NCBI RefSeq assembly: GCF_005222205.1
Contig: NZ_CP032349.1
Span: 310,001 to 374,000, forward strand
DNA length: 64,000 bases
Direction of reading: 5' to 3'
Source of the DNA: Azospirillum brasilense
GTDB taxonomy: Bacteria > Pseudomonadota > Alphaproteobacteria > Azospirillales > Azospirillaceae
Positions within the stretch are counted from its first letter, which is position 1. Each line of letters opens with the position of its first letter. The notes under the pieces are model-generated. The model made no database searches and had not been told where the DNA came from. It saw only the letters and a list, made by a program, of their open reading frames with translations. The position numbers were made by a program, and so were the translations under genes. Below are positions 1-64,000 of the stretch, piece after piece.

Positions 1-433
1 GGGCGAAGAAGCTGTGGAAATGGTTGTCGTAGAGCCAGTGCTGCATGTCGTCCTCGCCGCCGTCCAGCGATTCGAGCCCGCGCCGCAGCTCGGCGAGGTC
101 GGCGTCGCCGACCAGCGGCACCGCCGTCTCGATGGCGTGGCACTCCAGCAACTCGCGCATCTGCATGCACTCGAAGAACTCGCGGGCCGAGACGATGCGG
201 ACGCGGTAGCTGCGCTCGCTGGTGCGCTCCAGAAGCCCTTCGCCGACCAGCCGGACCAGCGCCTCGCGCATCGGCGTGCGCGACACGCTCAGCCGCTCGG
301 CGAGCCGCCCCTCCGGCACCTCGGCGCCGCCGGGAATCTGGCGGCTGAGGATCAGCTCGCGCAGATGCCCGTAGGTCTGGTCGCCGAGGTTGGCGGGCCG
401 GGGGAACAGCGGGTCGGCCGGGGGAGGGGTCAT
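1..433 (-). CDS. GntR-family (FadR/FCD-type) transcriptional regulator, 3' end outside window
   Basis: The reading frame starts at the ATG at 433 and runs off the left edge, so only about 144 residues are visible. The N-terminal winged helix-turn-helix is clear: a YGHLRELILSRQIPGG opening helix, then a recognition region around RLSVSRTPMREALVRLVGEG, which is the GntR hallmark. The start of the FCD effector domain follows (EFFECMQMRELLE). It lies 10 bp downstream of the permease gene on the same strand and is probably the last visible gene of the operon beginning at 3010. It is related to the second GntR protein at 7056-7733, and the two bracket the transporter and enzyme genes. The ligand is unknown but is presumably the substrate or product of the neighbouring catabolic enzymes. 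Confidence 0.9.
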   Translation of the reverse strand, partial: MTPPPADPLFPRPANLGDQTYGHLRELILSRQIPGGAEVPEGRLAERLSVSRTPMREALVRLVGEGLLERTSERSYRVRIVSAREFFECMQMRELLECHAIETAVPLVGDADLAELRRGLESLDGGEDDMQHWLYDNHFHSFFA

Positions 434-443
434 GACCGGAGCC

Positions 444-1139
444 TCACTGGCCGTCGACGATCGCGATGTTGCGGTAGGCGCGGCCGAAATGGCGCTCGAT
501 GCGGCGCTGGACGATGTCCCACAGCGAGGTCATCAGCAGATAGTAGAGGGCGGCCACCGTGAACAGCTCCAGCACCATGAAGCGCTCCTGGATGAGAAGC
601 TGGGTGCTGCGCAGCAGCTCCTCCATCGAGATGACGGAGGTGACCGAGGTCGTCTTCAGCAGCCCGTTCACGCTGTTGCCGAGCGCCGGGATGATGATGC
701 GGATGGCCTGCGGCAGCACGATGTAGACCATCACCTGGGCCGAGTTCAGGCCGAGCGCGCGGCCGGCGTTGCTCTGCCCGGCGGCGACGCCGAGGATGCC
801 GCCACGGATGATCTCGGCCAGATAGGCGGCCTCGTTGAGGATCAGGCCGATCAGCGCGGATTCCGTCACCGACAGCTTGATGCCGATCTGCGGCAGGCCG
901 GTGTAGATGATGATGAGCTGGACCAGCAGCGGCGTGCCGCGGAACACCCAGATGTAGGCCTGCGCCGCCGCCGATACCCAGCGGTACGGCGACAGCCGCA
1001 GCAGCGCCAGCAGGCAGCCGACCACGAGACCGCCGGCGATGCCCGCCAGCGTCAGCCACAGGGTCGTGATCGCTCCGCTGAGCAGGTAACCGTTGAACAG
1101 GTAGTCGAAGAAGCCGTCCCAGTTCCAGCCGCTGGTCAT
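444..1139 (-). CDS. Amino-acid-type ABC transporter permease (HisM/GlnP family)
   Basis: A 231-residue inner-membrane protein with several hydrophobic segments and the polar amino-acid permease signature. A conserved FRGTPLLVQ segment (about residues 66-74) is followed by LNEAAYLAEIIRGGI and the EAA-type loop AGRALGLNSAQVMVYIVLPQAIRIIIPALGN, which contacts the ATPase. Only one permease gene is present, so the channel is probably a homodimer. Its binding protein lies directly upstream (1212-2042) and its likely ATPase is on the opposite strand at 6179-6907. Substrate cannot be read from the sequence; the linked DapA-family lyase and flavoprotein suggest an imino acid, D-amino acid or opine-like compound. 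Confidence 0.93.
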   Translation of the reverse strand: MTSGWNWDGFFDYLFNGYLLSGAITTLWLTLAGIAGGLVVGCLLALLRLSPYRWVSAAAQAYIWVFRGTPLLVQLIIIYTGLPQIGIKLSVTESALIGLILNEAAYLAEIIRGGILGVAAGQSNAGRALGLNSAQVMVYIVLPQAIRIIIPALGNSVNGLLKTTSVTSVISMEELLRSTQLLIQERFMVLELFTVAALYYLLMTSLWDIVQRRIERHFGRAYRNIAIVDGQ

Positions 1140-1211
1140 TCCGTCAACCTTTCGCTCTTATCCGCCGCGCGGGCGGCGGCCGGGACGCGCCCCGCCGCCG
1201 CCCGCACCCAC

Positions 1212-2042
1212 TCACATGCCGGGGCCGTTGACCTTGAAGGCGCCCTCGTTGGGCAGCAGGCCGTACTCCTCCATCAGGGCCTTGTAGGAGCCGTCCTTCT
1301 GCATGTCGTTGAGCACGCCGACCACCGCCTCGCTCAGCGCCTTGCTCTTCATCGCGAGGGCGACGGGGGTCGGGAACAGGCCGTGCAGGGCGCGGTCGAA
1401 GTCGCCGCGCTTGCTGTATTCGGCCGCCGTCGGGTCGATGGCCACCGACGCCTCGGTCTGGCCGGCGCGCAGCGCCTGATAGGCCGTGGCGAAGTTGTCG
1501 AAGGTCTTGATCTCGATCGGCTTCAGCCCCTTGGCGACAATCATCTTGTCGAGCTCGCGCAGCTTGCGCTCCTCGAAGCCGCCCAGCTCGACGCCGACCG
1601 GGCGGCCCGACAGATCCTCCGGCTTGGTGATCTTCAGCGGGTTGCCCTTGGACACCGAGACGCTGATCGCCTGCGATTCATAGTTGATCATCGGCATCAT
1701 CTTGGCCCGCTCCTCGGTCCAGAAGATGCCGGTGTTGATCAGGTCCCAGCGGCCGGCCTGGAGGCCGGGAATCATCGCCGAGAACTCGATGCGGACATAT
1801 TCCGGGGTCAGGCAGAGGCGCTTGGCGATCTCGTTGCCCAGCGTGATGCGCATGCCCTTCAGCACGCCGTTGGAATCGACGAACTGCATCGGCGGCAGGG
1901 TCGGGTTGGTCGACATCACCAGCGTGCCGGGCTTGATCAGCTCGGAGTCGGCGACCGCCGGCTTGCAGCCGGCGGTTTGGGCGGCGGCCGGCAGCGCGAA
2001 CAGGGTCAGGCCGGCGGCGATCAGCAGCGTACGAATGGTCAT
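1212..2042 (-). CDS. Amino-acid-type ABC transporter periplasmic substrate-binding protein
   Basis: A 276-residue protein of the SBP_bac_3 family. The ATG at 2042 is chosen because it is followed by a typical signal peptide (MTIRTLLIAAGLTLFALPAAAQ) and preceded by an AGAAGGTGA ribosome site; an open frame extending further upstream overlaps the lyase gene and is rejected. The mature part shows the family's features: KPGTLVMSTNPTLPPMQFVD near the N-terminus, LTPEYVRIEFSAMIPGLQAGRWDLI, and SGRPVGVELGGFEERKL in lobe two. It sits between the lyase gene and the permease gene in one minus-strand operon. It should deliver solute to the 444-1139 permease in the periplasm. Confidence 0.93.
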   Translation of the reverse strand: MTIRTLLIAAGLTLFALPAAAQTAGCKPAVADSELIKPGTLVMSTNPTLPPMQFVDSNGVLKGMRITLGNEIAKRLCLTPEYVRIEFSAMIPGLQAGRWDLINTGIFWTEERAKMMPMINYESQAISVSVSKGNPLKITKPEDLSGRPVGVELGGFEERKLRELDKMIVAKGLKPIEIKTFDNFATAYQALRAGQTEASVAIDPTAAEYSKRGDFDRALHGLFPTPVALAMKSKALSEAVVGVLNDMQKDGSYKALMEEYGLLPNEGAFKVNGPGM

Positions 2043-2089
2043 CGTGGTCACCTTCTGTCTTGGTTGGACGGTCCAGCACTCACACCTGG

Positions 2090-3010
2090 TCAGCGCCCGG
2101 TCCCGGCAACGGAGGGAGCGCCCAGGGAATTGATCAGCCCGTAAGCCGCCAGATCGGCGCGCAGGGCCTCGGCGTCGCCCGCCGGGAGCGGCAGGCGCGG
2201 CGCGCGCGGTTCGCCCACGGCCAGGCCCATCATGCCCAGCCCGGCCTTCGACGCGGCGACGTAGCGGTGGCCGCCGACCCAGCGCACGATCGGCAGCATC
2301 TTCTTGTAGAGCGCCAGCGCCTGATCCTTGTCGTTGTGGTCGGCCACCAGCTCGAACAGCCGGGCCGAATCGCGCGGGATCAGGTTGGAGCAGACGGCGA
2401 CCCAGCCCTGGGCGCCGAGCCAGAAGGATTCGTAGCCGAGGATGCCGGCGAACACCGTCATGCGGTCGCCGCACAGCTCGATGATGTCGCGGACCCGCGT
2501 CACCTCCAGCGTCGATTCCTTGATGTAGAGGACGTTGTCGATTTCGCTCAGCCGCGCGACGATCGGCGGGGTGAGGTCGACGTTGGCGGTCGCCGGGTTG
2601 TTGTAGATCATCACCGGCAGCGAGATCGCCTCGCCGATGCGGCGGTAATGCTCGAACAGCTCGTCGGGGGTCGGGGAGCTGTAATAGGGCGGGATCACCA
2701 TGATCCCGTCGGCGCCCATCCGCTCGGCTTCCTTGGCGTGGGCGACCGCGTCGCGGGTCCATTCGGCGCCGGTGCCGATCAGCACGGGCACGCGGCCCGC
2801 CGATTCCTGCACGCAGATCTCGATGACCTGGGCCCGCTCCTCAGGGGTCATCGACAGGAACTCGCCGGTGCTGCCGAGCGGGATCAGGCCGTGGATGCCC
2901 TGCTCGATCTGCCAGTTCACCAGCTTCTTGAGGGCCGGAACGTCCACTGCACCACCGTCGGCGGTGAAGGGGGTGATGAGAACCGTGTAGGTGCCGCGCA
3001 ATGCCGTCAT
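2090..3010 (-). CDS. Dihydrodipicolinate synthase (DapA) superfamily lyase/deaminase
   Basis: A 306-residue class I aldolase-type TIM barrel. The start at 3010 (MTALRGTYTVLITPFT) matches the family N-terminus and has GCAGGAG and GGGGGA upstream. Visible active-site motifs are GSTGE (46-50), the Tyr in MIYNNP (Tyr136) and the Schiff-base lysine in LYIKEST (Lys164). The family includes DapA, N-acetylneuraminate lyase, keto-deoxy sugar aldolases and the pyrroline-4-hydroxy-2-carboxylate deaminase of D-hydroxyproline catabolism. Genes for an amino-acid ABC transporter and an HcnABC-like flavoprotein next door make the last option attractive. No hydroxyproline 2-epimerase or semialdehyde dehydrogenase is visible, so the substrate stays open. 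A biosynthetic DapA role is unlikely in this setting. Confidence 0.85.
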   Translation of the reverse strand: MTALRGTYTVLITPFTADGGAVDVPALKKLVNWQIEQGIHGLIPLGSTGEFLSMTPEERAQVIEICVQESAGRVPVLIGTGAEWTRDAVAHAKEAERMGADGIMVIPPYYSSPTPDELFEHYRRIGEAISLPVMIYNNPATANVDLTPPIVARLSEIDNVLYIKESTLEVTRVRDIIELCGDRMTVFAGILGYESFWLGAQGWVAVCSNLIPRDSARLFELVADHNDKDQALALYKKMLPIVRWVGGHRYVAASKAGLGMMGLAVGEPRAPRLPLPAGDAEALRADLAAYGLINSLGAPSVAGTGR

Positions 3011-3057
3011 GGGTTCCCCCAAGCTCCTGCCTAATTTTTGACCTTGCCTAAATACTA

Positions 3058-3079
3058 CTCGTATACTATCTGTATACAG
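3058..3079. promoter_or_regulatory. Candidate GntR operator: tandem GTATAC half-palindromes one helical turn apart
   Basis: The 139-bp divergent intergenic region carries GTATAC at 3061-3066 and again at 3072-3077. The second lies inside a perfect 10-bp palindrome, CTGTATACAG (3070-3079), and the first inside the imperfect CTCGTATACT. The centres are 11 bp apart, so two dimers could bind the same DNA face. The site lies between the starts of the DapA-family lyase (minus) and the fused flavoprotein (plus), where a regulator from either flanking GntR gene would control both units. Regulator assignment is inference. Confidence 0.5.
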
Positions 3080-3149
3080 GAATCCAGCGCATTTTGACGC
3101 ACCCTCAAAAAGCCGCTTCCCACCGCAATCCGGACACAGCCGCCCGCCC

Positions 3150-6104
3150 ATGCGCCTCGAACATCCCAACGTCCGCCGCGACGGCGCCCTCATCGAGATC
3201 ACCTACGACGGCGAGCGGATTCCCGCGCTGGCCGGGGAGACCGTGGCGGCCGCCCTGGCGGCGCACGGCGTCGCGGCCTACCGCCACACCCGCGACGGCG
3301 GGCGTCGCGGCCTCTATTGCGGAATGGGCGCCTGCTTCGAGTGTCTGGTGACGGTGGACGGCAGGGCGAGCCAGCGCGCCTGCCTGACCAAGGTGGCCGA
3401 GGGGCAGGTCGTCCGTTCGCAGCCGCCGGCGGGCACCGCCGCCGATCCGCTGGCCCCGCTGGTGCCGCCGCCGCAGGGCGCGGCGCCGGAGGAGCGGACG
3501 CCGGACCTGCTGGTGCTCGGCGCCGGCCCGGCCGGTCTGGCGGCGGCGGAGGCCGCGGCGCGGCGCGGCGCCGAGGTGGTCGTGCTCGACGAGCGGCCGC
3601 AGAGCGGCGGCCAGTATTTCAAGCCGCTGGCCCCGTCGCACCGCGCCGACCGGCCGACCGACCGCCAGTTCCGCGCCGGCCGCGCCCTGGTCGATGCGGC
3701 GCGGCTGGCCGGTGCGACGATCATCCAGGAGGCGACGGTGTGGGGCGCCCATGCCCCCGACGAGGTCGTCGCCGTCGTCGCCGGGCGCGAGACCGTCTAC
3801 CGGCCGCGCCGGCTGGTGATCGCCAGCGGCGCCTACGAACGGCCGGCGCCCTTCGCTGGTTGGACGCTGCCCGGCGTGATGACGACCGGGGCGGGGCAGA
3901 CCCTGGCGCGCGCCTACCGGGTGGCGCCCGGCCGCCGGGTGGTGATCGCCGGCAACGGCCCGCTCAACCTGCAACTGGCCTGCGAGCTGGTGGAGGGCGG
4001 CGTCACGGTGGCCGCCGTGCTGGAAAGCGCGCCGCGCCCGTCGCCCGCCCAGTGGCGCGCCCTGTGGACGGCTGTGCGCTCGGCCCCCGGCCTGATCGGC
4101 GACGGCGCCCGCTATCTGCTGCGGCTGCGGCGCGCCGGGGTGCCGGTGCTGTGGTCGCACGGGGTCGTTGCGGCAGAGGGCGCGGAGCGTCTGGAGCGTG
4201 TGCGCTACGCCCCGCTCGGCGCCGACGGCGCGCCCCGGCTGGCCGAGGCCGTCACCGTCCCCGCCGACGCGCTGTGCCTGGGCTACGGCTTCATCCCCTC
4301 CACCGAGATCGCCCGCGCGCTCGGCTGCGCCCACCGGCTGGTCGACCGCCATCTCGGCTACCTCGCCACCGAGACGGCGGAGGACGGCGCCACCAGCCTG
4401 CCCGGAGTCTTCGCGGTCGGCGACGGCGTCGATCTCGGCGGGTCGAAGGTGGCGCAGGCGCGCGGAACCCTTGCCGGGATCGCCGCCGCCGCCCAGCTCG
4501 GCTTTGCCGACACCAACCCGGAGCAGGGCCGGCGGGCACGGACCGACCTGCGGCGGGCCGAAGGCTTCCAGGCCGCGCTGTGGTCGATCTACCAGGCGCC
4601 GCCGCCGCGCCTCGACGCCGTGCCGGACGAGGCGATGCTGTGCCGCTGCGAGGAGGTCACCTTCGGCCAGGTCCGCGCCGAGATCGCCGCCGGCCATGAC
4701 AGCCTCGCCGCGCTGAAGCGCAACACCCGGCTTGGCATGGGGCGCTGCCAGGGCCGCTACTGCGCTGCAACCGCCGCCCTGCTGCTGGAGCAGGCCACCG
4801 GCCGGCCGCGCGCCGCCGAGCAGTATCTGGCGCCGCGCCTGCCGGCCAAGCCGACCCCGGCCGGCGCCTTCGCCTTCGAGAAGCCGGAATGGGGCGGCCA
4901 CCAGCGCGCCATCACCCCCAACCTCGCCCGCCCGCTGGAGGACGGCCCGCTGCCCGACCAGGAGGCCGAGATCCTGATCGTCGGCGGCGGCGTGGTCGGC
5001 GCCTGCCTCGCCTACTATCTGACCCAGGCCGGCCGCGACGTGCTGGTGGTCGAGCGCGGCGACACCAACCTGCAGGCGTCCGGGGCCAACGCCGGCAGCC
5101 TGCACGTCCAGCTCCTGTCCTTCGACTTCGGCGCCAAGGCCGAGGCGGGTGGCGGCCCGGCGGCGGCGACGCTGGCGCTCGGACCGCGCTCCATCGCGCT
5201 GTGGCGCGACCTGGAGCGCGCCTGCGGCGTCGATTTCGAGCTGGCCGTCACCGGCGGCCTGATGGTCGCCGACAGCCCGGCCGGCATGGACTTCCTGCGC
5301 GCCAAGGCGGCGCTGGAGCGGCGGTACGGCGTCGAGAACGCCATCATCGACGCGGCCGAGCTGCGCCGCCTCGCCCCCGCCTTGTCGGAGGAGCTGGTCG
5401 GCGCCGAATACGCCCCGCAGGAGGGCAAGATCAACCCGCTGCGCGCCACCTATGCCGTGCTGGAGCAGGCGCGCCGCCACGGCGCCCGCTTCCTGCGCGG
5501 GGTCAACGTCACCGGCATCGCCGCGGCCCCGGCGGTCGAGGGCGGCGGCTGGCGGGTGGAGACCCCGCGCTGCCGCATCCGCGCCAAGCAGATCATCAAC
5601 GCCAGCGGCCCCTGGGCGCGCGAAACCGGGCGGCTGGTCGGCATCGACGTGCCGGTGCACAGCGCGCCGCTGCAGATGATCGTCACCGAGCCGGCGCCCA
5701 AGCTGGTCAGCCAGCTCGTCGCCCACGCCGACCGCCATCTCAGCCTGAAGCAGGCGGTCACCGGCGGGCTGATCATCGGCGGCGCCTGGACCGCCGTCTT
5801 CGACCCGGCGCGCCGCTTCAACACGGTGTCACGCTCCAGCATCGAGGGCAACCTGTGGGTCGCCCGCCATGTGCTGCCGCAGATCGCCGGGCTGCATGTC
5901 GTGCGCGCCTGGGCGGCAATGAACATCAACATCGACGGCGCGCCGATCATCGGCCCGGTGCCCGGCCTGCCCGGATTCTTCAACACGGTGACGTCGAACG
6001 GCTACACGCTGGCCCCGGTCGTCGCCCGCATGACCGCCGACCTGCTGCTGGACGGCCGCACCGACATCGACCCGACGCCCTTCCTGCTCGACCGGTTCCG
6101 CTGA
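3150..6104 (+). CDS. Three-part fused FAD/iron-sulfur oxidoreductase (HcnA-HcnB-HcnC-like in one chain)
   Basis: A 984-residue protein combining modules that are usually three subunits. Residues 1-100 form a Fer2_4-type [2Fe-2S] domain with Cys57, Cys62, Cys65 and Cys78. Residues about 115-480 form an FAD/NAD(P)-type flavoprotein (LVLGAGPAGLAAAE; LVIASGAYERP), followed by a BFD-like [2Fe-2S] segment with Cys498, Cys500, Cys533 and Cys538. Residues about 605-975 form a DAO-type FAD oxidase (ILIVGGGVVGACLAYYLT). Heterotrimers of this kind are hydrogen cyanide synthase, opine oxidases and D-hydroxyproline dehydrogenase; they oxidise an amine or imino acid carbon and pass electrons to the respiratory chain. 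The chain is continuous with no stop between modules. No good ribosome site precedes the ATG at 3150, so translation may be leaderless. An ABC ATPase follows after 74 bp. Confidence 0.88.
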   Translation: MRLEHPNVRRDGALIEITYDGERIPALAGETVAAALAAHGVAAYRHTRDGGRRGLYCGMGACFECLVTVDGRASQRACLTKVAEGQVVRSQPPAGTAADPLAPLVPPPQGAAPEERTPDLLVLGAGPAGLAAAEAAARRGAEVVVLDERPQSGGQYFKPLAPSHRADRPTDRQFRAGRALVDAARLAGATIIQEATVWGAHAPDEVVAVVAGRETVYRPRRLVIASGAYERPAPFAGWTLPGVMTTGAGQTLARAYRVAPGRRVVIAGNGPLNLQLACELVEGGVTVAAVLESAPRPSPAQWRALWTAVRSAPGLIGDGARYLLRLRRAGVPVLWSHGVVAAEGAERLERVRYAPLGADGAPRLAEAVTVPADALCLGYGFIPSTEIARALGCAHRLVDRHLGYLATETAEDGATSLPGVFAVGDGVDLGGSKVAQARGTLAGIAAAAQLGFADTNPEQGRRARTDLRRAEGFQAALWSIYQAPPPRLDAVPDEAMLCRCEEVTFGQVRAEIAAGHDSLAALKRNTRLGMGRCQGRYCAATAALLLEQATGRPRAAEQYLAPRLPAKPTPAGAFAFEKPEWGGHQRAITPNLARPLEDGPLPDQEAEILIVGGGVVGACLAYYLTQAGRDVLVVERGDTNLQASGANAGSLHVQLLSFDFGAKAEAGGGPAAATLALGPRSIALWRDLERACGVDFELAVTGGLMVADSPAGMDFLRAKAALERRYGVENAIIDAAELRRLAPALSEELVGAEYAPQEGKINPLRATYAVLEQARRHGARFLRGVNVTGIAAAPAVEGGGWRVETPRCRIRAKQIINASGPWARETGRLVGIDVPVHSAPLQMIVTEPAPKLVSQLVAHADRHLSLKQAVTGGLIIGGAWTAVFDPARRFNTVSRSSIEGNLWVARHVLPQIAGLHVVRAWAAMNINIDGAPIIGPVPGLPGFFNTVTSNGYTLAPVVARMTADLLLDGRTDIDPTPFLLDRFR

Positions 6105-6178
6105 CGCGTCCGCCGAACCGCCCCCGTCCTTCAACGCCCGGCGCCGCAGCGGCGCCGCCCATCCGCAAGAGAAGCCGC

Positions 6179-6907
6179 ATGATCGCCATCGAGAACGTCA
6201 GCAAGCACTACGGCACCTTCCAGGTCCTGAAGAACTGCACGACCACCGTGCGGAAGGGAGAGGTCGTGGTGGTCTGCGGCCCCTCCGGCTCGGGCAAGTC
6301 GACGCTGATCAAGTGCGTCAACGGGCTGGAGCCCTTCCAGTCCGGCCGCATCCAGGTGGACGGCATCGACGTCGGCGGGCGGGGCACCAACATGACGGCG
6401 CTGCGCGCCCGCGTCGGCATGGTGTTCCAGAACTTCGAGCTGTTCCCCCACCTGACCATCATGCAGAACCTGACCCTGTCGCAGCGCAAGGTGCTGGGCC
6501 GCGCGACGGCGGAGGCCGAGGCCAAGGGCGAGGCGCTGCTGACGCGGGTCGGTCTGGCCAGTCAGGCGCACAAGTACCCCGGCCAGCTCTCCGGCGGGCA
6601 GCAGCAGCGCGTCGCCATCGCCCGCGCCCTGGCGATGGACCCGATCGCCATCCTGTTCGACGAGCCGACCTCGGCGCTCGACCCGGAAATGATCAACGAG
6701 GTGCTCGACGTGATGGTCGAGCTGGCCAACGAGGGCATGACGATGATCTGCGTCACCCACGAGATGGGCTTCGCCCGCAAGGTCGCCCACCGGGTGATCT
6801 TCATGGACCATGGCAGCATCATCGAGGACTGCACCAAGACCGAATTCTTCGAAACCCAGCGCTCGGAGCGCGCCACCCAGTTCCTTGCCAAGATCCTCCA
6901 GCACTGA
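6179..6907 (+). CDS. Amino-acid-type ABC transporter ATP-binding protein (GlnQ family)
   Basis: A 242-residue cytoplasmic ATPase starting with MIAIENVSKHYGTFQVL. Walker A is GPSGSGKST, the Q-loop is MVFQNFELFPHLT, the signature is LSGGQQQRVAIARAL, Walker B is ILFDEPTSALDPE and the switch histidine is in CVTHEMGF. These are diagnostic of polar amino-acid importers. It lies downstream of the fused flavoprotein and probably pairs with the permease (444-1139) and binding protein (1212-2042) encoded across the divergent promoter, which completes a one-permease transporter. The start was chosen for the family-typical N-terminus; an upstream open frame overlapping the flavoprotein is a shadow. Confidence 0.95.
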   Translation: MIAIENVSKHYGTFQVLKNCTTTVRKGEVVVVCGPSGSGKSTLIKCVNGLEPFQSGRIQVDGIDVGGRGTNMTALRARVGMVFQNFELFPHLTIMQNLTLSQRKVLGRATAEAEAKGEALLTRVGLASQAHKYPGQLSGGQQQRVAIARALAMDPIAILFDEPTSALDPEMINEVLDVMVELANEGMTMICVTHEMGFARKVAHRVIFMDHGSIIEDCTKTEFFETQRSERATQFLAKILQH

Positions 6908-7055
6908 GGCCGGCAATGGGGCCAACACTGGGGCCAGCACGGAGGAGGGCACAGCGCCGCATCCCGCCATCCGGACGGATCGCTCAGAACCTTTGCAGGA
7001 CAACGATTCGTCTGCTTTGTTAGGAAGAAATCAGCGTCAGGTGGCAGGACTTGGT

Positions 7056-7733
7056 ATGAGCACGGACATGGACGGCCCGAAAACCGCGAGCCCGGCAACC
7101 GCCGGCGTGAATCTGGCGAGCATGGCCTACCGGACCATCCTGGAGATGATCCTCGACCGCCGCATCCCCAGCGGGGAGGTGATCGTCGAGGACCGGCTGG
7201 CCACCGCGCTCAGCATCTCGCGCACGCCGATCCGCGAGGCGCTGGTCCGGCTGGCCAGCGAGGGGCTGATCCGCAAGGAGTTCAACCGCCCCTACCGGGT
7301 GCGCGAGGTCTCCAACCGCGAGTATTTCCAGAGCATGCGCCTGCGCGAGATCCTGGAGGGGGAGGCGATCGCCGCCGCCGCGTCGCGGGTCGACCCGGCC
7401 CGCCTGCAGGCGATCAAGGCCGAGATGCTGCGGCTGCGCGACGAGCCCAAGATCCGCTTCGAGGACCATTGGGCGGCCGACGAGGAACTGCACACCCTGA
7501 TCGCCGAGGCGTCCGGCAACGCGGTGCTGGCGCAGATCATCCGCGACCTGCGGGTGACCACGCGCCTGTTCGAGCTGTCGGGCCTGCCGTCGCGCATCCG
7601 CCCCGACTGCGACGAGCATCTCGACGTCATCGCCGCCCTTGAAACCGGCGACCCGGCGCAGGCGCGCGCCGCCATGGAGGGGCACATCCGCAGCCTCGCC
7701 AAGGACGTGCTGGGCGAGATCGCCAAGAGCTGA
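7056..7733 (+). CDS. GntR-family (FCD-type) transcriptional regulator
   Basis: A 225-residue regulator. The ATG at 7056 (MSTDMDGPKT) has a GGCAGGA ribosome site about nine bases upstream. The winged helix-turn-helix occupies about residues 24-90 (AYRTILEMILDRRIPSGE; LSISRTPIREALVRLASEGL), followed by a helical FCD domain to the C-terminus (LREILEGEAIAAAASR; DHWAADEELHTLIAEASGN; DEHLDVIAALETGDPAQARAAMEGHI), whose histidines normally bind a metal and a carboxylate effector. It is a paralogue of the GntR gene at the left edge. It follows the ABC ATPase by 148 bp and converges on xylB with six bases between them. Likely target: the GTATAC site at 3058-3079 (inference). Confidence 0.93.
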   Translation: MSTDMDGPKTASPATAGVNLASMAYRTILEMILDRRIPSGEVIVEDRLATALSISRTPIREALVRLASEGLIRKEFNRPYRVREVSNREYFQSMRLREILEGEAIAAAASRVDPARLQAIKAEMLRLRDEPKIRFEDHWAADEELHTLIAEASGNAVLAQIIRDLRVTTRLFELSGLPSRIRPDCDEHLDVIAALETGDPAQARAAMEGHIRSLAKDVLGEIAKS

Positions 7734-7739
7734 GACGCC

Positions 7740-9215
7740 TCATACCCCATCGGCCTCGCGGAAGGCGGCGCTGAGGTCACCGTAGAGGCGGCGGAACAGG
7801 CGGCGGCGCGGCGCCAGGGCGGCGGCCAGGGCCGGGTCCGGCTCCACGGTGTGACGGATCTCCAAGGGCCGGCACACGGTTTCCGGCTCCTCGCCCGTCA
7901 CCGCGAGGCGCGCCAGACGGGCCGCCCCGAAGGCCGGGCCGACCTCGCCCCCCGCCGGGTAGTCGAGCGGCCGGCCAAGCGCGCTCGCCAGGATGCGGCC
8001 CCACAGGGCGCTGCGCGCGCCACCGCCGATCACCAGGAAGCGTTCGACGCGTCCGCCGGCCTCCTCCAGGGCGTCCAGCCCGTCGGCGAAGGCGAAGGCC
8101 ACCCCCTCCAGCACGGCGCGGGCGAGCGCCCCGCGGTCGGTGTCGTGGGTCAGGCCGAAGAGGACGCCCTTGGCGTGCGGGTCGTTGTGCGGCGTGCGCT
8201 CCCCCGACAGATAGGGCAGGAAGACCAGCGCGCCGGGATCGCCCCCGTGAGATTCCGCCTCGCGCAGCAGCGCCGCCTCGTCCGCGGCGCCGGTCAGGCG
8301 GGCGGCGAAGGACAGGCAGCTCGCCGCGCTCAGCATCACCGACATCTGGTGCCAACGGTTGGGCAAGGCATGGCAGAAGGCATGCACGCCGCGTTCGGGG
8401 TTGGGCGCGAAGCGGTCGCCGCTGACGAACAGCACGCCCGAGGTGCCCAGCGACAGGAAGGCGCTGCCCGGCGCCACCACACCGACTCCCACCGCACCGG
8501 CCGCGTTGTCGCCGGCCCCCGCCGCCACCACGGTTCCCAGCGGAACGCCCCACTCGGCGGCGACCTCCGCCCTTAAGGCGCCGGAGGGCTGACACCCTTC
8601 GTACAGCGTCGGCATGTGCGCCTCGCCGAGCCCCGTGGCGGCCAGAAGCTCGTCCGACCACGCGCGCCGGCCGACGTCCAGCCACAGCGTGCCGGCGGAG
8701 TCCGACAGGTCCGAGGCGTGGTCGCCGGTCATGCGCAGGCGCAGCCAGTCCTTGGGCAGCAGCACCTTGGCGGTCGCTTTGAACCGGTCCGGCTCGTGCG
8801 CCGCGACCCACAGCAGCTTGGGCGCGGTGAAGCCGGGCATGGCGCGGTTCCCGGCGATGGCGCGCAGGTTGGGCGCACGGCGCTCCAGCTCCGCGCATTC
8901 CGCACCGCTGCGCCCGTCGTTCCATAGGATGGCCGGGCGCAGCACGCGGTCCTGCCGGTCGAGCAGGGTCGCCCCGTGCATCTGCCCCGACAGCCCTATC
9001 CCCCGCACCGCCGCCATCGCGTCGGGATGGGCGGCGCGCAGTCCGGCGACGGCGCGTCCGGTGGCGGCCCACCAGTCCTCCGGGTCCTGCTCCGACCACA
9101 GCGGGTGCGGGCGGCTGACCTCCAGCGGGGCGGTGGACTGGCCGACGAGGCGTTGCGCCGCGTCGACCAGCACCGCCTTGACGCCGGACGTTCCCAGGTC
9201 GATGCCGAGATACAT
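7740..9215 (-). CDS. xylB: Xylulokinase
   Basis: A 491-residue FGGY-family sugar kinase that phosphorylates D-xylulose to xylulose 5-phosphate for the pentose phosphate pathway. The start at 9215 gives MYLGIDLGTSGVKAVLVD, the standard phosphate-1 motif. GLSGQMHG and ILWNDGRS follow, then the second ATPase-domain motifs FLSLGTSGVLF and FLVIGGGARSALWGRILA near the C-terminus. It is the last gene of the minus-strand xylose operon, 28 bp after xylA, which strongly supports xylulokinase over other FGGY kinases. Confidence 0.95.
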   Translation of the reverse strand: MYLGIDLGTSGVKAVLVDAAQRLVGQSTAPLEVSRPHPLWSEQDPEDWWAATGRAVAGLRAAHPDAMAAVRGIGLSGQMHGATLLDRQDRVLRPAILWNDGRSGAECAELERRAPNLRAIAGNRAMPGFTAPKLLWVAAHEPDRFKATAKVLLPKDWLRLRMTGDHASDLSDSAGTLWLDVGRRAWSDELLAATGLGEAHMPTLYEGCQPSGALRAEVAAEWGVPLGTVVAAGAGDNAAGAVGVGVVAPGSAFLSLGTSGVLFVSGDRFAPNPERGVHAFCHALPNRWHQMSVMLSAASCLSFAARLTGAADEAALLREAESHGGDPGALVFLPYLSGERTPHNDPHAKGVLFGLTHDTDRGALARAVLEGVAFAFADGLDALEEAGGRVERFLVIGGGARSALWGRILASALGRPLDYPAGGEVGPAFGAARLARLAVTGEEPETVCRPLEIRHTVEPDPALAAALAPRRRLFRRLYGDLSAAFREADGV

Positions 9216-9243
9216 GGACCTTCCCCTCAATCAGCCGGCGGCC

Positions 9244-10551
9244 TCAGACGAGGCGGTTCACCAGATTCTCCAGCATCTCCTGCCGGCCCGAGCGCGGCCG
9301 GGGATCGAGGCCGAGGCCGGCGTCGGCCGCGCCGGCCAGATCTAGCCCGCCGAGCAGCTTTTGGCCGAGATCGCCGCTCCAGCCGGCGTAGCGCTCCGCG
9401 CGCAAGTCTCGCAGCCGGCCGTCCTCGACGAGCCGCGCCCCGGCGAGCAGCGCGCGGGCCAGCGTGTCGATGCCGCCGACATGGGCGTGCAGGAGGTCGT
9501 CCGGCTCGACGCTCTGGCGCCGGATCTTGGCGTCGAAGTTGAAGCCGCCGGTGGTGAAGCCGCCGCCCTCCAGGATGCGCGCCATGGGCAGCGCCAGCTC
9601 CACATGGTCGTTGGGGAACTGGTCGGTGTCCCAGCCGTTCTGCGGGTCGCCCCGGTTCATGTCGATGGAGCCGAAGACGCCCAGCGCCAGCGCCGTCGCC
9701 ACCTCGTGCTCGAAGCTGTGGCCGGCCAGCGTGGCGTGGTTCACCTCGATGTTGACGGCGACCTCTTTCTCCAACCCGTAGCGCTTCAGGAAGCCGTAGA
9801 CCGTCGCCACGTCGTGGTCGTACTGGTGCTTGGTCGGCTCCATCGGCTTGGGCTCGATCAGGATGGTGCCGGTGAAGCCGATCTTGTGCTTGTGCTCGAC
9901 CACCATCGTCAGGAAGCGGCCGAGCTGGTCCAGCTCGCGCGCCATGTCGGTGTTGAGCAGCGTGTCGTAGCCCTCGCGCCCGCCCCACAGCACGTAGTTG
10001 ACGCCGCCCAGCCGCTGCGTCGCCTCCAGCGCGTCGCGCACCTGCGCCGCCGCGCAGGCGAAGACCTCCGGGTCCGGGTTGGTGGCCGCGCCGGCCATGT
10101 AGCGGGGGTGCGAGAACAGGTTGGCGGTGCCCCACAGCAGCTTGACGCCGCTGCGCTCGATGCAGCCCTGCAGCCGCTCGGTCAGGCGGGCGAAGACCGC
10201 CTGCGTCTCCCGCAGGGAGCCCATCTCGGGCGCCACGTCGCGGTCATGGAAGGTGAAGAAGGGCGCGCCGAGCTTTTCGAACAGCTCGAACGCCACGTCC
10301 ATCTTCGCCTCGGCCAGCGCCACCGGATCGCCGGCGCGCATCCAGGGCCGGTCCAGCGTGCCGCCGCCGAAGGGATCGGAGCCGGGCCAGCAGAAGCTGT
10401 GCCAGTAGCAGACGGCGACGCGCAGATGGTCGGCCATGCGCCGGCCCAGGACCATGCGGTCGGGGTCGTACCAGCGGTAGGCGAGCGGGGTGTCGCTGTC
10501 CGGCCCCTCGTAGCGGATGCGCTCGACGCCGGTGAAATAGGCTTCGGTCAT
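9244..10551 (-). CDS. xylA: Xylose isomerase
   Basis: A 435-residue TIM-barrel enzyme that interconverts D-xylose and D-xylulose with two divalent metals. The start at 10551 ([17 protein letters not shown]) is preferred because AAAGGA lies seven bases upstream. Motifs seen are [11 protein letters not shown] with the catalytic histidine, [16 protein letters not shown] and [17 protein letters not shown] with metal-binding Glu/His, and [17 protein letters not shown] with the metal-binding Asp. Length matches the class II bacterial enzyme. It is followed directly by xylB and preceded by the MocA-family gene after 11 bp. Confidence 0.97.
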
Positions 10552-10562
10552 GGCAAATCCTT

Positions 10563-11738
10563 TCAAATCTCGACCCAGGCGGCGTCCCGGCGGCTCGATT
10601 CCACGGCGGCGTGGATGAAGCGCACGCCGCGCACGCCGTCCTGGACGGTGGGGACGAGGGCCGCTTGCTCACCGGCGGCGGCACCGCCCATGCGGGCGAC
10701 GATCAGGTCGGCGGCGTCGCGGTAGATCTGGGCGAAGCCTTCCAGATAGCCTTCGGGATGGCCCGACGGGATGCGCGTGGCGTGCGCGGCGGCCCCGTCG
10801 GACCCGGGGCCGCCGCGGGTGATGGTGCGCGGCGGCTCGCCGAGCGGGCTGAAGCGCAGGTGGTTCGGCTGCTCCTGGAACCACTCCAGCCCGCCCTTGT
10901 CGCCGTAGACGCGCAGGCGCAGCCCGTTCTCGTGGCCAGGCGCCACCTGACTGGCCCACAGCATGCCGCGCGCGCCGTTGCCGAAGCGCAGCATCATGTG
11001 CGCGTTGTCGTCGAGCCGGCGCCCCTCCACGAAGGCGGTCAGATCGGCGGCGACCCGCGTGCAGCGCAGGCCGGTGACGAACTCCGCCAGCTGGAAGGCG
11101 TGGGTGCCGATGTCGCCGACGCAGCCGGCGATGCCGCTGCGCGCCGGGTCGGTCCGCCATTCCGCCTGCTTCTGCCCGCTCTCCTCCAGCCGGGTGCTCA
11201 GCCAGTCCTGCGGGTATTCGACCTGAACGACGCGGAGGGCGCCCAGGTCACCGGCCGCCACCATGGCGCGGGCCTGCCGCACCATCGGATAGCCGGTGTA
11301 GTTGTGGGTCAGCGCGAAGACGAGGCCGCTGCGCTCCACCGCCGCCGCCAGATCCTCCGCGTCCTCCACCGTGGTGGTCAGCGGCTTGTCGCAGATGACG
11401 TGGATGCCCGCCTCCAGGAACGCCTTGGCGGCGTCGTGGTGCAGGTGGTTGGGCGTGACGATGCTGACCACGTCGATGCCGTCGTCGCGCGCCGCCTCGG
11501 CCCGCGCCATCTCCGCGAAGCTGGCGTAGCAGCGCTCCGGCGGCAGGAACAGGTCGGCGCCGCTGGCTTGGCAGCGCTCCGGATCGGAGGACAGCGCCCC
11601 GGCCCGCAGTTCGTAACGGTCGTCGAGGCGCGCGGCGATGCGGTGCACCGCCCCGATGAAGGCGCCCCGCCCGCCGCCGACCATGCCCAGGCGCAGCCGG
11701 CGGTTCGGCCCGGAGGCCGTTTTCCCTTCGATGGTCAT
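10563..11738 (-). CDS. Gfo/Idh/MocA-family NAD(P)-dependent sugar oxidoreductase
   Basis: A 391-residue protein with an N-terminal Rossmann fold ([21 protein letters not shown]), the variant EKP motif CDKPLT holding the catalytic lysine, and the [13 protein letters not shown] segment that supplies the Asp/His pair. The start at 11738 follows a strong GGAGGAAG site. Family members oxidise inositols, glucosides or aldoses at a ring carbon. It lies 11 bp upstream of xylA and 13 bp downstream of the TIM-barrel isomerase, a pair commonly found together in inositol- and glycoside-type pathways. Its presence suggests the operon handles more than free xylose; the exact substrate is unknown. Confidence 0.88.
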
Positions 11739-11751
11739 GTCTTCCTCCCGC

Positions 11752-12807
11752 TCAGCCGATGCCGAGCATGCGCCGGTTGGCCGAATCGTCGGTTCCGGCC
11801 CCGGCGAAGTCATCGAAAGCCTTCTCGGTCACCCGGATGATGTGCGCGTCGATGAACCGCGCGCCTTCGGCGGCCCCCTGCTCGGGGTGCTTCATGGCGC
11901 ATTCCCACTCCAGCACCGCCCAGCCGTCGAAGCCGTACTGGGTCAGCTTGGAAAAGATGCCGCCGAAATCGACCTGCCCGTCGCCCAGCGAGCGGAAGCG
12001 CCCGGCCCGGCCGATCCAGGGCTGGTAGCCGGAATAGACGCCCTGGCGCGGGGACGGGTTGAACTCCGCGTCCTTGACGTGGAACATCTTGATCCGTTCG
12101 TGATAGACGTCGATGTAGCCGAGATAGTCGAGCTGCTGCAGCACGAAGTGGCTGGGATCGTAGAGGATGTTGCAGCGCGGGTGGTTGCCGACGCGCTCCA
12201 AGAACATCTCGAAGGTCGCTCCGTCGAACAGGTCCTCGCCGGGATGGATCTCATAGCAGAGGTCCACCCCCGCCGCGTCGAAGGCGTCGAGGATCGGCCG
12301 CCAGCGCCGCGCCAGTTCGTCGAAAGCCGTTTCGATCAGCCCCGCCGGGCGCTGCGGCCAGGGATAGACGTAGGGCCAGGCCAGAGCGCCGGAGAAGGTG
12401 ACGTGCGCCGTCAGCCCCAGGTTGGCCGAGGCCTTGGCCGCCATCAGCAGCTGGTTGACCGCCCATTCCTGGCGGGCCTTCGGGTTGCCGCGCACCTCCG
12501 GTGCGGCGAAGCCGTCGAACGCCTCGTCATAGGCCGGGTGCACGGCGACGAGCTGCCCCTGGAGATGGGTGGACAGCTCGGTGATCTGCACGCCGGCCTC
12601 AGCCAGCACGCCCTTCACCTCGTCGCAGTAGCCCTTGCTCTCGGCGGCCCGGGCGAGGTCGAACAGGCGGCCGTCCCAGGACGGGATCTGCACGCCCTTG
12701 AAGCCCAGCCCGGCGGCCCAGGCGCCGATGGCCGGAAGGCTGTTGAACGGCGCCGCGTCCCCCGCGAACTGCGCGAGGAAGATCGCCGGCCCCTTGATCG
12801 TTTTCAT
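11752..12807 (-). CDS. Sugar phosphate isomerase/epimerase-family TIM-barrel protein (AP_endonuc_2 fold)
   Basis: A 351-residue protein. The start at 12807 (MKTIKGPAIFLAQFAGD) has GGGGAGA upstream. Metal- and substrate-site motifs typical of the xylose-isomerase-like TIM barrel are visible: CYEIHPGEDLFDG, NILYDPSHFVLQQLDYLGYID and IKMFHVKDAEFNPS, then VLEWECAMKH. Relatives include IolE, hydroxypyruvate isomerase and 3-ketoglucoside epimerase-type enzymes. Genes for such proteins are often next to a MocA dehydrogenase, as here, where the two may act in sequence (inference). It is translated from the same minus-strand operon as the ABC transporter and xylAB. Confidence 0.85.
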   Translation of the reverse strand: MKTIKGPAIFLAQFAGDAAPFNSLPAIGAWAAGLGFKGVQIPSWDGRLFDLARAAESKGYCDEVKGVLAEAGVQITELSTHLQGQLVAVHPAYDEAFDGFAAPEVRGNPKARQEWAVNQLLMAAKASANLGLTAHVTFSGALAWPYVYPWPQRPAGLIETAFDELARRWRPILDAFDAAGVDLCYEIHPGEDLFDGATFEMFLERVGNHPRCNILYDPSHFVLQQLDYLGYIDVYHERIKMFHVKDAEFNPSPRQGVYSGYQPWIGRAGRFRSLGDGQVDFGGIFSKLTQYGFDGWAVLEWECAMKHPEQGAAEGARFIDAHIIRVTEKAFDDFAGAGTDDSANRRMLGIG

Positions 12808-12837
12808 GATGGGTCTCCCCATGAGTGTGCTGGTGTC

Positions 12838-12864
12838 CCCTCCACCGCCAGAGGCGGGGGAGGG
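12838..12864. repeat. GC-rich hairpin in intergenic gap (repeat-like)
   Basis: CCCTCCACCGCC and GGCGGGGGAGGG flank an AGA loop; eleven of twelve pairs match, with one A-G mismatch. It lies between the binding-protein gene and the downstream isomerase gene, so it may stabilise the upstream transcript's 3' end or attenuate downstream expression. The pyrimidine-rich arm with a short loop resembles the elements near 53102 and 63208. No T-tract follows, so it is not a classical terminator. Confidence 0.45.
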
Positions 12865-12885
12865 CCAGGGAGGGGGCAGAGGTTC

Positions 12886-13839
12886 TTAGAACGGCGAGTC
12901 CGGGTAGTAGTATTTCGCGGCGTTCTCCGGGGTCACCAGCGTCGCCTCGATGATGTATTCCTTCTGGATCGGCGCCTTCTCCACCAGATGCTTGGCGGTG
13001 ATCTCCATGGCCTCGGCGATCATCGCGGGCGGGTAGAGGACGTCGGCGGGGACCAGCACGTCCTTGTCCATGACGCGCTTGATCATGTCCTTCATGCCGG
13101 CGCCGCCGAGGATGAACATCTCCTTCTCGCGGCCGGCCTGCTTGACGGCCTCGATGACGCCGAGCGCGATGTCGTCGTCCTGCGCCCACACCGCGTCGAT
13201 CTTCGGGAAGCGGGACAGGAAGTCCTGCATCACCTTGAAGCCGTCATCGCGGTTCCAGTTGGCGTACTGCATTCCCAGCACCTTGATCTGGGTGCCCTCG
13301 ATCTCCTTCATGAAGGCGTCGACGCGCTGGTTGTCGATCACGGTGGGGATGCCGCGCAGCACCACGATGTCGCCCTTGCCGCCCATCTTCTCCTTCATGA
13401 ACCGGGCGGAGACCTCGCCCATCTGCGGGTTGTTGCCGGCAACGTAAAGGTCCTGGATGGACGGGTCGGTCAGGCCGCGGTCCACCACCGTGACGAACTT
13501 GCCGGCCTGCTTGACCGCGCGCACGGGGTCGGTCATCGGCGCGGATTCGAAGGGCAGGATGACCAGCGCGTCGATCCGCTGCACCGAGACCAGATCCTCC
13601 AGGTCGTTGGCCTGACGCCCGACGTCGCGGGCGGTGACGATCACCACGTCGAGGTTCGGGTACTGCTTCTCCAGCCGCTTCTCGGCCTGCTGGGCGTGCC
13701 AGTTGAGGCCGCCGGCCCAGCCGTGCGTCGCGGCGGGGATGGACACGCCCATCTTGATCTTCTGCTGCGCCCAGCCGGCGACCGGCGCTACCATCAGGCC
13801 CGCGGCCAGCGCCGCGGCCAGAGCGAAACGGAACGTCAT
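12886..13839 (-). CDS. CUT2-family ABC transporter sugar-binding protein (RbsB/XylF-like)
   Basis: A 317-residue periplasmic protein with a clear signal peptide (MTFRFALAAALAAGLMVAPVAGWAQ) and an AGGGAGGAATCGACC leader before the ATG at 13839. The type-I periplasmic-binding fold is evident: KMGVSIPAATHGWAGGLNWHAQQAEKRL, then LEDLVSVQRIDALVILPFES, GKFVTVVDRGL, GDIVVLRGIPTVIDNQRVDAF, and DAVWAQDDDIALGVIEAVKQAG. It captures a pentose or related sugar for the 13867-14871 permease. Here it is the third gene of the operon after the ATPase and permease, whereas in many CUT2 operons the binding protein comes first. Confidence 0.93.
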   Translation of the reverse strand: MTFRFALAAALAAGLMVAPVAGWAQQKIKMGVSIPAATHGWAGGLNWHAQQAEKRLEKQYPNLDVVIVTARDVGRQANDLEDLVSVQRIDALVILPFESAPMTDPVRAVKQAGKFVTVVDRGLTDPSIQDLYVAGNNPQMGEVSARFMKEKMGGKGDIVVLRGIPTVIDNQRVDAFMKEIEGTQIKVLGMQYANWNRDDGFKVMQDFLSRFPKIDAVWAQDDDIALGVIEAVKQAGREKEMFILGGAGMKDMIKRVMDKDVLVPADVLYPPAMIAEAMEITAKHLVEKAPIQKEYIIEATLVTPENAAKYYYPDSPF

Positions 13840-13866
13840 GGTCGATTCCTCCCTCTTCGTATTATT

Positions 13867-14871
13867 TCAGCGACGCGCCACGGTCCCCCGTTGCAGGAGC
13901 ACCGCGACGATGATGATCACCCCCTGGATGGTGCCGTTCAGGTAGACGCTGATGGCGCCGGTCAGGTTGAGGATGTTGTCGATCAGCGTGAGCATGACGG
14001 CGCCCACCACCGTGCCCCAGATGCGGCCGTAGCCGCCCTTCAGCATGGTGCCGCCGATGATGACGGCGGCGATGGCCTCCAGCTCCCACAGCAGGCCCGT
14101 GGTGGCCGAGGCCGAGCCCAGCCGCGGCACGTAGATCACCACGGCGATGGCGACGCACAGGCCCTGAAGCACGAAGGCCAGCAGCTTGACCCGGTCCACG
14201 TTGATCGCCGAATAGCGCGCCACGTCCTCGCTGGAGCCGATGGCGGCGCAGTAGCGGCCGAAGCGCGTGCGGTACATGATCAGCGCGCCGATCAGCGCCA
14301 CCACCGCGAAGGCCAGGATCGGGTAGGAGATGCCGAAGACGCCGCCGTAATAGACGGGCCGGTAGATCGTGCGGATCTCCGAATTCAGGGACAGCGTGCC
14401 GCCGTCGGCGATGTAGGTGACCAGGGACCGGAAGATGCCCATGGTCCCCAGCGTGACGATGAACGCCTCCATCCTCCCCTTGGTCACCAGCAGCCCGTTG
14501 ACCAGCCCCGCCGCCAGCCCGAGCCCCAGCGCCACCAGGACGCCGATCAGGATGACCGGCAGCCCGGCGCCCATGGAGCCGACCAGGGCGTTCATCACCA
14601 CGATCGTCACGCCCGACGCGAAGGCGGCCAGGGAGCCGACCGACAGGTCGATCCCGCCGGTGGTGATGACGAAGGTGGCCCCGACCGCGATGATGCCGAT
14701 GAAGGCGGTGCGGGTCAGCACGTTGCCGATGTTGCCCGGGCTGAGGAACACCGGGTTGACGATGGTGCCCAGCACGATCAGCGCGGCCAGCGCCAGGAAC
14801 GGCCCGTAGAGTTTCAGATCGAAGCCGGAGGAGGGCTTCCGCGCGGCCTCAGGCATGACCGACGGCGTCAT
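13867..14871 (-). CDS. CUT2-family sugar ABC transporter permease (RbsC/XylH-like)
   Basis: A 334-residue, strongly hydrophobic inner-membrane protein of the BPD_transp_2 family. Hallmarks are [35 protein letters not shown], repeated membrane segments, and [45 protein letters not shown] towards the C-terminus. The start at 14871 is supported by AAGGAGACGCGC just upstream and overlaps the end of the ATPase gene by 23 bp, which implies translational coupling. It forms the channel for sugar bound by the 12886-13839 protein. Confidence 0.94.
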
Positions 14872-16432
14872 GCGCGTCTCCTTCTGATGTGCGGCTTGAT
14901 GAGCGGAGCGATGTGCGGCCCTTCAGGCCATCGACCATGCGGCCTTTCAGGCCGGTGGCGTAGCGGACGATCTCGCCCTCCTCGACGTCGGCCCCCTCCA
15001 GGATGCCGGTCACCACGCCGGAGCGCATGACCACCACCCGGTGCGACAGCCCGATGATCTCGGGCATTTCCGAGGAGATGAGGATCACCGACCCGCCCCG
15101 GCGGGCGAAGTCGTGCAGGAACTGGTAGATCTGCTGCTTGGTCCCGATGTCGATGCCGCGCGTCGGCTCGTCGACGATCAGGATGTCGGGATCGACCTGC
15201 ATGGTCTTGGCGAGCAGCAGCTTCTGCTGGTTGCCGCCGCTGAGGCTTCCGACCGGCACGTCCAGCGTCCGGACGCGGATGTCGAACTCCGTCACCGCGC
15301 GCTCCAGCGCCGCGGCCTCCCGCCGCTCGTCGACGAAGATCCGGCCGTAGCGGTCCAGCGCCAGCAGCGTCAGGTTCGGCTGCAAACCCTTGGCAAGCAG
15401 CAGGCCCTTGCCCTTGCGGTCCTCGGTCAGATAGGCGATGCCGGCGGCCACCGCGTCCTCCAGGCGGCGGACGCGCAACGGCTCCCCGTTGCGGGACAGC
15501 GTGCCGGCGGTGCGACGTCGCAATCCGAGCAGCCCCTCGGCCAGCTCCGTCCGCCCGGCGCCGATCAGCCCGGCGAAGCCCAGGATCTCGCCGCGGCGCA
15601 GGTCGAAGCCGGCACCCCGCACCCAGCCGGGAACGTCGATCCCCCGCGCCTCCAGCACCACGGGCGCGTCCGGCGCCGGCGGTGTCTTGGCCGGGAACAG
15701 GTCGCTGATCGCCCGCCCGACCATGAGCTGGGCGATGCCGTCCTCCGTCAGTTCGGCGGTCGGGCGGGTGGCGATGTGGTGGCCGTCGCGCAGAACCGTG
15801 ACCCGGTCGGTGATGGCCCGCACCTCGTCCAGCTTGTGGGAGGTGTAGACGATCCCCACCCCCTGGTCGCGCAGCCGGCGGATCAGCCCGAACAGCACGG
15901 CGGACTCGGTGCCGGTCAGCACCGCCGTGGGTTCGTCCATGATGAGGACGCGGACCTCGCGCGACATCGCCTTGGCGATCTCGACCATCTGCCGCTCCGA
16001 CACGGCGAGGTCGCGCACCCGCGCACGCGGGTCCACCGGGCATTCCAGCTCGGCCAGGACGGCGCGGGACCGCTCGCGCATGGCGCGCTTGTCGAGGAAG
16101 GGGCCGCGCCGCAGCTCGCGCCCGAGAAAGATGTTCTCCTCGACCGTCAGGTGTTCGGCGAGGTTGAATTCCTGGTGGATCAGCACGACGCCCGCCGCCT
16201 CGGCGGCGCCGATGCCGGAGAAGCTCACCGGCCGCCCATCCACGCGCACGGCGCCCGAGGTCGGCTGGTGAAAGCCGGACAGGATCTTCATCAGCGTCGA
16301 TTTGCCGGCCCCGTTCTCGCCGACCAGGGCGTGCACCTCACCGCGCAGGACGGTGAAATCCACCCCATGGAGGACCTCGACGGGCCCAAAGCTCTTCGTG
16401 ACGCCGAACGCTGCCAAAAGCGGCTCGGCCAT
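14849..16432 (-). CDS. CUT2-family sugar ABC transporter ATP-binding protein with two ATPase domains (RbsA/XylG-like)
   Basis: A 527-residue cytoplasmic protein with two tandem nucleotide-binding domains. Domain 1 has canonical Walker [12 protein letters not shown] and Walker [12 protein letters not shown] but a non-canonical signature, [15 protein letters not shown]. Domain 2 has a degenerate Walker A ([13 protein letters not shown]) but a good signature [13 protein letters not shown] and Walker [15 protein letters not shown]. This mix is normal for the family. It is the first gene of the seven-gene xylose-type operon and is divergent from the ROK repressor, with palindromic operator candidates between them. 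Confidence 0.95.
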
Positions 16433-16482
16433 GGGGTCGCCCCCTCCCTGGATTGCGGCTTCTCGTGTGGCCGCGAATTAGA

Positions 16483-16520
16483 TAGACGGTCTAACAAATG
16501 GGAGCGTATGATTCGAATCA
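16483..16520. promoter_or_regulatory. Candidate ROK-repressor operators: two palindromes in the divergent promoter region
   Basis: Two dyads lie between the ABC ATPase start (16432, minus) and the ROK start (16622, plus). TAGAC-G-GTCTA at 16483-16493 is a perfect 11-bp inverted repeat. TGATTCGAATCA at 16509-16520 is a perfect 12-bp palindrome. Their centres are about 26 bp apart. ROK regulators bind AT-rich palindromes and are usually autoregulated, so these are the best candidates for sugar-responsive control of both transcripts. Confidence 0.5.
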
Positions 16521-16621
16521 GCCCGCGTCAAGCCATGTCGGGGCGACATCCCCCACCTTTTCGGTGTATGCCCCGCCCGGCGCCCAACGATTGCCGCCCG
16601 ACGCGCGAGACAGGAATCCGC

Positions 16622-17800
16622 ATGCTGCCAAGGGTCAACTCGGCCGCGATCCGCCGCCTCAACATGGTCCGCGTCTTCCACGCGCTGCGGGAGAACCCGC
16701 GCTGCGCGCAGCGCGACCTCAGCCGGCTGACCGGCCTGGACAAAGCGACGACCTCGGCCATCGTGGCGCAGATGATCGAGGAGGGGCTGGTCGAGCGGAG
16801 CGAGGCGCCGCGCGCCCGCCGTATCGGCCGGCCGGAAACCGCGCTCGGCATCGCGCCGTCGGCCGGCCTGCTGGTCGGCGCCCGGCTGGAGCCGGGAACG
16901 ATCCGCATCGTCTCCACCACGCTGGCCGGCACGGTGGTGGAGCAGTCGCAGATCCCCGGCAGCACCGACCTCGCCACGGCGCTGCGCCGGCTGCACGAGG
17001 GGATCGACGCGATCGTCGCGGTGAGCCGGCCGGAGGGCGGAGCGGCACCGCCGCCCCTGCGCGGCATCGGCATCGGCATCCCGGCGCTGATGGACCGCGC
17101 GGGCCGGCTCGTGCTGGCGCCCAATCTGGGCTGGCGCGACACGCCGATCCGCCCGCTGCTGGAGGAGGCGCTGGGCGCACCGGTCCATGTCGACAACGAC
17201 ACCAAGGCCGCCGCCATGGCCGAGCGGCTGTTCGGCGCCTGCCGGGGGGTGGAGGATTTCGTTTATCTGACCGGCCATTCGGGCGTCGGCGGCGGGCTGT
17301 TCTTCGGCGGGCGGCTCTACCGCGGCGCGCAGGGCTTCGCCGGGGAGATCGGCCACCTGACCGTGGTGCGGGGCGGCCGTCCCTGCGGCTGCGGCAAGCG
17401 GGGCTGCCTGGAAACCTACGTCTCCGAGACGTCGATCCTCGCCCAGGCCGGCGAGCGGGGGCGCGCCCTGCCCGATCTCTGGGCGGCGGCGGCGGCGGCG
17501 CGCGACGGCGACCCGGTGGTGCGGACCCTGCTGGAAGACGCCGGCTCGCACCTCGGCTTCGCGCTGTCGCATCTGGTCAATTTGGCGAATCCGGGTCTGG
17601 TGGTGCTGGGCGGCAACCTGTCGATCGTCGCGGAGTTCGTTCTGCCGTCGCTGAACGCCGCCCTTGACGAGCACGCGCTCGAACCGCTGCGCCGCGACCT
17701 GCGGCTTCTCGTTTCGCCGCTCGGCCCGGACGCCGTTCCCATGGGGGGAATCGCGCTGGCCATGGATGGCTTCCTGTCGGTGCCCGGCCCGATCCTGTAA
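16622..17800 (+). CDS. ROK-family transcriptional repressor of the xylose-type operon
   Basis: A 392-residue regulator starting at the ATG at 16622 (MLPRVNSAAIRRLNMVRVFHALRE). A MarR-like helix-turn-helix occupies about residues 20-75 (CAQRDLSRLTGLDKATTSAIVAQMIEEGLVER). The ROK sugar-kinase-like domain follows, with DNDTKAAAMAERLFG, GHSGVGGGLFFGGRLYRGAQGFAGEIGHL and the zinc motif CGCGKRGCLETYVSE. Proteins of this architecture (XylR, NagC, Mlc) repress sugar operons until a sugar binds. The gene is divergent from the xylose-type operon, which points to pathway-specific control. Its 3' end converges on ridA with a strong hairpin between them. Confidence 0.92.
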   Translation: MLPRVNSAAIRRLNMVRVFHALRENPRCAQRDLSRLTGLDKATTSAIVAQMIEEGLVERSEAPRARRIGRPETALGIAPSAGLLVGARLEPGTIRIVSTTLAGTVVEQSQIPGSTDLATALRRLHEGIDAIVAVSRPEGGAAPPPLRGIGIGIPALMDRAGRLVLAPNLGWRDTPIRPLLEEALGAPVHVDNDTKAAAMAERLFGACRGVEDFVYLTGHSGVGGGLFFGGRLYRGAQGFAGEIGHLTVVRGGRPCGCGKRGCLETYVSETSILAQAGERGRALPDLWAAAAAARDGDPVVRTLLEDAGSHLGFALSHLVNLANPGLVVLGGNLSIVAEFVLPSLNAALDEHALEPLRRDLRLLVSPLGPDAVPMGGIALAMDGFLSVPGPIL

Positions 17801-17838
17801 GCTTGGTCCCCCTCTGGAGCGCGCCTCATCCCGTCACG

Positions 17839-17859
17839 CACGGCGGCCGCGCCGCCGTG
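17839..17859. terminator. GC-rich hairpin between convergent ROK and RidA genes
   Basis: CACGGCGGC and GCCGCCGTG form a perfect 9-bp stem around a CGC loop, and the pairing extends outward with one bulged base (CACG / CGTG). It lies in the 76-bp gap between two convergent genes and can work in both directions. There is no T-tract, so termination efficiency is uncertain. Confidence 0.55.
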
Positions 17860-17876
17860 GCGTGGTCGTGGTCGGT

Positions 17877-18275
17877 TCAAGGGGCTTGCGGGACCCGCGC
17901 GATCACCTTGATCTCGAAATCGAAGCCGGCGAGCCAGTTCACGCCGACCGCGGTCCAGTTGGGATAGGGCTGATGGGGAAACATCCGGTTTTTGACGGAC
18001 AGGACGGTTTCGAACTGGGCCTCCGGATCGGTGTGGAACGTCGTGACGTCCACGATGTCGTCGAACGTGCCGCCGGCCGCTTTCAGGACCGCGCCAAGAT
18101 TGTCGAACGCCAGTTGAACCTGCGTCGCGAAATCGGGCTCGGGCGAGCCGTCCTCGCGGCTGCCGACCTGACCCGACACGAAAAGCAGGTCGCCGGATCG
18201 GATGGCGGCGGAGTAGCGGTGGATCTCATAGAGCGCCTGCCGGCCGGCAGGAAGGATGGCGTCGCGTTTGGGCAT
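17877..18275 (-). CDS. RidA/YjgF/UK114-family protein
   Basis: A 132-residue protein of the small trimeric RidA fold, whose archetype hydrolyses reactive enamine/imine intermediates from PLP enzymes. Conserved segments are YSAAIRSGDLLFVSGQVGSRED, TQVQLAFDNLGAVLKAAGGTFDDIVDVTTFHTD and NWTAVGVNWLAGFDFEIKVIARVP. The usual catalytic Arg near the C-terminus (IEVIARV in RidA) appears as IKVIARVP, with the Arg retained. It is divergent from a LysR gene 102 bp away and is the likely target of that regulator. Not every subgroup of this family has imine deaminase activity. Confidence 0.9.
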   Translation of the reverse strand: MPKRDAILPAGRQALYEIHRYSAAIRSGDLLFVSGQVGSREDGSPEPDFATQVQLAFDNLGAVLKAAGGTFDDIVDVTTFHTDPEAQFETVLSVKNRMFPHQPYPNWTAVGVNWLAGFDFEIKVIARVPQAP

Positions 18276-18331
18276 CGGGGTCTCCCGTTCGGGTTGGAAC
18301 TGAAGCAGGAGATGGCGGCCCGGGACGTGCG

Positions 18332-18350
18332 CGATTAGACGTTGAAATCG
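18332..18350. promoter_or_regulatory. Candidate LysR box (CGATT-N9-AATCG)
   Basis: A perfect inverted repeat, CGATT at 18332-18336 and AATCG at 18346-18350, lies in the divergent region between ridA (start 18275) and the LysR gene (start 18378). It contains the T-N11-A core expected for LysR regulators and ends 27 bp before the LysR start, a usual place for autoregulation. Confidence 0.5.
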
Positions 18351-18377
18351 ACACGGGCTGATGCAAGATCGCCATCA

Positions 18378-19292
18378 ATGACGCGCCCCTCCCTCAATGA
18401 TCTCACCGCCTTCGTGGCCGTCGCGACCCATCGCAGCTTTCGCCGCGCGGCGGTTGAGCTTGGAACGGCACCCTCCACGCTGAGCCACGCGATGCGGGGT
18501 CTGGAGGAACGGCTGGGCGTCCGCCTCCTCAACCGCACCACCCGCAGCGTTTCGCCGACCGAAGCGGGGCTTGAGCTGCTCGGCCGCCTGCAGCTTGCCT
18601 TGACCTCCCTGGACGAGGCGCTGGACGCCGCCACCGCCTTTCGCGGCCATGTGGCGGGCCGGGTTCGGGTCAACGCGCCGCGGGTGGCCGCGACCGTGCT
18701 CGTCCGCGACGTCCTCCCGCGCATGGCGGACCGGTTTCCCGACGTGACGGTGGATCTGGTCGTCGACGGACGGCTGGTCGACATCGTGTCCGGCGGCTTC
18801 GATGCCGGCGTCCGTCTGGTTGACTCCATTCCGAAGGACATGATCGCGGTGCCCTTCCCGGTGCCGATCGGGTTCGTCTGCGTCGCGTCCCCCGCCTATC
18901 TCGACCGCGCCGGCGAACCGGAGACGCCCGACGATCTCCGGCGCCATCGCTGCATCGGCCACCGCCTGCCGGGTGGCCGGCTTTACCGGTGGGAGTTCGA
19001 GCGGGCCGGGCGGGAGCTGACCGTCGACATCAACGGACCGGTGGTTCTCGACGACGAGGAGCTGATGGTGGAGGCCGCCTTGCGGGGCCTGGGGATCGCC
19101 TATGTGGCGAGCTGGGCCGCCGAAGCCGCCCTCGCGGAGGGGCGGTTGCGGAGCGTGCTGCCGGGCTGGATGCACAAGCCGGAAAGGGCGGCGGTCTATT
19201 ACCCCGGGCATCGCAGCGTGCCGCCGGCCCTGCGGGCGTTCCTCGACGTCGTCAAGGACGTGCTGGCCCCGCCGGCGTCCGAGCGGCCATGA
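18378..19292 (+). CDS. LysR-family transcriptional regulator
   Basis: A 304-residue regulator. The ATG at 18378 gives MTRPSLNDLTAFVAVATHRSFRRAAVELGTAPSTLSHAMRGLEERLGVRLLNRTTRSVSPTEAG, a complete LysR winged helix-turn-helix; a TTG twelve codons upstream is less likely. The remainder is a CrgA-type effector-binding domain (RVRVNAPRVAATVLVRDVLPRMADRFPDVTVDLVVDGRLVDIVSGGFDAGVRL). It is divergent from the RidA gene and probably controls it. The effector is unknown. Confidence 0.93.
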   Translation: MTRPSLNDLTAFVAVATHRSFRRAAVELGTAPSTLSHAMRGLEERLGVRLLNRTTRSVSPTEAGLELLGRLQLALTSLDEALDAATAFRGHVAGRVRVNAPRVAATVLVRDVLPRMADRFPDVTVDLVVDGRLVDIVSGGFDAGVRLVDSIPKDMIAVPFPVPIGFVCVASPAYLDRAGEPETPDDLRRHRCIGHRLPGGRLYRWEFERAGRELTVDINGPVVLDDEELMVEAALRGLGIAYVASWAAEAALAEGRLRSVLPGWMHKPERAAVYYPGHRSVPPALRAFLDVVKDVLAPPASERP

Positions 19293-19300
19293 CCCCTGAC

Positions 19301-19315
19301 GGCGGCCAGGCCGCC
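19301..19315. terminator. Short GC hairpin after the LysR gene
   Basis: GGCGGCC and GGCCGCC form a perfect 7-bp stem around a single A, nine bases after the LysR stop codon. With no T-tract, it is only a weak terminator candidate. The following stretch to 19499 becomes AT-rich around 19389-19435 and probably holds the promoter of the rhodanese operon. Confidence 0.4.
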
Positions 19316-19499
19316 GCACCCTGAGGGGAGCAACGAGCGCCGCCGACGGAAAATCCCCGCCCGCAGCGAAGCGCGCGCTTGACGCCGACGATAAATCCTA
19401 TTTTCCTATATGAAATAAGATTGTTTATACACAACGCGGACGTTGTTGATGCGCCGCAACCGGCCTCGGCCGCACCTCACTCCCGGACGGAGGCCCACC

Positions 19500-21104
19500 A
19501 TGACCGACACCGCACCGCTCGCCACCCGCACAGCCGCGGACATCCGCCGCGACTGGATCGACCGCAGGGAGGTCGCTCTTCTCGACGCGCGGGAGGAGGG
19601 GCCCTATTCGCTGGCCCACCCGCTGTTTGCGGTGTCGGTGCCGCTCAGCCGGTTGGAACTCCTGGTCCATAACCTGCTGCCGCGCCACAGCGTGCCGATC
19701 ACCGTCTACGACAACGGCGAAGGCTACGCCGAGCCCGCGGCGCGGCGGCTCCAGGCGCTGGGCTACCGCGACGTGACGCTGCTGGAGGGCGGGCTGGCGG
19801 GCTGGACCGCCGCCGGGTTCGAGGTCTACCGGGACGTCAACGTGCCCAGCAAGGCGTTCGGCGAGTGGGTGGAGCACCACCGCCACACCCCGTCGCTGTC
19901 CGCCGACGAGGTGAAGACGCTGATCGACGCCGGGGCCGATCTGGTCATCCTCGACGCCCGCCGGTACGAGGAGTTCCAAACCATGGCGATTCCCGGCGGC
20001 ATCAGCGTGCCGGGGGCGGAGCTGGTCAAGCGCGTCCGCGACATCGCGCCCAAGCCGGAGACGCTGGTTATCGTCAACTGCGCCGGACGCACCCGCTCGA
20101 TCATCGGCACGCAGTCGCTGGTGAACGCCGGCATTCCCAACCGGGTGGCGGCGCTGCGCAACGGCACCATCGGCTGGACGCTGGCCGGGCTGGAGCTGGA
20201 CCGTGGGCGCGACGGGCGCTTTCCGGCGGTGTCGCCCGAGGGCGACGTCAAGGGCCGCGCGGACGCCCGCGCGGTGGCCGACCGGGCCGGCGTCGGGCGC
20301 ATCGGCCTCGCCGCGCTGGACGCCGTCCGCGGCGACGAGCGGCGCACCCTGCACCTCTTCGACGTGCGGACGCCGGAGGAGTACGAGGCGGGCCATCTGC
20401 CGGGCTTCCGTCACGCGGCGGGCGGCCAGCTCGTCCAGGCGACGGACGAGTATGTCGCGGTGCGCGGTGCCCGCATCGTGCTGGCCGACGACCCGGCGGG
20501 CGGCGGCGGGCCGCGCGCCGACATGACCGCCTCCTGGCTGGCGCAGCTCGGCTGGGAGGTGCATGTGCTGGAGGGCGACGTGGCGTCGCTGGGCCGCGAG
20601 AGCGGTCCCGACCGCCGCCGCCTGCCCCCGGTACCGGACGCCGGGGCGGAAACCGTGGCGCCGCGCGACCTGCTGGCCCTGCTGGAGAACGGGGAGGCGG
20701 CGGTGATCGACATCACCCGCAGCCCGCGCTACCGCGCCGGCCACATTCCGGGGGCGTATTTCTCGACCCGCGCGCGTCTGGGCGGCACCATCGCCCGCCT
20801 GCCGAAGGGGGTGCGCCCGGTGCTGACCTGCTGGGACGGCACGCTGACCCGCTACGCCGCCGCCGATTTCCCGCCGGGAGCGGTCCCGCTGCTACTGGAA
20901 GGCGGCACGAAGGGCTGGGTGGCGGCCGGGCTGCCGCTCAGCACCGGGCTGGAGCGGCTGGGGCCGGAGCCGGACGACGTCTACAAGCGCCCCTATGAGG
21001 GCACGGACAACAGCGCCGCCGCCATGCAGGGCTACATCGACTGGGAGCTTGAGCTGGTGGACCAGCTGAAGCGCGACGGCGCCCACAATTTCCGCGTCAT
21101 CTGA
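19500..21104 (+). CDS. Multidomain rhodanese-like sulfurtransferase with four tandem rhodanese domains
   Basis: A 534-residue protein, starting at 19500 behind a GGAGG site. It contains four consecutive rhodanese folds, each with the DARxxxE(Y/F) and GGxxGW landmarks: about 8-110 (LLDAREEGPYS; LLEGGLAGWTAAG), 130-235 (ILDARRYEEFQ; ALRNGTIGWTLAG), 255-360 (LFDVRTPEEYEAGHLPG; then LEGD), and 380-480 (VIDITRSPRYRAGHIPGAYF; LLEGGTKGWVAAG). The persulfide cysteine is present only in domain 2 (Cys194, NCAGRTRS) and domain 4 (Cys444, TCWDGTLTR); domain 1 has Asp (YDNGEG) and domain 3 has Asp (LADDPAG) there. No signal peptide is seen. It heads an operon with a sulfonate-type binding protein and TauD, which suggests handling of sulfane sulfur or sulfite during organosulfur use. 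Confidence 0.88.
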   Translation: MTDTAPLATRTAADIRRDWIDRREVALLDAREEGPYSLAHPLFAVSVPLSRLELLVHNLLPRHSVPITVYDNGEGYAEPAARRLQALGYRDVTLLEGGLAGWTAAGFEVYRDVNVPSKAFGEWVEHHRHTPSLSADEVKTLIDAGADLVILDARRYEEFQTMAIPGGISVPGAELVKRVRDIAPKPETLVIVNCAGRTRSIIGTQSLVNAGIPNRVAALRNGTIGWTLAGLELDRGRDGRFPAVSPEGDVKGRADARAVADRAGVGRIGLAALDAVRGDERRTLHLFDVRTPEEYEAGHLPGFRHAAGGQLVQATDEYVAVRGARIVLADDPAGGGGPRADMTASWLAQLGWEVHVLEGDVASLGRESGPDRRRLPPVPDAGAETVAPRDLLALLENGEAAVIDITRSPRYRAGHIPGAYFSTRARLGGTIARLPKGVRPVLTCWDGTLTRYAAADFPPGAVPLLLEGGTKGWVAAGLPLSTGLERLGPEPDDVYKRPYEGTDNSAAAMQGYIDWELELVDQLKRDGAHNFRVI

Positions 21105-21127
21105 CGATCCTCACCACGGGACAGGCC

Positions 21128-22171
21128 ATGACCATTTCCATGCGCTTCGCCACGCTGGGCCGCCGGACGCTGCTCGGCTCCACGCTTCTGCTCGCCGCCG
21201 GCTTCGCCGGCCTGACGCCGGCCCCCGCGCAGGCCGAGGCGACGCAGGTCCGCTTCGCGCGCAACCTCGGCCTCGGCTACCTGCCGCTCTACGTCATGGA
21301 GGACAAGGGGCTGGTGGAGAAGCACGCCCGCGCCGCCGGGCTGGGCGCGGTGACGGCCAGCTACACCCCGCTCGGCAACCCGACGACGATCACCGAGGCC
21401 ACCCTGTCCGGGAACGCCGATTTCGGGGCGGCGGGCGTGCCGGCCTTCATCATCGCCTGGGACAAAACGAAGGGGAACGCCAACCTGCGCGGGCTGGCCG
21501 CGCTGAACGCCCAGCCGGCCTACCTCAACACCAACCGGCCCGAGGTGAAGGGCCTGACGGACTTCACCGAGAAGGACCGCATCGTCGTGCCGTCGGTCCG
21601 TGCCTCCTATCAGGCCATCGTGCTCCAGATCGCCGCCGAGCAGGTCTTCGGCCCTGGCCAGCACGCGCGGCTGGACCCGCTGACCGTGTCGCTGGCCCAT
21701 CCCGACGGCACCGCCGCCCTGCTGTCCGGCCGCACGGAGATCACCGCCCATTTCACCAGCCCGCCCTTCCAGGACCAGCAGCTCCGCGACCCGAAGATCC
21801 ACAAGGTGCTGAGCAGCTACGACGTGCTGGGCGGACCGGCGTCCTTCAGCGCGCTGTGGACCTCCGCCGCCTTCCACGACGCCAACCCGCGGCTGACCAA
21901 GGCGGTGCTGGCGGCGCTGGAGGACGCGGTGGCCCTCATCAAGGCCGACCCCAGGGAGGCCGCCCGCGCCTACATCCGCATCGAGACGTCCAAGCTGGGC
22001 GAGGAGGAGGTGGCGGCGATGATCGCGCATCCGGAGGTGTCCTACGACCTCGCCCCGCGCGGCATCGGCATCTTCACCGACTTCATGGCGCGCATCGGCT
22101 CGATCCGCAACCGGCCCGCCGACTGGCGCGACCTGTTCTTCGCCGACATCCACGACCGCACCGGAAGCTGA
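21128..22171 (+). CDS. SsuA/TauA-like ABC transporter substrate-binding protein
   Basis: A 347-residue periplasmic binding protein. The N-terminus has an RR-containing, possibly Tat-type signal (LGRRTLLGSTLLLAAGFAGLTPAPAQA). The mature sequence has the NMT1/SsuA layout: VRFARNLGLGYLPLYVMEDKGLVEKHA, TTITEATLSGNADFGAAGVPAFIIAWD, and RIVVPSVRASYQAIVLQIAAEQVFG. It lies 23 bp after the tetra-rhodanese gene and 10 bp before the TauD gene. No permease or ATPase is in this unit, so it must borrow components from another transporter, possibly the one at 26072-27723. The likely ligand is a sulfonate or other organosulfur compound, inferred from neighbours. Confidence 0.87.
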   Translation: MTISMRFATLGRRTLLGSTLLLAAGFAGLTPAPAQAEATQVRFARNLGLGYLPLYVMEDKGLVEKHARAAGLGAVTASYTPLGNPTTITEATLSGNADFGAAGVPAFIIAWDKTKGNANLRGLAALNAQPAYLNTNRPEVKGLTDFTEKDRIVVPSVRASYQAIVLQIAAEQVFGPGQHARLDPLTVSLAHPDGTAALLSGRTEITAHFTSPPFQDQQLRDPKIHKVLSSYDVLGGPASFSALWTSAAFHDANPRLTKAVLAALEDAVALIKADPREAARAYIRIETSKLGEEEVAAMIAHPEVSYDLAPRGIGIFTDFMARIGSIRNRPADWRDLFFADIHDRTGS

Positions 22172-22181
22172 GGGCGATCCC

Positions 22182-23060
22182 ATGACCCACCCCGCCTTCA
22201 CCACCCACCCGGTCACGCCCACCCTGGGGGCCGAGATCCGCGGGATCGACCTCTCGCAGCCCCTCGACGCCGCCGACGCCGACGCGCTGGCCGCGGCGCT
22301 GGACCGCCATCTGGTGCTCGTGTTCCGCGGCCAGACCCTGACCGACGCCGACCTCGTCCGGGTGTCCGGCCATTTCGGGCCGCTCGACAAGGCGCCGATC
22401 ACCGAGCATGGCCGGCTGCACGCGCCGGGTTTCGAGGAGGTCTACGTCATCTCCAACGTGACGGAGCAGGGCCGTCCCATCGGGGCGCTGGGGGCGGGGG
22501 AGTCGGTCTGGCACGCCGACATGACCTATCTGGAGACACCGCCCTACGCCAGCAGCCTCTACGCGCTGGAGGTGCCGGAGGACGGCGGTGACACCGGATT
22601 CATCAGCATGTTCGCCGCCTACGATGCCTTACCGGAGGATCTGAAGCGGCGGATCGGCGGGCTGTCGATCAAGCACGACAGCACGACCAACAGCGGCGGC
22701 TATCTGCGCCAGGGCTTCGCGCCTCCGACCGACCTCGCCACCTCGCCGGGCACGGTCCATCCGCTGGTCATCACCCACCCGGCGACCGGGCGCAAGGCGC
22801 TGCTTCTCGGGCGCCGCCCGCACGCCTGCATCCCCGGCCTGCCGCTGGCGGAGAGCGAGGCGCTGCTCGACGCGGTGTGGGCGGCGGCGGTGCGTCCGGA
22901 ACTGTCCTGGCACCACCGATGGCGGGTCGGCGACCTCGTGATGTGGGACAACCGCTGGACCATGCACCGCCGCGATCCCTTTCCCGAGGACCAGCGCCGC
23001 CGCATGCACCGCACCCAGATCGCCGTGCCCGCCGAGGGTCGGCGCCCCAACGGGGCCTGA
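22182..23060 (+). CDS. TauD/TfdA-family Fe(II)/2-oxoglutarate dioxygenase
   Basis: A 292-residue enzyme with the TauD jelly-roll landmarks. The N-terminus is VTPTLGAEIRGIDLSQPLDA. Iron ligands are His111 and Asp113 (SVWHADMTYLETPP) and His262 (WDNRWTMHRRD), followed by an Arg-rich 2-oxoglutarate site (EDQRRRMHRTQI). Family members release sulfite from taurine or alkylsulfonates, or cleave aryloxyacetates. The preceding sulfonate-type binding protein and rhodanese favour an organosulfur substrate. It is the last gene of this plus-strand operon and converges with a LysR gene after 23 bp. Confidence 0.92.
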   Translation: MTHPAFTTHPVTPTLGAEIRGIDLSQPLDAADADALAAALDRHLVLVFRGQTLTDADLVRVSGHFGPLDKAPITEHGRLHAPGFEEVYVISNVTEQGRPIGALGAGESVWHADMTYLETPPYASSLYALEVPEDGGDTGFISMFAAYDALPEDLKRRIGGLSIKHDSTTNSGGYLRQGFAPPTDLATSPGTVHPLVITHPATGRKALLLGRRPHACIPGLPLAESEALLDAVWAAAVRPELSWHHRWRVGDLVMWDNRWTMHRRDPFPEDQRRRMHRTQIAVPAEGRRPNGA

Positions 23061-23083
23061 CATCCGGCCGTCCTGCGCCGGGG

Positions 23084-24001
23084 TCAGGCGAGCTGCGGAG
23101 TCCGGCGCATCTCATCGAGGCGGCGGGCGAGCTGCTCGGCGAACTTGGCGGCGGCGACCGGCAGGGTGCGGCCCTTCTGCTGCCCCAGCACCAGCGGGCC
23201 ATGGGCGAGGTCGACGTCGCTCAAGGGAATCACCGCCAAACCCGGGTCGAGGATCGGCGACGGCGCCCCGATCTCGATCTGGAAGGTCACCACCTGGCTC
23301 ATGCGGGCGAGGTTGCGCAGCATCTCGAAGGAGTTCGACTCCAGCTCAATCGACAATTTCGTCGAGCTGACCGCCAGCACCTTGTCCAGGATGCTGCGCG
23401 TCCCGAAACTGGCGTCCGGCAGGGCGATGGGGTAGGGCGCGCAGTCGCGCAGCCGCAGATTCGGCTGTCCCGCCAGCGGATGGTCGGCGGCCATGATGGC
23501 GACGACCCGTTGGCCGAGCGTCATCAGGGGCTGGAACTCCGCGGTCCGGCGCGGGCTGAAGATGATGGCGATGTCGGCCTCGAAGTCGGCGAGCATCTTC
23601 AGCGCCGCGCCCTGATCGACGACGAGGATTTCGAAGCTGACCAGCGGGAAGCTCTCGCGGAAGGACGAGATCTCCTCCGCCAGGAAGGAGCTGACCAGCG
23701 CCTGGCTGCAGGCGATCCGCACATGGCCGCGCCGCATGCCCGACAGGTCCTCGATCTGCGACCGCACGCGCTCCAGGTCGGCGGCCTGGGCGCGCACCCA
23801 GCGGATGAAGCTTTCGCCGGCCGCCGTCAGGCGGATGCCCTGGGCCGAGCGTTCGAAGATCGTCGCCCCCAGATCCTCCTCCACGTCCTGGATGCGCCGC
23901 TGCAGGGCGGAGGGCGTGATGTTCAGATGCTCCGCCGCCTTGCGCAGCGACCCGAAGCGGGCCGCCTCGTCCACGTAGCGCCAAATCCGCATGTGCCGCA
24001 T
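23084..24001 (-). CDS. LysR-family transcriptional regulator
   Basis: A 305-residue regulator. The first 60 residues form the LysR helix-turn-helix (HMRIWRYVDEAARFGSLRKAAEHLNITPSALQRRIQDVEEDLGATIFERSAQGIRLTAAG). The effector domain carries RIACSQALVSSFLAEEISSFRESFPLVSFEILV. The ATG at 24001 is used; a second Met three codons later is equally possible. The divergent gene across a 165-bp region is the NMT1-like binding protein at 24167, so control of the 24167-31276 operon is likely. It also converges on tauD, so it may sense that operon's state, but this is speculation. Confidence 0.92.
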   Translation of the reverse strand: MRHMRIWRYVDEAARFGSLRKAAEHLNITPSALQRRIQDVEEDLGATIFERSAQGIRLTAAGESFIRWVRAQAADLERVRSQIEDLSGMRRGHVRIACSQALVSSFLAEEISSFRESFPLVSFEILVVDQGAALKMLADFEADIAIIFSPRRTAEFQPLMTLGQRVVAIMAADHPLAGQPNLRLRDCAPYPIALPDASFGTRSILDKVLAVSSTKLSIELESNSFEMLRNLARMSQVVTFQIEIGAPSPILDPGLAVIPLSDVDLAHGPLVLGQQKGRTLPVAAAKFAEQLARRLDEMRRTPQLA

Positions 24002-24166
24002 GCCGGCCGATCCCCCCGTGTATACTTTTCGTCATCACCCTAGCAGAAAAACAGCGTTTGAGGTGCTGTTCGCGCCCGCTTAGCCTCCCCTCGTCTCCAG
24101 GAAGCGCCATGCCGGACCGGCGGGAGCGACCGCTTCCTGTCACACCTTACGGGAGTTGACGGCCTC

Positions 24167-25207
24167 ATGGACAAGCGGTTGCACACCTGGTCCGCGGCGT
24201 TGGCGGGCGTTCTCCTCAGCGTGGCCGGCGGCTCCACCGCCGCGATGGCCGAAACGCCGGTCAAGCTGGTGCTCAACTGGAAGTACCAGGGGCCCCAGGC
24301 GCTGATCCTGCTGGCCGAGGACAACGGCTACTTCAAGGCGGAGGGGCTGAAGGTCACCATCGACCAGGGCGAGGGCTCCGGCGCGTCGATCACCAAGGTG
24401 GCGACCGGCTCCTACGACGTCGGCTTCGGGGACATCAACTCCCTGATCACGCTCGCCGCCAAGTCGCCGGACGAGGCGCCGATCGCCGTCTACATGATGT
24501 ACAACACGCCGCCCTTCACCGTCGCCGTGAAGGCCGACGGGCCGATCCGCACGCCCAAGGACCTGGAGGGCAAAACCATCGGCAGCCCGGCCAGCGACGG
24601 CGCCCTGAAGCTGTTTCCCGCCTTCGCCACGATGGCCGGAATCGACGCCGGGAAGGTGACGCTGACCAACATGCAGGCGAACCTGCGCGAGCAGATGCTG
24701 ATGCGCGGGCAGGTGGACGGCGTGCTCGGCTACGTCAACACCATCACCTTCGGCGCCAAGGCCGCCGGGATGAATCCCGACAAGGATTTCCGCTTCATCA
24801 AGTACGGCGACTACGGCATGGACCTCTACTCCAACGCCATCGTCGTCTCGCGCGCCTTCGCGAAGGAGAACGGCGAGGCGGTGAAGGGCCTGCTGCGCGC
24901 CATCAACCGCGCCACCAAGGACATGATCGCCGAACCGGCGAAGTCGGTCGGCTCGGTGATGAAGCGCGAACCCCTGCTGAACGAGGCGGTCGAGATCGAG
25001 CGCACCGAGGCCACCCTCCGGCAGGAGATGAACCATCCCGAGATCGCGCGGATCGGCCTGGGTGACGTGGACCCGGAGCGCTTCCAGCGCTCCATCGAGA
25101 TCGTGGTCAAGGCCAACGGGCTGGAGCGGACGCCGAAGGCGTCGGAGGTCTTCACCGACGCCTACCTGCCGCCCCGCGCCGACCGGCCGAGCCGGGTCGT
25201 CCCGTAA
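24167..25207 (+). CDS. NMT1/THI5-like ABC transporter substrate-binding protein (copy 1)
   Basis: A 346-residue periplasmic protein with a signal peptide ending near TAAMAE. The body (VKLVLNWKYQGPQALILLAEDNGYFKAEGLKVTIDQGEGSGASITKVATGSYDVGFGDINSLITLAA) places it in the NMT1/SsuA-like group used for pyrimidine precursors, thiamine precursors and riboflavin-type solutes. A close paralogue is encoded at 27779-28825, after the ATPase and permease. It opens the plus-strand operon running to 31276, and the divergent LysR gene shares its promoter region. No riboswitch was recognised in the leader. Confidence 0.9.
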   Translation: MDKRLHTWSAALAGVLLSVAGGSTAAMAETPVKLVLNWKYQGPQALILLAEDNGYFKAEGLKVTIDQGEGSGASITKVATGSYDVGFGDINSLITLAAKSPDEAPIAVYMMYNTPPFTVAVKADGPIRTPKDLEGKTIGSPASDGALKLFPAFATMAGIDAGKVTLTNMQANLREQMLMRGQVDGVLGYVNTITFGAKAAGMNPDKDFRFIKYGDYGMDLYSNAIVVSRAFAKENGEAVKGLLRAINRATKDMIAEPAKSVGSVMKREPLLNEAVEIERTEATLRQEMNHPEIARIGLGDVDPERFQRSIEIVVKANGLERTPKASEVFTDAYLPPRADRPSRVVP

Positions 25208-25241
25208 CACCGCCCCAACTGCAAGACGACGAGCAACGACG

Positions 25242-26033
25242 ATGAATCTGGAACTGAAGGGGCGGGTCGTCCTGATCACCGGCCCGGCGAAGGGCATGGG
25301 CGAGGCGGTGACGATGGCCTTCGCCGACGAGGGCTGCCGTCTGGCGCTGGTCGGGCGCGACACCACCGCCATCGAACCGGTCGCGGCGCGGGTCCGCGCC
25401 GCGGGCGGCGAGGCCATCGTCATCCCCTGCGACATCACCGACGAGCGGCAGTGCCAGGGAGCGGCGGAGCGCACGCTGGCGGCCTACGGCCGCATCGACG
25501 TGCTGGTCAACGTCGCCGGCGGCTCCGGCCCCATCGGCAAGACGGGATGGGAGACCAGCCAGGCGGAGTTCGACGAGATCGTCACCCTCAACATGACCGG
25601 CTGCTTCAACACGATGCGCGCCGTCATGCCGACCTTCGCCGCCCAGCGCTACGGCAAGATCGTCAACGTCGGCGGCACCTTCGGGATGCGCGGGCGGGCG
25701 GGCCGCATGGCCTATTCGGCGTCCAAGTGGGGCTTGCGCGGCATCACCAAATCCTTCGCGCTGGAGGCCGGCCCCTTCAACGTCAATGTCAACTGCGTCG
25801 CTCCCGGCATGGTCGAAGGGCCGCGTTTCCGCGGCAAGGTCGTACCGGAGATGGCTCGCCGCCTGGGCATCAGCGAGGAGGCCGCCGCCGAGCGCCACGC
25901 CGCCGACTACGCCCTGCGCCGCGTCTCCACGGGCGAGGACGTGGCCAACGCCTGCCTGTTCCTGGCGAGCGACGCCTCGCGGCAGATCACCGGCGTGGAC
26001 CTTCCGGTCGACGGCGGATGGGCGGCGCTGTGA
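25242..26033 (+). CDS. Short-chain dehydrogenase/reductase
   Basis: A 263-residue classical SDR. It starts at 25242 with MNLELKGRVVLITGPAKGMGEA, giving the TGxxxGxG cofactor motif. NVAGGSG, the catalytic YSASKWG motif and the C-terminal ITGVDLPVDGGW follow. It is an NAD(P)-dependent alcohol/ketone oxidoreductase; no residue identifies the substrate. It lies inside an import/hydrolysis operon, 34 bp after the first binding protein and 38 bp before the ATPase gene, so it probably acts on a product released from the imported compound. Confidence 0.92.
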   Translation: MNLELKGRVVLITGPAKGMGEAVTMAFADEGCRLALVGRDTTAIEPVAARVRAAGGEAIVIPCDITDERQCQGAAERTLAAYGRIDVLVNVAGGSGPIGKTGWETSQAEFDEIVTLNMTGCFNTMRAVMPTFAAQRYGKIVNVGGTFGMRGRAGRMAYSASKWGLRGITKSFALEAGPFNVNVNCVAPGMVEGPRFRGKVVPEMARRLGISEEAAAERHAADYALRRVSTGEDVANACLFLASDASRQITGVDLPVDGGWAAL

Positions 26034-26071
26034 CCGCGCCTCCGGCGGGTCCGAAGACGGAAGGGCACACC

Positions 26072-26953
26072 ATGTTCCTGCAGAACGCCACACCGGCCGA
26101 AACGGCCGAACTGACCACGCCGACCGGCCTCAAGCCGCCGGGCGGGGCGCGGCCCATCATCGAGTTCGAGCGCGTCACGGTCTCCTACGGGCGGGACGCC
26201 GCGGCGACCCAGGCGCTCGCCGAAAGCACCTTCCGCATCGACCATGGCGACTTCATCGCCCTGGTCGGCCCCTCCGGCTGCGGCAAGTCGACGATCCTGA
26301 AGCTGGTGGGCGGGCTGCTGAAGGCGTCCAGCGGCCATGTCTTCGTCGCCCGGCGCGAGGTCGGGGCGGAGGACGTGCGCATCGGCATGGCCTTCCAGAA
26401 TCCGACGCTGCTGCCCTGGCTCAGCATCCGCGACAACGTGATGCTGCCGCTGAAGATCGCGCGGCCCTTCCGCGAGGAATGGCGGCAGAAGCGCAAGACC
26501 GAGTACCGCGACCGCGCCGACGCCCTGCTCGCCAAGGTCGGGCTTCAGGATTTCGCGAACAAGTTCCCCTGGCAACTGTCCGGCGGCATGCAGCAGCGCG
26601 CCTCGCTGTGCCGCGCCCTGATCCACGATCCGACGCTGCTCCTGCTCGACGAGCCCTTCGGCGCGCTCGACCAGTTCACGCGCGAGGAGCTGTGGGCCAC
26701 CCTGCAGACGCTGTGGATGGAGCGCCGGCCGACCGTTCTCCTGGTCACGCACGACCTGCGGGAAAGCGCCTTCCTGGCCAACCGCATCATGGTGATGAGC
26801 GCGCGTCCCGGCCGCATCCTGGTGGACGAGCAGGTGGACTTCCCGCGGCCGCGCACGCTCGACACCACCTACCAGCCGGAATTCACCAGCCTGACGCACA
26901 CGCTGCGCAGCCTCATCGTCGCCGCGCGGAGCGGCGCAGGAGCGCCGTCATGA
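26072..26953 (+). CDS. SsuB/TauB-type ABC transporter ATP-binding protein
   Basis: A 293-residue ATPase with an N-terminal extension of about 28 residues before the NBD. Motifs: Walker A GPSGCGKST, Q-loop MAFQNPTLLPWLS, signature LSGGMQQRASLCRAL, Walker B LLLLDEPFGALDQF and switch VTHDLRESAFLANR. The start at 26072 has GGAAGGG upstream; open sequence further upstream overlaps the SDR gene. The stop overlaps the permease ATG by four bases (ATGA). It energises uptake for one or both NMT1-like binding proteins. Confidence 0.94.
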   Translation: MFLQNATPAETAELTTPTGLKPPGGARPIIEFERVTVSYGRDAAATQALAESTFRIDHGDFIALVGPSGCGKSTILKLVGGLLKASSGHVFVARREVGAEDVRIGMAFQNPTLLPWLSIRDNVMLPLKIARPFREEWRQKRKTEYRDRADALLAKVGLQDFANKFPWQLSGGMQQRASLCRALIHDPTLLLLDEPFGALDQFTREELWATLQTLWMERRPTVLLVTHDLRESAFLANRIMVMSARPGRILVDEQVDFPRPRTLDTTYQPEFTSLTHTLRSLIVAARSGAGAPS

Positions 26954-27723
26954 GAGCCGTGAACCGCGAGAAGCTCGCCTCCGCCGCCCTGATCGTCGGC
27001 GTCTTCGTCCTGTGGGAGGTCTCCTGCCTCGTCTTCGGCATCAGCGAGATCATCCTGCCGCGGCCCAGCCAGATCATCGCCACGCTGATCGACCGCTGGC
27101 CGGCGCTGATGCCGCACGCGGTGCAGACGCTCTACACCACGCTGGTCGGCTTCGCGCTGGGCGTCGGGGCCGGGGTGGTGATCGGGCTGCTGATCGGCTC
27201 CTCCCGCCTCGCCTACAACGTCGCCTTCCCGCTGCTGGTCGGCTTCTCCTCCATCCCCAAGGTGGCGGTGGTGCCGATCTTCGTCCTGTGGTTCGGCTCG
27301 GGCACGGTGCCGGCGGTGCTGACCTCGGCGATCATCTGCGTCTTCCCGGTGGTGGTGAACATGGCGACCGGCCTCGCCACGACCGAGCCGGAGCTGGAGG
27401 ACGTGCTGCGCACCCTGAAGGCGTCGAAGCGCGACATCCTGCTGAACGTCGGGCTGCCCCGCGCGATGCCCTATTTCTTCGCGTCGCTGAAGGTGGCGGT
27501 CACCCTGTCCTTCGTCGGGACGGTGATCTCGGAGACGGTGGCCTCCAACCGCGGCGTCGGCAACATGATGCTGATCGCCTCCTCCAACTTCAACGTCCCG
27601 CTGGTCTTCGCCGGCCTGTTCATCCTGGCGGGGCTGGGCGTCGCCCTCTACGTGATCTTTTCGCTGATCGAGCGCCGCGTCACCGGCTGGGCCAACCGCA
27701 AGTCGGAGTTCGCGGCCGGGTGA
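26950..27723 (+). CDS. SsuC/TauC-type ABC transporter permease
   Basis: A 257-residue inner-membrane protein with about six hydrophobic segments. Family features: LPRPSQIIATLIDRW near the N-terminus, FSSIPKVAVVPIFVLWFGSGTVPAVLTSAII, and the coupling loop EDVLRTLKASKRDILLNVGLPRAMPYFFASLKVAV. Its ATG overlaps the ATPase stop codon, which shows coupled translation and a matched pair. Two binding-protein genes lie on either side of this pair. Confidence 0.94.
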   Translation: MRAVNREKLASAALIVGVFVLWEVSCLVFGISEIILPRPSQIIATLIDRWPALMPHAVQTLYTTLVGFALGVGAGVVIGLLIGSSRLAYNVAFPLLVGFSSIPKVAVVPIFVLWFGSGTVPAVLTSAIICVFPVVVNMATGLATTEPELEDVLRTLKASKRDILLNVGLPRAMPYFFASLKVAVTLSFVGTVISETVASNRGVGNMMLIASSNFNVPLVFAGLFILAGLGVALYVIFSLIERRVTGWANRKSEFAAG

Positions 27724-27778
27724 CCGGTTCAGCCCGCTTCCGGTCATAGCCAAAAACATCCTCGGTATGGAGACAGGC

Positions 27779-28825
27779 ATGTTCACCATCACCCGCCGCA
27801 CCGCGCTTCTGGCCGGGCTCGGCCTCTCCCTGGCCCTTCCGTTCTCCCCGGCCGTCGCGCAGGAGCGCACGCCGATCCGCTTCACGCTGGACTGGAAGTA
27901 TCAGGGCATCCACGCCTGGTACTTCGTCGCCCAGGAGAAGGGCTACTTCCGCGAGGAGGGGCTGGACGTCACCATCGACCAGGGCGAAGGCTCCTCCGCC
28001 ACCGTCACGCGCATCATGTCGGGCGCCTACGACGCCGGCTTCGGCGACATCAACGCGGTGATCCAGCAGGCGGCGCAAAAGCCCGCCGAGGCGCCGGTGA
28101 TGGTCTACCACATCTACAACAAGCCGCCCTTCGCGGTGCTGACCAAGGCGGACAGCGGCATCACCGGGCTGAAGGACCTCGTCGGCAAGAAAGTCGGCGG
28201 TCCGGCCGGCAGCGCCGCCACCCGCCTGCTGCCCGCCCTGCTGGAGCGCAACGGCCTGGACCCGTCCGGCGTCGAGGTGCTGAACATGCAGCCCAACCTG
28301 CAGGAGCAGATGCTGATCCGCGGCGAGGTCGCCGCCTCGCTGGTCTTCAACGTCACCAGCTACGTCAACCTGATCCAGCAGGGGCAGAATCCCGACACCG
28401 GCTTCCGCTGGATCAGCTACGCCGATCACGGTCTCGACCTCTATTCCAACGGCGTGATGGTGTCCCAGGCGCTGGCGCGCGACAAGCCGCAGGCGGTGAA
28501 GGGGCTGGTGCGCGCCATCAACCGCGCCGTCCAGGACGTGATGGCCGATCCGGCCGCCGCCGTGAAGACGCTGGTCAAGGTCGAGCCGCTGATCGACGCC
28601 GGCAGCGAGCAGCGCCGCTTGCGGTTCGCCTTCGATGCCATGATGATCACCCCGGAGTCGCGCGAGATCGGGCTGGGCGACCTGTCGGACGACCGGCTGG
28701 CGCGTTCCATCGCGGTGATGGCCGCGGCCTACAAGCTGCCGAACCAACCGGCGCCCGGCCGGATCTTCGACCGCTCCTTCCTGCCGCCCCAGACGGAGCG
28801 GCGCATCGTTCCCACCGCCGGATGA
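27779..28825 (+). CDS. NMT1/THI5-like ABC transporter substrate-binding protein (copy 2)
   Basis: A 348-residue paralogue of the 24167-25207 protein. The shared stretch DWKYQGIHAWYFVAQEKGYFREEGLDVTIDQGEGSSATVTRIMSGAYDAGFGDINAV aligns almost without gaps with copy 1. The ATG at 27779 (MFTITRRTALLAGLGLSL) is preferred over 27767 because GGAG lies seven bases upstream; the signal has a twin-Arg-like TRRTALLAG. Two divergent binding proteins sharing one permease-ATPase pair would widen the transporter's substrate range. The next gene, an amidohydrolase, starts seven bases after its stop. Confidence 0.91.
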   Translation: MFTITRRTALLAGLGLSLALPFSPAVAQERTPIRFTLDWKYQGIHAWYFVAQEKGYFREEGLDVTIDQGEGSSATVTRIMSGAYDAGFGDINAVIQQAAQKPAEAPVMVYHIYNKPPFAVLTKADSGITGLKDLVGKKVGGPAGSAATRLLPALLERNGLDPSGVEVLNMQPNLQEQMLIRGEVAASLVFNVTSYVNLIQQGQNPDTGFRWISYADHGLDLYSNGVMVSQALARDKPQAVKGLVRAINRAVQDVMADPAAAVKTLVKVEPLIDAGSEQRRLRFAFDAMMITPESREIGLGDLSDDRLARSIAVMAAAYKLPNQPAPGRIFDRSFLPPQTERRIVPTAG

Positions 28826-28832
28826 GGTTGCC

Positions 28833-30299
28833 ATGACGGTCCGTTCCATCGCCTGCACCGCCCTGCTCGACGGGCCCGGCTACGCGCCGCGGGGGCCGGG
28901 GCGGCTGACGCTCCGCGACGGGCGGATCGCGGCGGTGGAGGCGCTGGGTGGGGGTGAGGAGGCCGCGGAGCCGCTGTTCGCCCTGCCGGCACCGGTCAAC
29001 GCGCACGACCACGGGCGGCCGGTCCGCTCCAGCTCCTTCGGGGCGGGGGGCAAGCCGCTGGAGGTCTGGCTGCACTATCTGGCCCTGCTGCCTTCGGTCG
29101 ATCCCTATCTGGCCGCCGCCGCGTCGCTGGGGCGCAGCGCGCTCGGCGGCGCCGGGGCGGTCATGGTGCATTACACCCGCACCCAGGGGCTGACTCCGTT
29201 GCCGGAGGAGGCCGCGGAGGTCGCCCGCGCCGCCTGCGACGTGGGGCTGCGGATCGCCTTCGCGGTGGCGCTGAAGGACCGCAACCCGCTGGTCTATGGT
29301 CCGTCCGAGGAGCTTCTGGCCCTGCTGCCCGACGAGGCGCGGCGGGAATTCGCCCGCCGCACCGCCGCGCCGCCGCCATCCCCCGCCGAGCAGATCCGGC
29401 TGGTCGAGGAGGTGGCCGCCGCCGCGGCGGGCGAGCTGGTGGACGTGCAGTACGGCCCGACCGGCGTGCAGTGGTGCTCGCCGGAGCTGTTGCAGGAGGT
29501 GGCCGACGCCTCCGCCCGCACGGGGCGGCGCGTCCACATGCATTGCCTGGAGACGCGGTACCAGCGCGCCTGGGCGGACCGCCAGTTTCCCGACGGTCTG
29601 TTCCCGTATCTGAAGCGGATCGGCCTGCTGTCGCCGCGCCTCACGCTGGCCCACTGCACCTGGATCAGGCCGGAGGAGATGGACATCCTTGCCGAGACGG
29701 GCGTGACCGTGTCGGTGAACACCGGCTCCAACCTCGGCCTGCGGTCGGGCATCGCGCCGCTGGCGGAGATGGTGTCGCGGGGCTGCCGGGTGGCGCTCGG
29801 CCTCGACGGGCTGGCCTTGAACGAGGACGACGACGCGCTGGGCGAGATGCGGCTCGCCAACGCCCTGCACCGCGGCTGGGGTTTCGAGGGCGCGGTGGAG
29901 GAGGCGCAGATGCTGCGCATCGCGCTGGCCAACGGGCGCGCGTCGGTCACCGGACGGGAGGAGGGCGGCGTCATTGCCCCCGGCCAGCCGGCCGACCTGC
30001 TTCTGCTGGACGCCGGCGCGCTCGATTCCGACCGGCTGCTCGACCGGCATTTGGGCGGGCTGTGCCTGCGCGACCTGCTGTTCGCCCGCGCCGGGGCCAG
30101 CCACATCGCCGAGCTGCTGGTCGCCGGGAGGACCGTCGTGCGGCGGGGCCAGGTCACCGGCATCGACCATCCGGCGGTGCAGGCGGAGTTGCTGGCCCGG
30201 CTGCGCCACGGCATGGCCGGCAGTGCCGCGCTCCAGGCCGCCCTGCCGGCGCTGGAGGACGCCATGCGGCGCTACTACGCCGCTGCCCCCTGCTGTTGA
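28833..30299 (+). CDS. Amidohydrolase-superfamily deaminase/hydrolase (cytosine/guanine-deaminase-like)
   Basis: A 488-residue metal-dependent hydrolase. The metal-binding HxH is seen as NAHDHGRP (His58, His60). Later metal or catalytic sites include VHMHCLETRYQRAW, LTLAHCTWIRPEEM and the Asp in VALGLDGLALNEDDD. C-terminal sequence IAPGQPADLLLLDAG is the composite beta-sandwich seen in this superfamily. Members deaminate cytosine, guanine, 8-oxoguanine or triazines. The neighbouring transporter and ring-opening enzymes point to a nitrogen heterocycle. The ATG at 28833 has GAGG upstream. Confidence 0.88.
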   Translation: MTVRSIACTALLDGPGYAPRGPGRLTLRDGRIAAVEALGGGEEAAEPLFALPAPVNAHDHGRPVRSSSFGAGGKPLEVWLHYLALLPSVDPYLAAAASLGRSALGGAGAVMVHYTRTQGLTPLPEEAAEVARAACDVGLRIAFAVALKDRNPLVYGPSEELLALLPDEARREFARRTAAPPPSPAEQIRLVEEVAAAAAGELVDVQYGPTGVQWCSPELLQEVADASARTGRRVHMHCLETRYQRAWADRQFPDGLFPYLKRIGLLSPRLTLAHCTWIRPEEMDILAETGVTVSVNTGSNLGLRSGIAPLAEMVSRGCRVALGLDGLALNEDDDALGEMRLANALHRGWGFEGAVEEAQMLRIALANGRASVTGREEGGVIAPGQPADLLLLDAGALDSDRLLDRHLGGLCLRDLLFARAGASHIAELLVAGRTVVRRGQVTGIDHPAVQAELLARLRHGMAGSAALQAALPALEDAMRRYYAAAPCC

Positions 30300-30328
30300 T
30301 TGGGTTCCCGCTTTTTTAGGACCGCTCC

Positions 30329-31276
30329 ATGCCGCTCGACCTTTTTCCGACTCCCGAATGCGTGCATTGGGGCTTCTTCGACGGAACGCTGCCGCCGGTC
30401 GCCGAGATCGCCAGCGGCGACGTCGTGACGATCCACACTGTCAGCGGCGGGACGGAGGATCTGCCGCCGGACGGGGGCGGCATGACCGTCCGCCCGGAGC
30501 ACCGGCGAATCCTCGCCGCCGTGGAGCCGGGGCCGGGACCGCACATCATGACCGGGCCGATCGCCGTCCACGGCGCGGAGCCGGGGGATGCGCTGCGGGT
30601 GGAGATCCTGGAGGTGTCGCTGCGCGACGACTGGGGTTTCAACCTGATCCGCCCCGGCGCCGGGGCCCTGCCGGATCTGGTGCCCAAGGGGGGCCGCATC
30701 CATCTGCCCATCGACCGGGCGCGCGGCACCGTACGGATGCCCTGGGGGCTGGAGATTCCGGCCCGCCCCTTCTTCGGAGTCATCGGGACGGCGCCGCCGC
30801 CCGCCGACGGGCGGCTGACCTCGATCGTGCCCGGCGCCTTCGGCGGCAACATCGACAACAAGGAGCTGACGGCGGGCGCGGTGCTTCACCTGCCGGTGTG
30901 GACCGCGGGCGCGCTGCTGTCCGTTGGTGACGGCCACGCCGCCCAGGGCGACGGCGAGGTCTGCCTGACCGCGGTCGAAACCGGCCTGACCGGGCGTTTC
31001 CGCATTGAACTCGTGAAGGGAGCCGGACTGGCCGGCCCGTGGGCGGAGACGGCGGACCACGTCATCACCATGGGGTTCGACCCGGACCTCGACGAGGCGG
31101 CGCGGATCGCGCTCCGCGCCATGATCGCGCTGATTTCCGGCCGCACCGGCCTGTCCGCCGAGGAGGCCTACCGCCTGTGCAGCGTCGCCGCCGACCTGCG
31201 GGTGACGCAATTGGTGAACCGGCACAAGGGCATTCACGCCCTGCTGCCGCGCTGGGCGCTGCAAGGCGCGTCCTGA
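30329..31276 (+). CDS. Acetamidase/formamidase-family protein
   Basis: A 315-residue member of the FmdA/AmdA family of zinc amidases that release ammonia from formamide or acetamide. Family motifs seen are VEPGPGPHIMTGPIAVHGAEPGDALRVEILEV, NLIRPGAGALPDL, FFGVIGTAPP, GAFGGNIDNKELTAGAVLHLPVWTAGALLSVGDGHAAQGDGEVCLTAVETG and the helical C-terminus. It ends the plus-strand operon and probably hydrolyses a small amide produced by the amidohydrolase or SDR steps. An AGGA site precedes the ATG at 30329. Confidence 0.92.
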   Translation: MPLDLFPTPECVHWGFFDGTLPPVAEIASGDVVTIHTVSGGTEDLPPDGGGMTVRPEHRRILAAVEPGPGPHIMTGPIAVHGAEPGDALRVEILEVSLRDDWGFNLIRPGAGALPDLVPKGGRIHLPIDRARGTVRMPWGLEIPARPFFGVIGTAPPPADGRLTSIVPGAFGGNIDNKELTAGAVLHLPVWTAGALLSVGDGHAAQGDGEVCLTAVETGLTGRFRIELVKGAGLAGPWAETADHVITMGFDPDLDEAARIALRAMIALISGRTGLSAEEAYRLCSVAADLRVTQLVNRHKGIHALLPRWALQGAS

Positions 31277-31324
31277 GCCCGCCGGCGCGCCCTCTCCCCG
31301 TCGGCGGAGGAGGGGGCGGCGCGG

Positions 31325-31756
31325 TCAGCGCAGGGCGATCTCAAAATCCTTGGCCCCTTCCCACAGGACCAAGCGGCCCAGCTCCGGCAGGTTCTCCAGC
31401 CCGGACGTCAGGGTGATGACGTGGTTGCCGGCGAGCTGGCCGACCTTGCTGGAGAAGCTGACGCCGCCGTAGGCGAGCAGGATTTCCGTCTCGCTGAGCC
31501 CGCCGGGGTAGAGGATGATCTGCCCCGGCGCCGGATGGCTGGTGTGGTTCTCGTAGGGGACGGCGAAATCCGTCTCCCCCAGCGGCACCCACACGCCCTC
31601 GCCGCTCCAGCGGACATGGACGATGCGGCTGCGGAAGGGAAGCCGCGCGCGGAGCGCGGCCACCGTCTTCGGGGCCCCGTCCGTCTCGAAGCGCGCTTCG
31701 AAACGGAAGGGGCCGGCGGTGATGAGGAGGTCGCTCACGGCCGGCGTCCCCGTCAC
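31325..31756 (-). CDS. DUF3830-like small protein (cyclophilin-like fold)
   Basis: A 143-residue protein if the GTG at 31756 is used; that codon overlaps the upstream gene's stop as GTGA, which favours coupled translation. A second GTG at 31738 would give 137 residues. The sequence (FRFEARFETDGAPKTVAALRARLPFRSRIVHVRWSGEGVWVPLG; NHTSHPAPGQIILYPGGLSETEILLAYGGVSFSSKVGQLAGNHVITL) resembles the DUF3830/cyclophilin-like family that often accompanies amidase and hydantoinase genes. Function is unknown. It has no signal peptide. The family name is from memory and should be confirmed by profile search. Confidence 0.75.
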   Translation of the reverse strand: MTGTPAVSDLLITAGPFRFEARFETDGAPKTVAALRARLPFRSRIVHVRWSGEGVWVPLGETDFAVPYENHTSHPAPGQIILYPGGLSETEILLAYGGVSFSSKVGQLAGNHVITLTSGLENLPELGRLVLWEGAKDFEIALR

Positions 31757-33210
31757 GCCGTGGGCGTTGCAGCGGTGACCGCCGCGATGGTCTTGTGGGT
31801 GTTGCGCGGCTCGGCCGGCGGCATGCGCTGGATGGTGTGGACGGAGCGGCCGTGGCCCCTCATGGTCTCGACCAGAGCGCCGTCGCGCACCACGAAGGCC
31901 CCGCGGACCAGCGTGTGCTTGAGCTTTCCCTTCACCTTGCGCCCGTGCCAGGGGGAGATGCGCGACAGCGAGTGCAGCTTGAAGTCGTCGATCACCCACT
32001 CCTCGGACAGGTCGAAGAGCGCGAGGTCGGCGTCGGCGCCGGGCAGGATGGCGCCCTTCTGCGGGTAGAGGCCGAAGCTCTTCGCCGGGGCTTCCGAACT
32101 GGCGCGGACATAGTCGCGGATGTCCATGCGGCCTTCCGCGACGGCGGTCAGCATCAGCGGCATCTGCGTCTCGACGCCGGGGAAGCCGCAGTCGCAGTTC
32201 CAGATCACCGAGCGGGTCTTCTCCTCCGGCGTGTGGGGCGCGTGGTCGGTGGCGATCATGTCGATCGTGCCGTCCTTCAGCGCGTTCCACAGCGGCTCGT
32301 GGCAGTCGGCCTCGCGCACCGGCGGGTTGACGCGGATGACGCCCTTGCAGCGCGCGTAGTCGTCGGTGCTCAGCATCAGGTAGTGCGGGCCGGTCTCGCC
32401 GGTGATGTCCACGCCGCGGGCCTTCGCCTCGGCGAGCGGGCGGAGTTCCTCCTTGGAGGAGATGTGCAGGATGTGGATGCGCGCGCCGGTCCATTCGGCC
32501 AGGGTCGCGGCGCGCTCCACCGCCTCCACCGCCACGACGGCCGGGCGGGAGTCGAGGTGGGCGAGCGGATCGTTGCGGCCGGCCTCGCGCAGGCGCTTCT
32601 CCCGCCGCTCCATGATGGTGTTGGTTTCGGCGTGCAGGCTGACGCGCTTGCCGGTGGGCGCGACGCGCTCGAACAGTTCGAGCATGGCGCCGGTGTCCGG
32701 CGACGGAATGCGGCCGAAGGTGTTGCCCATGTAGAGCTTGAAGCCGATGACGCCGCCCTCGGCCAGCGCTTCGACATGGTCGAGCGACTCCTCGCCCAGC
32801 ACCGCGTAGAGGCCGTAATCGACGAAGGCCTTCTCGTCCGCGATGGCGTGCTTGGCGGCCAGGATCTCCGGCGTGGCCACGGTCGGGATGGTGTTGGGCA
32901 TGTCGAAGACGGTGGTCACGCCGCCGAAGGCCGCGGCGCTGGTGCCGCTGGCCCAGTCCTCCTTGTGGGTGTAGCCGGGATCGCGGAAATGCACATGGAC
33001 GTCGATCCCGCCGGGCAGGATGGCGAGGCCGGTCGCGTCCAGCGTCTCGGCCGCCGGCGGCATCGTCTCCGGCGCGCCGATGGCGGCGATCCGGCCGTTG
33101 CTGATGGCGATGCTGGCCGGGAAACGCGCCGCGGAGGTGACGATTTCACCCCCGTGGATCACGAGATCGGCGATCGAATCGGTGCCTGCCACCGGATGTT
33201 CCTTCATCAT
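31753..33210 (-). CDS. Dihydroorotase/allantoinase/hydantoinase-family cyclic amidohydrolase
   Basis: A 485-residue enzyme of the cyclic amidase branch. DVHVHFRDPGYTHKEDWASGTSAAAFGGVTTVFDMPNT supplies the first two metal-binding histidines (His72, His74). The carboxylated lysine is Lys158 in GFKLYMGN. Further metal ligands lie in SLHAET and ILHISS, and ATDHAPHTPEEK holds the catalytic Asp in the form typical of dihydroorotase and allantoinase. It opens cyclic ureides or imides. Together with the transporter, deaminase-like amidohydrolase and formamidase encoded convergently, it suggests catabolism of a hydantoin- or allantoin-like compound. It begins with two consecutive ATGs; 33210 is used. 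Confidence 0.9.
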   Translation of the reverse strand: MMKEHPVAGTDSIADLVIHGGEIVTSAARFPASIAISNGRIAAIGAPETMPPAAETLDATGLAILPGGIDVHVHFRDPGYTHKEDWASGTSAAAFGGVTTVFDMPNTIPTVATPEILAAKHAIADEKAFVDYGLYAVLGEESLDHVEALAEGGVIGFKLYMGNTFGRIPSPDTGAMLELFERVAPTGKRVSLHAETNTIMERREKRLREAGRNDPLAHLDSRPAVVAVEAVERAATLAEWTGARIHILHISSKEELRPLAEAKARGVDITGETGPHYLMLSTDDYARCKGVIRVNPPVREADCHEPLWNALKDGTIDMIATDHAPHTPEEKTRSVIWNCDCGFPGVETQMPLMLTAVAEGRMDIRDYVRASSEAPAKSFGLYPQKGAILPGADADLALFDLSEEWVIDDFKLHSLSRISPWHGRKVKGKLKHTLVRGAFVVRDGALVETMRGHGRSVHTIQRMPPAEPRNTHKTIAAVTAATPTA

Positions 33211-33318
33211 TCAAGCCCGCAATGTGGTGTGGAGCGGTCACGTCGCGTCGTGGACAGGTGGCAGGCTAGGCAGCGTCGCGATTCACCTCAAACGCCAATT
33301 TCCGGCAAGGGCGTCGAC

Positions 33319-33345
33319 AAAAAGTACAAGCCCACAGGCGGCTTG
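33319..33345 (-). terminator. Rho-independent terminator downstream of the DUF5872-like gene
   Basis: On the minus strand CAAGCC and GGCTTG form a 6-bp stem around a 7-base loop, followed after three bases by TTTTT. It lies about 40 bases after the stop codon of the gene at 33385-33888 and upstream of the hydantoinase start. Stem plus T-run makes it the clearest intrinsic terminator in this part of the window. Confidence 0.7.
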
Positions 33346-33384
33346 GGGGCGTGACGCCGCCCGCGCCGCCATGGGATGTCTTGG

Positions 33385-33888
33385 TCAGGACAGCGCCTTT
33401 TGCAGCTCCTCCTTGCTCATGCGGGAGCGGCCGGGCAGGTTCTGCTGCCTGGCCTTCTCGTAAAGGGCCGCGCGGGTCAATTCCCCGCCGTCCTGGTGCC
33501 GGAAGGGAGCCGTCTTGCGGGCCACGTCGTCCGGCTGCCTGGAGAACTGCCGGCCCTTTTTCGTGTCGGCGCGTTTCTTGTCGCTGGTGCGCTGGTAGTC
33601 GGTCTTGGACAGGTGCTGGCGGGCTTGCCGGGGCAGGTAGCGTTCCCCGGTTTCCGCGCTCGGCTTGCCGGAGCGGGTGCCCCACTCCTCCTCGGTCCAT
33701 TGCGTCAGGCTGTTGTCGGCGCTCTTCGGCCCTTCGTAGCCGCCGCCGCGCCGCTTGTACTCCTGGACGGCCAACTGGGCCTTGCGGGCCGACCATTGGC
33801 CGGGCTCGCCGCCTTTGTCGCCCTGTTGAATGCTTGCCTTGACCTTTTCCCACAAACCGGGGTCGGAGCGCTCGGCGCGCGATGCCAT
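33385..33888 (-). CDS. Small DUF5872-like protein of unknown function
   Basis: A 167-residue basic, hydrophilic protein starting at 33888 behind a CAGGAGG site. The N-terminal half (SDPGLWEKVKASIQQGDKGGEPGQWSARKAQLAVQEYKRRGGGYEGPKSADNSLTQWTEEEW) resembles the DUF5872 family, which I recall from bacteria and large DNA viruses. The C-terminal end (LYEKARQQNLPGRSRMSKEELQKALS) looks like a short SAP/Rho-N-type helical motif that may bind nucleic acid. There is no signal peptide or membrane segment. It is a single-gene unit with its own terminator. Function is unknown; a stress-related or DNA-associated role would be speculation. Confidence 0.75.
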   Translation of the reverse strand: MASRAERSDPGLWEKVKASIQQGDKGGEPGQWSARKAQLAVQEYKRRGGGYEGPKSADNSLTQWTEEEWGTRSGKPSAETGERYLPRQARQHLSKTDYQRTSDKKRADTKKGRQFSRQPDDVARKTAPFRHQDGGELTRAALYEKARQQNLPGRSRMSKEELQKALS

Positions 33889-33920
33889 GGTGGCCTCCTG
33901 CCTTCGGTTCAAACCCGACA

Positions 33921-33996
33921 GCACATGGCGCAGCCATGTGCGAAAGGGTCATACGGCCGGCCGATCATGGAACCGTTGATGCGCCGGCCGTATGAC
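33921..33996. repeat. Two adjacent perfect inverted repeats (hairpin pair) in a 335-bp intergenic region
   Basis: The gap 33889-34223 has no gene. Its left part holds two hairpins. The first is GCACATGGC-GCA-GCCATGTGC (33921-33941), a perfect 9-bp stem with a three-base loop. The second has arms GTCATACGGCCGGC (33948-33961) and GCCGGCCGTATGAC (33983-33996), a perfect 14-bp stem, with a 21-base spacer that itself contains ATCA/TGAT pairing. No T-tract follows either. They lie upstream of the DUF5872-like gene (divergent side) and the RND operon, so operator, attenuator or recombination-site roles are all possible. Confidence 0.7.
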
Positions 33997-34090
33997 ACAG
34001 TGCAGGAACAGGTCGACGTCGGGAGTGGTGCCGCGCCCAGGACCGAATCCGCCGTTCCGCGGTCATGCCGCACCATCCGTCCTCGCCTCG

Positions 34091-34135
34091 CCTCGCCAAA
34101 TTTGCGAACGGATTTGGTGATGCTCCCCCTTTGCA
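34091..34135. promoter_or_regulatory. Two further dyads ahead of the RND efflux operon
   Basis: CCAAAT-N10-ATTTGG (34091-34112) and CCCCTT-TGC-AAGGGG (34121-34135) lie 89-133 bp before the start of the membrane-fusion gene. RND operons are often controlled by TetR- or MarR-type repressors binding such palindromes, but no regulator gene of those families is adjacent. Either could instead be part of a structured leader. Confidence 0.4.
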
Positions 34136-34223
34136 AGGGGTAGCGATTGCAACCTTCGCGTCCTGTGGTACTTTGGTGATCCATGCAACCATCCTTGCTC
34201 CGGAGACGGGAACGGAGGTGGTC

Positions 34224-35444
34224 ATGACGGCGATTGGGACAGGAAGGGCTGCATCCGTTCGTCGGGTGATGGCCGGATTGGCGCTGTTGCTCGCCGCCCT
34301 CGCGGCGATCGCCATCCTGTCGATGGCCAGTCCGCCCGGCAAAGCCGCCCGCGCCGCTGAGACCGCCCAGAACGCTCCGCCGCCGGTGACGGTCAGCCCG
34401 CCGCTGCGCAAGGAGATTGTCGAGTGGGACGAGTTCACCGGCCAGTTCCAGGCGGTGGACTTCGTTGAGATCCGGGCGCGGGTCAGCGGCTATCTCGACT
34501 CCATCGCCTTCCAGGACGGCCAGCTCGTCAAGCAGGGCGACCCTCTGTTCGTCATCGATCCGCGCCCCTTCGAGGCGGCGCTGGCCTCGGCGCGGGCGGA
34601 GCAGCAGCAGGCCGAAGCCAAGCTGGACCTGTCGAACCGCCAGCTCGCCCGCGCGTCGGAACTGCGGCGCAGCGACAACGTCGCGGCCAGCGTGTTCGAC
34701 GAGCGCCAGCAGCAGGTCCGCGTCGACGCCGCCGGGGTGGAGGTGGCGAAGGCCGCCGTCCGGACGGCGGAGCTGAACCTGAACTTCACCCGCATCACCG
34801 CCCCGATCGCCGGCCGCATCAGCCGGCGCGAGGTCAGTGTCGGCAACCTCATCGTCGGCGGCGACACCAGCACGACGACCCTGCTGACCACCATCGTCTC
34901 GCTCGACCCGATCTACTTCACCTTCGACATGAGCGAAGCCGACTACCTCGCCTACCAGCGGGCGGCGGCGCGCGGCGCGTTGAAGTCGCAGCGCGACGGC
35001 GGCATCGAGGTCGAAGGCCGCCTGTTCGACGAGCAGAACTGGCCCCTGAAGGGCACGCTCAACTTCATCGACAATCAGGTGAGCCCCGGCGCCGGCACCA
35101 TCCGCGCCCGCGCCGTCTTTCCCAACCCGTCGCTGCTGCTGACGCCCGGCCAGTTCGGGCGGCTGCGCCTGCCGGGGTCCGACCGCTACACCGCCACGCT
35201 GATTCCCGATCAGGCGGTGGTCAGCGACCAGGCCAACAAGATCGTCCTGACGGTCGGCAACGACGGGACCGTGGTGCCGAAGCCGGTGCGCCTCGGCCCC
35301 ATCGAGGACGGGTTGCGCGTCGTGCGCTCCGGGCTGGAGGAGACCGACAAGGTCATCATCAACGGCCTCGTCCGGGCCCGGCCGGGCGCCAAGGTGACGC
35401 CGCAGGACGGACGGATTGAGCCACCGAAGCCTCCGGCCGGTTGA
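34224..35444 (+). CDS. RND efflux periplasmic adaptor (membrane fusion protein)
   Basis: A 406-residue AcrA/MexE-type adaptor. The ATG at 34224 has GGAGGTG six bases upstream. An N-terminal hydrophobic segment (about 20-38) anchors it; no lipobox cysteine is present, so it is not an obvious lipoprotein. The lipoyl half-motifs (EIRARVSGYLDSIAFQDGQLVKQGDPLFVIDPRPFEAAL) flank a helical hairpin (LASARAEQQQAEAKLDLSNRQLARASELRRSDNVAAS). LNFTRITAPIAGRISRREVSVGNLI and a beta-barrel domain follow. It partners with the inner-membrane pump encoded 14 bp downstream. No outer-membrane channel gene is in the window. Confidence 0.95.
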   Translation: MTAIGTGRAASVRRVMAGLALLLAALAAIAILSMASPPGKAARAAETAQNAPPPVTVSPPLRKEIVEWDEFTGQFQAVDFVEIRARVSGYLDSIAFQDGQLVKQGDPLFVIDPRPFEAALASARAEQQQAEAKLDLSNRQLARASELRRSDNVAASVFDERQQQVRVDAAGVEVAKAAVRTAELNLNFTRITAPIAGRISRREVSVGNLIVGGDTSTTTLLTTIVSLDPIYFTFDMSEADYLAYQRAAARGALKSQRDGGIEVEGRLFDEQNWPLKGTLNFIDNQVSPGAGTIRARAVFPNPSLLLTPGQFGRLRLPGSDRYTATLIPDQAVVSDQANKIVLTVGNDGTVVPKPVRLGPIEDGLRVVRSGLEETDKVIINGLVRARPGAKVTPQDGRIEPPKPPAG

Positions 35445-35458
35445 GCGGAGCCGGGGCC

Positions 35459-38400
35459 ATGAACATTTCGCACTTCTTCATCAACCGGCCGATCTTCGCG
35501 GCGGTCCTGTCCATCTTCATCACGCTCATCGGGATCTTCGCCTATCTGACCCTGCCGGTCGCTCAGTATCCGGAGATCGCGCCGCCGACCATCGTGGTCA
35601 ACGCGACCTACCCCGGCGCGTCGGCGCAGGTGGTCGCCGACACCGTGTCCGCCCCCATCGAGCAGGAGGTCAACGGCGTCGAGGAGATGCTCTACATGTC
35701 CTCGCAGGCGACCAGCGACGGGCGCCTCCAGCTCACCATCACCTTCAAGCTGGGCACCGACCTGGACACCGCGCAGGTGCTGGTCCAGAACCGCCTCGCC
35801 GTGGCCGAGCCCCGCCTGCCGGAGGACGTGCGGCGCATCGGCGTGACCGTGCGCAAGAACTCGCCCGACATGCTGATGGTGATCCATCTGAACTCGCCGG
35901 ACGGGACGCGCGACCAGCTCTACATGTCCAACTACGCGCTGCTGCAGATCAAGGACGTGCTGGCGCGGCTGGACGGGGTGGGCGACATCCAGGTGTTCGG
36001 CGCCCGCGACTACGCCATGCGCGTCTGGCTCGACCCCGACCGGGTGGCGGCGCGCGGCCTGACCGCCGGCGACGTGGTGCGGGCGATCCAGGCACAGAAT
36101 GTCCAGGTGTCGGGCGGCGTCATCAACCAGCCGCCGGTGCCGACGCCCGGCGCCTTCCAGCTCAACGTCGAGACGCTGGGCCGCCTGACCGACCCGCGCG
36201 AGTTCGGCAACATCATCGTCAAGACCGACGGGGCCGCGGTCACCCGCCTGCGCGACGTGGCGCGGGTCGAGCTGGGGGCGCAGGACTACAATCTGAACGC
36301 CTATCTGGACCGCCAGCAGGCGGTGCCTCTGGTCATCTTCCAGAGGCCGGGATCCAACGCGCTGGAAACCGCCGACCGCATCCTGGCGACCATGGCGGAC
36401 CTGTCCAAGGGCTTCCCCAGCGGCATGCGCTACGACGTGGTCTACAACCCGACGGAGTTCATCGCGCAGTCCGTGGAGGAGGTCTACAAGACGATCTTCG
36501 AGGCCGTGGCGCTCGTGGTCGTCGTCGTCATCCTGTTCCTTCAGACGTGGCGCGCCTCCATCGTGCCGATTGCCGCGATCCCGGTCTCGCTGATCGGCAC
36601 CTTCACGGTGCTGGCGGCGCTGGGCTACTCGCTGAACACGCTGTCGCTGTTCGGGCTGGTGCTGGCCATCGGCATCGTCGTGGACGACGCCATCGTCGTC
36701 GTGGAGAATGTTGAGCGGTTCATCCGCCAGGGCATGAAGCCCAAGGACGCCGCGCACGAGACGATGAACGAGGTCGGCGGCGCGCTGATCGCCATCGCCC
36801 TGGTGCTCACCGCCGTGTTCATCCCGGCGGCCCTGGTCAGCGGCATCTCCGGCCAGTTCTTCCGCCAGTTCGCCGTGACCATCGCGACCGCCACGGTGAT
36901 CTCCTGTCTGGTGTCGCTGACCCTCAGCCCGGCGCTGTGCGCGCTGCTGTTCAAGCCGCACGAGGAGCACCCGCCCAAGCCGTCGCCTTTGACGCGCCCG
37001 GTCCATGCCTTCTTCCGCGGCTTCAACCGCGGCTTCGACCGCCTGTCCAACGGCTACGCCGGATTGACCGGGCGGCTGGTGCGGCTGCCGGTGATCGTGC
37101 TGGCGGTCTATGGGGTGCTGCTCGCCCTGACGGCGTGGCAGTTCAGCCGGGCGCCGACGGGATTCATCCCGAACCAGGACCAGGGCTATCTCATCACGGT
37201 GGTGCAGTTGCCCCCAGGCTCGTCGCTGGCCCGCACCGACGAGGTGGTGCGCACCGCGGTCGACACGCTGCTGAAGACGCCGGGGGTGATCCACGCCGTG
37301 CCCTTCGCCGGCTTCGACGGCGCCACCTTCACCAACGCGCCGAACGCCGGGGCGATCTTCGTGACGCTCGCCCCCTTCGCGGACCGCATCCCGAAGGGCC
37401 AGACCGCGGAGTCCGTGCTGGGCGACCTGAGAACCCGGCTGGGCGCCATCGAGGACGCCTTCATCATCACCATCCCGCCGCCGCCGGTGCGCGGCATCGG
37501 CAATTCCGGCGGCTTCAAGATGATGATCGAGGACAAGCGGGGCCGCGGCCTGCCCGCGCTGGAGGAGGCGGTGAACGAGCTGTCCGCTGCTGCGAACCGC
37601 ATCCCGGGCCTCGTCGGGGTGTTCTCTCTGTTCAACACCAAGACGCCGAAGGTCTTTGCCGACATCGACCGCCAACGCGCGGAGATGCTGGGCGTCACCG
37701 CCGATCAGGTGTTCGAGGCGCTGCAAATCTATGTCGGCTCCGCCTTCGTCAACGAGTTCAACCTGCTGGGCCGCACCTACCGGGTGACCGCGCAGGCCGA
37801 CGGGCGGTTCCGCCAGACCCCGCGCGACATCGCCAACCTGAAGACCCGCAACGCGGAGGGCGATATGGTCCCGATCGGCGCGGTGGCGGAGTTCCGGAAC
37901 ATCACCGGCCCCTACCGCGTCGCCCGCTACAACCTCTATCCGGCGGCGGAGCTTCAGGGGAACACGCTGCCCGGCTTCTCCACCGGCTACGCGCTGGCGG
38001 CGATGGAGAAGGCGGCGGCCGACACGCTGCCGGACGGCTTCGGCTTCGAATGGACCGAACTGGCCTATCAGGAGAAGGCGGCGGGCAACACCGGCCTGCT
38101 GGTGTTCGGGCTGTCCGTCGTCTTCGTCTTCCTGGTGCTGGCGGCGCAGTACGAGAGCTGGGCAATGCCGCTGTCGGTCATCCTGATCGTGCCGATGTGT
38201 CTGCTGGCCTCGGTGACCGGCCTGCTGATGCGCGGGCTGGCGGTGGACATCCTGGCGCAGGTGGGGTTCGTCGTGCTGGTCGGTCTGGCCGCCAAGAACG
38301 CCATCCTCATCGTCGAGTTCGCCCGCCAGAACGAGCTGTTCGAGGGCAAGGACCGCTTCGAGGCCGCGGTCGCGGCGGCGCGCACCCGGCTCCGCCCGAT

Positions 38401-38710
38401 CCTGATGACGTCCTTCGCCTTCATCCTGGGCGTCGTGCCGCTGATGATCGCGCAGGGCGCGGGGGCGGAGATGCGCCAGTCGCTGGGCACCGCGGTGTTC
38501 ATGGGAATGCTGGGGGTCACGCTGTTCGGGCTGATCTTCACCCCGGTGTTCTACACGGTGATCCGCGGCCTGTTCAGCGGGCCACTGGCCGTCAACCAGC
38601 ATCCCAACCCGAACGCCGAGGCGTCCGACCGAGCCCCGGCCGGAGGGGCGTCGTCGGGCGACTGGGGAAATGCCGGGCACATCCGCGGCGTCCCGGCCAA
38701 GGAAGATTGA
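35459..38710 (+). CDS. RND (HAE1-type) multidrug efflux inner-membrane transporter
   Basis: A 1083-residue AcrB/MexF-like proton antiporter. It starts at 35459 with MNISHFFINRPIFAAVLSIFITLIGIFAYLTLPVAQYPEIAPP, the standard first membrane helix and periplasmic entry. The TM4 proton-relay pair is in LAIGIVVDDAIVVVENVER. The repeated half includes GFIPNQDQGYLI and VGLAAKNAILIVEFARQ. Twelve membrane helices and two large periplasmic loops match the full family length. It should extrude hydrophobic drugs or plant phenolics across the envelope with the 34224-35444 adaptor and a TolC-like channel encoded elsewhere. Confidence 0.97.
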   Translation: MNISHFFINRPIFAAVLSIFITLIGIFAYLTLPVAQYPEIAPPTIVVNATYPGASAQVVADTVSAPIEQEVNGVEEMLYMSSQATSDGRLQLTITFKLGTDLDTAQVLVQNRLAVAEPRLPEDVRRIGVTVRKNSPDMLMVIHLNSPDGTRDQLYMSNYALLQIKDVLARLDGVGDIQVFGARDYAMRVWLDPDRVAARGLTAGDVVRAIQAQNVQVSGGVINQPPVPTPGAFQLNVETLGRLTDPREFGNIIVKTDGAAVTRLRDVARVELGAQDYNLNAYLDRQQAVPLVIFQRPGSNALETADRILATMADLSKGFPSGMRYDVVYNPTEFIAQSVEEVYKTIFEAVALVVVVVILFLQTWRASIVPIAAIPVSLIGTFTVLAALGYSLNTLSLFGLVLAIGIVVDDAIVVVENVERFIRQGMKPKDAAHETMNEVGGALIAIALVLTAVFIPAALVSGISGQFFRQFAVTIATATVISCLVSLTLSPALCALLFKPHEEHPPKPSPLTRPVHAFFRGFNRGFDRLSNGYAGLTGRLVRLPVIVLAVYGVLLALTAWQFSRAPTGFIPNQDQGYLITVVQLPPGSSLARTDEVVRTAVDTLLKTPGVIHAVPFAGFDGATFTNAPNAGAIFVTLAPFADRIPKGQTAESVLGDLRTRLGAIEDAFIITIPPPPVRGIGNSGGFKMMIEDKRGRGLPALEEAVNELSAAANRIPGLVGVFSLFNTKTPKVFADIDRQRAEMLGVTADQVFEALQIYVGSAFVNEFNLLGRTYRVTAQADGRFRQTPRDIANLKTRNAEGDMVPIGAVAEFRNITGPYRVARYNLYPAAELQGNTLPGFSTGYALAAMEKAAADTLPDGFGFEWTELAYQEKAAGNTGLLVFGLSVVFVFLVLAAQYESWAMPLSVILIVPMCLLASVTGLLMRGLAVDILAQVGFVVLVGLAAKNAILIVEFARQNELFEGKDRFEAAVAAARTRLRPILMTSFAFILGVVPLMIAQGAGAEMRQSLGTAVFMGMLGVTLFGLIFTPVFYTVIRGLFSGPLAVNQHPNPNAEASDRAPAGGASSGDWGNAGHIRGVPAKED

Positions 38711-38826
38711 GTGAAGATCCCGATGCGGCGAAAAGCAGCGCTTTCCACGTCAGGCTGCAAAAGCCGGTGGTGCGGCGCGGGTGGCCTGATAGGCTGAATG
38801 CCCGTGAAGGCGTTGCCTGCAGGCGA

Positions 38827-39909
38827 ATGGATTGGTGGATGATGACGAAGCCAAGCCGGTGGCTGCTCAAGGCCGCAGCCGCGCTGTCCGTCCTCGTGGT
38901 CCTCTATGGGGTGTGGCTGTTTCTGCGACCCGCGGGTCTGCCCGCCGGCCTGGCCAGCGGCAACGGCCGGATCGAGGCGGTCGAGATCGACATCGCCACG
39001 AAAACCGCCGGGCGGGTCGAGGACATCCTGGTCGATGAGGGCGATTTCGTCACGGCCGGGCAGGTGCTCGCCCGCATGGACACCGAGGTGCTCCAGGCCC
39101 AGGCCAAACAGGCCGAGGCGCAGAAGCAGCAGGCGGTGATCGGCGTCGAGGCCGCCCGCCATCAGGTGCTCCAGCGCCAGGCCGAACGCCAGTCGGCGCT
39201 GTCCCTGGTGGCCCAGCGCGAGGCCGAGCGGGACGTCGCCCAGAAGCAGCTCGCCCGGTCGGAGGAGCTGGAGGCGCGCGGCACGACGTCGCGGCAGGTC
39301 CTCGACACCGACCGCGCCCGCTTCGAGAGCGCAAACGCCGCGGTCAGCGCGGCCAAGGCTCAGGTCGCCGCGGCCGACGCCGCCATCGCCACCGCCGAGG
39401 CCCAGGTCGTCAACGCCGGGGCGGCGGTCGACGCCGCCGCGGCCACCATCGAGCGCATCCAGGCCGACATCCGGGACAGCACGCTCCGCTCGCCGCGCGA
39501 CGGCCGGGTGCAGTTCCGGGTGGCGCAGCCGGGCGAGGTGCTCGGTGCCGGCGGCCGGGTGCTGAACATGGTCGATCTCAGCGACGTCTACATGACCTTC
39601 TTCCTGCCGACGGAGGCCGCCGGGCGGGTGAGGATCGGCACCGAGGTGCGGATCGCCCTCGACGCCTTTCCGCAGTACGTCGTTCCCGCCAAGGCCACCT
39701 TCGTCGCCGACGTCGCCCAGTTCACCCCGAAGACGGTGGAGACGGCCAGCGAACGCCAGAAGCTGATGTTCCGGATCAAGGCGCAGATCCCGCCCCCCTT
39801 GCTCAAAAAATACATCCGCGACGTGAAGACCGGCTTGCCGGGGGTGGCCTATGTGCGGATCGATCCGGACACCGAATGGCCGGCCAACCTGCAAAACCTC
39901 GTGCCATGA
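38827..39909 (+). CDS. HlyD/YhiI-type membrane fusion protein for an ABC exporter
   Basis: About 360 residues if the ATG at 38827 is used; ATGs at 38839 and 38842 are equally possible because the ribosome site is weak. One membrane helix near the N-terminus ([20 protein letters not shown]) is followed by a lipoyl motif ([51 protein letters not shown]). A long Ala/Gln-rich coiled coil comes next (about 80-215), then [22 protein letters not shown]. Its stop overlaps the next gene's start (ATGA). Gene order MFP-RbbA-permease matches the YhiI-RbbA-YhhJ exporter of enteric bacteria. Confidence 0.92.
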
Positions 39910-42659
39910 GCGGTGCCGCCGACCGCTCCGCCGCATCACCCGTTGCGCGCCTGCGGGACGTCCGTCTGCGGTACGGGTCGGTCCGGGCGATCGACGGGGT
40001 CGGCCTGGACGTCCCGGCGGGGTGCGTCGTGGGGCTGATCGGCCCCGACGGCGTCGGCAAGTCCAGCCTGCTGTCGCTGATGTCGGGGGCGCGCGCCCTG
40101 CAGGAGGGGACGGTCGAGGTGCTGGGCGGCAGCATGGCCGAGGCGCGTCACCGCCGCGCCGTTTGCCCGCGCATCGCCTACATGCCGCAGGGCCTCGGCA
40201 GGAACCTCTACCCAACGCTGTCGGTCGTCGAGAATCTCGACTTCTTCGGGCGGCTGTTCGGCCAGGGCGGGGCCGAGCGCCAGAGGCGCATCGCCGACCT
40301 GACGCGGAGCACCGGCCTCGCGCCGTTCCTCGACCGGCCCGCCGGCAAGCTGTCCGGCGGCATGAAGCAGAAGCTCGGCCTGTGCTGCGCGCTCATCCAT
40401 GACCCGGATCTGCTGATCCTCGACGAGCCGACCACCGGCGTGGACCCGCTGTCGCGGCGGCAGTTCTGGGAGTTGATCGACCGCATAAGGGCGGACCGCC
40501 CCGGCATGAGCGTGGTGGTGGCCACCGCCTACATGGAGGAGGCGGCCCGCTTCGACTGGCTCGTCGCCATGGACGGGGGGCGCGTGCTGGCCACCGGCAG
40601 CCCGCGGGAGCTGTTGGACCGCACCGCGACCGCGACGCTGGAGGCGGCCTTCGTCGCGCTGATGCCCGAGGAGAAGCGCCGTGGGCACAGGGCGGTGACG
40701 ATCGTGCCGCGCACGGGGGACGCGGGCGACATCGCCATCGAGGCGAAGGGCCTGACCATGCGCTTCGGCGATTTCGTGGCGGTCGACCATGTCAGCTTCC
40801 GCATCCCGCGCGGCGAGATCTTCGGCTTCCTCGGCTCCAACGGCTGCGGCAAGACGACGACGATGAAGATGCTGACCGGCCTGCTCCCGCCGAGCGAGGG
40901 CGAGGCCCGGTTGTTCGGGCAGCCGGTGGACGCCGGCAACATCGCGACGCGCCGGCGCGTCGGCTACATGTCGCAGGCCTTCTCGCTCTATTCGGAACTG
41001 ACCATCCGGCAGAACCTGGAGCTGCACGCCCGCCTGTTCCAGGTGCCCGAGGACGTCCTTCCCGGCCGGGTGGCGGCGGTGGCGGCGCGCTTCGGCCTTA
41101 CCGACGCCATGGAGGCGCTGCCGGACCGGCTGCCGCTCGGCCAGCGCCAGCGCCTGTCCCTCGCCGTCGCGATGGTCCATGAGCCCGCCCTGCTGATCCT
41201 GGACGAGCCGACGTCGGGCGTCGACCCGATCGCGCGCGACGCCTTCTGGGAGATCATGATCGGGCTGGCGCGCCGCGACCGGGTGACGATCTTCATCTCG
41301 ACGCATTTCATGAACGAGGCCGAGCGCTGCGACCGCATCTCGTTGATGCACGCCGGCCGCGTGCTGGTCAGCGACACGCCGGCGGCGCTCGTCGCGAAGC
41401 GCGGCGCCGCGACGCTGGAGGAGGCCTTCATCGGTTATCTGGAGGAGGCCGTGGCGGAGCGCCGGGAAAGCGACGCGGCGGCGGCCCCCGATGATCCCCG
41501 GCAGGCCCCGCCGCCCGCCGCCGCTCCCTCCGGCGAGCGCGCGGAAGACCGCGTCTTCAACCCGCGGCGCATGCTCAGCTACTCGCGTCTGGAGGCGCTG
41601 GAGTTGCGGCGCGATCCCATCCGGGCGACGCTCGCCCTGCTCGGCAGCCTCCTGCTGATGGTCATCATGGGCTACGGCATCAACATGGATGTCGAGGACC
41701 TGTCCTTCGCCGTCCTGGACCGGGACCAGACGACGGTGAGCCGCGACTACACGCTCAACCTCGCCGGCTCCCGCTATTTCATCGAACGGGCGCCGATCGC
41801 CGACTACGAGGATCTCGACCGGCGCATGCGGGCGGGCGACCTTTCCCTGGCGCTGGAAATCCCGCCGGGCTTCGGGCGTGACGTTGCCCGCGGGCGTCCG
41901 GTCCAGATCGGGGCGTGGATCGACGGTGCCATGCCGACGCGCGCCGAGACGGTCAACGGCTACGTTCAGGGCATGCACAGCCAGTGGCTGGCCTCCCAAA
42001 CCAGCGCGCCCGGCCTCGCCACCATCGAGACCCGCTTCCGCTACAATCCGGACGTCGAGAGCCTGAAGGCCATCGTGCCGGCGGTCATCCCGATCCTGCT
42101 GCTGCTGATCCCGGCGATGCTGGCCGCGCTCAGCGTCGTGCGCGAGAAGGAACTCGGCTCGATCATCAACCTCTACGTCACGCCGGTCACCAGGCTTGAG
42201 TTCCTGCTCGGCAAGCAACTGCCCTATGTCGGGCTGGCCATGCTCAACTTCCTTCTCATGGTGGCGCTGGCGGTCACCGTCTTCGGCGTGCCGCTGACCG
42301 GGAACATCCTGGCCCTGTCCACCGGCGCCGTGCTCTACACCGTCGCGGCGACGGCCATGGGGTTGCTGATGTCCAGCTTCATGCGCAGCCAGATCGCCGC
42401 CATCTTCGGCACCGCCATCGCGACGCTGATCCCGGCGACGCAGTATTCCGGCATGATTGATCCCGTTGCCTCCCTGGGGGGTGCCGCGGCGCTCATCGGG
42501 GAGGTCTACCCGACCACCCATTTCCTGACCATGTCCCGGGGCGTCTTCTCGAAGGCCCTGGGTTTCGGGGATTTGCACGCCGCCTTCGTCGCGCTTCTGG
42601 TCGCCGTGCCGGTCCTGATCGGGGCGAGCGCGCTGCTGCTGAAGAAGCAGGAGACCTGA
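39906..42659 (+). CDS. RbbA-like fusion of two ABC ATPase domains and an ABC-2 permease
   Basis: A 917-residue protein, matching RbbA in length and layout. NBD1 (about 10-225) has Walker [10 protein letters not shown], signature [11 protein letters not shown] and Walker [17 protein letters not shown]2 (about 280-505) has Walker [10 protein letters not shown] near residue 310, Walker [14 protein letters not shown] and a degenerate signature, [11 protein letters not shown], in place of LSGGQ. After a Pro/Ala linker comes an ABC-2-type membrane domain (about 545-917) with a large extracytoplasmic loop ([24 protein letters not shown]) and membrane helices in [31 protein letters not shown]. It probably exports a compound with the HlyD-type and second permease proteins. 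The E. coli protein was reported to associate with ribosomes; nothing here tests that. Confidence 0.94.
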
Positions 42660-42662
42660 GCG

Positions 42663-43784
42663 ATGCAGGCGTCCAACGTCCTGAACCTCGGCGTCAAGGA
42701 GCTGCGCAGCCTCGCCCGCGATCCGATGCTTCTGGTTCTCATCGTCTATTCCTTCACGCTGGCGATCTACACGGCGGCGACCGCCATTCCGGAGACGCTC
42801 AACAAGGCGGCGATCGCCATCGTCGACGAGGACCGCTCGCCGCTGTCCGCCCGCATCACCGGCGCCTTCTATCCGCCCTATTTCCTCCCGCCGGTCCTGA
42901 TCACCCCCGCCGAGATGGACGCCCGCATGGACGCCGGGCTCGACACCTTCGCGCTCGACATTCCGCCCAACTTTCAGCGCGACGTCCTCGCCGGGCGCCG
43001 GCCGGCGATCCAGCTCAACGTCGACGCGACCCGGATGACCCAGGCCTTTTCCGGGAGCGGCTACATCCAGCAGATCGTCAGCGGGGAGGTCACCGCCTTC
43101 ATGCAGCGCTACCGGGGTGAACAGGCCCTGCCGGTCGACCTCGCCCTGCGGGTCCGCTTCAATCCAACAATGAACAAGGGCTGGTTCGGTTCGGTGATCG
43201 AGGTCATCAACCAAGTGACGATGCTGTCGATCATCCTGACCGGCGCCGCCCTGATCCGGGAGCGCGAGCACGGCACCATTGAGCATCTGCTGGTGATGCC
43301 GGTCACGCCCGCCGAGATCATGGTCGGCAAGATCTGGTCGATGGCGCTGGTCGTGCTCGTCGCCTGCGCCGTCTCGCTGGTCTTCGTCGTCCAGGGGCTG
43401 CTGGCGGTTCCCATCGGCGGATCGGTCGCCCTGTTCCTGGCCGGTGCCGCCCTGCACCTGTTCGCCACCACCTCGATGGGAATTTTCCTCGGGACGGTGG
43501 CGCGCAGCATGCCGCAGTTCGGCATGCTGATGATCCTGGTGATGGTGCCGCTGCAGATGCTGTCGGGGGGCATGACGCCGCGGGAGAGCATGCCCGCCCT
43601 CGTCCAGGACGTGATGCTCGCCGCGCCGACGACGCACTTCGTCGCGCTGGCCCAGGCCATCCTGTACCGCGGCGCCGGCCTCGACGTGGTCTGGCCGCAA
43701 TTCCTCGCGCTGATCGGGATCGGCGCGGCCTTGTTCAGCCTGTCGCTGGCGCGCTTCCGCAAGGCCATCAGCCGGATGTCGTGA
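42663..43784 (+). CDS. ABC-2-type permease (YhhJ-like)
   Basis: A 373-residue inner-membrane protein. An N-terminal helix (DPMLLVLIVYSFTLAIYTAATA) and a large periplasmic domain (IAIVDEDRSPLSARITGAFYPPYFLPP; FALDIPPNFQRDVLAGRRPAIQLNVDATRM) precede a membrane block. That block contains LIREREHGTIEHLLVMPVTPAEIMVGKIWSM, the ABC-2 coupling helix. It starts four bases after the RbbA-like gene and would pair with that protein's own membrane half. A strong hairpin marks the operon's end. Confidence 0.93.
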   Translation: MQASNVLNLGVKELRSLARDPMLLVLIVYSFTLAIYTAATAIPETLNKAAIAIVDEDRSPLSARITGAFYPPYFLPPVLITPAEMDARMDAGLDTFALDIPPNFQRDVLAGRRPAIQLNVDATRMTQAFSGSGYIQQIVSGEVTAFMQRYRGEQALPVDLALRVRFNPTMNKGWFGSVIEVINQVTMLSIILTGAALIREREHGTIEHLLVMPVTPAEIMVGKIWSMALVVLVACAVSLVFVVQGLLAVPIGGSVALFLAGAALHLFATTSMGIFLGTVARSMPQFGMLMILVMVPLQMLSGGMTPRESMPALVQDVMLAAPTTHFVALAQAILYRGAGLDVVWPQFLALIGIGAALFSLSLARFRKAISRMS

Positions 43785-43813
43785 GCCGCGCCGACGGTTG
43801 CGGCGCGGCTCAC
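43781..43813. terminator. Bidirectional 12-bp hairpin between convergent operons
   Basis: GTGAGCCGCGCC and GGCGCGGCTCAC form a perfect 12-bp stem around a nine-base loop, overlapping the stop codon of the ABC-2 permease. It lies between that operon and the convergent TonB receptor gene, so it can end transcripts from both sides. No long T-tract is present, so the assignment rests on stem strength and position. Confidence 0.7.
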
Positions 43814-43832
43814 CGGGATCAGGAGCGGACCA

Positions 43833-46163
43833 TCACCATTTCAGCGTGGCGTGCACCAGGAAGGAACGGCCGGCTTCCAGATAGCGGCGGCGGTCGGCCG
43901 AGGTCTCGCTGACGCCGACGACGTTGACGTAGTTGTAATAGCCCTGGTTGAACAGGTTGTTGACCGAGGTGCCGAGGCTGATGTTTTCCGTCGGGTTGAC
44001 GTAGGCGGCCAGATCCACCGTGGTGTAGGCCGGGGCCTTCAGGGAGGTCGGGTTGCTCACGTCGTCCGCCTTCTTCGCCATCACATGGGTGGCGGCGACC
44101 TGTGCGCCCCAGAAATCGTCGGCCGCGGTGTAGGACAGGCCGGCGTTGACGGTGAAGGGCGCCACCTCGTCGATGGCGGTGCCGGCGTCGATGTCGAAGC
44201 CGCGGGCGAAGGCCGCCGCGCCGAACAGCGCCCAGCCCGGCCGGAACCGCCACTCGCCCTTGCCCTCGGCGCCGAAGATTTCGACCTTCGAGACGTTCTG
44301 CGCCTGATAGCGCAGGATGCCGCCGGCGCCGGTGCCGACCGCCTTCTGCAGGATGAAGTCGCTGTAGCGGTTGTAGAAGCTGGAGACCTGGAAGCTCGAC
44401 CCGTCGCTGAACTTGCCGCGCAGGCCGGCCTCGACGCCGTCGCTGCTCTCCGGCTTCAGGTCGGCGTTGGGCAGCACCTCGTAGCCGTAGGTCGGGTTGG
44501 AGAAGCCGAGGTTGGCGTCGTCGTAGGGCGGCGCGCGGAAGCCGTGCGCGTACTGGCCGAACAGCGCGTATTCCTTGGTAAGGTCGTAGGTCGCGCCGAA
44601 CTTCGGCGACAGGGCCAGCTTGTCCAGCTTTTCCGGCTGGGTGGACGGCCGGGCGGCGAAATAGGCGGCGTCCTTGTCCGGGTCCATCCGGTAATAGTCG
44701 AGCCGCAGCGCCGGCACCAGCCGCAGCCGGTCGATGGTGATCTCATCCTGCACATAGGCCGAGGCCATGAGCGTGTCGGTGTTGGGGAAGGTGCGGCTGG
44801 GGTAGGTGTCGCCGTTGTAGCTCTTCGCGGTGGCCCCGGTCGCGAGGTTGGTCAGCGTCACGTCGCGCATCCGCTCGGTGCGGATGGAATCGACGCCGAA
44901 GCCGTAGGAGATGCTGTTGCGCAGCCCGAACAGTTGGGTGTCGGAGCGCAGGTTGACGGCGGCGCCGACGATCGTCTGCTTGGATTCGTTGCTGGTGGAT
45001 TCCCGCAGGCCGGTGCCGGCGGTGAACAGCGGGCTGGTGGAGGTGGCGACGCGGGCGTTGCGGGTGCGCTTCTCCTCGCGGTCGAACTGGGTGCCGTAGA
45101 GCCGCCAGTCGATGTGGTCGATGAAGCCGATGGGCGCGTCGTGCGAATGCTCCAGGCTGACGCGCCAGCGGGTCGCCGTGTCGTCGGCGGTGGAGCCGGT
45201 GAAGGCGCCGCGCGTCATCCGCATCGGCACCATGGAGAAGATGTAGCTGGCGCTGCCGCCGACGTCGTTGCGCAGCGTCGTGTCGGTGCTGCGGTGGAAA
45301 TACTCGCCGGTCAGCGTCACCTTGTCCGGCCCGTGGTCCCAGACCAGCTTGGCGAGGCCGTTGTTGCCCTCATAGTCCTGCGGGTTGCGGTAGGCCTTGT
45401 CCTTGGACTTGTACTCCTCCCCGTCGCGGCGCGTGTAGATGCCGAGCAGGGAGAAGTCGCCGGAGCGCAGCACCCCCGTGCCGGTTTCCGACAGGCTGGA
45501 ATCGACGCTGTCGTAGGTCGTCTTCAGCGAGACGAAGCTGTCGCGGCCGGGCCGCAGATAGTCGGCCGGGTCCTTGGTCACATAGGTCACCACGCCGCCC
45601 AGCGCGTCCGAGCCGTAGAGCGCCGAGGCCGGGCCGCGCACGATCTCCACCTGCTTGACCGAGTCCAGATCGACCACGTCGCGGTTGTAGCCGGCGGAGG
45701 GGGCGGCGGAGGCCGGTGATTCCGGAAGCCGCGTGCCGTCGACCTGCATCAGGATGCGGTTGTTGCTGATGCCGCGGATGGTGAAGCCGCCGGCCCCGGC
45801 GCGGGACGGGGAGTTGCTGACCGTCACGCCGGGCTCGTAGCGCGGCAGGTCCTGGAGGCGATGGACGCCGCGCTTCTCAAGCTCGTAGTCGGGGATGACC
45901 GACACCGTGCCCGTGTTCTCGCCCACGCTGCGCATCCCGCGCTCGCCATAGACCGTCACCGCGTCGAGGATGGTCGGGGGCGGCGCGGTGGTCGCCTGCG
46001 CGGTCTGGGTGGCGGTCTGACCAGCAGCCTGCTGAGTCTGCTGCTGCGCTTGGGCGGTGGGGGCCAACAGCGTCAGGGCGGAAGCCGACAGCCACAGCGC
46101 CGCGCGCAGGCGGGAGCGGGACGGCCGGAGGGGAGGGCGGTGGGACACGGGTGGCTCGATCAT
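43833..46163 (-). CDS. TonB-dependent heme/hemoglobin receptor
   Basis: A 776-residue outer-membrane receptor. An N-terminal signal runs to about residue 40 (LWLSASALTLLAPTAQAQ). A possible TonB-box region (ILDAVTVYGERG) is followed by the plug (DLPRYEPGVTVSNSPSRAGAGGFTIRGISNNRILMQVDGTRLPES; VEIVRGPASALYGSDALGGVVTYVTKDP). The beta-barrel ends in the aromatic terminus LVHATLKW. FRAPPYDDANLGF and NPNL-type repeats match the hemoglobin/transferrin/lactoferrin receptor group. It is next to hutX and the heme ABC genes, which supports heme as ligand. A dyad at 46213-46233 lies 50 bp before its start. No tonB or exbBD genes are in the window. Confidence 0.93.
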   Translation of the reverse strand: MIEPPVSHRPPLRPSRSRLRAALWLSASALTLLAPTAQAQQQTQQAAGQTATQTAQATTAPPPTILDAVTVYGERGMRSVGENTGTVSVIPDYELEKRGVHRLQDLPRYEPGVTVSNSPSRAGAGGFTIRGISNNRILMQVDGTRLPESPASAAPSAGYNRDVVDLDSVKQVEIVRGPASALYGSDALGGVVTYVTKDPADYLRPGRDSFVSLKTTYDSVDSSLSETGTGVLRSGDFSLLGIYTRRDGEEYKSKDKAYRNPQDYEGNNGLAKLVWDHGPDKVTLTGEYFHRSTDTTLRNDVGGSASYIFSMVPMRMTRGAFTGSTADDTATRWRVSLEHSHDAPIGFIDHIDWRLYGTQFDREEKRTRNARVATSTSPLFTAGTGLRESTSNESKQTIVGAAVNLRSDTQLFGLRNSISYGFGVDSIRTERMRDVTLTNLATGATAKSYNGDTYPSRTFPNTDTLMASAYVQDEITIDRLRLVPALRLDYYRMDPDKDAAYFAARPSTQPEKLDKLALSPKFGATYDLTKEYALFGQYAHGFRAPPYDDANLGFSNPTYGYEVLPNADLKPESSDGVEAGLRGKFSDGSSFQVSSFYNRYSDFILQKAVGTGAGGILRYQAQNVSKVEIFGAEGKGEWRFRPGWALFGAAAFARGFDIDAGTAIDEVAPFTVNAGLSYTAADDFWGAQVAATHVMAKKADDVSNPTSLKAPAYTTVDLAAYVNPTENISLGTSVNNLFNQGYYNYVNVVGVSETSADRRRYLEAGRSFLVHATLKW

Positions 46164-46212
46164 CTCTGTCTCTCTGCACGAGGTGTTTCTGGCGCTTTGT
46201 TCGTTTTTGAAA

Positions 46213-46233
46213 TGCGATTGCGTCTTATTCGCA
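46213..46233. promoter_or_regulatory. Iron-box-like dyad upstream of the TonB receptor
   Basis: TGCGA (46213-46217) and TCGCA (46229-46233) are perfect inverted arms around an 11-base spacer, 50-70 bp ahead of the receptor start. It is a weak match to the 19-bp Fur consensus, better read as an alphaproteobacterial variant, possibly for a Fur or Irr-type regulator. It shares its GCGAAT half with the stronger boxes at 46856 and 49081. Confidence 0.4.
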
Positions 46234-46271
46234 AATGGAGAGCCGAAGCCGCCCAGTGGCCCGGCGCCGGC

Positions 46272-46820
46272 TCAGTCGGTGCGGCGCTCCGCTCCGCACA
46301 GGCGGGCCTTCAGCGCCTCGAACCGCTCCACCTGATCGGGCAGAAGCTGGCGCGCGGCGTCGCGGCCGGCGAAGACCTTGAACATCGCTTCCCCGTCGCC
46401 GTTGAAGAAGACGACGGAGGCGCTGTCGGCGCTGCCCATGAAGGGCCGGCGGACGAAGCCGACGGTGCGGCAGCGATCCAGCCGGATGTGGCCGCCGATC
46501 GGGCTGCCGCCGGCGAGGTTGTAGAAGCCGCGCCCGAACTGCCCGCGCGGCAGCGGCCCCTTGCATTCCAGGACGAGGTCGGCGCTGTGCACCAGCACGG
46601 TGACCGTGCCCCACTCCGCCATGTCCAGCATCGCCGCCTCGGCCGTTTCCCCCGGTGCGAAGGCACGGAAGCCGTCCGGCAGGCATTCGGTGACGGCGAG
46701 CAGGCTGACGCCCGTCTCGGCCGCGACCGCCTCCAGCACGCCGTTCGGCGCGGCGGCGAGGCGGTCGCGCAGGGCGGCCAGCGTGTCGGGGGATGGGGCG
46801 GTGGAACTGCTGTGCGGCAT
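46272..46820 (-). CDS. hutX: HutX/HuvX-family cytosolic heme-utilisation protein
   Basis: About 182 residues from the ATG at 46820 (MPHSSSTAPSPDTLAALRDRLAAAPNGVLEAVAAETGVSLLAVTECLPDGF). An ATG at 46853 adds 11 residues, but it lies three bases from the Fur-like box and leaves almost no room for a leader; a TTG at 46886 would lie inside the promoter. The body has EWGTVTVLVHSADLVLECKGPLPRGQFGRGFYNLAGGSPIGGHIRLDRC and FVRRPFMGSADSASVVFFNGDGEAMFKVF, as in HutX/ChuX proteins that bind and pass on heme in the cytosol. It lies between the histidine kinase and TonB receptor genes. Confidence 0.87.
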   Translation of the reverse strand: MPHSSSTAPSPDTLAALRDRLAAAPNGVLEAVAAETGVSLLAVTECLPDGFRAFAPGETAEAAMLDMAEWGTVTVLVHSADLVLECKGPLPRGQFGRGFYNLAGGSPIGGHIRLDRCRTVGFVRRPFMGSADSASVVFFNGDGEAMFKVFAGRDAARQLLPDQVERFEALKARLCGAERRTD

Positions 46821-46855
46821 GGAAGCGGTCCGAAGCGTCGGTTGCGAACTCATTT

Positions 46856-46874
46856 GAGAATAGTTCGCATTCGC
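46856..46874. promoter_or_regulatory. Fur-like box upstream of hutX
   Basis: Read on the minus strand, GCGAATGCGAACTATTCTC matches 12 of 19 positions of the classical Fur consensus by hand alignment. It lies 36 bp before the preferred hutX start, in the gap after the histidine-kinase stop. Its presence inside a same-strand series suggests hutX and the receptor can be transcribed separately in response to iron. Confidence 0.5.
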
Positions 46875-46907
46875 AAATTGGCTCAACGGCGCTTCGCTTA
46901 ATTTCGC

Positions 46908-48374
46908 TTAATGGAGAAGGCCGGTGATGGCGCCGGGAACGGCGGGGGCAGTCACCGGGCGGCCCCGGCGTTCCAGCCGGACCACCGCGCGCAGGCCCGG
47001 CCCGTTGTCCTCCAGCCGCAGGGCGCCGCCGTGCAGCCGGGCGATGGCGTCCACGATGGCGAGGCCGAGCCCATGGCCGGGCACGCGGTCCGACGGGTCG
47101 AGCCGGCAGAAGCGCTGCACGGCGAGCGCGCGCTGGCCGGGCGCCAAGCCCCGGCCGCGGTCGGCCACCACGATCTCGTTCCAGCCGTCGCGCCGCCCGG
47201 CCGACAGGTGCAGCGCCTCGCCCGGCGCGTATTTCAGGGCGTTGTCCACCAGATTGGCGATGGTCTGGAACAGCAGCGTGCGGTCGCCGCGCAGATCGAG
47301 GTCGCGCTCCACGGCGACGGTGATGACGGTGCCGGAGCCCTCGGCCAGCGGCAGGTAGGATTCGGCCACCTCGTCCAGCAGCGCCTTCGCGTCGAGCGGC
47401 TCCACCGCCAGGGTGCAGCGCCCGGTCTCGATTTCGCCCAGCCGCATGATGGCGCGGAACAGGTGCTGGATGCGCCGCGTCTCCTCGATCCCCTCCTCCA
47501 ACTCGCGGCGCAGGGCGTCGTCGGGGCAGTTCTCGGCGATGGTGACCAGCCGGTTGTGCAGGTGGGTCAACGGCGTGCGCATCTCGTGCGCGATGCTGCT
47601 CGACACGCTGGAGACCTCCTCGACCAGCCGGGTCACGCGGTCGAGCGTGCGGTTGATCTCGCGGCCGAGCCGCGCGAACTCGTCGTCCGGGCCGGTGATG
47701 GCGACGCGGCGGTCGCGGTCGCCCGCCGCGTAGGAGGTCAGCGCCATGGTGATGGCTGACACCCGGCGCAGCGTGCCCGCGCTGAAACGGATGCCGAAGG
47801 CGACGCTGGTCAGCAGGAACACCAGCACGCCGCAGCCCGCCGCCAGCGGCACGGCGCGGAGCTGGTCGAGCATGGGTTGGAGGTCGTAGGCGTTGATGTA
47901 GCGCCCGCCGTCGCCCAGCCGCACCACCATCCCGCGGACCTTCCAACCGTCGCCGCGCTGGTCGATGCGGCCGGTCTCGCAGGGGGCCGGACCGCCGCAG
48001 GCGACGACGGCGAGCAGGCGCCTGGCCATCGCCTCGTCGCCGTAGAGCACGCGCCCGTCGCGGTCGATCACCATGCGCCGCCGTGTGCCTTCCGGCGCGA
48101 AGCGCTCGCGGCGGCGCAGTTCGGCGACCAGAGCGGCGGCGTCGCCGAAGCCGCCGTGCAGGCGTTGCGTTTCCTGGTCGCGCTCCAGCAGGTCGCCAAC
48201 ATGCTCGTTGACCAACTCCACCAGCAGATCGCGGCTCCACAGCACGGCGGCGCCGGCCACCACCAGGAAGACCGCGCCGATGGCCATGGCCTGGCGGAAG
48301 CTGCGCGTGTCGAGATGGCGGCGGACTCTCTGGACCCAGGATGGGCCAACGTCGCGCGGCTTAGCCCAGGACAT
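46908..48374 (-). CDS. Membrane-bound sensor histidine kinase in the heme locus
   Basis: A 488-residue two-component kinase. TM1 is about residues 29-46 and TM2 about 176-195, enclosing a periplasmic sensor of roughly 130 residues (MVIDRDGRVLYGDEAMARRLL; DGWKVRGMVVRLGDGGRYI). A HAMP segment (about 196-250) leads to the phosphoacceptor His263 in SSIAHEMRTPLTHLHNRL. The ATPase has LVDNALKYAP (N box), VVADRGRGLAPG (G1) and GHGLGLAIVDAIARLHGG (G2). It overlaps the response-regulator gene by 14 bp, so the two form a cognate pair. The sensor domain is not recognised; the setting suggests heme, iron or envelope stress. Confidence 0.94.
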   Translation of the reverse strand: MSWAKPRDVGPSWVQRVRRHLDTRSFRQAMAIGAVFLVVAGAAVLWSRDLLVELVNEHVGDLLERDQETQRLHGGFGDAAALVAELRRRERFAPEGTRRRMVIDRDGRVLYGDEAMARRLLAVVACGGPAPCETGRIDQRGDGWKVRGMVVRLGDGGRYINAYDLQPMLDQLRAVPLAAGCGVLVFLLTSVAFGIRFSAGTLRRVSAITMALTSYAAGDRDRRVAITGPDDEFARLGREINRTLDRVTRLVEEVSSVSSSIAHEMRTPLTHLHNRLVTIAENCPDDALRRELEEGIEETRRIQHLFRAIMRLGEIETGRCTLAVEPLDAKALLDEVAESYLPLAEGSGTVITVAVERDLDLRGDRTLLFQTIANLVDNALKYAPGEALHLSAGRRDGWNEIVVADRGRGLAPGQRALAVQRFCRLDPSDRVPGHGLGLAIVDAIARLHGGALRLEDNGPGLRAVVRLERRGRPVTAPAVPGAITGLLH

Positions 48375-49029
48375 AGCCGATGGCCCGCACGGTCTTCAGA
48401 AGCGGCGGGTCGAAATCCTTGTCGATCTTCGCCCGCAGCTTGAAGACATGGACCTCCACCAGATTGGTCGGCGGGTTGAAGCCATAGCCCCAGGCCTTCT
48501 CCAGCAGCATGCTGCGGGTCACGGTGCGGCCGGGGTTGCTCATCAGGATGTGCAGGAGCTTGAACTCCTTGTCGGTCAGTTCGATGGGCACGCCGCGCCG
48601 GGTCACCTGCCGGCGGGTGACGTCCATCACCAGATCGGCGACCTCCAGAACGTCGCCGGCACCGGCCAGGGCGGCGCGGCGGGTCGCCAGATGCTCCAGC
48701 CGGACCAGCAGCTCGGCGAAGTCGAAGGGCTTGCCCAGATAATCGTCGGCCCCGGCGCGCAGCCCGGCCACCCGTTCCGTCGTCTCGTCCAGGGCGGACA
48801 GGACCAAAACCGGCGGGTGGCGGGTGCCCTGCAGGCGCCTCAGCACCTCCATGCCGTCCAGCTTGGGCAGCATGCGGTCCAGCACCACCACGTCGAACGC
48901 CTCCTCGCGCAGCAGGCGCAGCGCGTCCTCGCCGTCGCCGGCGAAGCGGCAGGAATGGCCGGAGCCGCCGAGCTTGGCCCCGATCCAGTAGCTGACCGCC
49001 GCGTCGTCCTCAACGATCAGAACACGCAC
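48361..49029 (-). CDS. OmpR/PhoB-family response regulator in the heme locus
   Basis: A 222-residue regulator. The receiver domain (1-115) has acidic residues Asp8/Asp9, phosphoacceptor Asp51 (VVVLDRMLP), Ser78 and Lys100 (YLGKPFDF). The C-terminal winged helix (about 125-222) has LTDKEFKLLHILMSNPGRTVTRSMLLEKAWGYGF and NLVEVHVFKLRAKIDKDFDPPLLKTVRAIGYVL. The gene starts 62 bp after hmuV, and a Fur-like box overlaps the end of hmuV just upstream. Together with the kinase it may link heme or iron status to envelope gene expression (inference). Confidence 0.95.
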   Translation of the reverse strand: MRVLIVEDDAAVSYWIGAKLGGSGHSCRFAGDGEDALRLLREEAFDVVVLDRMLPKLDGMEVLRRLQGTRHPPVLVLSALDETTERVAGLRAGADDYLGKPFDFAELLVRLEHLATRRAALAGAGDVLEVADLVMDVTRRQVTRRGVPIELTDKEFKLLHILMSNPGRTVTRSMLLEKAWGYGFNPPTNLVEVHVFKLRAKIDKDFDPPLLKTVRAIGYVLG

Positions 49030-49080
49030 CGTCTCCTCCCTCCGACGCCTCTTTGGAGCGTCCCGTCTCGCTTCCTATTT

Positions 49081-49099
49081 GCTATTAATAATCATTCGC
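49081..49099. promoter_or_regulatory. Fur-like box overlapping the hmuV stop, upstream of the response regulator
   Basis: On the minus strand GCGAATGATTATTAATAGC matches 13 of 19 Fur-consensus positions by hand alignment. It covers the last codons and stop of hmuV and lies 52 bp before the response-regulator start. The surrounding bases are AT-rich for this genome. This would give the two-component system its own iron-responsive promoter. Confidence 0.55.
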
Positions 49100-49913
49100 A
49101 ATCGATTTTTCCAGACGCCGCGGCGCGTCCGGTGGCGGCGTAGACCACGCCCTCCGCCTCCGGCAGGTCGAGGCGGACGAAGGCCGTGCCGAAGACGCGC
49201 TCCAGCACCGGAACCGGCAGGCCGGCCATGGACCCGGCCCAGGCGACGCGCCCGCCGGCCAGCAGCAGCCCGTCGTCGGCGTAGCGCGCCGCCAGCGTCA
49301 GGTCGTGCAGGATCACCGCGCAGCCGCCGCCGGTCCGCTCCACCCAGTCGCGCGCCGCCCGCAGCAGATGGTGCTGGTGGGCGGGGTCGAGGCTCGCCGT
49401 CGGCTCGTCCAGCAGCAGATAGGACGGCCCCGCCACGTCGCGCCCGTGCCGTCCCGCGGCCAGCTGGGCGAGCGCGCGGGCGAAGGCGACGCGCTGGCGC
49501 TCGCCGCCGGAGAGCTGGGGCATCAGCCGGCCAGCCAGCCCTCCGGCCCCGGCCCGGATCAGGCAGTCGGCGATCAGGGCGCGCCGGTCGCCGGGGCGGA
49601 TCAGCCAGGGCTCGGTCGCCAGCTCCATCACCTCCTCCACCGAGAAGGCGAAGGCGACTTGCTGGTGTTGCGCCACCAGGGCGCGGCGGACGGCCAGCCG
49701 CGGCGCCGGGATGGCCGCCATTTCCACCCCGTCGAGCAGGGCGCGCCCGGCGGTCGGCCGCCGCTCCCCGGAGAGGAGGGAGAGCAGGGTGGATTTGCCG
49801 GCCCCGTTGGGTCCCAGGATGGCCAGCATCCGGCCCGGCCGCACCGCGGCGGTGACGCCGTCGAGCAGGCGGGCGCGGCCGATGGTCAGGCCGGCGTCGA
49901 TCGCTTCCAGCAT
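49092..49913 (-). CDS. hmuV: Hemin ABC transporter ATP-binding protein
   Basis: A 273-residue ATPase of the FecE/HmuV group. The start at 49913 (MLEAIDAGLTIGRARLLDGV) follows GGGAGGGACC. Motifs: Walker A GPNGAGKST, Q-loop VAQHQQVAFAFSVEEVMELA, signature LSGGERQRVAFARAL, Walker B YLLLDEPTASLDPAHQ and switch VILHDLTLAARYAD. The insertion RAL-AQLAAGRHGRDVAGPSYLLL before Walker B is typical of HmuV. It starts two bases after the HmuU stop and works with HmuT/U to import heme into the cytosol. Confidence 0.95.
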   Translation of the reverse strand: MLEAIDAGLTIGRARLLDGVTAAVRPGRMLAILGPNGAGKSTLLSLLSGERRPTAGRALLDGVEMAAIPAPRLAVRRALVAQHQQVAFAFSVEEVMELATEPWLIRPGDRRALIADCLIRAGAGGLAGRLMPQLSGGERQRVAFARALAQLAAGRHGRDVAGPSYLLLDEPTASLDPAHQHHLLRAARDWVERTGGGCAVILHDLTLAARYADDGLLLAGGRVAWAGSMAGLPVPVLERVFGTAFVRLDLPEAEGVVYAATGRAAASGKIDCE

Positions 49914-49915
49914 GG

Positions 49916-51025
49916 TCAGGTCCCTCCCAGCGCGCCGGCGCGGCGGCGCAGAAGCCACAGGAAGAAGGGACCGCCGACGGTGCCCAGCAGCAGGCCGGCC
50001 GGCACGTCGGCCGGGGCGGCGATGGTGCGGGCCATCGTGTCGGCCAGGACCAGCAGGACCGCTGCGGCCAGCGCCGTCGCCGGCATCAGCCGGCGGTGCA
50101 CCGGTCCCAGCAGGATGCGCATGACGTGCGGCACGATCAGCCCGACGAAGCCGATCAGGCCGGACACCGCCACCGCCGCCCCGACGCCCAGCGCCACCAG
50201 AAGCACCGTGCGCACGGCGAAGCGGTGCGGGTCGAGGCCCTGGAGGAAGGCCTCCCGCTCGCCCATGGCGAACAGGTCGAGCCGCCGCGCCCCGGCCAGC
50301 AGCCCGGCGGTCGCCAGTCCCATCAGCACCATCGCCGGCCCGATCTGCGCCCAGCTCGATCCGCCGAAGCCGCCCATCATCCAGAAGGTCATCTGGCGCA
50401 GCGCGAGGTCGTCGCCGAGGTAGCTGAACAGCCCGATGCCGGCCCCGCCCATGGCGTTCACCGCGATGCCGGCCAGCAGCATGGTGGCGGGGGAGTTGCG
50501 CCCGTCGCGGCGGGAGATCGCCAGGATCAGCACGGTGGCGGCCAGCGCGCCGAGGAAGGCGGCCAGCGGCAGCACGGTGGCGAGCGACAGGCCGCTGCGC
50601 GCCAGCCCCAGCCCCGACACCCCCAGCACCATGGCGGCGGAGCCGGCCAGCGCCGCCCCGCTCGACACGCCGACCAGCCCGGGATCGGCCAGCGGGTTGC
50701 GGAACACGGCCTGCAGCGCCACCCCGGCCACGCCCAGCGTCACCCCGACCGCGGCGGCCAGGACGATGCGCGGCAGGCGCAGCATGGTCAGCACCATCCA
50801 GTCGCGCTCCGACAGCGGCGTTCCGGGCAGGCCGAGCAGGGCGGCGAGGTGGGACAGGCTGCGGTCGAGCGGGACGGACACGCCGCCCGTCGCGACGGCG
50901 GTCAGCACGGCCAGCGCCAGCGCCACGGCCAGTGCCGCCAGCACCGGGACGAGGGGCGGGCGCCGGAAGGACGGCGCCGCCCGGTCCCCTTTCCGGGAGG
51001 ATGGCATGGACAAGGTCAGGCTCAT
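49916..51025 (-). CDS. hmuU: Hemin ABC transporter permease
   Basis: A 369-residue FecCD-family membrane protein with about ten hydrophobic segments. Hallmarks: LRLPRIVLAAAVGVTLGVAGVALQAVFRNPLADPGLVGVSSGAALAGS, FWMMGGFGGSSWAQI, and LIGFVGLIVPHVMRILLGPVHRRLMPATALAAAVLLVLADTMARTIAAPADVPAGLLLGTVGGPFFLWLL. Its ATG overlaps the HmuT stop (ATGA). A Met at 51007 is an alternative start. Confidence 0.95.
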   Translation of the reverse strand: MSLTLSMPSSRKGDRAAPSFRRPPLVPVLAALAVALALAVLTAVATGGVSVPLDRSLSHLAALLGLPGTPLSERDWMVLTMLRLPRIVLAAAVGVTLGVAGVALQAVFRNPLADPGLVGVSSGAALAGSAAMVLGVSGLGLARSGLSLATVLPLAAFLGALAATVLILAISRRDGRNSPATMLLAGIAVNAMGGAGIGLFSYLGDDLALRQMTFWMMGGFGGSSWAQIGPAMVLMGLATAGLLAGARRLDLFAMGEREAFLQGLDPHRFAVRTVLLVALGVGAAVAVSGLIGFVGLIVPHVMRILLGPVHRRLMPATALAAAVLLVLADTMARTIAAPADVPAGLLLGTVGGPFFLWLLRRRAGALGGT

Positions 51026-51909
51026 GGTTGTCCTTGAGGGGAGGTGCCCTGGACGCGGGTGAGTTCGGCGACCGCCTCGGCCGTGCGGGGGCCGAGCCCC
51101 ATCAGCAGCGCGCCGTCCACCACCGCCACCCGCCGGGCCTTGGCCGCCGGGGTCAGGGCGATCTGCGGCGTCGCCAGGAACGGGTCGAGCCCGCCGGAGC
51201 GGTCGACCAGCGACCGGCTGACCAGCAGGATGTCGGGTGCGGCGGCCAGGACGGCCTCCGACGACATCGGCACATAGTCGCGCTCCACCTCCAGGGCGTT
51301 GCGCCCCCCGGCCATGGCGATCAGCGCGGCGGGGACGGAGCGGCTGCCCGCCGCCATCAGACCACCGGGCCCGCCGCCGACCACGCCGAGCACGACCGGC
51401 GCGCCGTCCTTCGCTCCGGACTTGGCGTCGGACTTGGCGGCGACGGCGGCCAAGGCGGCGAGGTCGCGATTTAGCGAGTCCGCCAGGCGCCGCCCCTCCG
51501 CCTCCCGGCCGAGCAGGCGGGCGACCCGCTCCACCTTGTCGAGCAGCCCGGCGAGAGTCGGCGTTTCCGGAACGACCTCCACCGTGACGCCGAGCGCCCG
51601 AAGCTGGTCGAGCGTTGTCTCGGGGCCGGCGCCCTGGATCGCCAGGACGTGGGTCGGGGCCAGCGACATCACGCCCTCCGCCGAAAGGGCGCGCATGTAG
51701 CCGACGTCGGGCAGGCCGTTCACCGGCTGCGGGTAATGGCTGCTGGTGTCGCGCCCAACGACGGAGCCGCCGTCGCCGAGCGCGTAGACCAGCTCGGTCA
51801 CCGGCGGGCCGACGGTGACGATCCGCCGCTCCGCCGCCCCGGCCAGGGTGGTGGCGGTGAGCGCGAGGGTGGCGGCGATCGCCGCGGGGAGAAAGCGCAG
51901 GCGCCTCAT
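51022..51909 (-). CDS. hmuT: Periplasmic hemin-binding protein
   Basis: A 295-residue binding protein with a signal peptide (MRRLRFLPAAIAATLALTATTLAGAAE) starting at 51909. The helical-backbone fold of class III binding proteins is visible: RIVTVGPPVTELVYALGDGGSVVGRDTSSHYPQPVNGLPDVGYMRALSAEGVMSLAPTHVLAIQGAGPETTLDQL. The Tyr-containing DVGYMRAL segment is where HmuT/ShuT proteins coordinate heme. The gene lies between hemS and hmuU. A longer upstream frame overlaps hemS and is rejected. Confidence 0.93.
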   Translation of the reverse strand: MRRLRFLPAAIAATLALTATTLAGAAERRIVTVGPPVTELVYALGDGGSVVGRDTSSHYPQPVNGLPDVGYMRALSAEGVMSLAPTHVLAIQGAGPETTLDQLRALGVTVEVVPETPTLAGLLDKVERVARLLGREAEGRRLADSLNRDLAALAAVAAKSDAKSGAKDGAPVVLGVVGGGPGGLMAAGSRSVPAALIAMAGGRNALEVERDYVPMSSEAVLAAAPDILLVSRSLVDRSGGLDPFLATPQIALTPAAKARRVAVVDGALLMGLGPRTAEAVAELTRVQGTSPQGQP

Positions 51910-51926
51910 CGGCCGGTCCCCGCCCG

Positions 51927-52901
51927 TCACAGGGACGCGGCGAGCGCGCGCCACTCCGCCCGTTCCGGCTTGTCCTCGTCGCGCTGGCCGCACAGGATGG
52001 CCGCGTTGTCGCCCCGGTCGTCGTACAGCTCGACGGTGGTGATGCCGCCCTTGTCGGTCGGCTTGTGGACGACCCAGGCGCTGGACAGCCGGGCCTGGAT
52101 GGCGCGCAGGGTGAAGCCGGGGTCGTCGATGCGCAGCAGCCCGTCGGCCGTCGTCGGATGGTCCACCGTACCGGTGTGGATCTGGATGCAGCCGGCGTTG
52201 CCGACGAAGATCATGATGTCCAGCCGGCGGTCGCGCGCCGCCTCCAGCAGCGGCAGGAGGGTGGTGGCGGGCAGTTCCCGCGCGAAGCCCGTCCCGGCGA
52301 GGCGCAGCGCCTGCCGGCGCCCGACCCCGAAGGTCCTCAGCATGCCGAAGAACTCGTGCACGTCGGTCATCGCGCTCCAGGCGGCGCGCAGCCCCTCCAC
52401 GTCGATCTCGGCGTCGGGCCGCTCGGCGGCGGGGACGGGCAGAGGTTCCAGGGCCGGCGCGTCCTGGTCGGCGGCGCGGTGCAGGATGAGGAAGGCGTCC
52501 CAAGCGGCGGCGTTCGTCTCAGCGGTGCGGTGGATGGCGTGGACGGCGCGGCCGTGCCGGTCGAAGACACGGATGGCCTCGGCCTCGCCGTCCGTCTCCG
52601 GCGTGTGGACGGTGATGGCCCAGTGGCGCGGGAAGACGCGCAGGTCGACCTCGCGGTTCAGCACGATCAAGGCCGGGCCGTTGCCGTCGACGTTGCCGAA
52701 GCGCCCGGTCTTCTCGTGGGTGATGCTGCGGTTGCCGGTGACGACGCGGACCGTCCCCAGGACGTCCAGCTTCCTCAGGGCGTCGGTCCAATCCACCTCA
52801 AGCCGCGTCGGGCGGGCGGAGGCGTCGTTCTCCCAGCCGGGGAGGGTGGACAGGATCGGATCGGCAGTCGGAAGGACGGTCGGCAGGCGGGTGTCGGGCA
52901 T
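51927..52901 (-). CDS. hemS: Hemin-degrading/heme-trafficking factor (HemS/HmuS family)
   Basis: A 324-residue cytosolic protein made of two repeated halves: RVVTGNRSITHEKTGRFGNVDGNGPALIVLNREVDLRVFPRHWAIT and VGNAGCIQIHTGTVDHPTTADGLLRIDDPGFTLRAIQARLSSAWVVHKPT. Each half ends in AIHRT.../VVHKPT-type segments known from HemS/ChuS. Members bind incoming heme and either degrade it or pass it on. It is the first gene of the heme uptake operon, with a good Fur-like box 71 bp before its start. Confidence 0.93.
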   Translation of the reverse strand: MPDTRLPTVLPTADPILSTLPGWENDASARPTRLEVDWTDALRKLDVLGTVRVVTGNRSITHEKTGRFGNVDGNGPALIVLNREVDLRVFPRHWAITVHTPETDGEAEAIRVFDRHGRAVHAIHRTAETNAAAWDAFLILHRAADQDAPALEPLPVPAAERPDAEIDVEGLRAAWSAMTDVHEFFGMLRTFGVGRRQALRLAGTGFARELPATTLLPLLEAARDRRLDIMIFVGNAGCIQIHTGTVDHPTTADGLLRIDDPGFTLRAIQARLSSAWVVHKPTDKGGITTVELYDDRGDNAAILCGQRDEDKPERAEWRALAASL

Positions 52902-52971
52902 TGGGGGGCTTCCCTTGACAAGATGCGGGATGGTCGGCCCGTCCGGACAGGGCCAAATCTCTTCCGCAAAT

Positions 52972-52990
52972 GATCATGAGAAGCATTATC
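52972..52990. promoter_or_regulatory. Fur box upstream of hemS
   Basis: On the minus strand GATAATGCTTCTCATGATC matches 15 of 19 positions of the classical Fur consensus by hand alignment and is nearly self-complementary. It lies 71-89 bp before hemS in otherwise AT-richer DNA. This is the strongest iron-box candidate in the window and should govern hemS-hmuTUV. Confidence 0.65.
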
Positions 52991-53046
52991 AGTTACAAGG
53001 CGCCGATCATTAACCGGCATTAATCGCCCGGCGCCCACCGGAACCG

Positions 53047-53118
53047 GGGGGTTGCGCGTGGCATCACGTCCGGCAAAAGCGCAACCCCCTCACCCTAACC
53101 TTCTCCCCAGAGGGGAGA
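53047..53118. repeat. Nested intergenic palindromes downstream of the nitrilase operon
   Basis: GGGGGTTGCGC (53047-53057) and GCGCAACCCCC (53079-53089) are perfect 11-bp arms around a 21-base spacer. Next to them TCTCCCC-AGA-GGGGAGA (53102-53118) is a perfect 7-bp hairpin, joined by CTCACCCTAACCTTC. The CCCTCACCCTAACC-hairpin form resembles dispersed palindromic intergenic repeats of GC-rich proteobacteria. It lies just after the nitrilase stop (minus strand) and could also end that transcript. Confidence 0.6.
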
Positions 53119-53147
53119 GGGAATTTTAAACGCGATCACCCTGCCGG

Positions 53148-54119
53148 TCAGGCCGCTTCTTCGATTTTCTCGTTGCGCTCCGGAAGGGCGCCCTCGCGCA
53201 CCGTGGCGACCGGCGCGCGCGGGGTCTCGTCGACGCGCATGCTGAACAGGTCCGGCCGCGCGTAATGGCCGACCGGATCGAAATCGAGCTTGGCGCCGAC
53301 CAGATCCTCGACGTCCACCTCGGCGGTCAGGATGCCCTCCGCGTCGACCAGCGGGCCGGCGAGGATCTCGCCGAGCGGCCCGACGATGACCGAGCGGCCG
53401 TGCATCATCCATTCGTCCGGCCCGGCGTCGATGCGGCTCGCGTAGTCCGCCGGGAAGTCCGAACGGCGCATCACCTGGCAGGCGCCGATCACGAAGCAGC
53501 GCCCCTCCATGGCGACGTGGCGCATGGTGGCGATCCAGCTTTCGCGGTCGTCCGCCGTCGGCGCCGCCCAGAGCTGGACGCCCTTGGCGTAGTAGGCCGC
53601 GCGCATCAGCGGCATGTAATGCTCCCAGCAGATGGCGCCGCCGACACGGCCGAACGGCGTGTCCATGACGGTGAGGGTCGAGCCGTCGCCGAACCCCCAG
53701 ACCAGCCGCTCCGACCCGGTCGGCATCACCTTGCGGTGCTTGCCCATCTGGCCGTCCGGCGACAGGTAGAGCACCGTGCAGTAGAGCGTTCCGCCGTCAC
53801 GCTCGATGACACCGACGACCGCGTGGATTCCGTGCCGCGCGCAGGCCGCCGACAGCGTCTCGGTCTCCGGTCCCGGCACGGTGATCGCGCCGCGGACGTA
53901 GCGGGCGAAGTCGGCGCGGCCCTCCGGCGTGCGCCGGCCGATCGAGCAGCCGAAGTCGAGCCCCTTCGGGTAGCCGCCGATGAAGGCCTCCGGGAAGACG
54001 GCGAGCGACGCGCCGGTGGACGCCGCCTCGGCGATCAGGTCGACCGTGCGCGCGGTCGCCGCGGCGGCGTCGAACGGCACCGTCGCCGCCTGCACCGCGG
54101 CCACTTTAACCTTGGTCAT
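53148..54119 (-). CDS. Nitrilase (aliphatic/aryl nitrilase branch of the CN-hydrolase superfamily)
   Basis: A 323-residue enzyme that would convert a nitrile directly to an acid and ammonia. The catalytic triad is visible: Glu44 (FPEAFIGGYP), Lys130 (KHRKVMPT) and Cys164 (GGAICWEHYMPLMR). PEAFIGGYPKG and CWEHYMP are typical of true nitrilases rather than amidases. Its ATG overlaps the flavin-reductase stop as ATGA, so the two are coupled. It is last in the operon with an ABC importer. A nitrile or cyanide-derived substrate is therefore likely. Confidence 0.94.
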   Translation of the reverse strand: MTKVKVAAVQAATVPFDAAAATARTVDLIAEAASTGASLAVFPEAFIGGYPKGLDFGCSIGRRTPEGRADFARYVRGAITVPGPETETLSAACARHGIHAVVGVIERDGGTLYCTVLYLSPDGQMGKHRKVMPTGSERLVWGFGDGSTLTVMDTPFGRVGGAICWEHYMPLMRAAYYAKGVQLWAAPTADDRESWIATMRHVAMEGRCFVIGACQVMRRSDFPADYASRIDAGPDEWMMHGRSVIVGPLGEILAGPLVDAEGILTAEVDVEDLVGAKLDFDPVGHYARPDLFSMRVDETPRAPVATVREGALPERNEKIEEAA

Positions 54120-54877
54120 GCTTGTCGTTCCTTGCAGTGTGTTTCGGTGGATTGGGGCGCGGTGTCGGCCCAGACCGGCCTCACCAGATCGAAGACGTCG
54201 CGGGTGCGCAGATAGGCCGAGGGGCCGTGCATGCGGGCGACGAGGTCGAGCGCCTCATGGTCGATGCGGGGGCGTTCGGGATTGCCGGTCAGGACGCGCG
54301 TCGCGACATGGGCGTGCAGCACCTCGCCCACGAACAGCCATTGTCCGGGACCGCTTTCGAACTCGTGGATCAGACGGCATTCGAAGGCGACCGGCGAGGC
54401 GGCGATGCGCGGCGGCCGGACCGCGACGCTCGGCAGGGTGGCGAGCCCGGCGAGCCGGGTCTCGTCCACCTCGGGCGGCGCCTCGACGCAGGTGAGGTTC
54501 ATCGCCTCAGCGAGGTCGAAGGGGACGAGGTTGATCACGAACTCGCGCGTCGCCCGGATGTTGACCGCCGTGTCCTTCGGCCGGTCCGGGCGCGCCAGCA
54601 CGCCGAGACAGACCACCGGCCGGTCGGAGCCGAAGACGTTGAAGAAGGAGTAGGGGGCCGCGTTCACCCGGCCCTCCGCCGAGCGGGTCACCGCCCAGGC
54701 GATCGGCCGCGGCAGGACCGCGGCGGTGAGAAGGCGGTAACGGTCGGGCGCCGGAAGCGTCGCGAAGTCGAAATGGCGCATGGCGGGGGCGGAGGCGTCG
54801 TCGGTGGCCGGCCGGGCCGCGTCGTGGGACGGCGCCGCGCCACCCCGCGCCGGTGCGTCGTCAAGTCGTAGGGTCAT
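54116..54877 (-). CDS. Flavin reductase-like (FMN-binding split-barrel) protein
   Basis: A 253-residue protein, starting at 54877 behind AAGGAGA. After about 33 poorly conserved residues the split-barrel domain begins: FDFATLPAPDRYRLLTAAVLPRPIAWAVTRSAEGRVNAAPYSFFNVFGSDRPVVCLGV, then KDTAVNIRATREFVINLVP and the metal-like EFECRLIHEFESG-type strand. Relatives supply reduced FMN to two-component monooxygenases. No monooxygenase gene is adjacent; the next gene is the coupled nitrilase, so either the oxygenase is elsewhere or this protein acts by itself on the substrate. Confidence 0.88.
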   Translation of the reverse strand: MTLRLDDAPARGGAAPSHDAARPATDDASAPAMRHFDFATLPAPDRYRLLTAAVLPRPIAWAVTRSAEGRVNAAPYSFFNVFGSDRPVVCLGVLARPDRPKDTAVNIRATREFVINLVPFDLAEAMNLTCVEAPPEVDETRLAGLATLPSVAVRPPRIAASPVAFECRLIHEFESGPGQWLFVGEVLHAHVATRVLTGNPERPRIDHEALDLVARMHGPSAYLRTRDVFDLVRPVWADTAPQSTETHCKERQA

Positions 54878-54948
54878 GGAGTCTCCTTCGGCGCGGCCCG
54901 GCACGGCCGCCGCCCCGTCCTGCGCGATGCGTCGGGACCGCCGGCCGC

Positions 54949-56007
54949 TCAGCCGACGATCTTGACCGTCTTCGGATCGAAGCCCTGGGCGGCAAAGGCG
55001 GCGTCGGCCTTGCCGGCGATGGTCGTGTCGACGAACTTCGAGACGTCGGGCAGGCGCGGCAGCAGCTTCGCCTCCACGCCCCATTCGGCGAGCTGGTTCA
55101 GCTTCCTGATCTGCTCCTCCGACAGCGCCGCCTTGATGTCGGTGGGCGCCTTGGCGTTCCAGGCGGGGTCGTAGCCCGACGCCTTCTCCAGCACGGCCTC
55201 CGGGATGTTCTTCGCCGGCTCCAGCGAGCGGAACCAGCCGTTGACGAGGTCGTGGTTCTGGCTGGCGAAATACAGCGCCTGGGAATTGGCGAGCAGGAAG
55301 CGCTCCGCCACCTCGGGCCGGTCCTTGAAGAAGCGGTTGTTCGCGGTCAGCACGATGACCGGGGTCAGGTTTTCCGAGACCACCTGGGCGAAGCCGGCGT
55401 TCTCGAAGAAGGTCACGAACGGGTCGTAGGTGAAGAAGGCGTCGATCCGCTGCGCGCCCACCGCGTCGGCCAGCTCCGCCGGCCCGACATTGACGAAGGT
55501 CATGTCGCGGCCGGGGGTGAGGCCGGCCTTGATCATCGCCTCCTGGGCGTTCTGGAAGGCGGTGATGCCGAAGGTGCCGTAGACCTGCTTGCCCTTCAGC
55601 CCGGCGACGTCGGTGATCCCCGACTTCTTGGTCACCAGCACCGCCGAGCGGAAGCGCGCCTGCGAGGCGATGGTGGTGACCGGCGCCCCGACGGCCATGG
55701 TGGTGACGGCGGCGAAGTCGGACAGCGTGCCGACGTCGGCCGCGTTCGACACGATCGCCTCGTTCACCGCCGGCGAGGCGTTGAGCTGGATCATGTTCAT
55801 CCGGAGGCCGTTGCGGGCCGCGATGTCCGTGCGCATCAGCACATGGGCGATCTGGGCCGACACGGTGGTGGTGTTGAACCAGCCCATCTTGACGACGTCC
55901 GCGCCCTGCGCGCGGAGGATCGCCGGCTTGGCGAGGGTTGCGGCGGCGGCGATGCCGGCGGCGAGCTGGCCGAAACGACGGCGAGAGAGTGTCGAGGTCA
56001 CGTTCAT
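54949..56007 (-). CDS. SsuA/TauA-like ABC transporter substrate-binding protein of the nitrilase operon
   Basis: A 352-residue periplasmic protein. The start at 56007 overlaps the ATPase stop (ATGA). The signal STLSRRRFGQLAAGIAAAATLAKPAILRAQ has a twin-arginine motif, so Tat export is likely. The mature part (VVKMGWFNTTTVSAQIAHVLMRTDIAARNGLRMNMIQLNASPAVNEAIVSNAADVGTLSDF) has the NMT1/SsuA layout used for nitrate, sulfonates, taurine or small organics. With the linked nitrilase, a nitrile-containing compound is the working ligand guess. Confidence 0.9.
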   Translation of the reverse strand: MNVTSTLSRRRFGQLAAGIAAAATLAKPAILRAQGADVVKMGWFNTTTVSAQIAHVLMRTDIAARNGLRMNMIQLNASPAVNEAIVSNAADVGTLSDFAAVTTMAVGAPVTTIASQARFRSAVLVTKKSGITDVAGLKGKQVYGTFGITAFQNAQEAMIKAGLTPGRDMTFVNVGPAELADAVGAQRIDAFFTYDPFVTFFENAGFAQVVSENLTPVIVLTANNRFFKDRPEVAERFLLANSQALYFASQNHDLVNGWFRSLEPAKNIPEAVLEKASGYDPAWNAKAPTDIKAALSEEQIRKLNQLAEWGVEAKLLPRLPDVSKFVDTTIAGKADAAFAAQGFDPKTVKIVG

Positions 56008-56846
56008 TCCCCTTTTTGCCATTCGGGTTTCAGGGTCTCCCACAGGTCGTTGACCGTGGAGACGAACCAGGGATCGGAGCGCATCTCGGCCGTGCGGGGC
56101 CGCGGCAGCGGCACGGCGACCTCTTCGCGCACCCGGCCGGGCCGCGGGCTCATCACCACCACGCGGTCGGCCAGGAACACCGCCTCGTCGATGCCGTGGG
56201 TGACGAAGATTACCGTCTTGCCGGCCTCGGACGAAATGCGGGCGATCTCCTCCTGCAGCAGCACGCGGGTCTGCGCGTCCAGCGCGCCGAACGGCTCGTC
56301 CATCAGCAGGATGTCGGGGTCCGGGGCGAGCGCGCGGGCGATGGCCGCCCGCTGCTTCATGCCGCCGGAGATCTGGTGCGGGTATTTCTCCTCGAAGCCG
56401 GTCAGCCGGACCATGTCGATCAGCGAGCGGGCGATCTCCGCGCGCTGCTTCTTCGCCATGCCCTTGGCCTTCAGGCCGAACTCCACGTTCTCCTGCACGG
56501 TCATCCAGCCGAACAGCGCGTAGTCCTGGAAGACGACGGTGCGCGACGGGTCCGGCCTGACGATGGGGCGACCGTTCTGCAGGAGCGTCCCGCTCGACGC
56601 GGACTGGAAGCCGGCGACGATGCCGAGCAGGGTCGACTTTCCGCAGCCCGAGGGGCCGAGCAGCGAGATGAACTCGCCGCGGCGGATGCGCAGATCGACC
56701 CCGTCGAGCGCGACCACCATGTTGTCGGACGAGGTCCCGCCATAGACCTTGCCCAGGTTCCGGATGTCGATCTGGATGTCGGCCGGCTGGGCCTGCGGCG
56801 CGCCGGGGGGCGGGGTGGGGGTCTTGAGTGCGGTGTTGGCGGCCAT
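56004..56846 (-). CDS. SsuB/TauB-type ABC transporter ATP-binding protein of the nitrilase operon
   Basis: A 280-residue ATPase with a Pro/Ala-rich start (MAANTALKTPTPPPGAPQAQ). Motifs: Walker A GPSGCGKST, Q-loop VVFQDYALFGWMT, signature ISGGMKQRAAIARAL, Walker B ILLMDEPFGALDAQ and switch VTHGIDEAVFLADR. GAAGGAAC precedes the ATG at 56846. It is translated between the permease (17 bp upstream) and binding-protein genes in one minus-strand operon. Confidence 0.94.
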   Translation of the reverse strand: MAANTALKTPTPPPGAPQAQPADIQIDIRNLGKVYGGTSSDNMVVALDGVDLRIRRGEFISLLGPSGCGKSTLLGIVAGFQSASSGTLLQNGRPIVRPDPSRTVVFQDYALFGWMTVQENVEFGLKAKGMAKKQRAEIARSLIDMVRLTGFEEKYPHQISGGMKQRAAIARALAPDPDILLMDEPFGALDAQTRVLLQEEIARISSEAGKTVIFVTHGIDEAVFLADRVVVMSPRPGRVREEVAVPLPRPRTAEMRSDPWFVSTVNDLWETLKPEWQKGE

Positions 56847-56863
56847 GTTCCTTCGCCTCCTGC

Positions 56864-57703
56864 TCAATTGCGCTCGGAAGGCGCCCAGGCGTTCACCCGA
56901 CGCTCGATCCGTTCGAGGACGGCGGACATGGCGAAGCCGACGAGACCGATGGCCACCATGCCCGCAACGACGTTGTTGATCTGGAAAAGCATGCGCGACT
57001 GCTGGATCAGGTAGCCGAGGCCGGTCTGCGCCGCGATCAGCTCGGCGGTCACAACGCACATCCAGCCCACGCCCAGCGCGATCCGCAGCCCCGGCAGGAT
57101 GATCGGCAGGGAGGCGGGGATCAGCACGTCGGTGAAGAGCTGCCAGGGCGTCGCGCCGAGGCAGAGCGCCGCGTTCATCTGGTTCCGGTCGAGTCCGCGC
57201 ACCGCCGTGTAGGTGGCGACGAAGGCCGGGAAGACGGCGCCGAGGAAGACCAGGAAATAGGACGCGGCGTCACCGAGGCCGAACCACAGGATGGTGATCG
57301 GGATCCAGGCGAGCGGGGGAATGGGGCGCAGCGCCTCGACCACCGGCCGCACGAAGTCCGCGATGCCGCGCCACCAGCCGCACATCAGCCCGAGCGCCAT
57401 GCCGACGACGCAGGCGAGCGCGAAGCCGACGGCCACCCGCTGCAGGCTGGCGCCGAGATGGACCCACAGCGAGCCGTCGAGCGCCATGTCCCAGAGCGCC
57501 CCCGCCACCGCGACCGGCGAGGGCAGAAGGAAGGCGTCGATGAGGCCGAGCGAGGTCAGCGCCTGCCAGACGGCGAAGAAGGCGGTGAGGCCCAGCGCCG
57601 CGCGGAAGGACCGGTCCGTCAGAATGCGGGGGGCCGCGCGGCGGCGCGGCGCCCTCTGCATGAAGGGCGGCGCAGCCGCATGCGCTTTCGTGTTCGCTTC
57701 CAT
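56864..57703 (-). CDS. SsuC/TauC-type ABC transporter permease of the nitrilase operon
   Basis: A 279-residue inner-membrane protein. The ATG at 57703 is used; a GTG six codons earlier is possible. Membrane segments and the family loop are evident: LLPSPVAVAGALWDMALDG, EALRPIPPLAWIPITILWFGLGDAASYFLVFLGAVFPAFVATYTAVRGLDRNQMNAALCLGATPWQLFTDVLIPASLPIILPGLRIALGVGW. It is the first gene of the operon and is divergent from the TrmB-like regulator gene. Confidence 0.94.
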   Translation of the reverse strand: MEANTKAHAAAPPFMQRAPRRRAAPRILTDRSFRAALGLTAFFAVWQALTSLGLIDAFLLPSPVAVAGALWDMALDGSLWVHLGASLQRVAVGFALACVVGMALGLMCGWWRGIADFVRPVVEALRPIPPLAWIPITILWFGLGDAASYFLVFLGAVFPAFVATYTAVRGLDRNQMNAALCLGATPWQLFTDVLIPASLPIILPGLRIALGVGWMCVVTAELIAAQTGLGYLIQQSRMLFQINNVVAGMVAIGLVGFAMSAVLERIERRVNAWAPSERN

Positions 57704-57838
57704 CACCTTCCCTCGTTCCACCGTTCGGCGCCGCCTCGCGGGACGTCAGCGTCCTTGGACAGCGTCAAAACGATGACAGTGTCGGAAAAATCCGTCAATT
57801 CGAAAAATACAAATGAATGGGGTTCTGCGGGCCTAAAC

Positions 57839-57920
57839 ATGCCGGTTTAACGGGCATTTGGTGAGATAGGAGCCTATTTTATCGCCTCTGTGCCAAAGTA
57901 GCGCCGCCAGATGCCGGCAT
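57839..57920. promoter_or_regulatory. Cluster of dyads in the divergent promoter of the nitrilase operon and TrmB-like regulator
   Basis: This stretch has ATGCC-N9-GGCAT (57839-57857), ATAGG-AG-CCTAT (57866-57877) and the perfect palindrome ATGCCGGCAT (57911-57920). ATGCC/GGCAT halves occur in two of the three, about one to six helical turns apart. The region is AT-richer than its surroundings. These are candidates for binding by the TrmB-like protein encoded to the right, which would control the ABC-nitrilase operon to the left. Confidence 0.45.
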
Positions 57921-57998
57921 TTTATCGGCAAAAACCGACGATGGACGGGTGGCGCGGAATCGGGCATGTTGCGACGCGATTCAAAAGGGAGCACGTGG

Positions 57999-58748
57999 GT
58001 GAATCTGGAGGAGAAGCTGTCCCGGATCGGCATATCGGGGACGCTCTACAAGCTCTATCTGACGACGATCCGCCTCGGCGGCGGCTCCGTCACGGAGGTG
58101 GCCGCGGGTGCCGGCATGGCCCGCACCACGGCGCACGACGCTCTCGCCAAGCTGGAGGCGGAGGGGCTCGTCCGCTTCGTCGATCACGGCAAGCGCCGCT
58201 TCGTGGTCGCCCAGGACCCGGGCATCCTGCTGGAGCGCAGCGAGGCCCGGCGACAGATGCTCGAGGACGTGATGCCCGTCCTGCGGTCGATGTACCATCA
58301 CGAGAACGGCCAGCCGAACGTCCGCTTCCACCCCGGCCCCGAAGGCATCCGCACCGTGCTGTGGGAGACGCTGAGCGGCGACGAGAAGGAACTGCGCGCC
58401 ACCCTCTCCATGCGGGAGCTGATGGTCGAGCCGGGGCTGGAGGAGATGGAGCGCTACCTGAAGGAGCGGGCGCGGCGCGGCATCTGGCTGCGGGTGATCC
58501 GCTCGGAGGAGCGCGACATCGCGCCGATCTGGCCGTCGAGCCAGGAGGAGCGGCGCGAACTGCGCTACGCGCCCGCCACCTACAACCTCGCGATGACCTG
58601 CTTCATTCACGGCAGCAAGGTGTCGGTCATCTCGTCGGCGCGCGAGAGCTACGGCCTGATTCTTGACAGCGCCGATTTCGCGGCCTTCCAGGCGTCCATG
58701 TTCGACGCCATGTGGAGCCTGAGCACGCCGGCGCCGACGATCCCCTGA
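57999..58748 (+). CDS. TrmB-like winged-helix transcriptional regulator
   Basis: A 249-residue regulator if the GTG at 57999 is used, supported by AGGGAG seven bases upstream; an ATG at 57966 adds 11 residues but lacks a site. The N-terminal helix-turn-helix (EEKLSRIGISGTLYKLYLTTIRLGGGSVTEVAAGAGMARTTAHDALAKLEAEGLVRFVDHGKRRFVVAQDP) matches the TrmB group. A phospholipase D-like C-terminal sensor region follows (KELRATLSMRELMVEPGLEEMERYLKERARRGIWLRVIRSEE). TrmB proteins are best known from archaeal sugar uptake; here the divergent partner is an ABC-nitrilase operon. It converges on a LysR gene with six bases between. Confidence 0.82.
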   Translation: MNLEEKLSRIGISGTLYKLYLTTIRLGGGSVTEVAAGAGMARTTAHDALAKLEAEGLVRFVDHGKRRFVVAQDPGILLERSEARRQMLEDVMPVLRSMYHHENGQPNVRFHPGPEGIRTVLWETLSGDEKELRATLSMRELMVEPGLEEMERYLKERARRGIWLRVIRSEERDIAPIWPSSQEERRELRYAPATYNLAMTCFIHGSKVSVISSARESYGLILDSADFAAFQASMFDAMWSLSTPAPTIP

Positions 58749-58754
58749 CCGGGC

Positions 58755-59645
58755 CTAATTGAGGAAGCGGTTCTCGCGCAGGCGGGTCACGGCCAAGTCC
58801 ACGAAGGCCCTCACCTTGGCCGGCGCGTGGCGCCCTTCGGGGTGCAGGACGTGGATGGGCAGGGGCGGCTCCTCATGATCGGCGAGCACGATGCGAAGCT
58901 CGCCGGCCAGCAAGGCCGGGCCGATCTGGTAATGGAGCACCCGGGTGAGGCCCCAGCCCGCCCTGGCGGTCGCGATCACCGCCTCGTTGGTGTTGCATTG
59001 CAGGACCGGGTCGATGGTCACCCGCTGGTCCCCCGCGAACCGCCACTCCGGCGACGCCCAGGCGCCGGTCGACACGGCGACGCGGTGGTGCTTGAGGTCG
59101 GCCGGCGTCTGTGGGACGCCGTGGCGCTGGAAATAGGCCGGGGCGCCGCAGACCACGCGCCGGACCGTGCCGACCCGGATGGCGGTGAGCCCGGAATCCG
59201 GAAGGTGCCCGATGCGCACGGCGACGTCGATGCCCTCCTCCACGATGTTCACCGGGCGATCGACGAAGAAGGTCTGCGCGCGCATGCCGGGGTAGCGATC
59301 GAGATACTCGGTCACGATCGGCAGCACATGCATCGGCCCGAACAGAGCCGAGGCGGTGACGGCGAGCGTCCCGGTCGGGGTGGCGTAGATGCCGCCCGCG
59401 GCGGCCTCCGCCTCCGTGATGTCCGAGAGGATGCGGCGGCAGTCCTCGAGGTAGCGCGCCCCGGCTTCGGTGACCTTGACCGAGCGGGTGGTGCGCACGA
59501 ACAGGCGGGCACCGATCAGCTCCTCAAGGGCCGCCACGGCGCGCGTCGCCGCGGGCGCGCTCAGACGCAGGTGGCGGGCGGCTTCGGCGAAGCTTTCCGC
59601 CTCCGCGACCTTCACGAAGATCCGCATCGCCTGCAGCCGGTCCAT
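58755..59645 (-). CDS. LysR-family transcriptional regulator (CrgA-like)
   Basis: A 296-residue regulator starting at 59645 (MDRLQAMRIFVKVAEAESFAEAARHLRLSAPAATRAVAALEELIGARLFVRTTRSVKVTEAG). The effector domain has GTLAVTASALFGPMHVLPIVTEYLDRYPGMRAQTFFVDRPVNIVEEGIDVAVRIG, as in CrgA-type regulators that respond to aromatic or redox-active compounds. It is last in the minus-strand series GST, oxidoreductase, NTF2-like, LysR, and may regulate that operon. The longer open frame upstream overlaps nothing conserved and is rejected. Confidence 0.92.
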   Translation of the reverse strand: MDRLQAMRIFVKVAEAESFAEAARHLRLSAPAATRAVAALEELIGARLFVRTTRSVKVTEAGARYLEDCRRILSDITEAEAAAGGIYATPTGTLAVTASALFGPMHVLPIVTEYLDRYPGMRAQTFFVDRPVNIVEEGIDVAVRIGHLPDSGLTAIRVGTVRRVVCGAPAYFQRHGVPQTPADLKHHRVAVSTGAWASPEWRFAGDQRVTIDPVLQCNTNEAVIATARAGWGLTRVLHYQIGPALLAGELRIVLADHEEPPLPIHVLHPEGRHAPAKVRAFVDLAVTRLRENRFLN

Positions 59646-59758
59646 GCGCGCCCCCGTTTCGCCGCGTCCCAGCCACAGTCTGTGGCCGAAGAGGCTCCGG
59701 ATAGCAACCTCCGCCTGCGCCGTCGCGTTCGAAGCCTCCCGCGTCAGAAGCCGCCGCG

Positions 59759-60223
59759 TCAGAAGCCGAAGTGGCTGAGGCCCGGATGGTCGTCCGGACG
59801 GCGGCCCAGCGGCCAGCGGAACTTGCGGTCGGCTTCGGTGATCGGGTGCTCGTTGATGCTGGCGTGGCGGACGCGCATCAGCCCGTCCTCGGCGAATTCC
59901 CAATTCTCGTTGCCGTAGGCGCGGAACCATTGGCCGCTGTCGTCGTGGTATTCATAGGCGTAGCGCACGGCGATGCGGTTGCCCCCGAACGCCCACAGCT
60001 CCTTGATCAGCCGGTAGTCCAGCTCGCGGTTCCATTTGCGGGTCAGGAAGGCCTCGACCTCGGCGCGGCCGCTGGCGAACTCCGCGCGGTTCCGCCAGCG
60101 CGTGTCGGTGGTGTAGGCCAGCGCCACCTTGGCGGGGTCGCGGCTGTTCCAGCCGTCTTCCGCCAGACGGACCTTCTCGATGGCGGTTTCCTCGGTGAAG
60201 GGGGGCAGGGGAGGGCGGGACAT
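59759..60223 (-). CDS. DUF1348-type NTF2-like protein
   Basis: A 154-residue small cone-fold protein ([115 protein letters not shown]). This matches the DUF1348/NTF2-like family, whose biochemical role is unknown to me. It lacks a signal peptide. It lies 54 bp after the PNPOx-FNR fusion gene and may stabilise or isomerise a product of that enzyme; this is speculation. Confidence 0.88.
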
Positions 60224-60277
60224 GGCGAACTCCTGTCGATTTGCGGGGGGAAGGGATGGGTAAAGGGCAGTGCGCGG

Positions 60278-62356
60278 TCAGAGCGCGAGTTGCAGGGGCG
60301 CGCTCTCGCCCGTCTCCGCTTCGGCGGGGACGGCGCAGCACAGCAGCACCTCGTCGGCGGCGACCGCGGCGCTCGGCTCCTTGACGTAGGTGACGGCGCC
60401 CTTGAGCAGCTTGGTGCGGCAGGTCCCACAGGTGCCCTCGCGGCAACTGAAGGCGGGATCGAGGCCGCGCGCTTCGGCGAGTTCGAGCAGCGTGCCGGAG
60501 CCGGGCGTCCAGCGCGCCTCCTTGAGCGCGTTCATGAAGGTGACCGGCACCGGCTTGGTCGCGGGCGGGCGGCGCACCGGTGCGGCGGCGGCCTCCGCGG
60601 TCCCGCCCGTCCGCTTCAGGGACGACGGCCCGAACGCCTCGGCGTGAATCCGGTCGTCGGCGATGTTGAGGCCGCGCAGGCCATCGTAGAGCGCCTGGGT
60701 GAAGGCGGGCGGTCCGCAGAGGTAGAAGTCGTAATCGTTGAAGCCGAGGATGCGCGTCAGCAGCGCCATGTCGATGCGGCCCACGGCGTCGTAATCGACG
60801 CCCGGCACGGCCTCGCCGGGATCGCTGAGGACGCGGACGAGCCGGACGGCGCCGTTCGCCGCCGTCACGAGGTCGGCGATTTCCCGGTCGAACGGTCGTT
60901 CCGCCTTGGAGCGCGCGGCGTGGACCAGGATCGTCGGGCGGATGCGCTGCGTGCGCAGTCCCTCGTAGACCACATGGCGCAGCATCGCGAGCAGCGGCGT
61001 GATGCCGACGCCGCCGGCCAGCAGCACCGCCGGCCGCGTCGCGCGGGCGTCGATGGTGAAGCCGCCCGCCGGCCCGCGCGCCTCGATGACGTCGCCGACC
61101 CGGACGTGGTCGTGCAGGTGCCGCGACACCAGCCCCTCGCGCTTGACGCTGATCCGGTAGATCCCGTCCGACGGGGCGACGGACAGCGTGTAGGTCCGGA
61201 CGACCGGCTTCTCGGCGCCCGCCGGGGTGACGCGGATGGGCAGATGTTGGCCGGCCAGATGCGGCAGCAGCCCCGCGCCGTCGGTCGGTCGCAGATGGAA
61301 GGAGCGGATGGTGGCGCTTTCCTCGACGATGTCCATCACCGTCATCGGCCGCCAGCGCGCTGCCGTTTCCTCCGCGCGCAGCCGGTCGGCGGCTTGGCCC
61401 CAGTCGCCGGTCATCAGGGAGCTGGGCGACCAGCCGTCCGCCCGCATCGTCCAGCGCAGGGCCAGGGCGCCGCGCCGGCGGACGACCTTGCGCGCCTTGA
61501 ACGTCCACAGCCGCTCGGCGCCCTGGAAGGCGGCGATCTCCGGCGAGTCCAGGACCAGCGCGGCGTCGCCGGTCATCTGCAGCAGGTCGCCGCTGGCGAA
61601 ATCGACGAAGAGCAGCCCCGCCTTCCCATTGAGCAGGATGTTGCCGAGCGTGGCGAAGAAGAGGTTGCCGTCGAAATCGGGAATGGTGAGCGTGCCGTCC
61701 CCGGCCACCCGGACGAAGCCGGCCTTGCCGCCGCGATGCGACACGTCGACTTGGCGATGGTCGCCGCGGTCGGCATAGGAGGCGACGAAGAAGGCGTCCG
61801 CCGCTTCGATCACCGCCCGCGCCGCCGGGTCGAGGGCCGTCAGCTCCTCGACGGAACCGGCGAAGGGCTGGCCGGGGTCGCGGGCCTGCGTGGCGTCGCG
61901 CAACTGGATGTAGCGGGGGCAGTTGCCGAAGCTCTGGTCGACAGTGACGCGGAAGCCCGTGGGCGTCGTCGCGGCGATGCCGTTCATGCGGTTGCGCCGC
62001 CGCGTGTTCATCTCGATGCCGAGGAGGCCGACCGGCGCGCCGTCGATCAGGCCGGCCGCCGCGGGATCGCCGGCGTTCGGACGCGCGGCGATGTCGAGAA
62101 GGGTCGGCGACGGCGAGGACAGGAAGCCGGGCCGGCCTTCCAGCACGGTCGCCCAGGCATCGCCGTCCGGGTCGGCGCTGCCGATCACGAGGAAGGGGAG
62201 TTGGGCGTAGAAGTCGCGGTGCTGGTCGGGCATGAAGTCGCGGATGACCCGCTGCCCCACCATCGCCATCCGTTCGGCGACGCCGGCGCCGACCTTCTGC
62301 TGCAGGAACGTTTCGCCCTCATGCCAGATCGGCAGCGTCTTCGTGGTCTCGCCCAT
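60278..62356 (-). CDS. PNPOx-like / ferredoxin reductase / [2Fe-2S] ferredoxin fusion oxidoreductase
   Basis: A 692-residue protein with three parts. Residues about 1-330 carry a pyridoxamine-phosphate-oxidase-like split barrel (RVIRDFMPDQHRDFYAQLPFLVIGSADPDGDAWATVLEGRPGF; DHRQVDVSHRGGKAGFVRV). Residues about 345-590 form an FNR-type FAD/NAD module (RTYTLSVAP; LAGGVGITPLLAMLRHVV; YDFYLCGPPAFTQALYDGL). The C-terminal plant-type ferredoxin has cysteines in FSCREGTCGTC and LLCCAVP. It should move electrons from NAD(P)H through FAD and the cluster to a substrate bound at the barrel. It lies 72 bp after a GST gene, which suggests electrophile or nitro/quinone detoxification (inference). Confidence 0.9.
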   Translation of the reverse strand: MGETTKTLPIWHEGETFLQQKVGAGVAERMAMVGQRVIRDFMPDQHRDFYAQLPFLVIGSADPDGDAWATVLEGRPGFLSSPSPTLLDIAARPNAGDPAAAGLIDGAPVGLLGIEMNTRRRNRMNGIAATTPTGFRVTVDQSFGNCPRYIQLRDATQARDPGQPFAGSVEELTALDPAARAVIEAADAFFVASYADRGDHRQVDVSHRGGKAGFVRVAGDGTLTIPDFDGNLFFATLGNILLNGKAGLLFVDFASGDLLQMTGDAALVLDSPEIAAFQGAERLWTFKARKVVRRRGALALRWTMRADGWSPSSLMTGDWGQAADRLRAEETAARWRPMTVMDIVEESATIRSFHLRPTDGAGLLPHLAGQHLPIRVTPAGAEKPVVRTYTLSVAPSDGIYRISVKREGLVSRHLHDHVRVGDVIEARGPAGGFTIDARATRPAVLLAGGVGITPLLAMLRHVVYEGLRTQRIRPTILVHAARSKAERPFDREIADLVTAANGAVRLVRVLSDPGEAVPGVDYDAVGRIDMALLTRILGFNDYDFYLCGPPAFTQALYDGLRGLNIADDRIHAEAFGPSSLKRTGGTAEAAAAPVRRPPATKPVPVTFMNALKEARWTPGSGTLLELAEARGLDPAFSCREGTCGTCRTKLLKGAVTYVKEPSAAVAADEVLLCCAVPAEAETGESAPLQLAL

Positions 62357-62428
62357 ATTCCGTCTCCTCGGTACCCGTCTCCCCGGTAGAAGAAGCGGGC
62401 GCGCCGGATCGCGCGCCCGGGCAGCGCG

Positions 62429-63043
62429 TCACGCGGCGGTGAGCCCGGCCGGCGTCTGGGCGAAGGGGACGAAGCCCGGCAGCCCCTCGACCCGGCGGAG
62501 GAAGGCGTTGACGGCCGGATAGCCCGACAGATCGACGTTGCCTTCCGGAGCGCGGGCGACGTAGCTGTAGATGGCGACATCGGCGATCGTCGGCTGGACG
62601 CCGACCAGCCAGTCGCGGCCGGACAGGTGGCTGTCGAGCCGCTTCAGCAGGGTGTGTGCGCGGCCGATGACCTCGTCGGGGTTGAAGCCCGCGCCGAACA
62701 CCGTGACCAGCCGCGCCGCCGCCGGGCCGTAGGCGACCTCGCCGGCCGCGACCGACAGCCAGCGCTGGACGGCCGCCGCGTTCCGGGCGTCCTCGGGCAG
62801 CCAATCGCTGCGGCCGGCCTTCTTCGCCAGATAGACCAGGATGGCGTTCGAGTCCGAAACGACCACGCCGTCGTCCTCCAGCACGGGCACCTGACCGAAC
62901 GGGTTCAGCGCCAGGAATTCGGGCGTCTTGTGCGCACCCGCCTTCAGGTCGACCTCGACCAGCTCGTGCGGCAGTCCGAGCAGGGACACGAACAGGCGGG
63001 CGCGGTGCGCGTGGCCCGACAGCGGGTGATGATAGAGCTTCAT
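62429..63043 (-). CDS. Glutathione S-transferase
   Basis: A 204-residue GST starting at 63043 ([75 protein letters not shown]). This is a full thioredoxin-like domain with the cis-Pro in GQVPVL and the glutathione-binding SDSNAI. The helical C-terminal domain contains [22 protein letters not shown] with the N-capping Thr/Asp. It heads the minus-strand operon with the fusion oxidoreductase and NTF2-like protein. Confidence 0.94.
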
Positions 63044-63207
63044 GGCTGACTCCTGCGATGCCGGCCGGGACCGTCCCGATCCGCACACAGAGAGTGCGCC
63101 CTTCAGTCGATCATCGGAATGACCCGGTTTGGCAGTTCATCATTACAGCCAGTGCAATAATGCCGGTCGAAGAGGGGCGCTTAGGGTGATTGCGTTTGGC
63201 GCTTAAT

Positions 63208-63348
63208 CCCTCTCCCGCCCCGGGAGAGGGTGCCCGCGGAGCGGGCGGATGAGGGTAAAGCCAAGGATCAAGGCGCTTGCCGATTGCCGGGACCCTCGCC
63301 CTTCCCGCGCTTCGCGCGGGCCCCTCCTCCTCCCGGGGCGGGAGAGGG
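63208..63348. repeat. Intergenic palindromic repeat cluster with a 19-bp inverted copy
   Basis: The 418-bp gap 63044-63461 has no gene. It contains CCCTCTCCCG-CCC-CGGGAGAGGG (63208-63230), a perfect 10-bp hairpin; GCCCGC-GGA-GCGGGC (63232-63246); CCCGCGC-TTC-GCGCGGG (63304-63320); and an inverted copy of the first element at 63330-63348, identical over 19 bp. The elements resemble the one at 53102-53118 and the CCCTCTCCCC tract at 31292. This is a composite dispersed-repeat site; it could also fold back as one large structure. Promoter and operator of the right-hand GntR gene lie to its right. Confidence 0.65.
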
Positions 63349-63412
63349 GGTGATTGCAACAGTTCCGTTTGACCGCTCAGGCCGCCTTGACCTTCGGCCG
63401 CGTCCACGGCAT

Positions 63413-63426
63413 TATGATGCATCATA
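63413..63426. promoter_or_regulatory. Perfect 14-bp palindrome, candidate GntR operator
   Basis: TATGATGCATCATA is fully self-complementary and lies 36-49 bp before the GntR start at 63462. AT-rich ATGATGCATCAT-type palindromes are common targets of FCD-type GntR proteins, so autoregulation is the simplest reading. It also lies within reach of the divergent GST operon promoter. Confidence 0.6.
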
Positions 63427-63461
63427 CATCGGATGACCGGCAGCGGCGGGAAGGGCGGAGG

Positions 63462-64000
63462 ATGAGCGGGTTCGATCTCACCCTTCTCGAACACGACAAT
63501 CTCGGCGGCACGATTTACCAGAAATTGTGCGAGGCCCTGATGAAGGGCGCCTTCAAGCCGAACGACCGCCTCAAGATCCGCGATCTGGCCGACCGGCTGG
63601 GGACGAGCGTCACGCCGGTGCGCGACGCCATCCTGCGGCTGGTGCAGGATCAGGCCCTGGTGCTGCGCTCGCCGCGCGACATCCGCGTCCCGATGCTGAC
63701 CCGGGCCACCTACCTGGAGATCCGCGACATCCGGGTCAATCTGGAGGGGCTGGCCGCCGCCCGCGCCGCCGAACAGGCCACGCCCGTCCAGATCGAAGCC
63801 CTGGAATCGCTGCTCAAGCGCAACGAGGAGGCGATGGCCGCCGGCAACACCGCGCTGGCCACCGAGCTCAACCAGATCTTCCATTTCAAGGTGTCCGAGT
63901 TCGCGGACATGCCGGTGCTCGGCGACATTCTGCGGCGGCTCTGGCTCCAGATGGGACCGTTGATCGCCGACGTCTACGGCGGCGCCGGGCGCACGATGAT
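63462..64000 (+). CDS. GntR-family (FCD-type) transcriptional regulator, 3' end outside window
   Basis: The frame opens at 63462 (MSGFDLTLLEHDNLGGTIYQKLCEALMKGAFKPNDRLKIRDLADRLGTSVTPVRDAILRLVQDQALVLRSPRDIRVP) behind a GGGCGGAGG site and runs off the right edge, so about 179 residues are visible. The winged helix-turn-helix is complete. The FCD domain starts at TYLEIRDIRVNLEGLAAARAAEQ and includes NQIFHFKVSEFADMPVLGDILRRLW with one of the metal-site histidines. The palindrome at 63413 is its likely operator. Target genes are probably to the right of the window or the divergent GST operon. Confidence 0.92.
   Translation, partial: MSGFDLTLLEHDNLGGTIYQKLCEALMKGAFKPNDRLKIRDLADRLGTSVTPVRDAILRLVQDQALVLRSPRDIRVPMLTRATYLEIRDIRVNLEGLAAARAAEQATPVQIEALESLLKRNEEAMAAGNTALATELNQIFHFKVSEFADMPVLGDILRRLWLQMGPLIADVYGGAGRTM

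Follow-up and report, generated by a model that had tools for sequence, protein, structure and literature searches.

The heme uptake locus of Azospirillum brasilense carries a two-component system, comprised of an OmpR/PhoB-type response regulator (RR) and a sensor histidine kinase (HK), and the reading preferred here, at a rough probability of 0.55, is that this pair and Fur jointly control heme uptake in answer to heme or a heme-linked cue. For heme uptake loci of Proteobacteria the usual explanation is a Fur-family repressor or an ECF sigma factor. The present reading draws on the conserved placement of the pair, on rare conserved repeats and Fur-like boxes at the promoters of the locus, and on the recurrence of the same arrangement in relatives.

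The window, that is, the whole 64-kb stretch of DNA that was analysed, is part of a 667-kb contig of a 7.2-Mb genome in six contigs, and its nearest relatives are A. brasilense, A. argentinense and Azospirillum sp. TSH58, the last of which has a plasmid annotation with a gene order identical to that of the heme locus of the window. Pfam and NCBIfam profile matches identify the following genes, all on the minus strand and in this order:

51927-52901, minus strand: hmuS, HemS/ChuX-type heme carrier or degrader (Pfam HemS, 9e-53)
51022-51909, minus strand: hmuT, periplasmic heme-binding protein (Pfam Peripla_BP_2)
49916-51025, minus strand: hmuU, FecCD permease (Pfam)
49092-49958, minus strand: hmuV, heme ABC ATPase (best NCBIfam match 235.6 bits, under the cut-off of 261)
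48361-49029, minus strand: RR, OmpR/PhoB-type response regulator of 222 residues with a GTG start (Pfam)
46908-48374, minus strand: HK, sensor histidine kinase of 488 residues (Pfam, alignments, models)
46272-46886, minus strand: hutX open reading frame (NCBIfam HutX equivalog, 184 bits against a cut-off of 110)
43833-46163, minus strand: TonB-dependent heme/hemoglobin receptor (TIGR01786, 398 bits against a cut-off of 324)

Coordinates and domain matches thus bear out an earlier note on this DNA, which had placed both regulatory genes between hmuV and hutX on the same strand. The reading frames of RR and HK share 14 bp. The start of hutX at 46886, a TTG that opens the longest frame, is probably too early, since a conserved promoter lies inside that frame and hutX is shorter as recorded for a close relative; the true start would be at about 46820. 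The product of the RR gene matches Response_reg (1.1e-24, 87 bits) and Trans_reg_C (3e-24, 85 bits), each above the Pfam cut-off, and so presents the receiver and winged helix of an OmpR/PhoB-type regulator. Its partner matches HisKA (6.6e-8, 32.9 bits) and HATPase_c (1.5e-18, 67.7 bits), also above cut-off, along with a weak HAMP match of 22.1 bits against a cut-off of 25.

A search of the locus genes with Pfam revealed no ECF sigma factor, nor is one annotated at the locus of the TSH58 relative, and Pfam assigns to the receptor a plug and barrel only, with no N-terminal signalling domain found. A surface signalling locus of the HasIS or HxuIR kind was rejected on these two grounds. The receptor gene is met by a convergent plus-strand cluster (39876-43784) that encodes a two-domain ABC ATPase fused to a permease, together with a second ABC-2 type permease; its TSH58 counterpart is annotated as rbbA-like and lies beside HlyD and RND genes.

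The promoters of the locus bear two kinds of putative control element, Fur-like boxes and tandem TTAA repeats. For the former, all 19-mers of the window were scored against the classical consensus GATAATGATAATCATTATC. The elements, with the predicted promoter elements next to them, are:

53008-53023, minus strand: candidate RR operator upstream of hmuS, TTAATGCCGGTTAATG, 10-bp direct repeat
52993-52998, minus strand: -35-like TTGTAA of hmuS, predicted promoter element
52972-52990, minus strand: Fur-like box of hmuS, GATAATGCTTCTCATGATC, 16/19, the best in the window and kept in 13 species
49081-49099, minus strand: Fur-like box over the hmuV stop codon, upstream of RR, 14/19
46896-46911, minus strand: candidate RR operator upstream of hutX, TTAAGCGAAATTAAGC, 10-bp direct repeat overlapping the HK stop codon
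46881-46886, minus strand: -35-like TTGAGC of hutX, predicted promoter element
46856-46874, minus strand: weaker Fur-like box of hutX, 12/19, a score met elsewhere in the window too
46214-46232, minus strand: Fur-like box of the receptor gene, with no TTAA repeat; clearer in distant species as GCGAATAATAATCAATAGC

The box over the hmuV stop, which the earlier note had pointed out, is real in that it is the second-best match of the window to the consensus, and with the two best boxes standing at hmuS and at RR the description of the pair as embedded in a Fur-controlled heme locus is supported as well.

Evidence on the regulon comes from the TTAA repeats. Those of hmuS and hutX each adjoin a Fur-like box, and in each the second TTAA begins 15 bp before the TTG of the -35-like element, with the same spacing across species. 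In the aligned intergenic regions the conserved blocks read ATTAATGCCGGTTAATGA at hmuS and ATTAAGCGAAATTAAGCGAA at hutX, where L022 and L023 have TGAA in place of one TTAA; they stand out from surrounding intergenic sequence that is hardly alignable between species. Within each Azospirillum locus (10-18 kb) the exact TTAA-N6-TTAA is confined to these two places, the repeat being absent from the receptor and RR promoters. Across the six contigs of the 7.2-Mb genome the same pattern has 13 sites, two of which are those of hmuS and hutX; 13 sites scattered at random would give 0.018 in a given 10-kb locus, and the probability of two or more is about 2e-4. The refined form TTAABS-N4-TTAABS fits at hmuS and hutX alone in the genome and at none of the other 11 sites (0/11), but since composition predicts about one such site, the argument lies in placement and conservation rather than in number. 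The neighbours tested at the other 11 sites include genes for acetate kinase, a family-20 glycosyltransferase, a dehydrogenase, an MFS protein, an RTX-repeat protease-like protein and a cellulase, and no iron or heme gene was among them. The repeats thus supply independent promoter evidence that ties the regulator to hmuS and hutX, and direct control of both genes by RR appears likely. From the distribution of boxes and repeats over the promoters, the design seems to be one in which Fur alone acts on the receptor and RR-HK, and Fur plus RR on hmuSTUV and hutX.

Within the genus, 13 of 45 Azospirillum genomes encode an HK orthologue and 32 lack one, and the 13 are exactly those with the hmuS-hutX locus. 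The orthologues form two groups, about 95-98% and 67-71% identical. HmuS/HutX-type proteins are encoded in 15 of the 45 genomes, namely the 13 HK-bearing ones and two others, in which hmuSTUV is of a different type (39-48% identical) and both hutX and HK are missing. The order hmuSTUV-RR-HK-hutX-receptor is collinear and complete in 12 of the 13, the contig of G005 ending just past the hutX start. As hmuV-RR-HK-hutX is kept in 13 species, the gene order is not peculiar to this strain, and the proposal of the earlier note, which a strain-specific order would have refuted, passes that check; the 13 loci share ancestry and are not independent of one another. A strict cut-off gave no further HK orthologue in 82 genomes of the order, and in other alphaproteobacterial heme loci, reached through HutX/HmuS matches, no comparable RR-HK turned up in the sequence inspected, for the most part stretches of only about 3.4 kb. 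A pattern-based search of public genomes returned only A. brasilense-type relatives and unrelated kinases. Two weak partial matches from a class-wide search with the sensor alignment were set aside, their response regulators being just 45-46% identical, as were plasmid matches from Variovorax and Polymorphobacter, which are other kinases in other contexts.

Relatives of the pair are found outside the genus. A plasmid search located a pair in Cupriavidus sp. EM10 (RR 61% and HK 42% identical over nearly full length) that has hmuVUTS and a TonB receptor gene about 1.2 kb away. The EM10 kinase gene (L123:8998-10431) is split over two frames in its record and is a single frame in related genomes. 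A search of the phylum yielded four full-length matches (416-609 bits), after which scores fall to 253 bits, mostly without coverage of the sensor, and a search of the family yielded five genomes of one genus, inferred to be Cupriavidus from close sequence similarity to EM10. In these five, with EM10 taken as equivalent to G1072, three place the pair beside hmuSTUV and three beside a heme oxygenase gene, none lacks both, and a prepilin-peptidase gene adjoins the pair in all five. The heme oxygenase gene is convergent with HK (L157:2436-3071; L167:8355-8942; L169, about 8491-9078). The repeat recurs here upstream of the TonB receptor as TTAAGCATTCTTAACG, followed by the Fur-like GAGAATCATTATCATTTG, and upstream of RR as TTAAGCAAAGTTAATC; a conserved, imperfect copy with one mismatch, TGAAGCAAGATTAACG, precedes the heme oxygenase gene.

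Three other relatives (L158:4660-17971, L159 and L160; HK 36-37% and RR 55% identical) also lie beside a prepilin-peptidase gene, and a Tad/Cpa pilus operon adjoins the pair in those checked by domain search. No heme genes were seen near the pair in these three, so that heme is not a context common to the whole family. Upstream of the first gene of the tad cluster stands TTAACGAATATTAATG or TTAAGCATTCTTAATG, followed by a Fur-like sequence, the two elements preceding the prepilin-peptidase gene; these genomes are richer in A+T, which makes chance repeats likelier there. The arrangement suggests that a pilus may be under iron/Fur and two-component control. In a tree that also included the next-best kinases, the twelve members tested group as a single clade with a support of 100/100, the Tad-linked L160 on a long branch.

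The preferred model may be set out as a sequence of steps. With iron plentiful, Fur would occupy the boxes upstream of hmuS, RR-HK, hutX and the receptor gene, and all would be repressed. Scarcity of iron would relieve Fur repression, and the receptor and RR-HK would be made. HK would then detect a periplasmic or inner-membrane cue tied to incoming heme, most likely heme itself, and phosphorylate RR, which in its phosphorylated form would bind the TTAANS half-sites, arranged in tandem at a 10-bp interval, that immediately precede the -35 elements of hmuS and hutX. This binding would activate hutX and hmuSTUV, the latter with read-through into RR-HK. The outcome would be an AND gate that opens when iron is low and the signal is present.

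Within this model, heme is only inferred as the signal. HK comprises a first transmembrane helix at about residues 26-47, a periplasmic part at about 48-172, a second transmembrane helix at about 175-197 (limits taken by eye from the sequence), a HAMP-like region, HisKA with H263, and HATPase_c. The earlier note had called the periplasmic domain unrecognised, which holds in that neither a Pfam family nor a convincing relative of known structure was found by sequence, the searches against PDB and Pfam returning weak, unrelated matches only, but a fold can be predicted for it. A monomer model built from 15 sequences (pLDDT 74) predicts a long helix extending the first transmembrane helix, a second helix and a five-strand sheet. 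Its structural neighbours are TlpB (Z 8.8), CusS (8.3) and PhoQ/CitA/DcuS (about 6), the first Foldseek match is the CusS (Ag/Cu) sensor, and chemoreceptors also rank at the top. The domain thus looks PDC/sCache-like, a common generic fold, and the likeness is one of fold level at best, as a Z near 8 can be reached by unrelated common folds. In the periplasmic part, an alignment of 15 kinases shows no variation at H58, V59, L110, L153, D155-G157, Y163, P167 and M168, of which H58, Y163 and M168 lie in sequence near both membrane ends and are candidate ligands only, for heme or a metal alike.

The same regulon may answer to another signal, with HK sensing iron, another metal such as copper (as in CusS) or membrane stress, an alternative that is the strongest of those considered and is itself rather unlikely. 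The fold match to CusS and the three candidate ligands would suit it, as would the Tad-linked relatives without heme genes nearby, and the best NCBIfam models of the pair are heavy-metal sensor and regulator families, TIGR01386 for HK (140.9 against a cut-off of 292.6) and TIGR01387 for RR (201.0 against 279.2). These scores, however, fall short of the curated cut-offs, at roughly half to three quarters of their value, for which reason membership in CusS/CopS/CzcS and CusR/CopR/CzcR was rejected, the neighbours read include no copper or other metal efflux genes, and the system sits with heme genes in two lineages.

Two further alternatives, each improbable, concern the repeats. By the detoxification logic of HssRS and ChrSA, which answer to toxic heme (PMC11442138, PMC11237747), RR would repress heme uptake at heme excess as a mirror image of HssRS; the sites, however, lie in all 13 species at about -61 to -46, upstream of -35 and clear of the core promoter, where activators typically bind. 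No better placed is the proposal that the repeats, being close to Fur-like boxes, serve another iron/heme regulator or a nucleoid protein, with RR-HK merely living in the operon. Ten-bp direct repeats upstream of -35 suit OmpR/PhoB-type regulators, which as a class bind direct repeats in tandem at a spacing of about 10-11 bp, and the repeat accompanies the pair from class to class, in front of differing target genes; no exact repeat was present in 262 kb of heme loci that lack the pair, a weak control with about 0.5 expected by chance. Finally, coincidental neighbourhood, in which RR-HK controls something unrelated and was carried along in a locus that the genus may have inherited as a single block, is highly improbable, given that rare, conserved repeats stand precisely at hmuS and hutX and that the pair is linked to heme genes in a betaproteobacterial genus as well.

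A joint system of RR-HK and Fur would, if true, give plant-associated Azospirillum a dedicated means, with a predicted operator, of telling 'iron low' from 'heme present', and the question is made testable at two named promoters, those of hmuS and hutX. Whether one signal governs both iron supply and pilus formation is a separate question, prompted by the Tad-linked relatives. More tentatively, the pairs may represent an as yet undescribed proteobacterial family of Fur-gated two-component systems, marked by its own sensor domain and by the operator TTAANS-N4-TTAANS next to a Fur box, which would sense periplasmic heme and switch on heme uptake in Azospirillum, heme uptake and heme oxygenase in the Cupriavidus type, and Tad-pilus genes in other lineages. 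Were this so, iron starvation and heme would drive surface attachment in the Tad-linked lineages.

Heme-linked two-component systems have already been described in Gram-positives and in Porphyromonas; a search of the open-access literature found no report on the Azospirillum pair. Reviews list HssRS, ChrSA and HrrSA, along with Has/Hxu sigma-factor signalling for uptake (PMC11442138, PMC12670364), and the Leptospira system Hklep/Rrlep influences heme synthesis (PMC2266917). CusRS/CopRS/CzcRS are the nearest family models by score, with the CusS sensor among the top fold matches, but the Azospirillum pair misses their curated cut-offs and has no copper genes among its neighbours. HrrSA and ChrSA of Corynebacterium respond to heme and are linked to an iron regulator network, that of DtxR, but they are Gram-positive and their kinases have six transmembrane helices (PMC11442138). 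Has/Hxu of Pseudomonas resembles the proposed model in that heme brings about positive control of a heme receptor locus (PMC12670364), exerted there through a signalling receptor and a pair of ECF sigma and anti-sigma factors, none of which is seen in the Azospirillum locus. SbiTRS of Stenotrophomonas, a proteobacterial two-component system that is under Fur and serves to acquire iron, differs in supporting stenobactin-mediated iron use rather than hemin, in its membrane protein SbiT and in its neighbours (PMC9769818). HaeSR of Porphyromonas gingivalis, compared by description, is a Gram-negative two-component system that controls hemin acquisition genes, but it belongs to another phylum and its regulator is described as both activating and repressing gingipains and at least three transport systems (PMC3764172). 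A similar general layout is seen in HssRS of Staphylococcus and Bacillus, with a HisKA kinase of two transmembrane helices, a PDC-like extracytoplasmic domain, which in the Azospirillum kinase is a predicted one, and a regulator tied to heme; HssS has been modelled as PDC-like, with heme held at the membrane interface by arginines and phenylalanines (PMC11237747). This shared layout does not make HK a heme sensor, and the two systems differ in what they control: HssRS induces the heme efflux genes hrtBA in Gram-positives, whereas the Azospirillum pair, a proteobacterial system, would act on uptake genes that carry Fur-like boxes.
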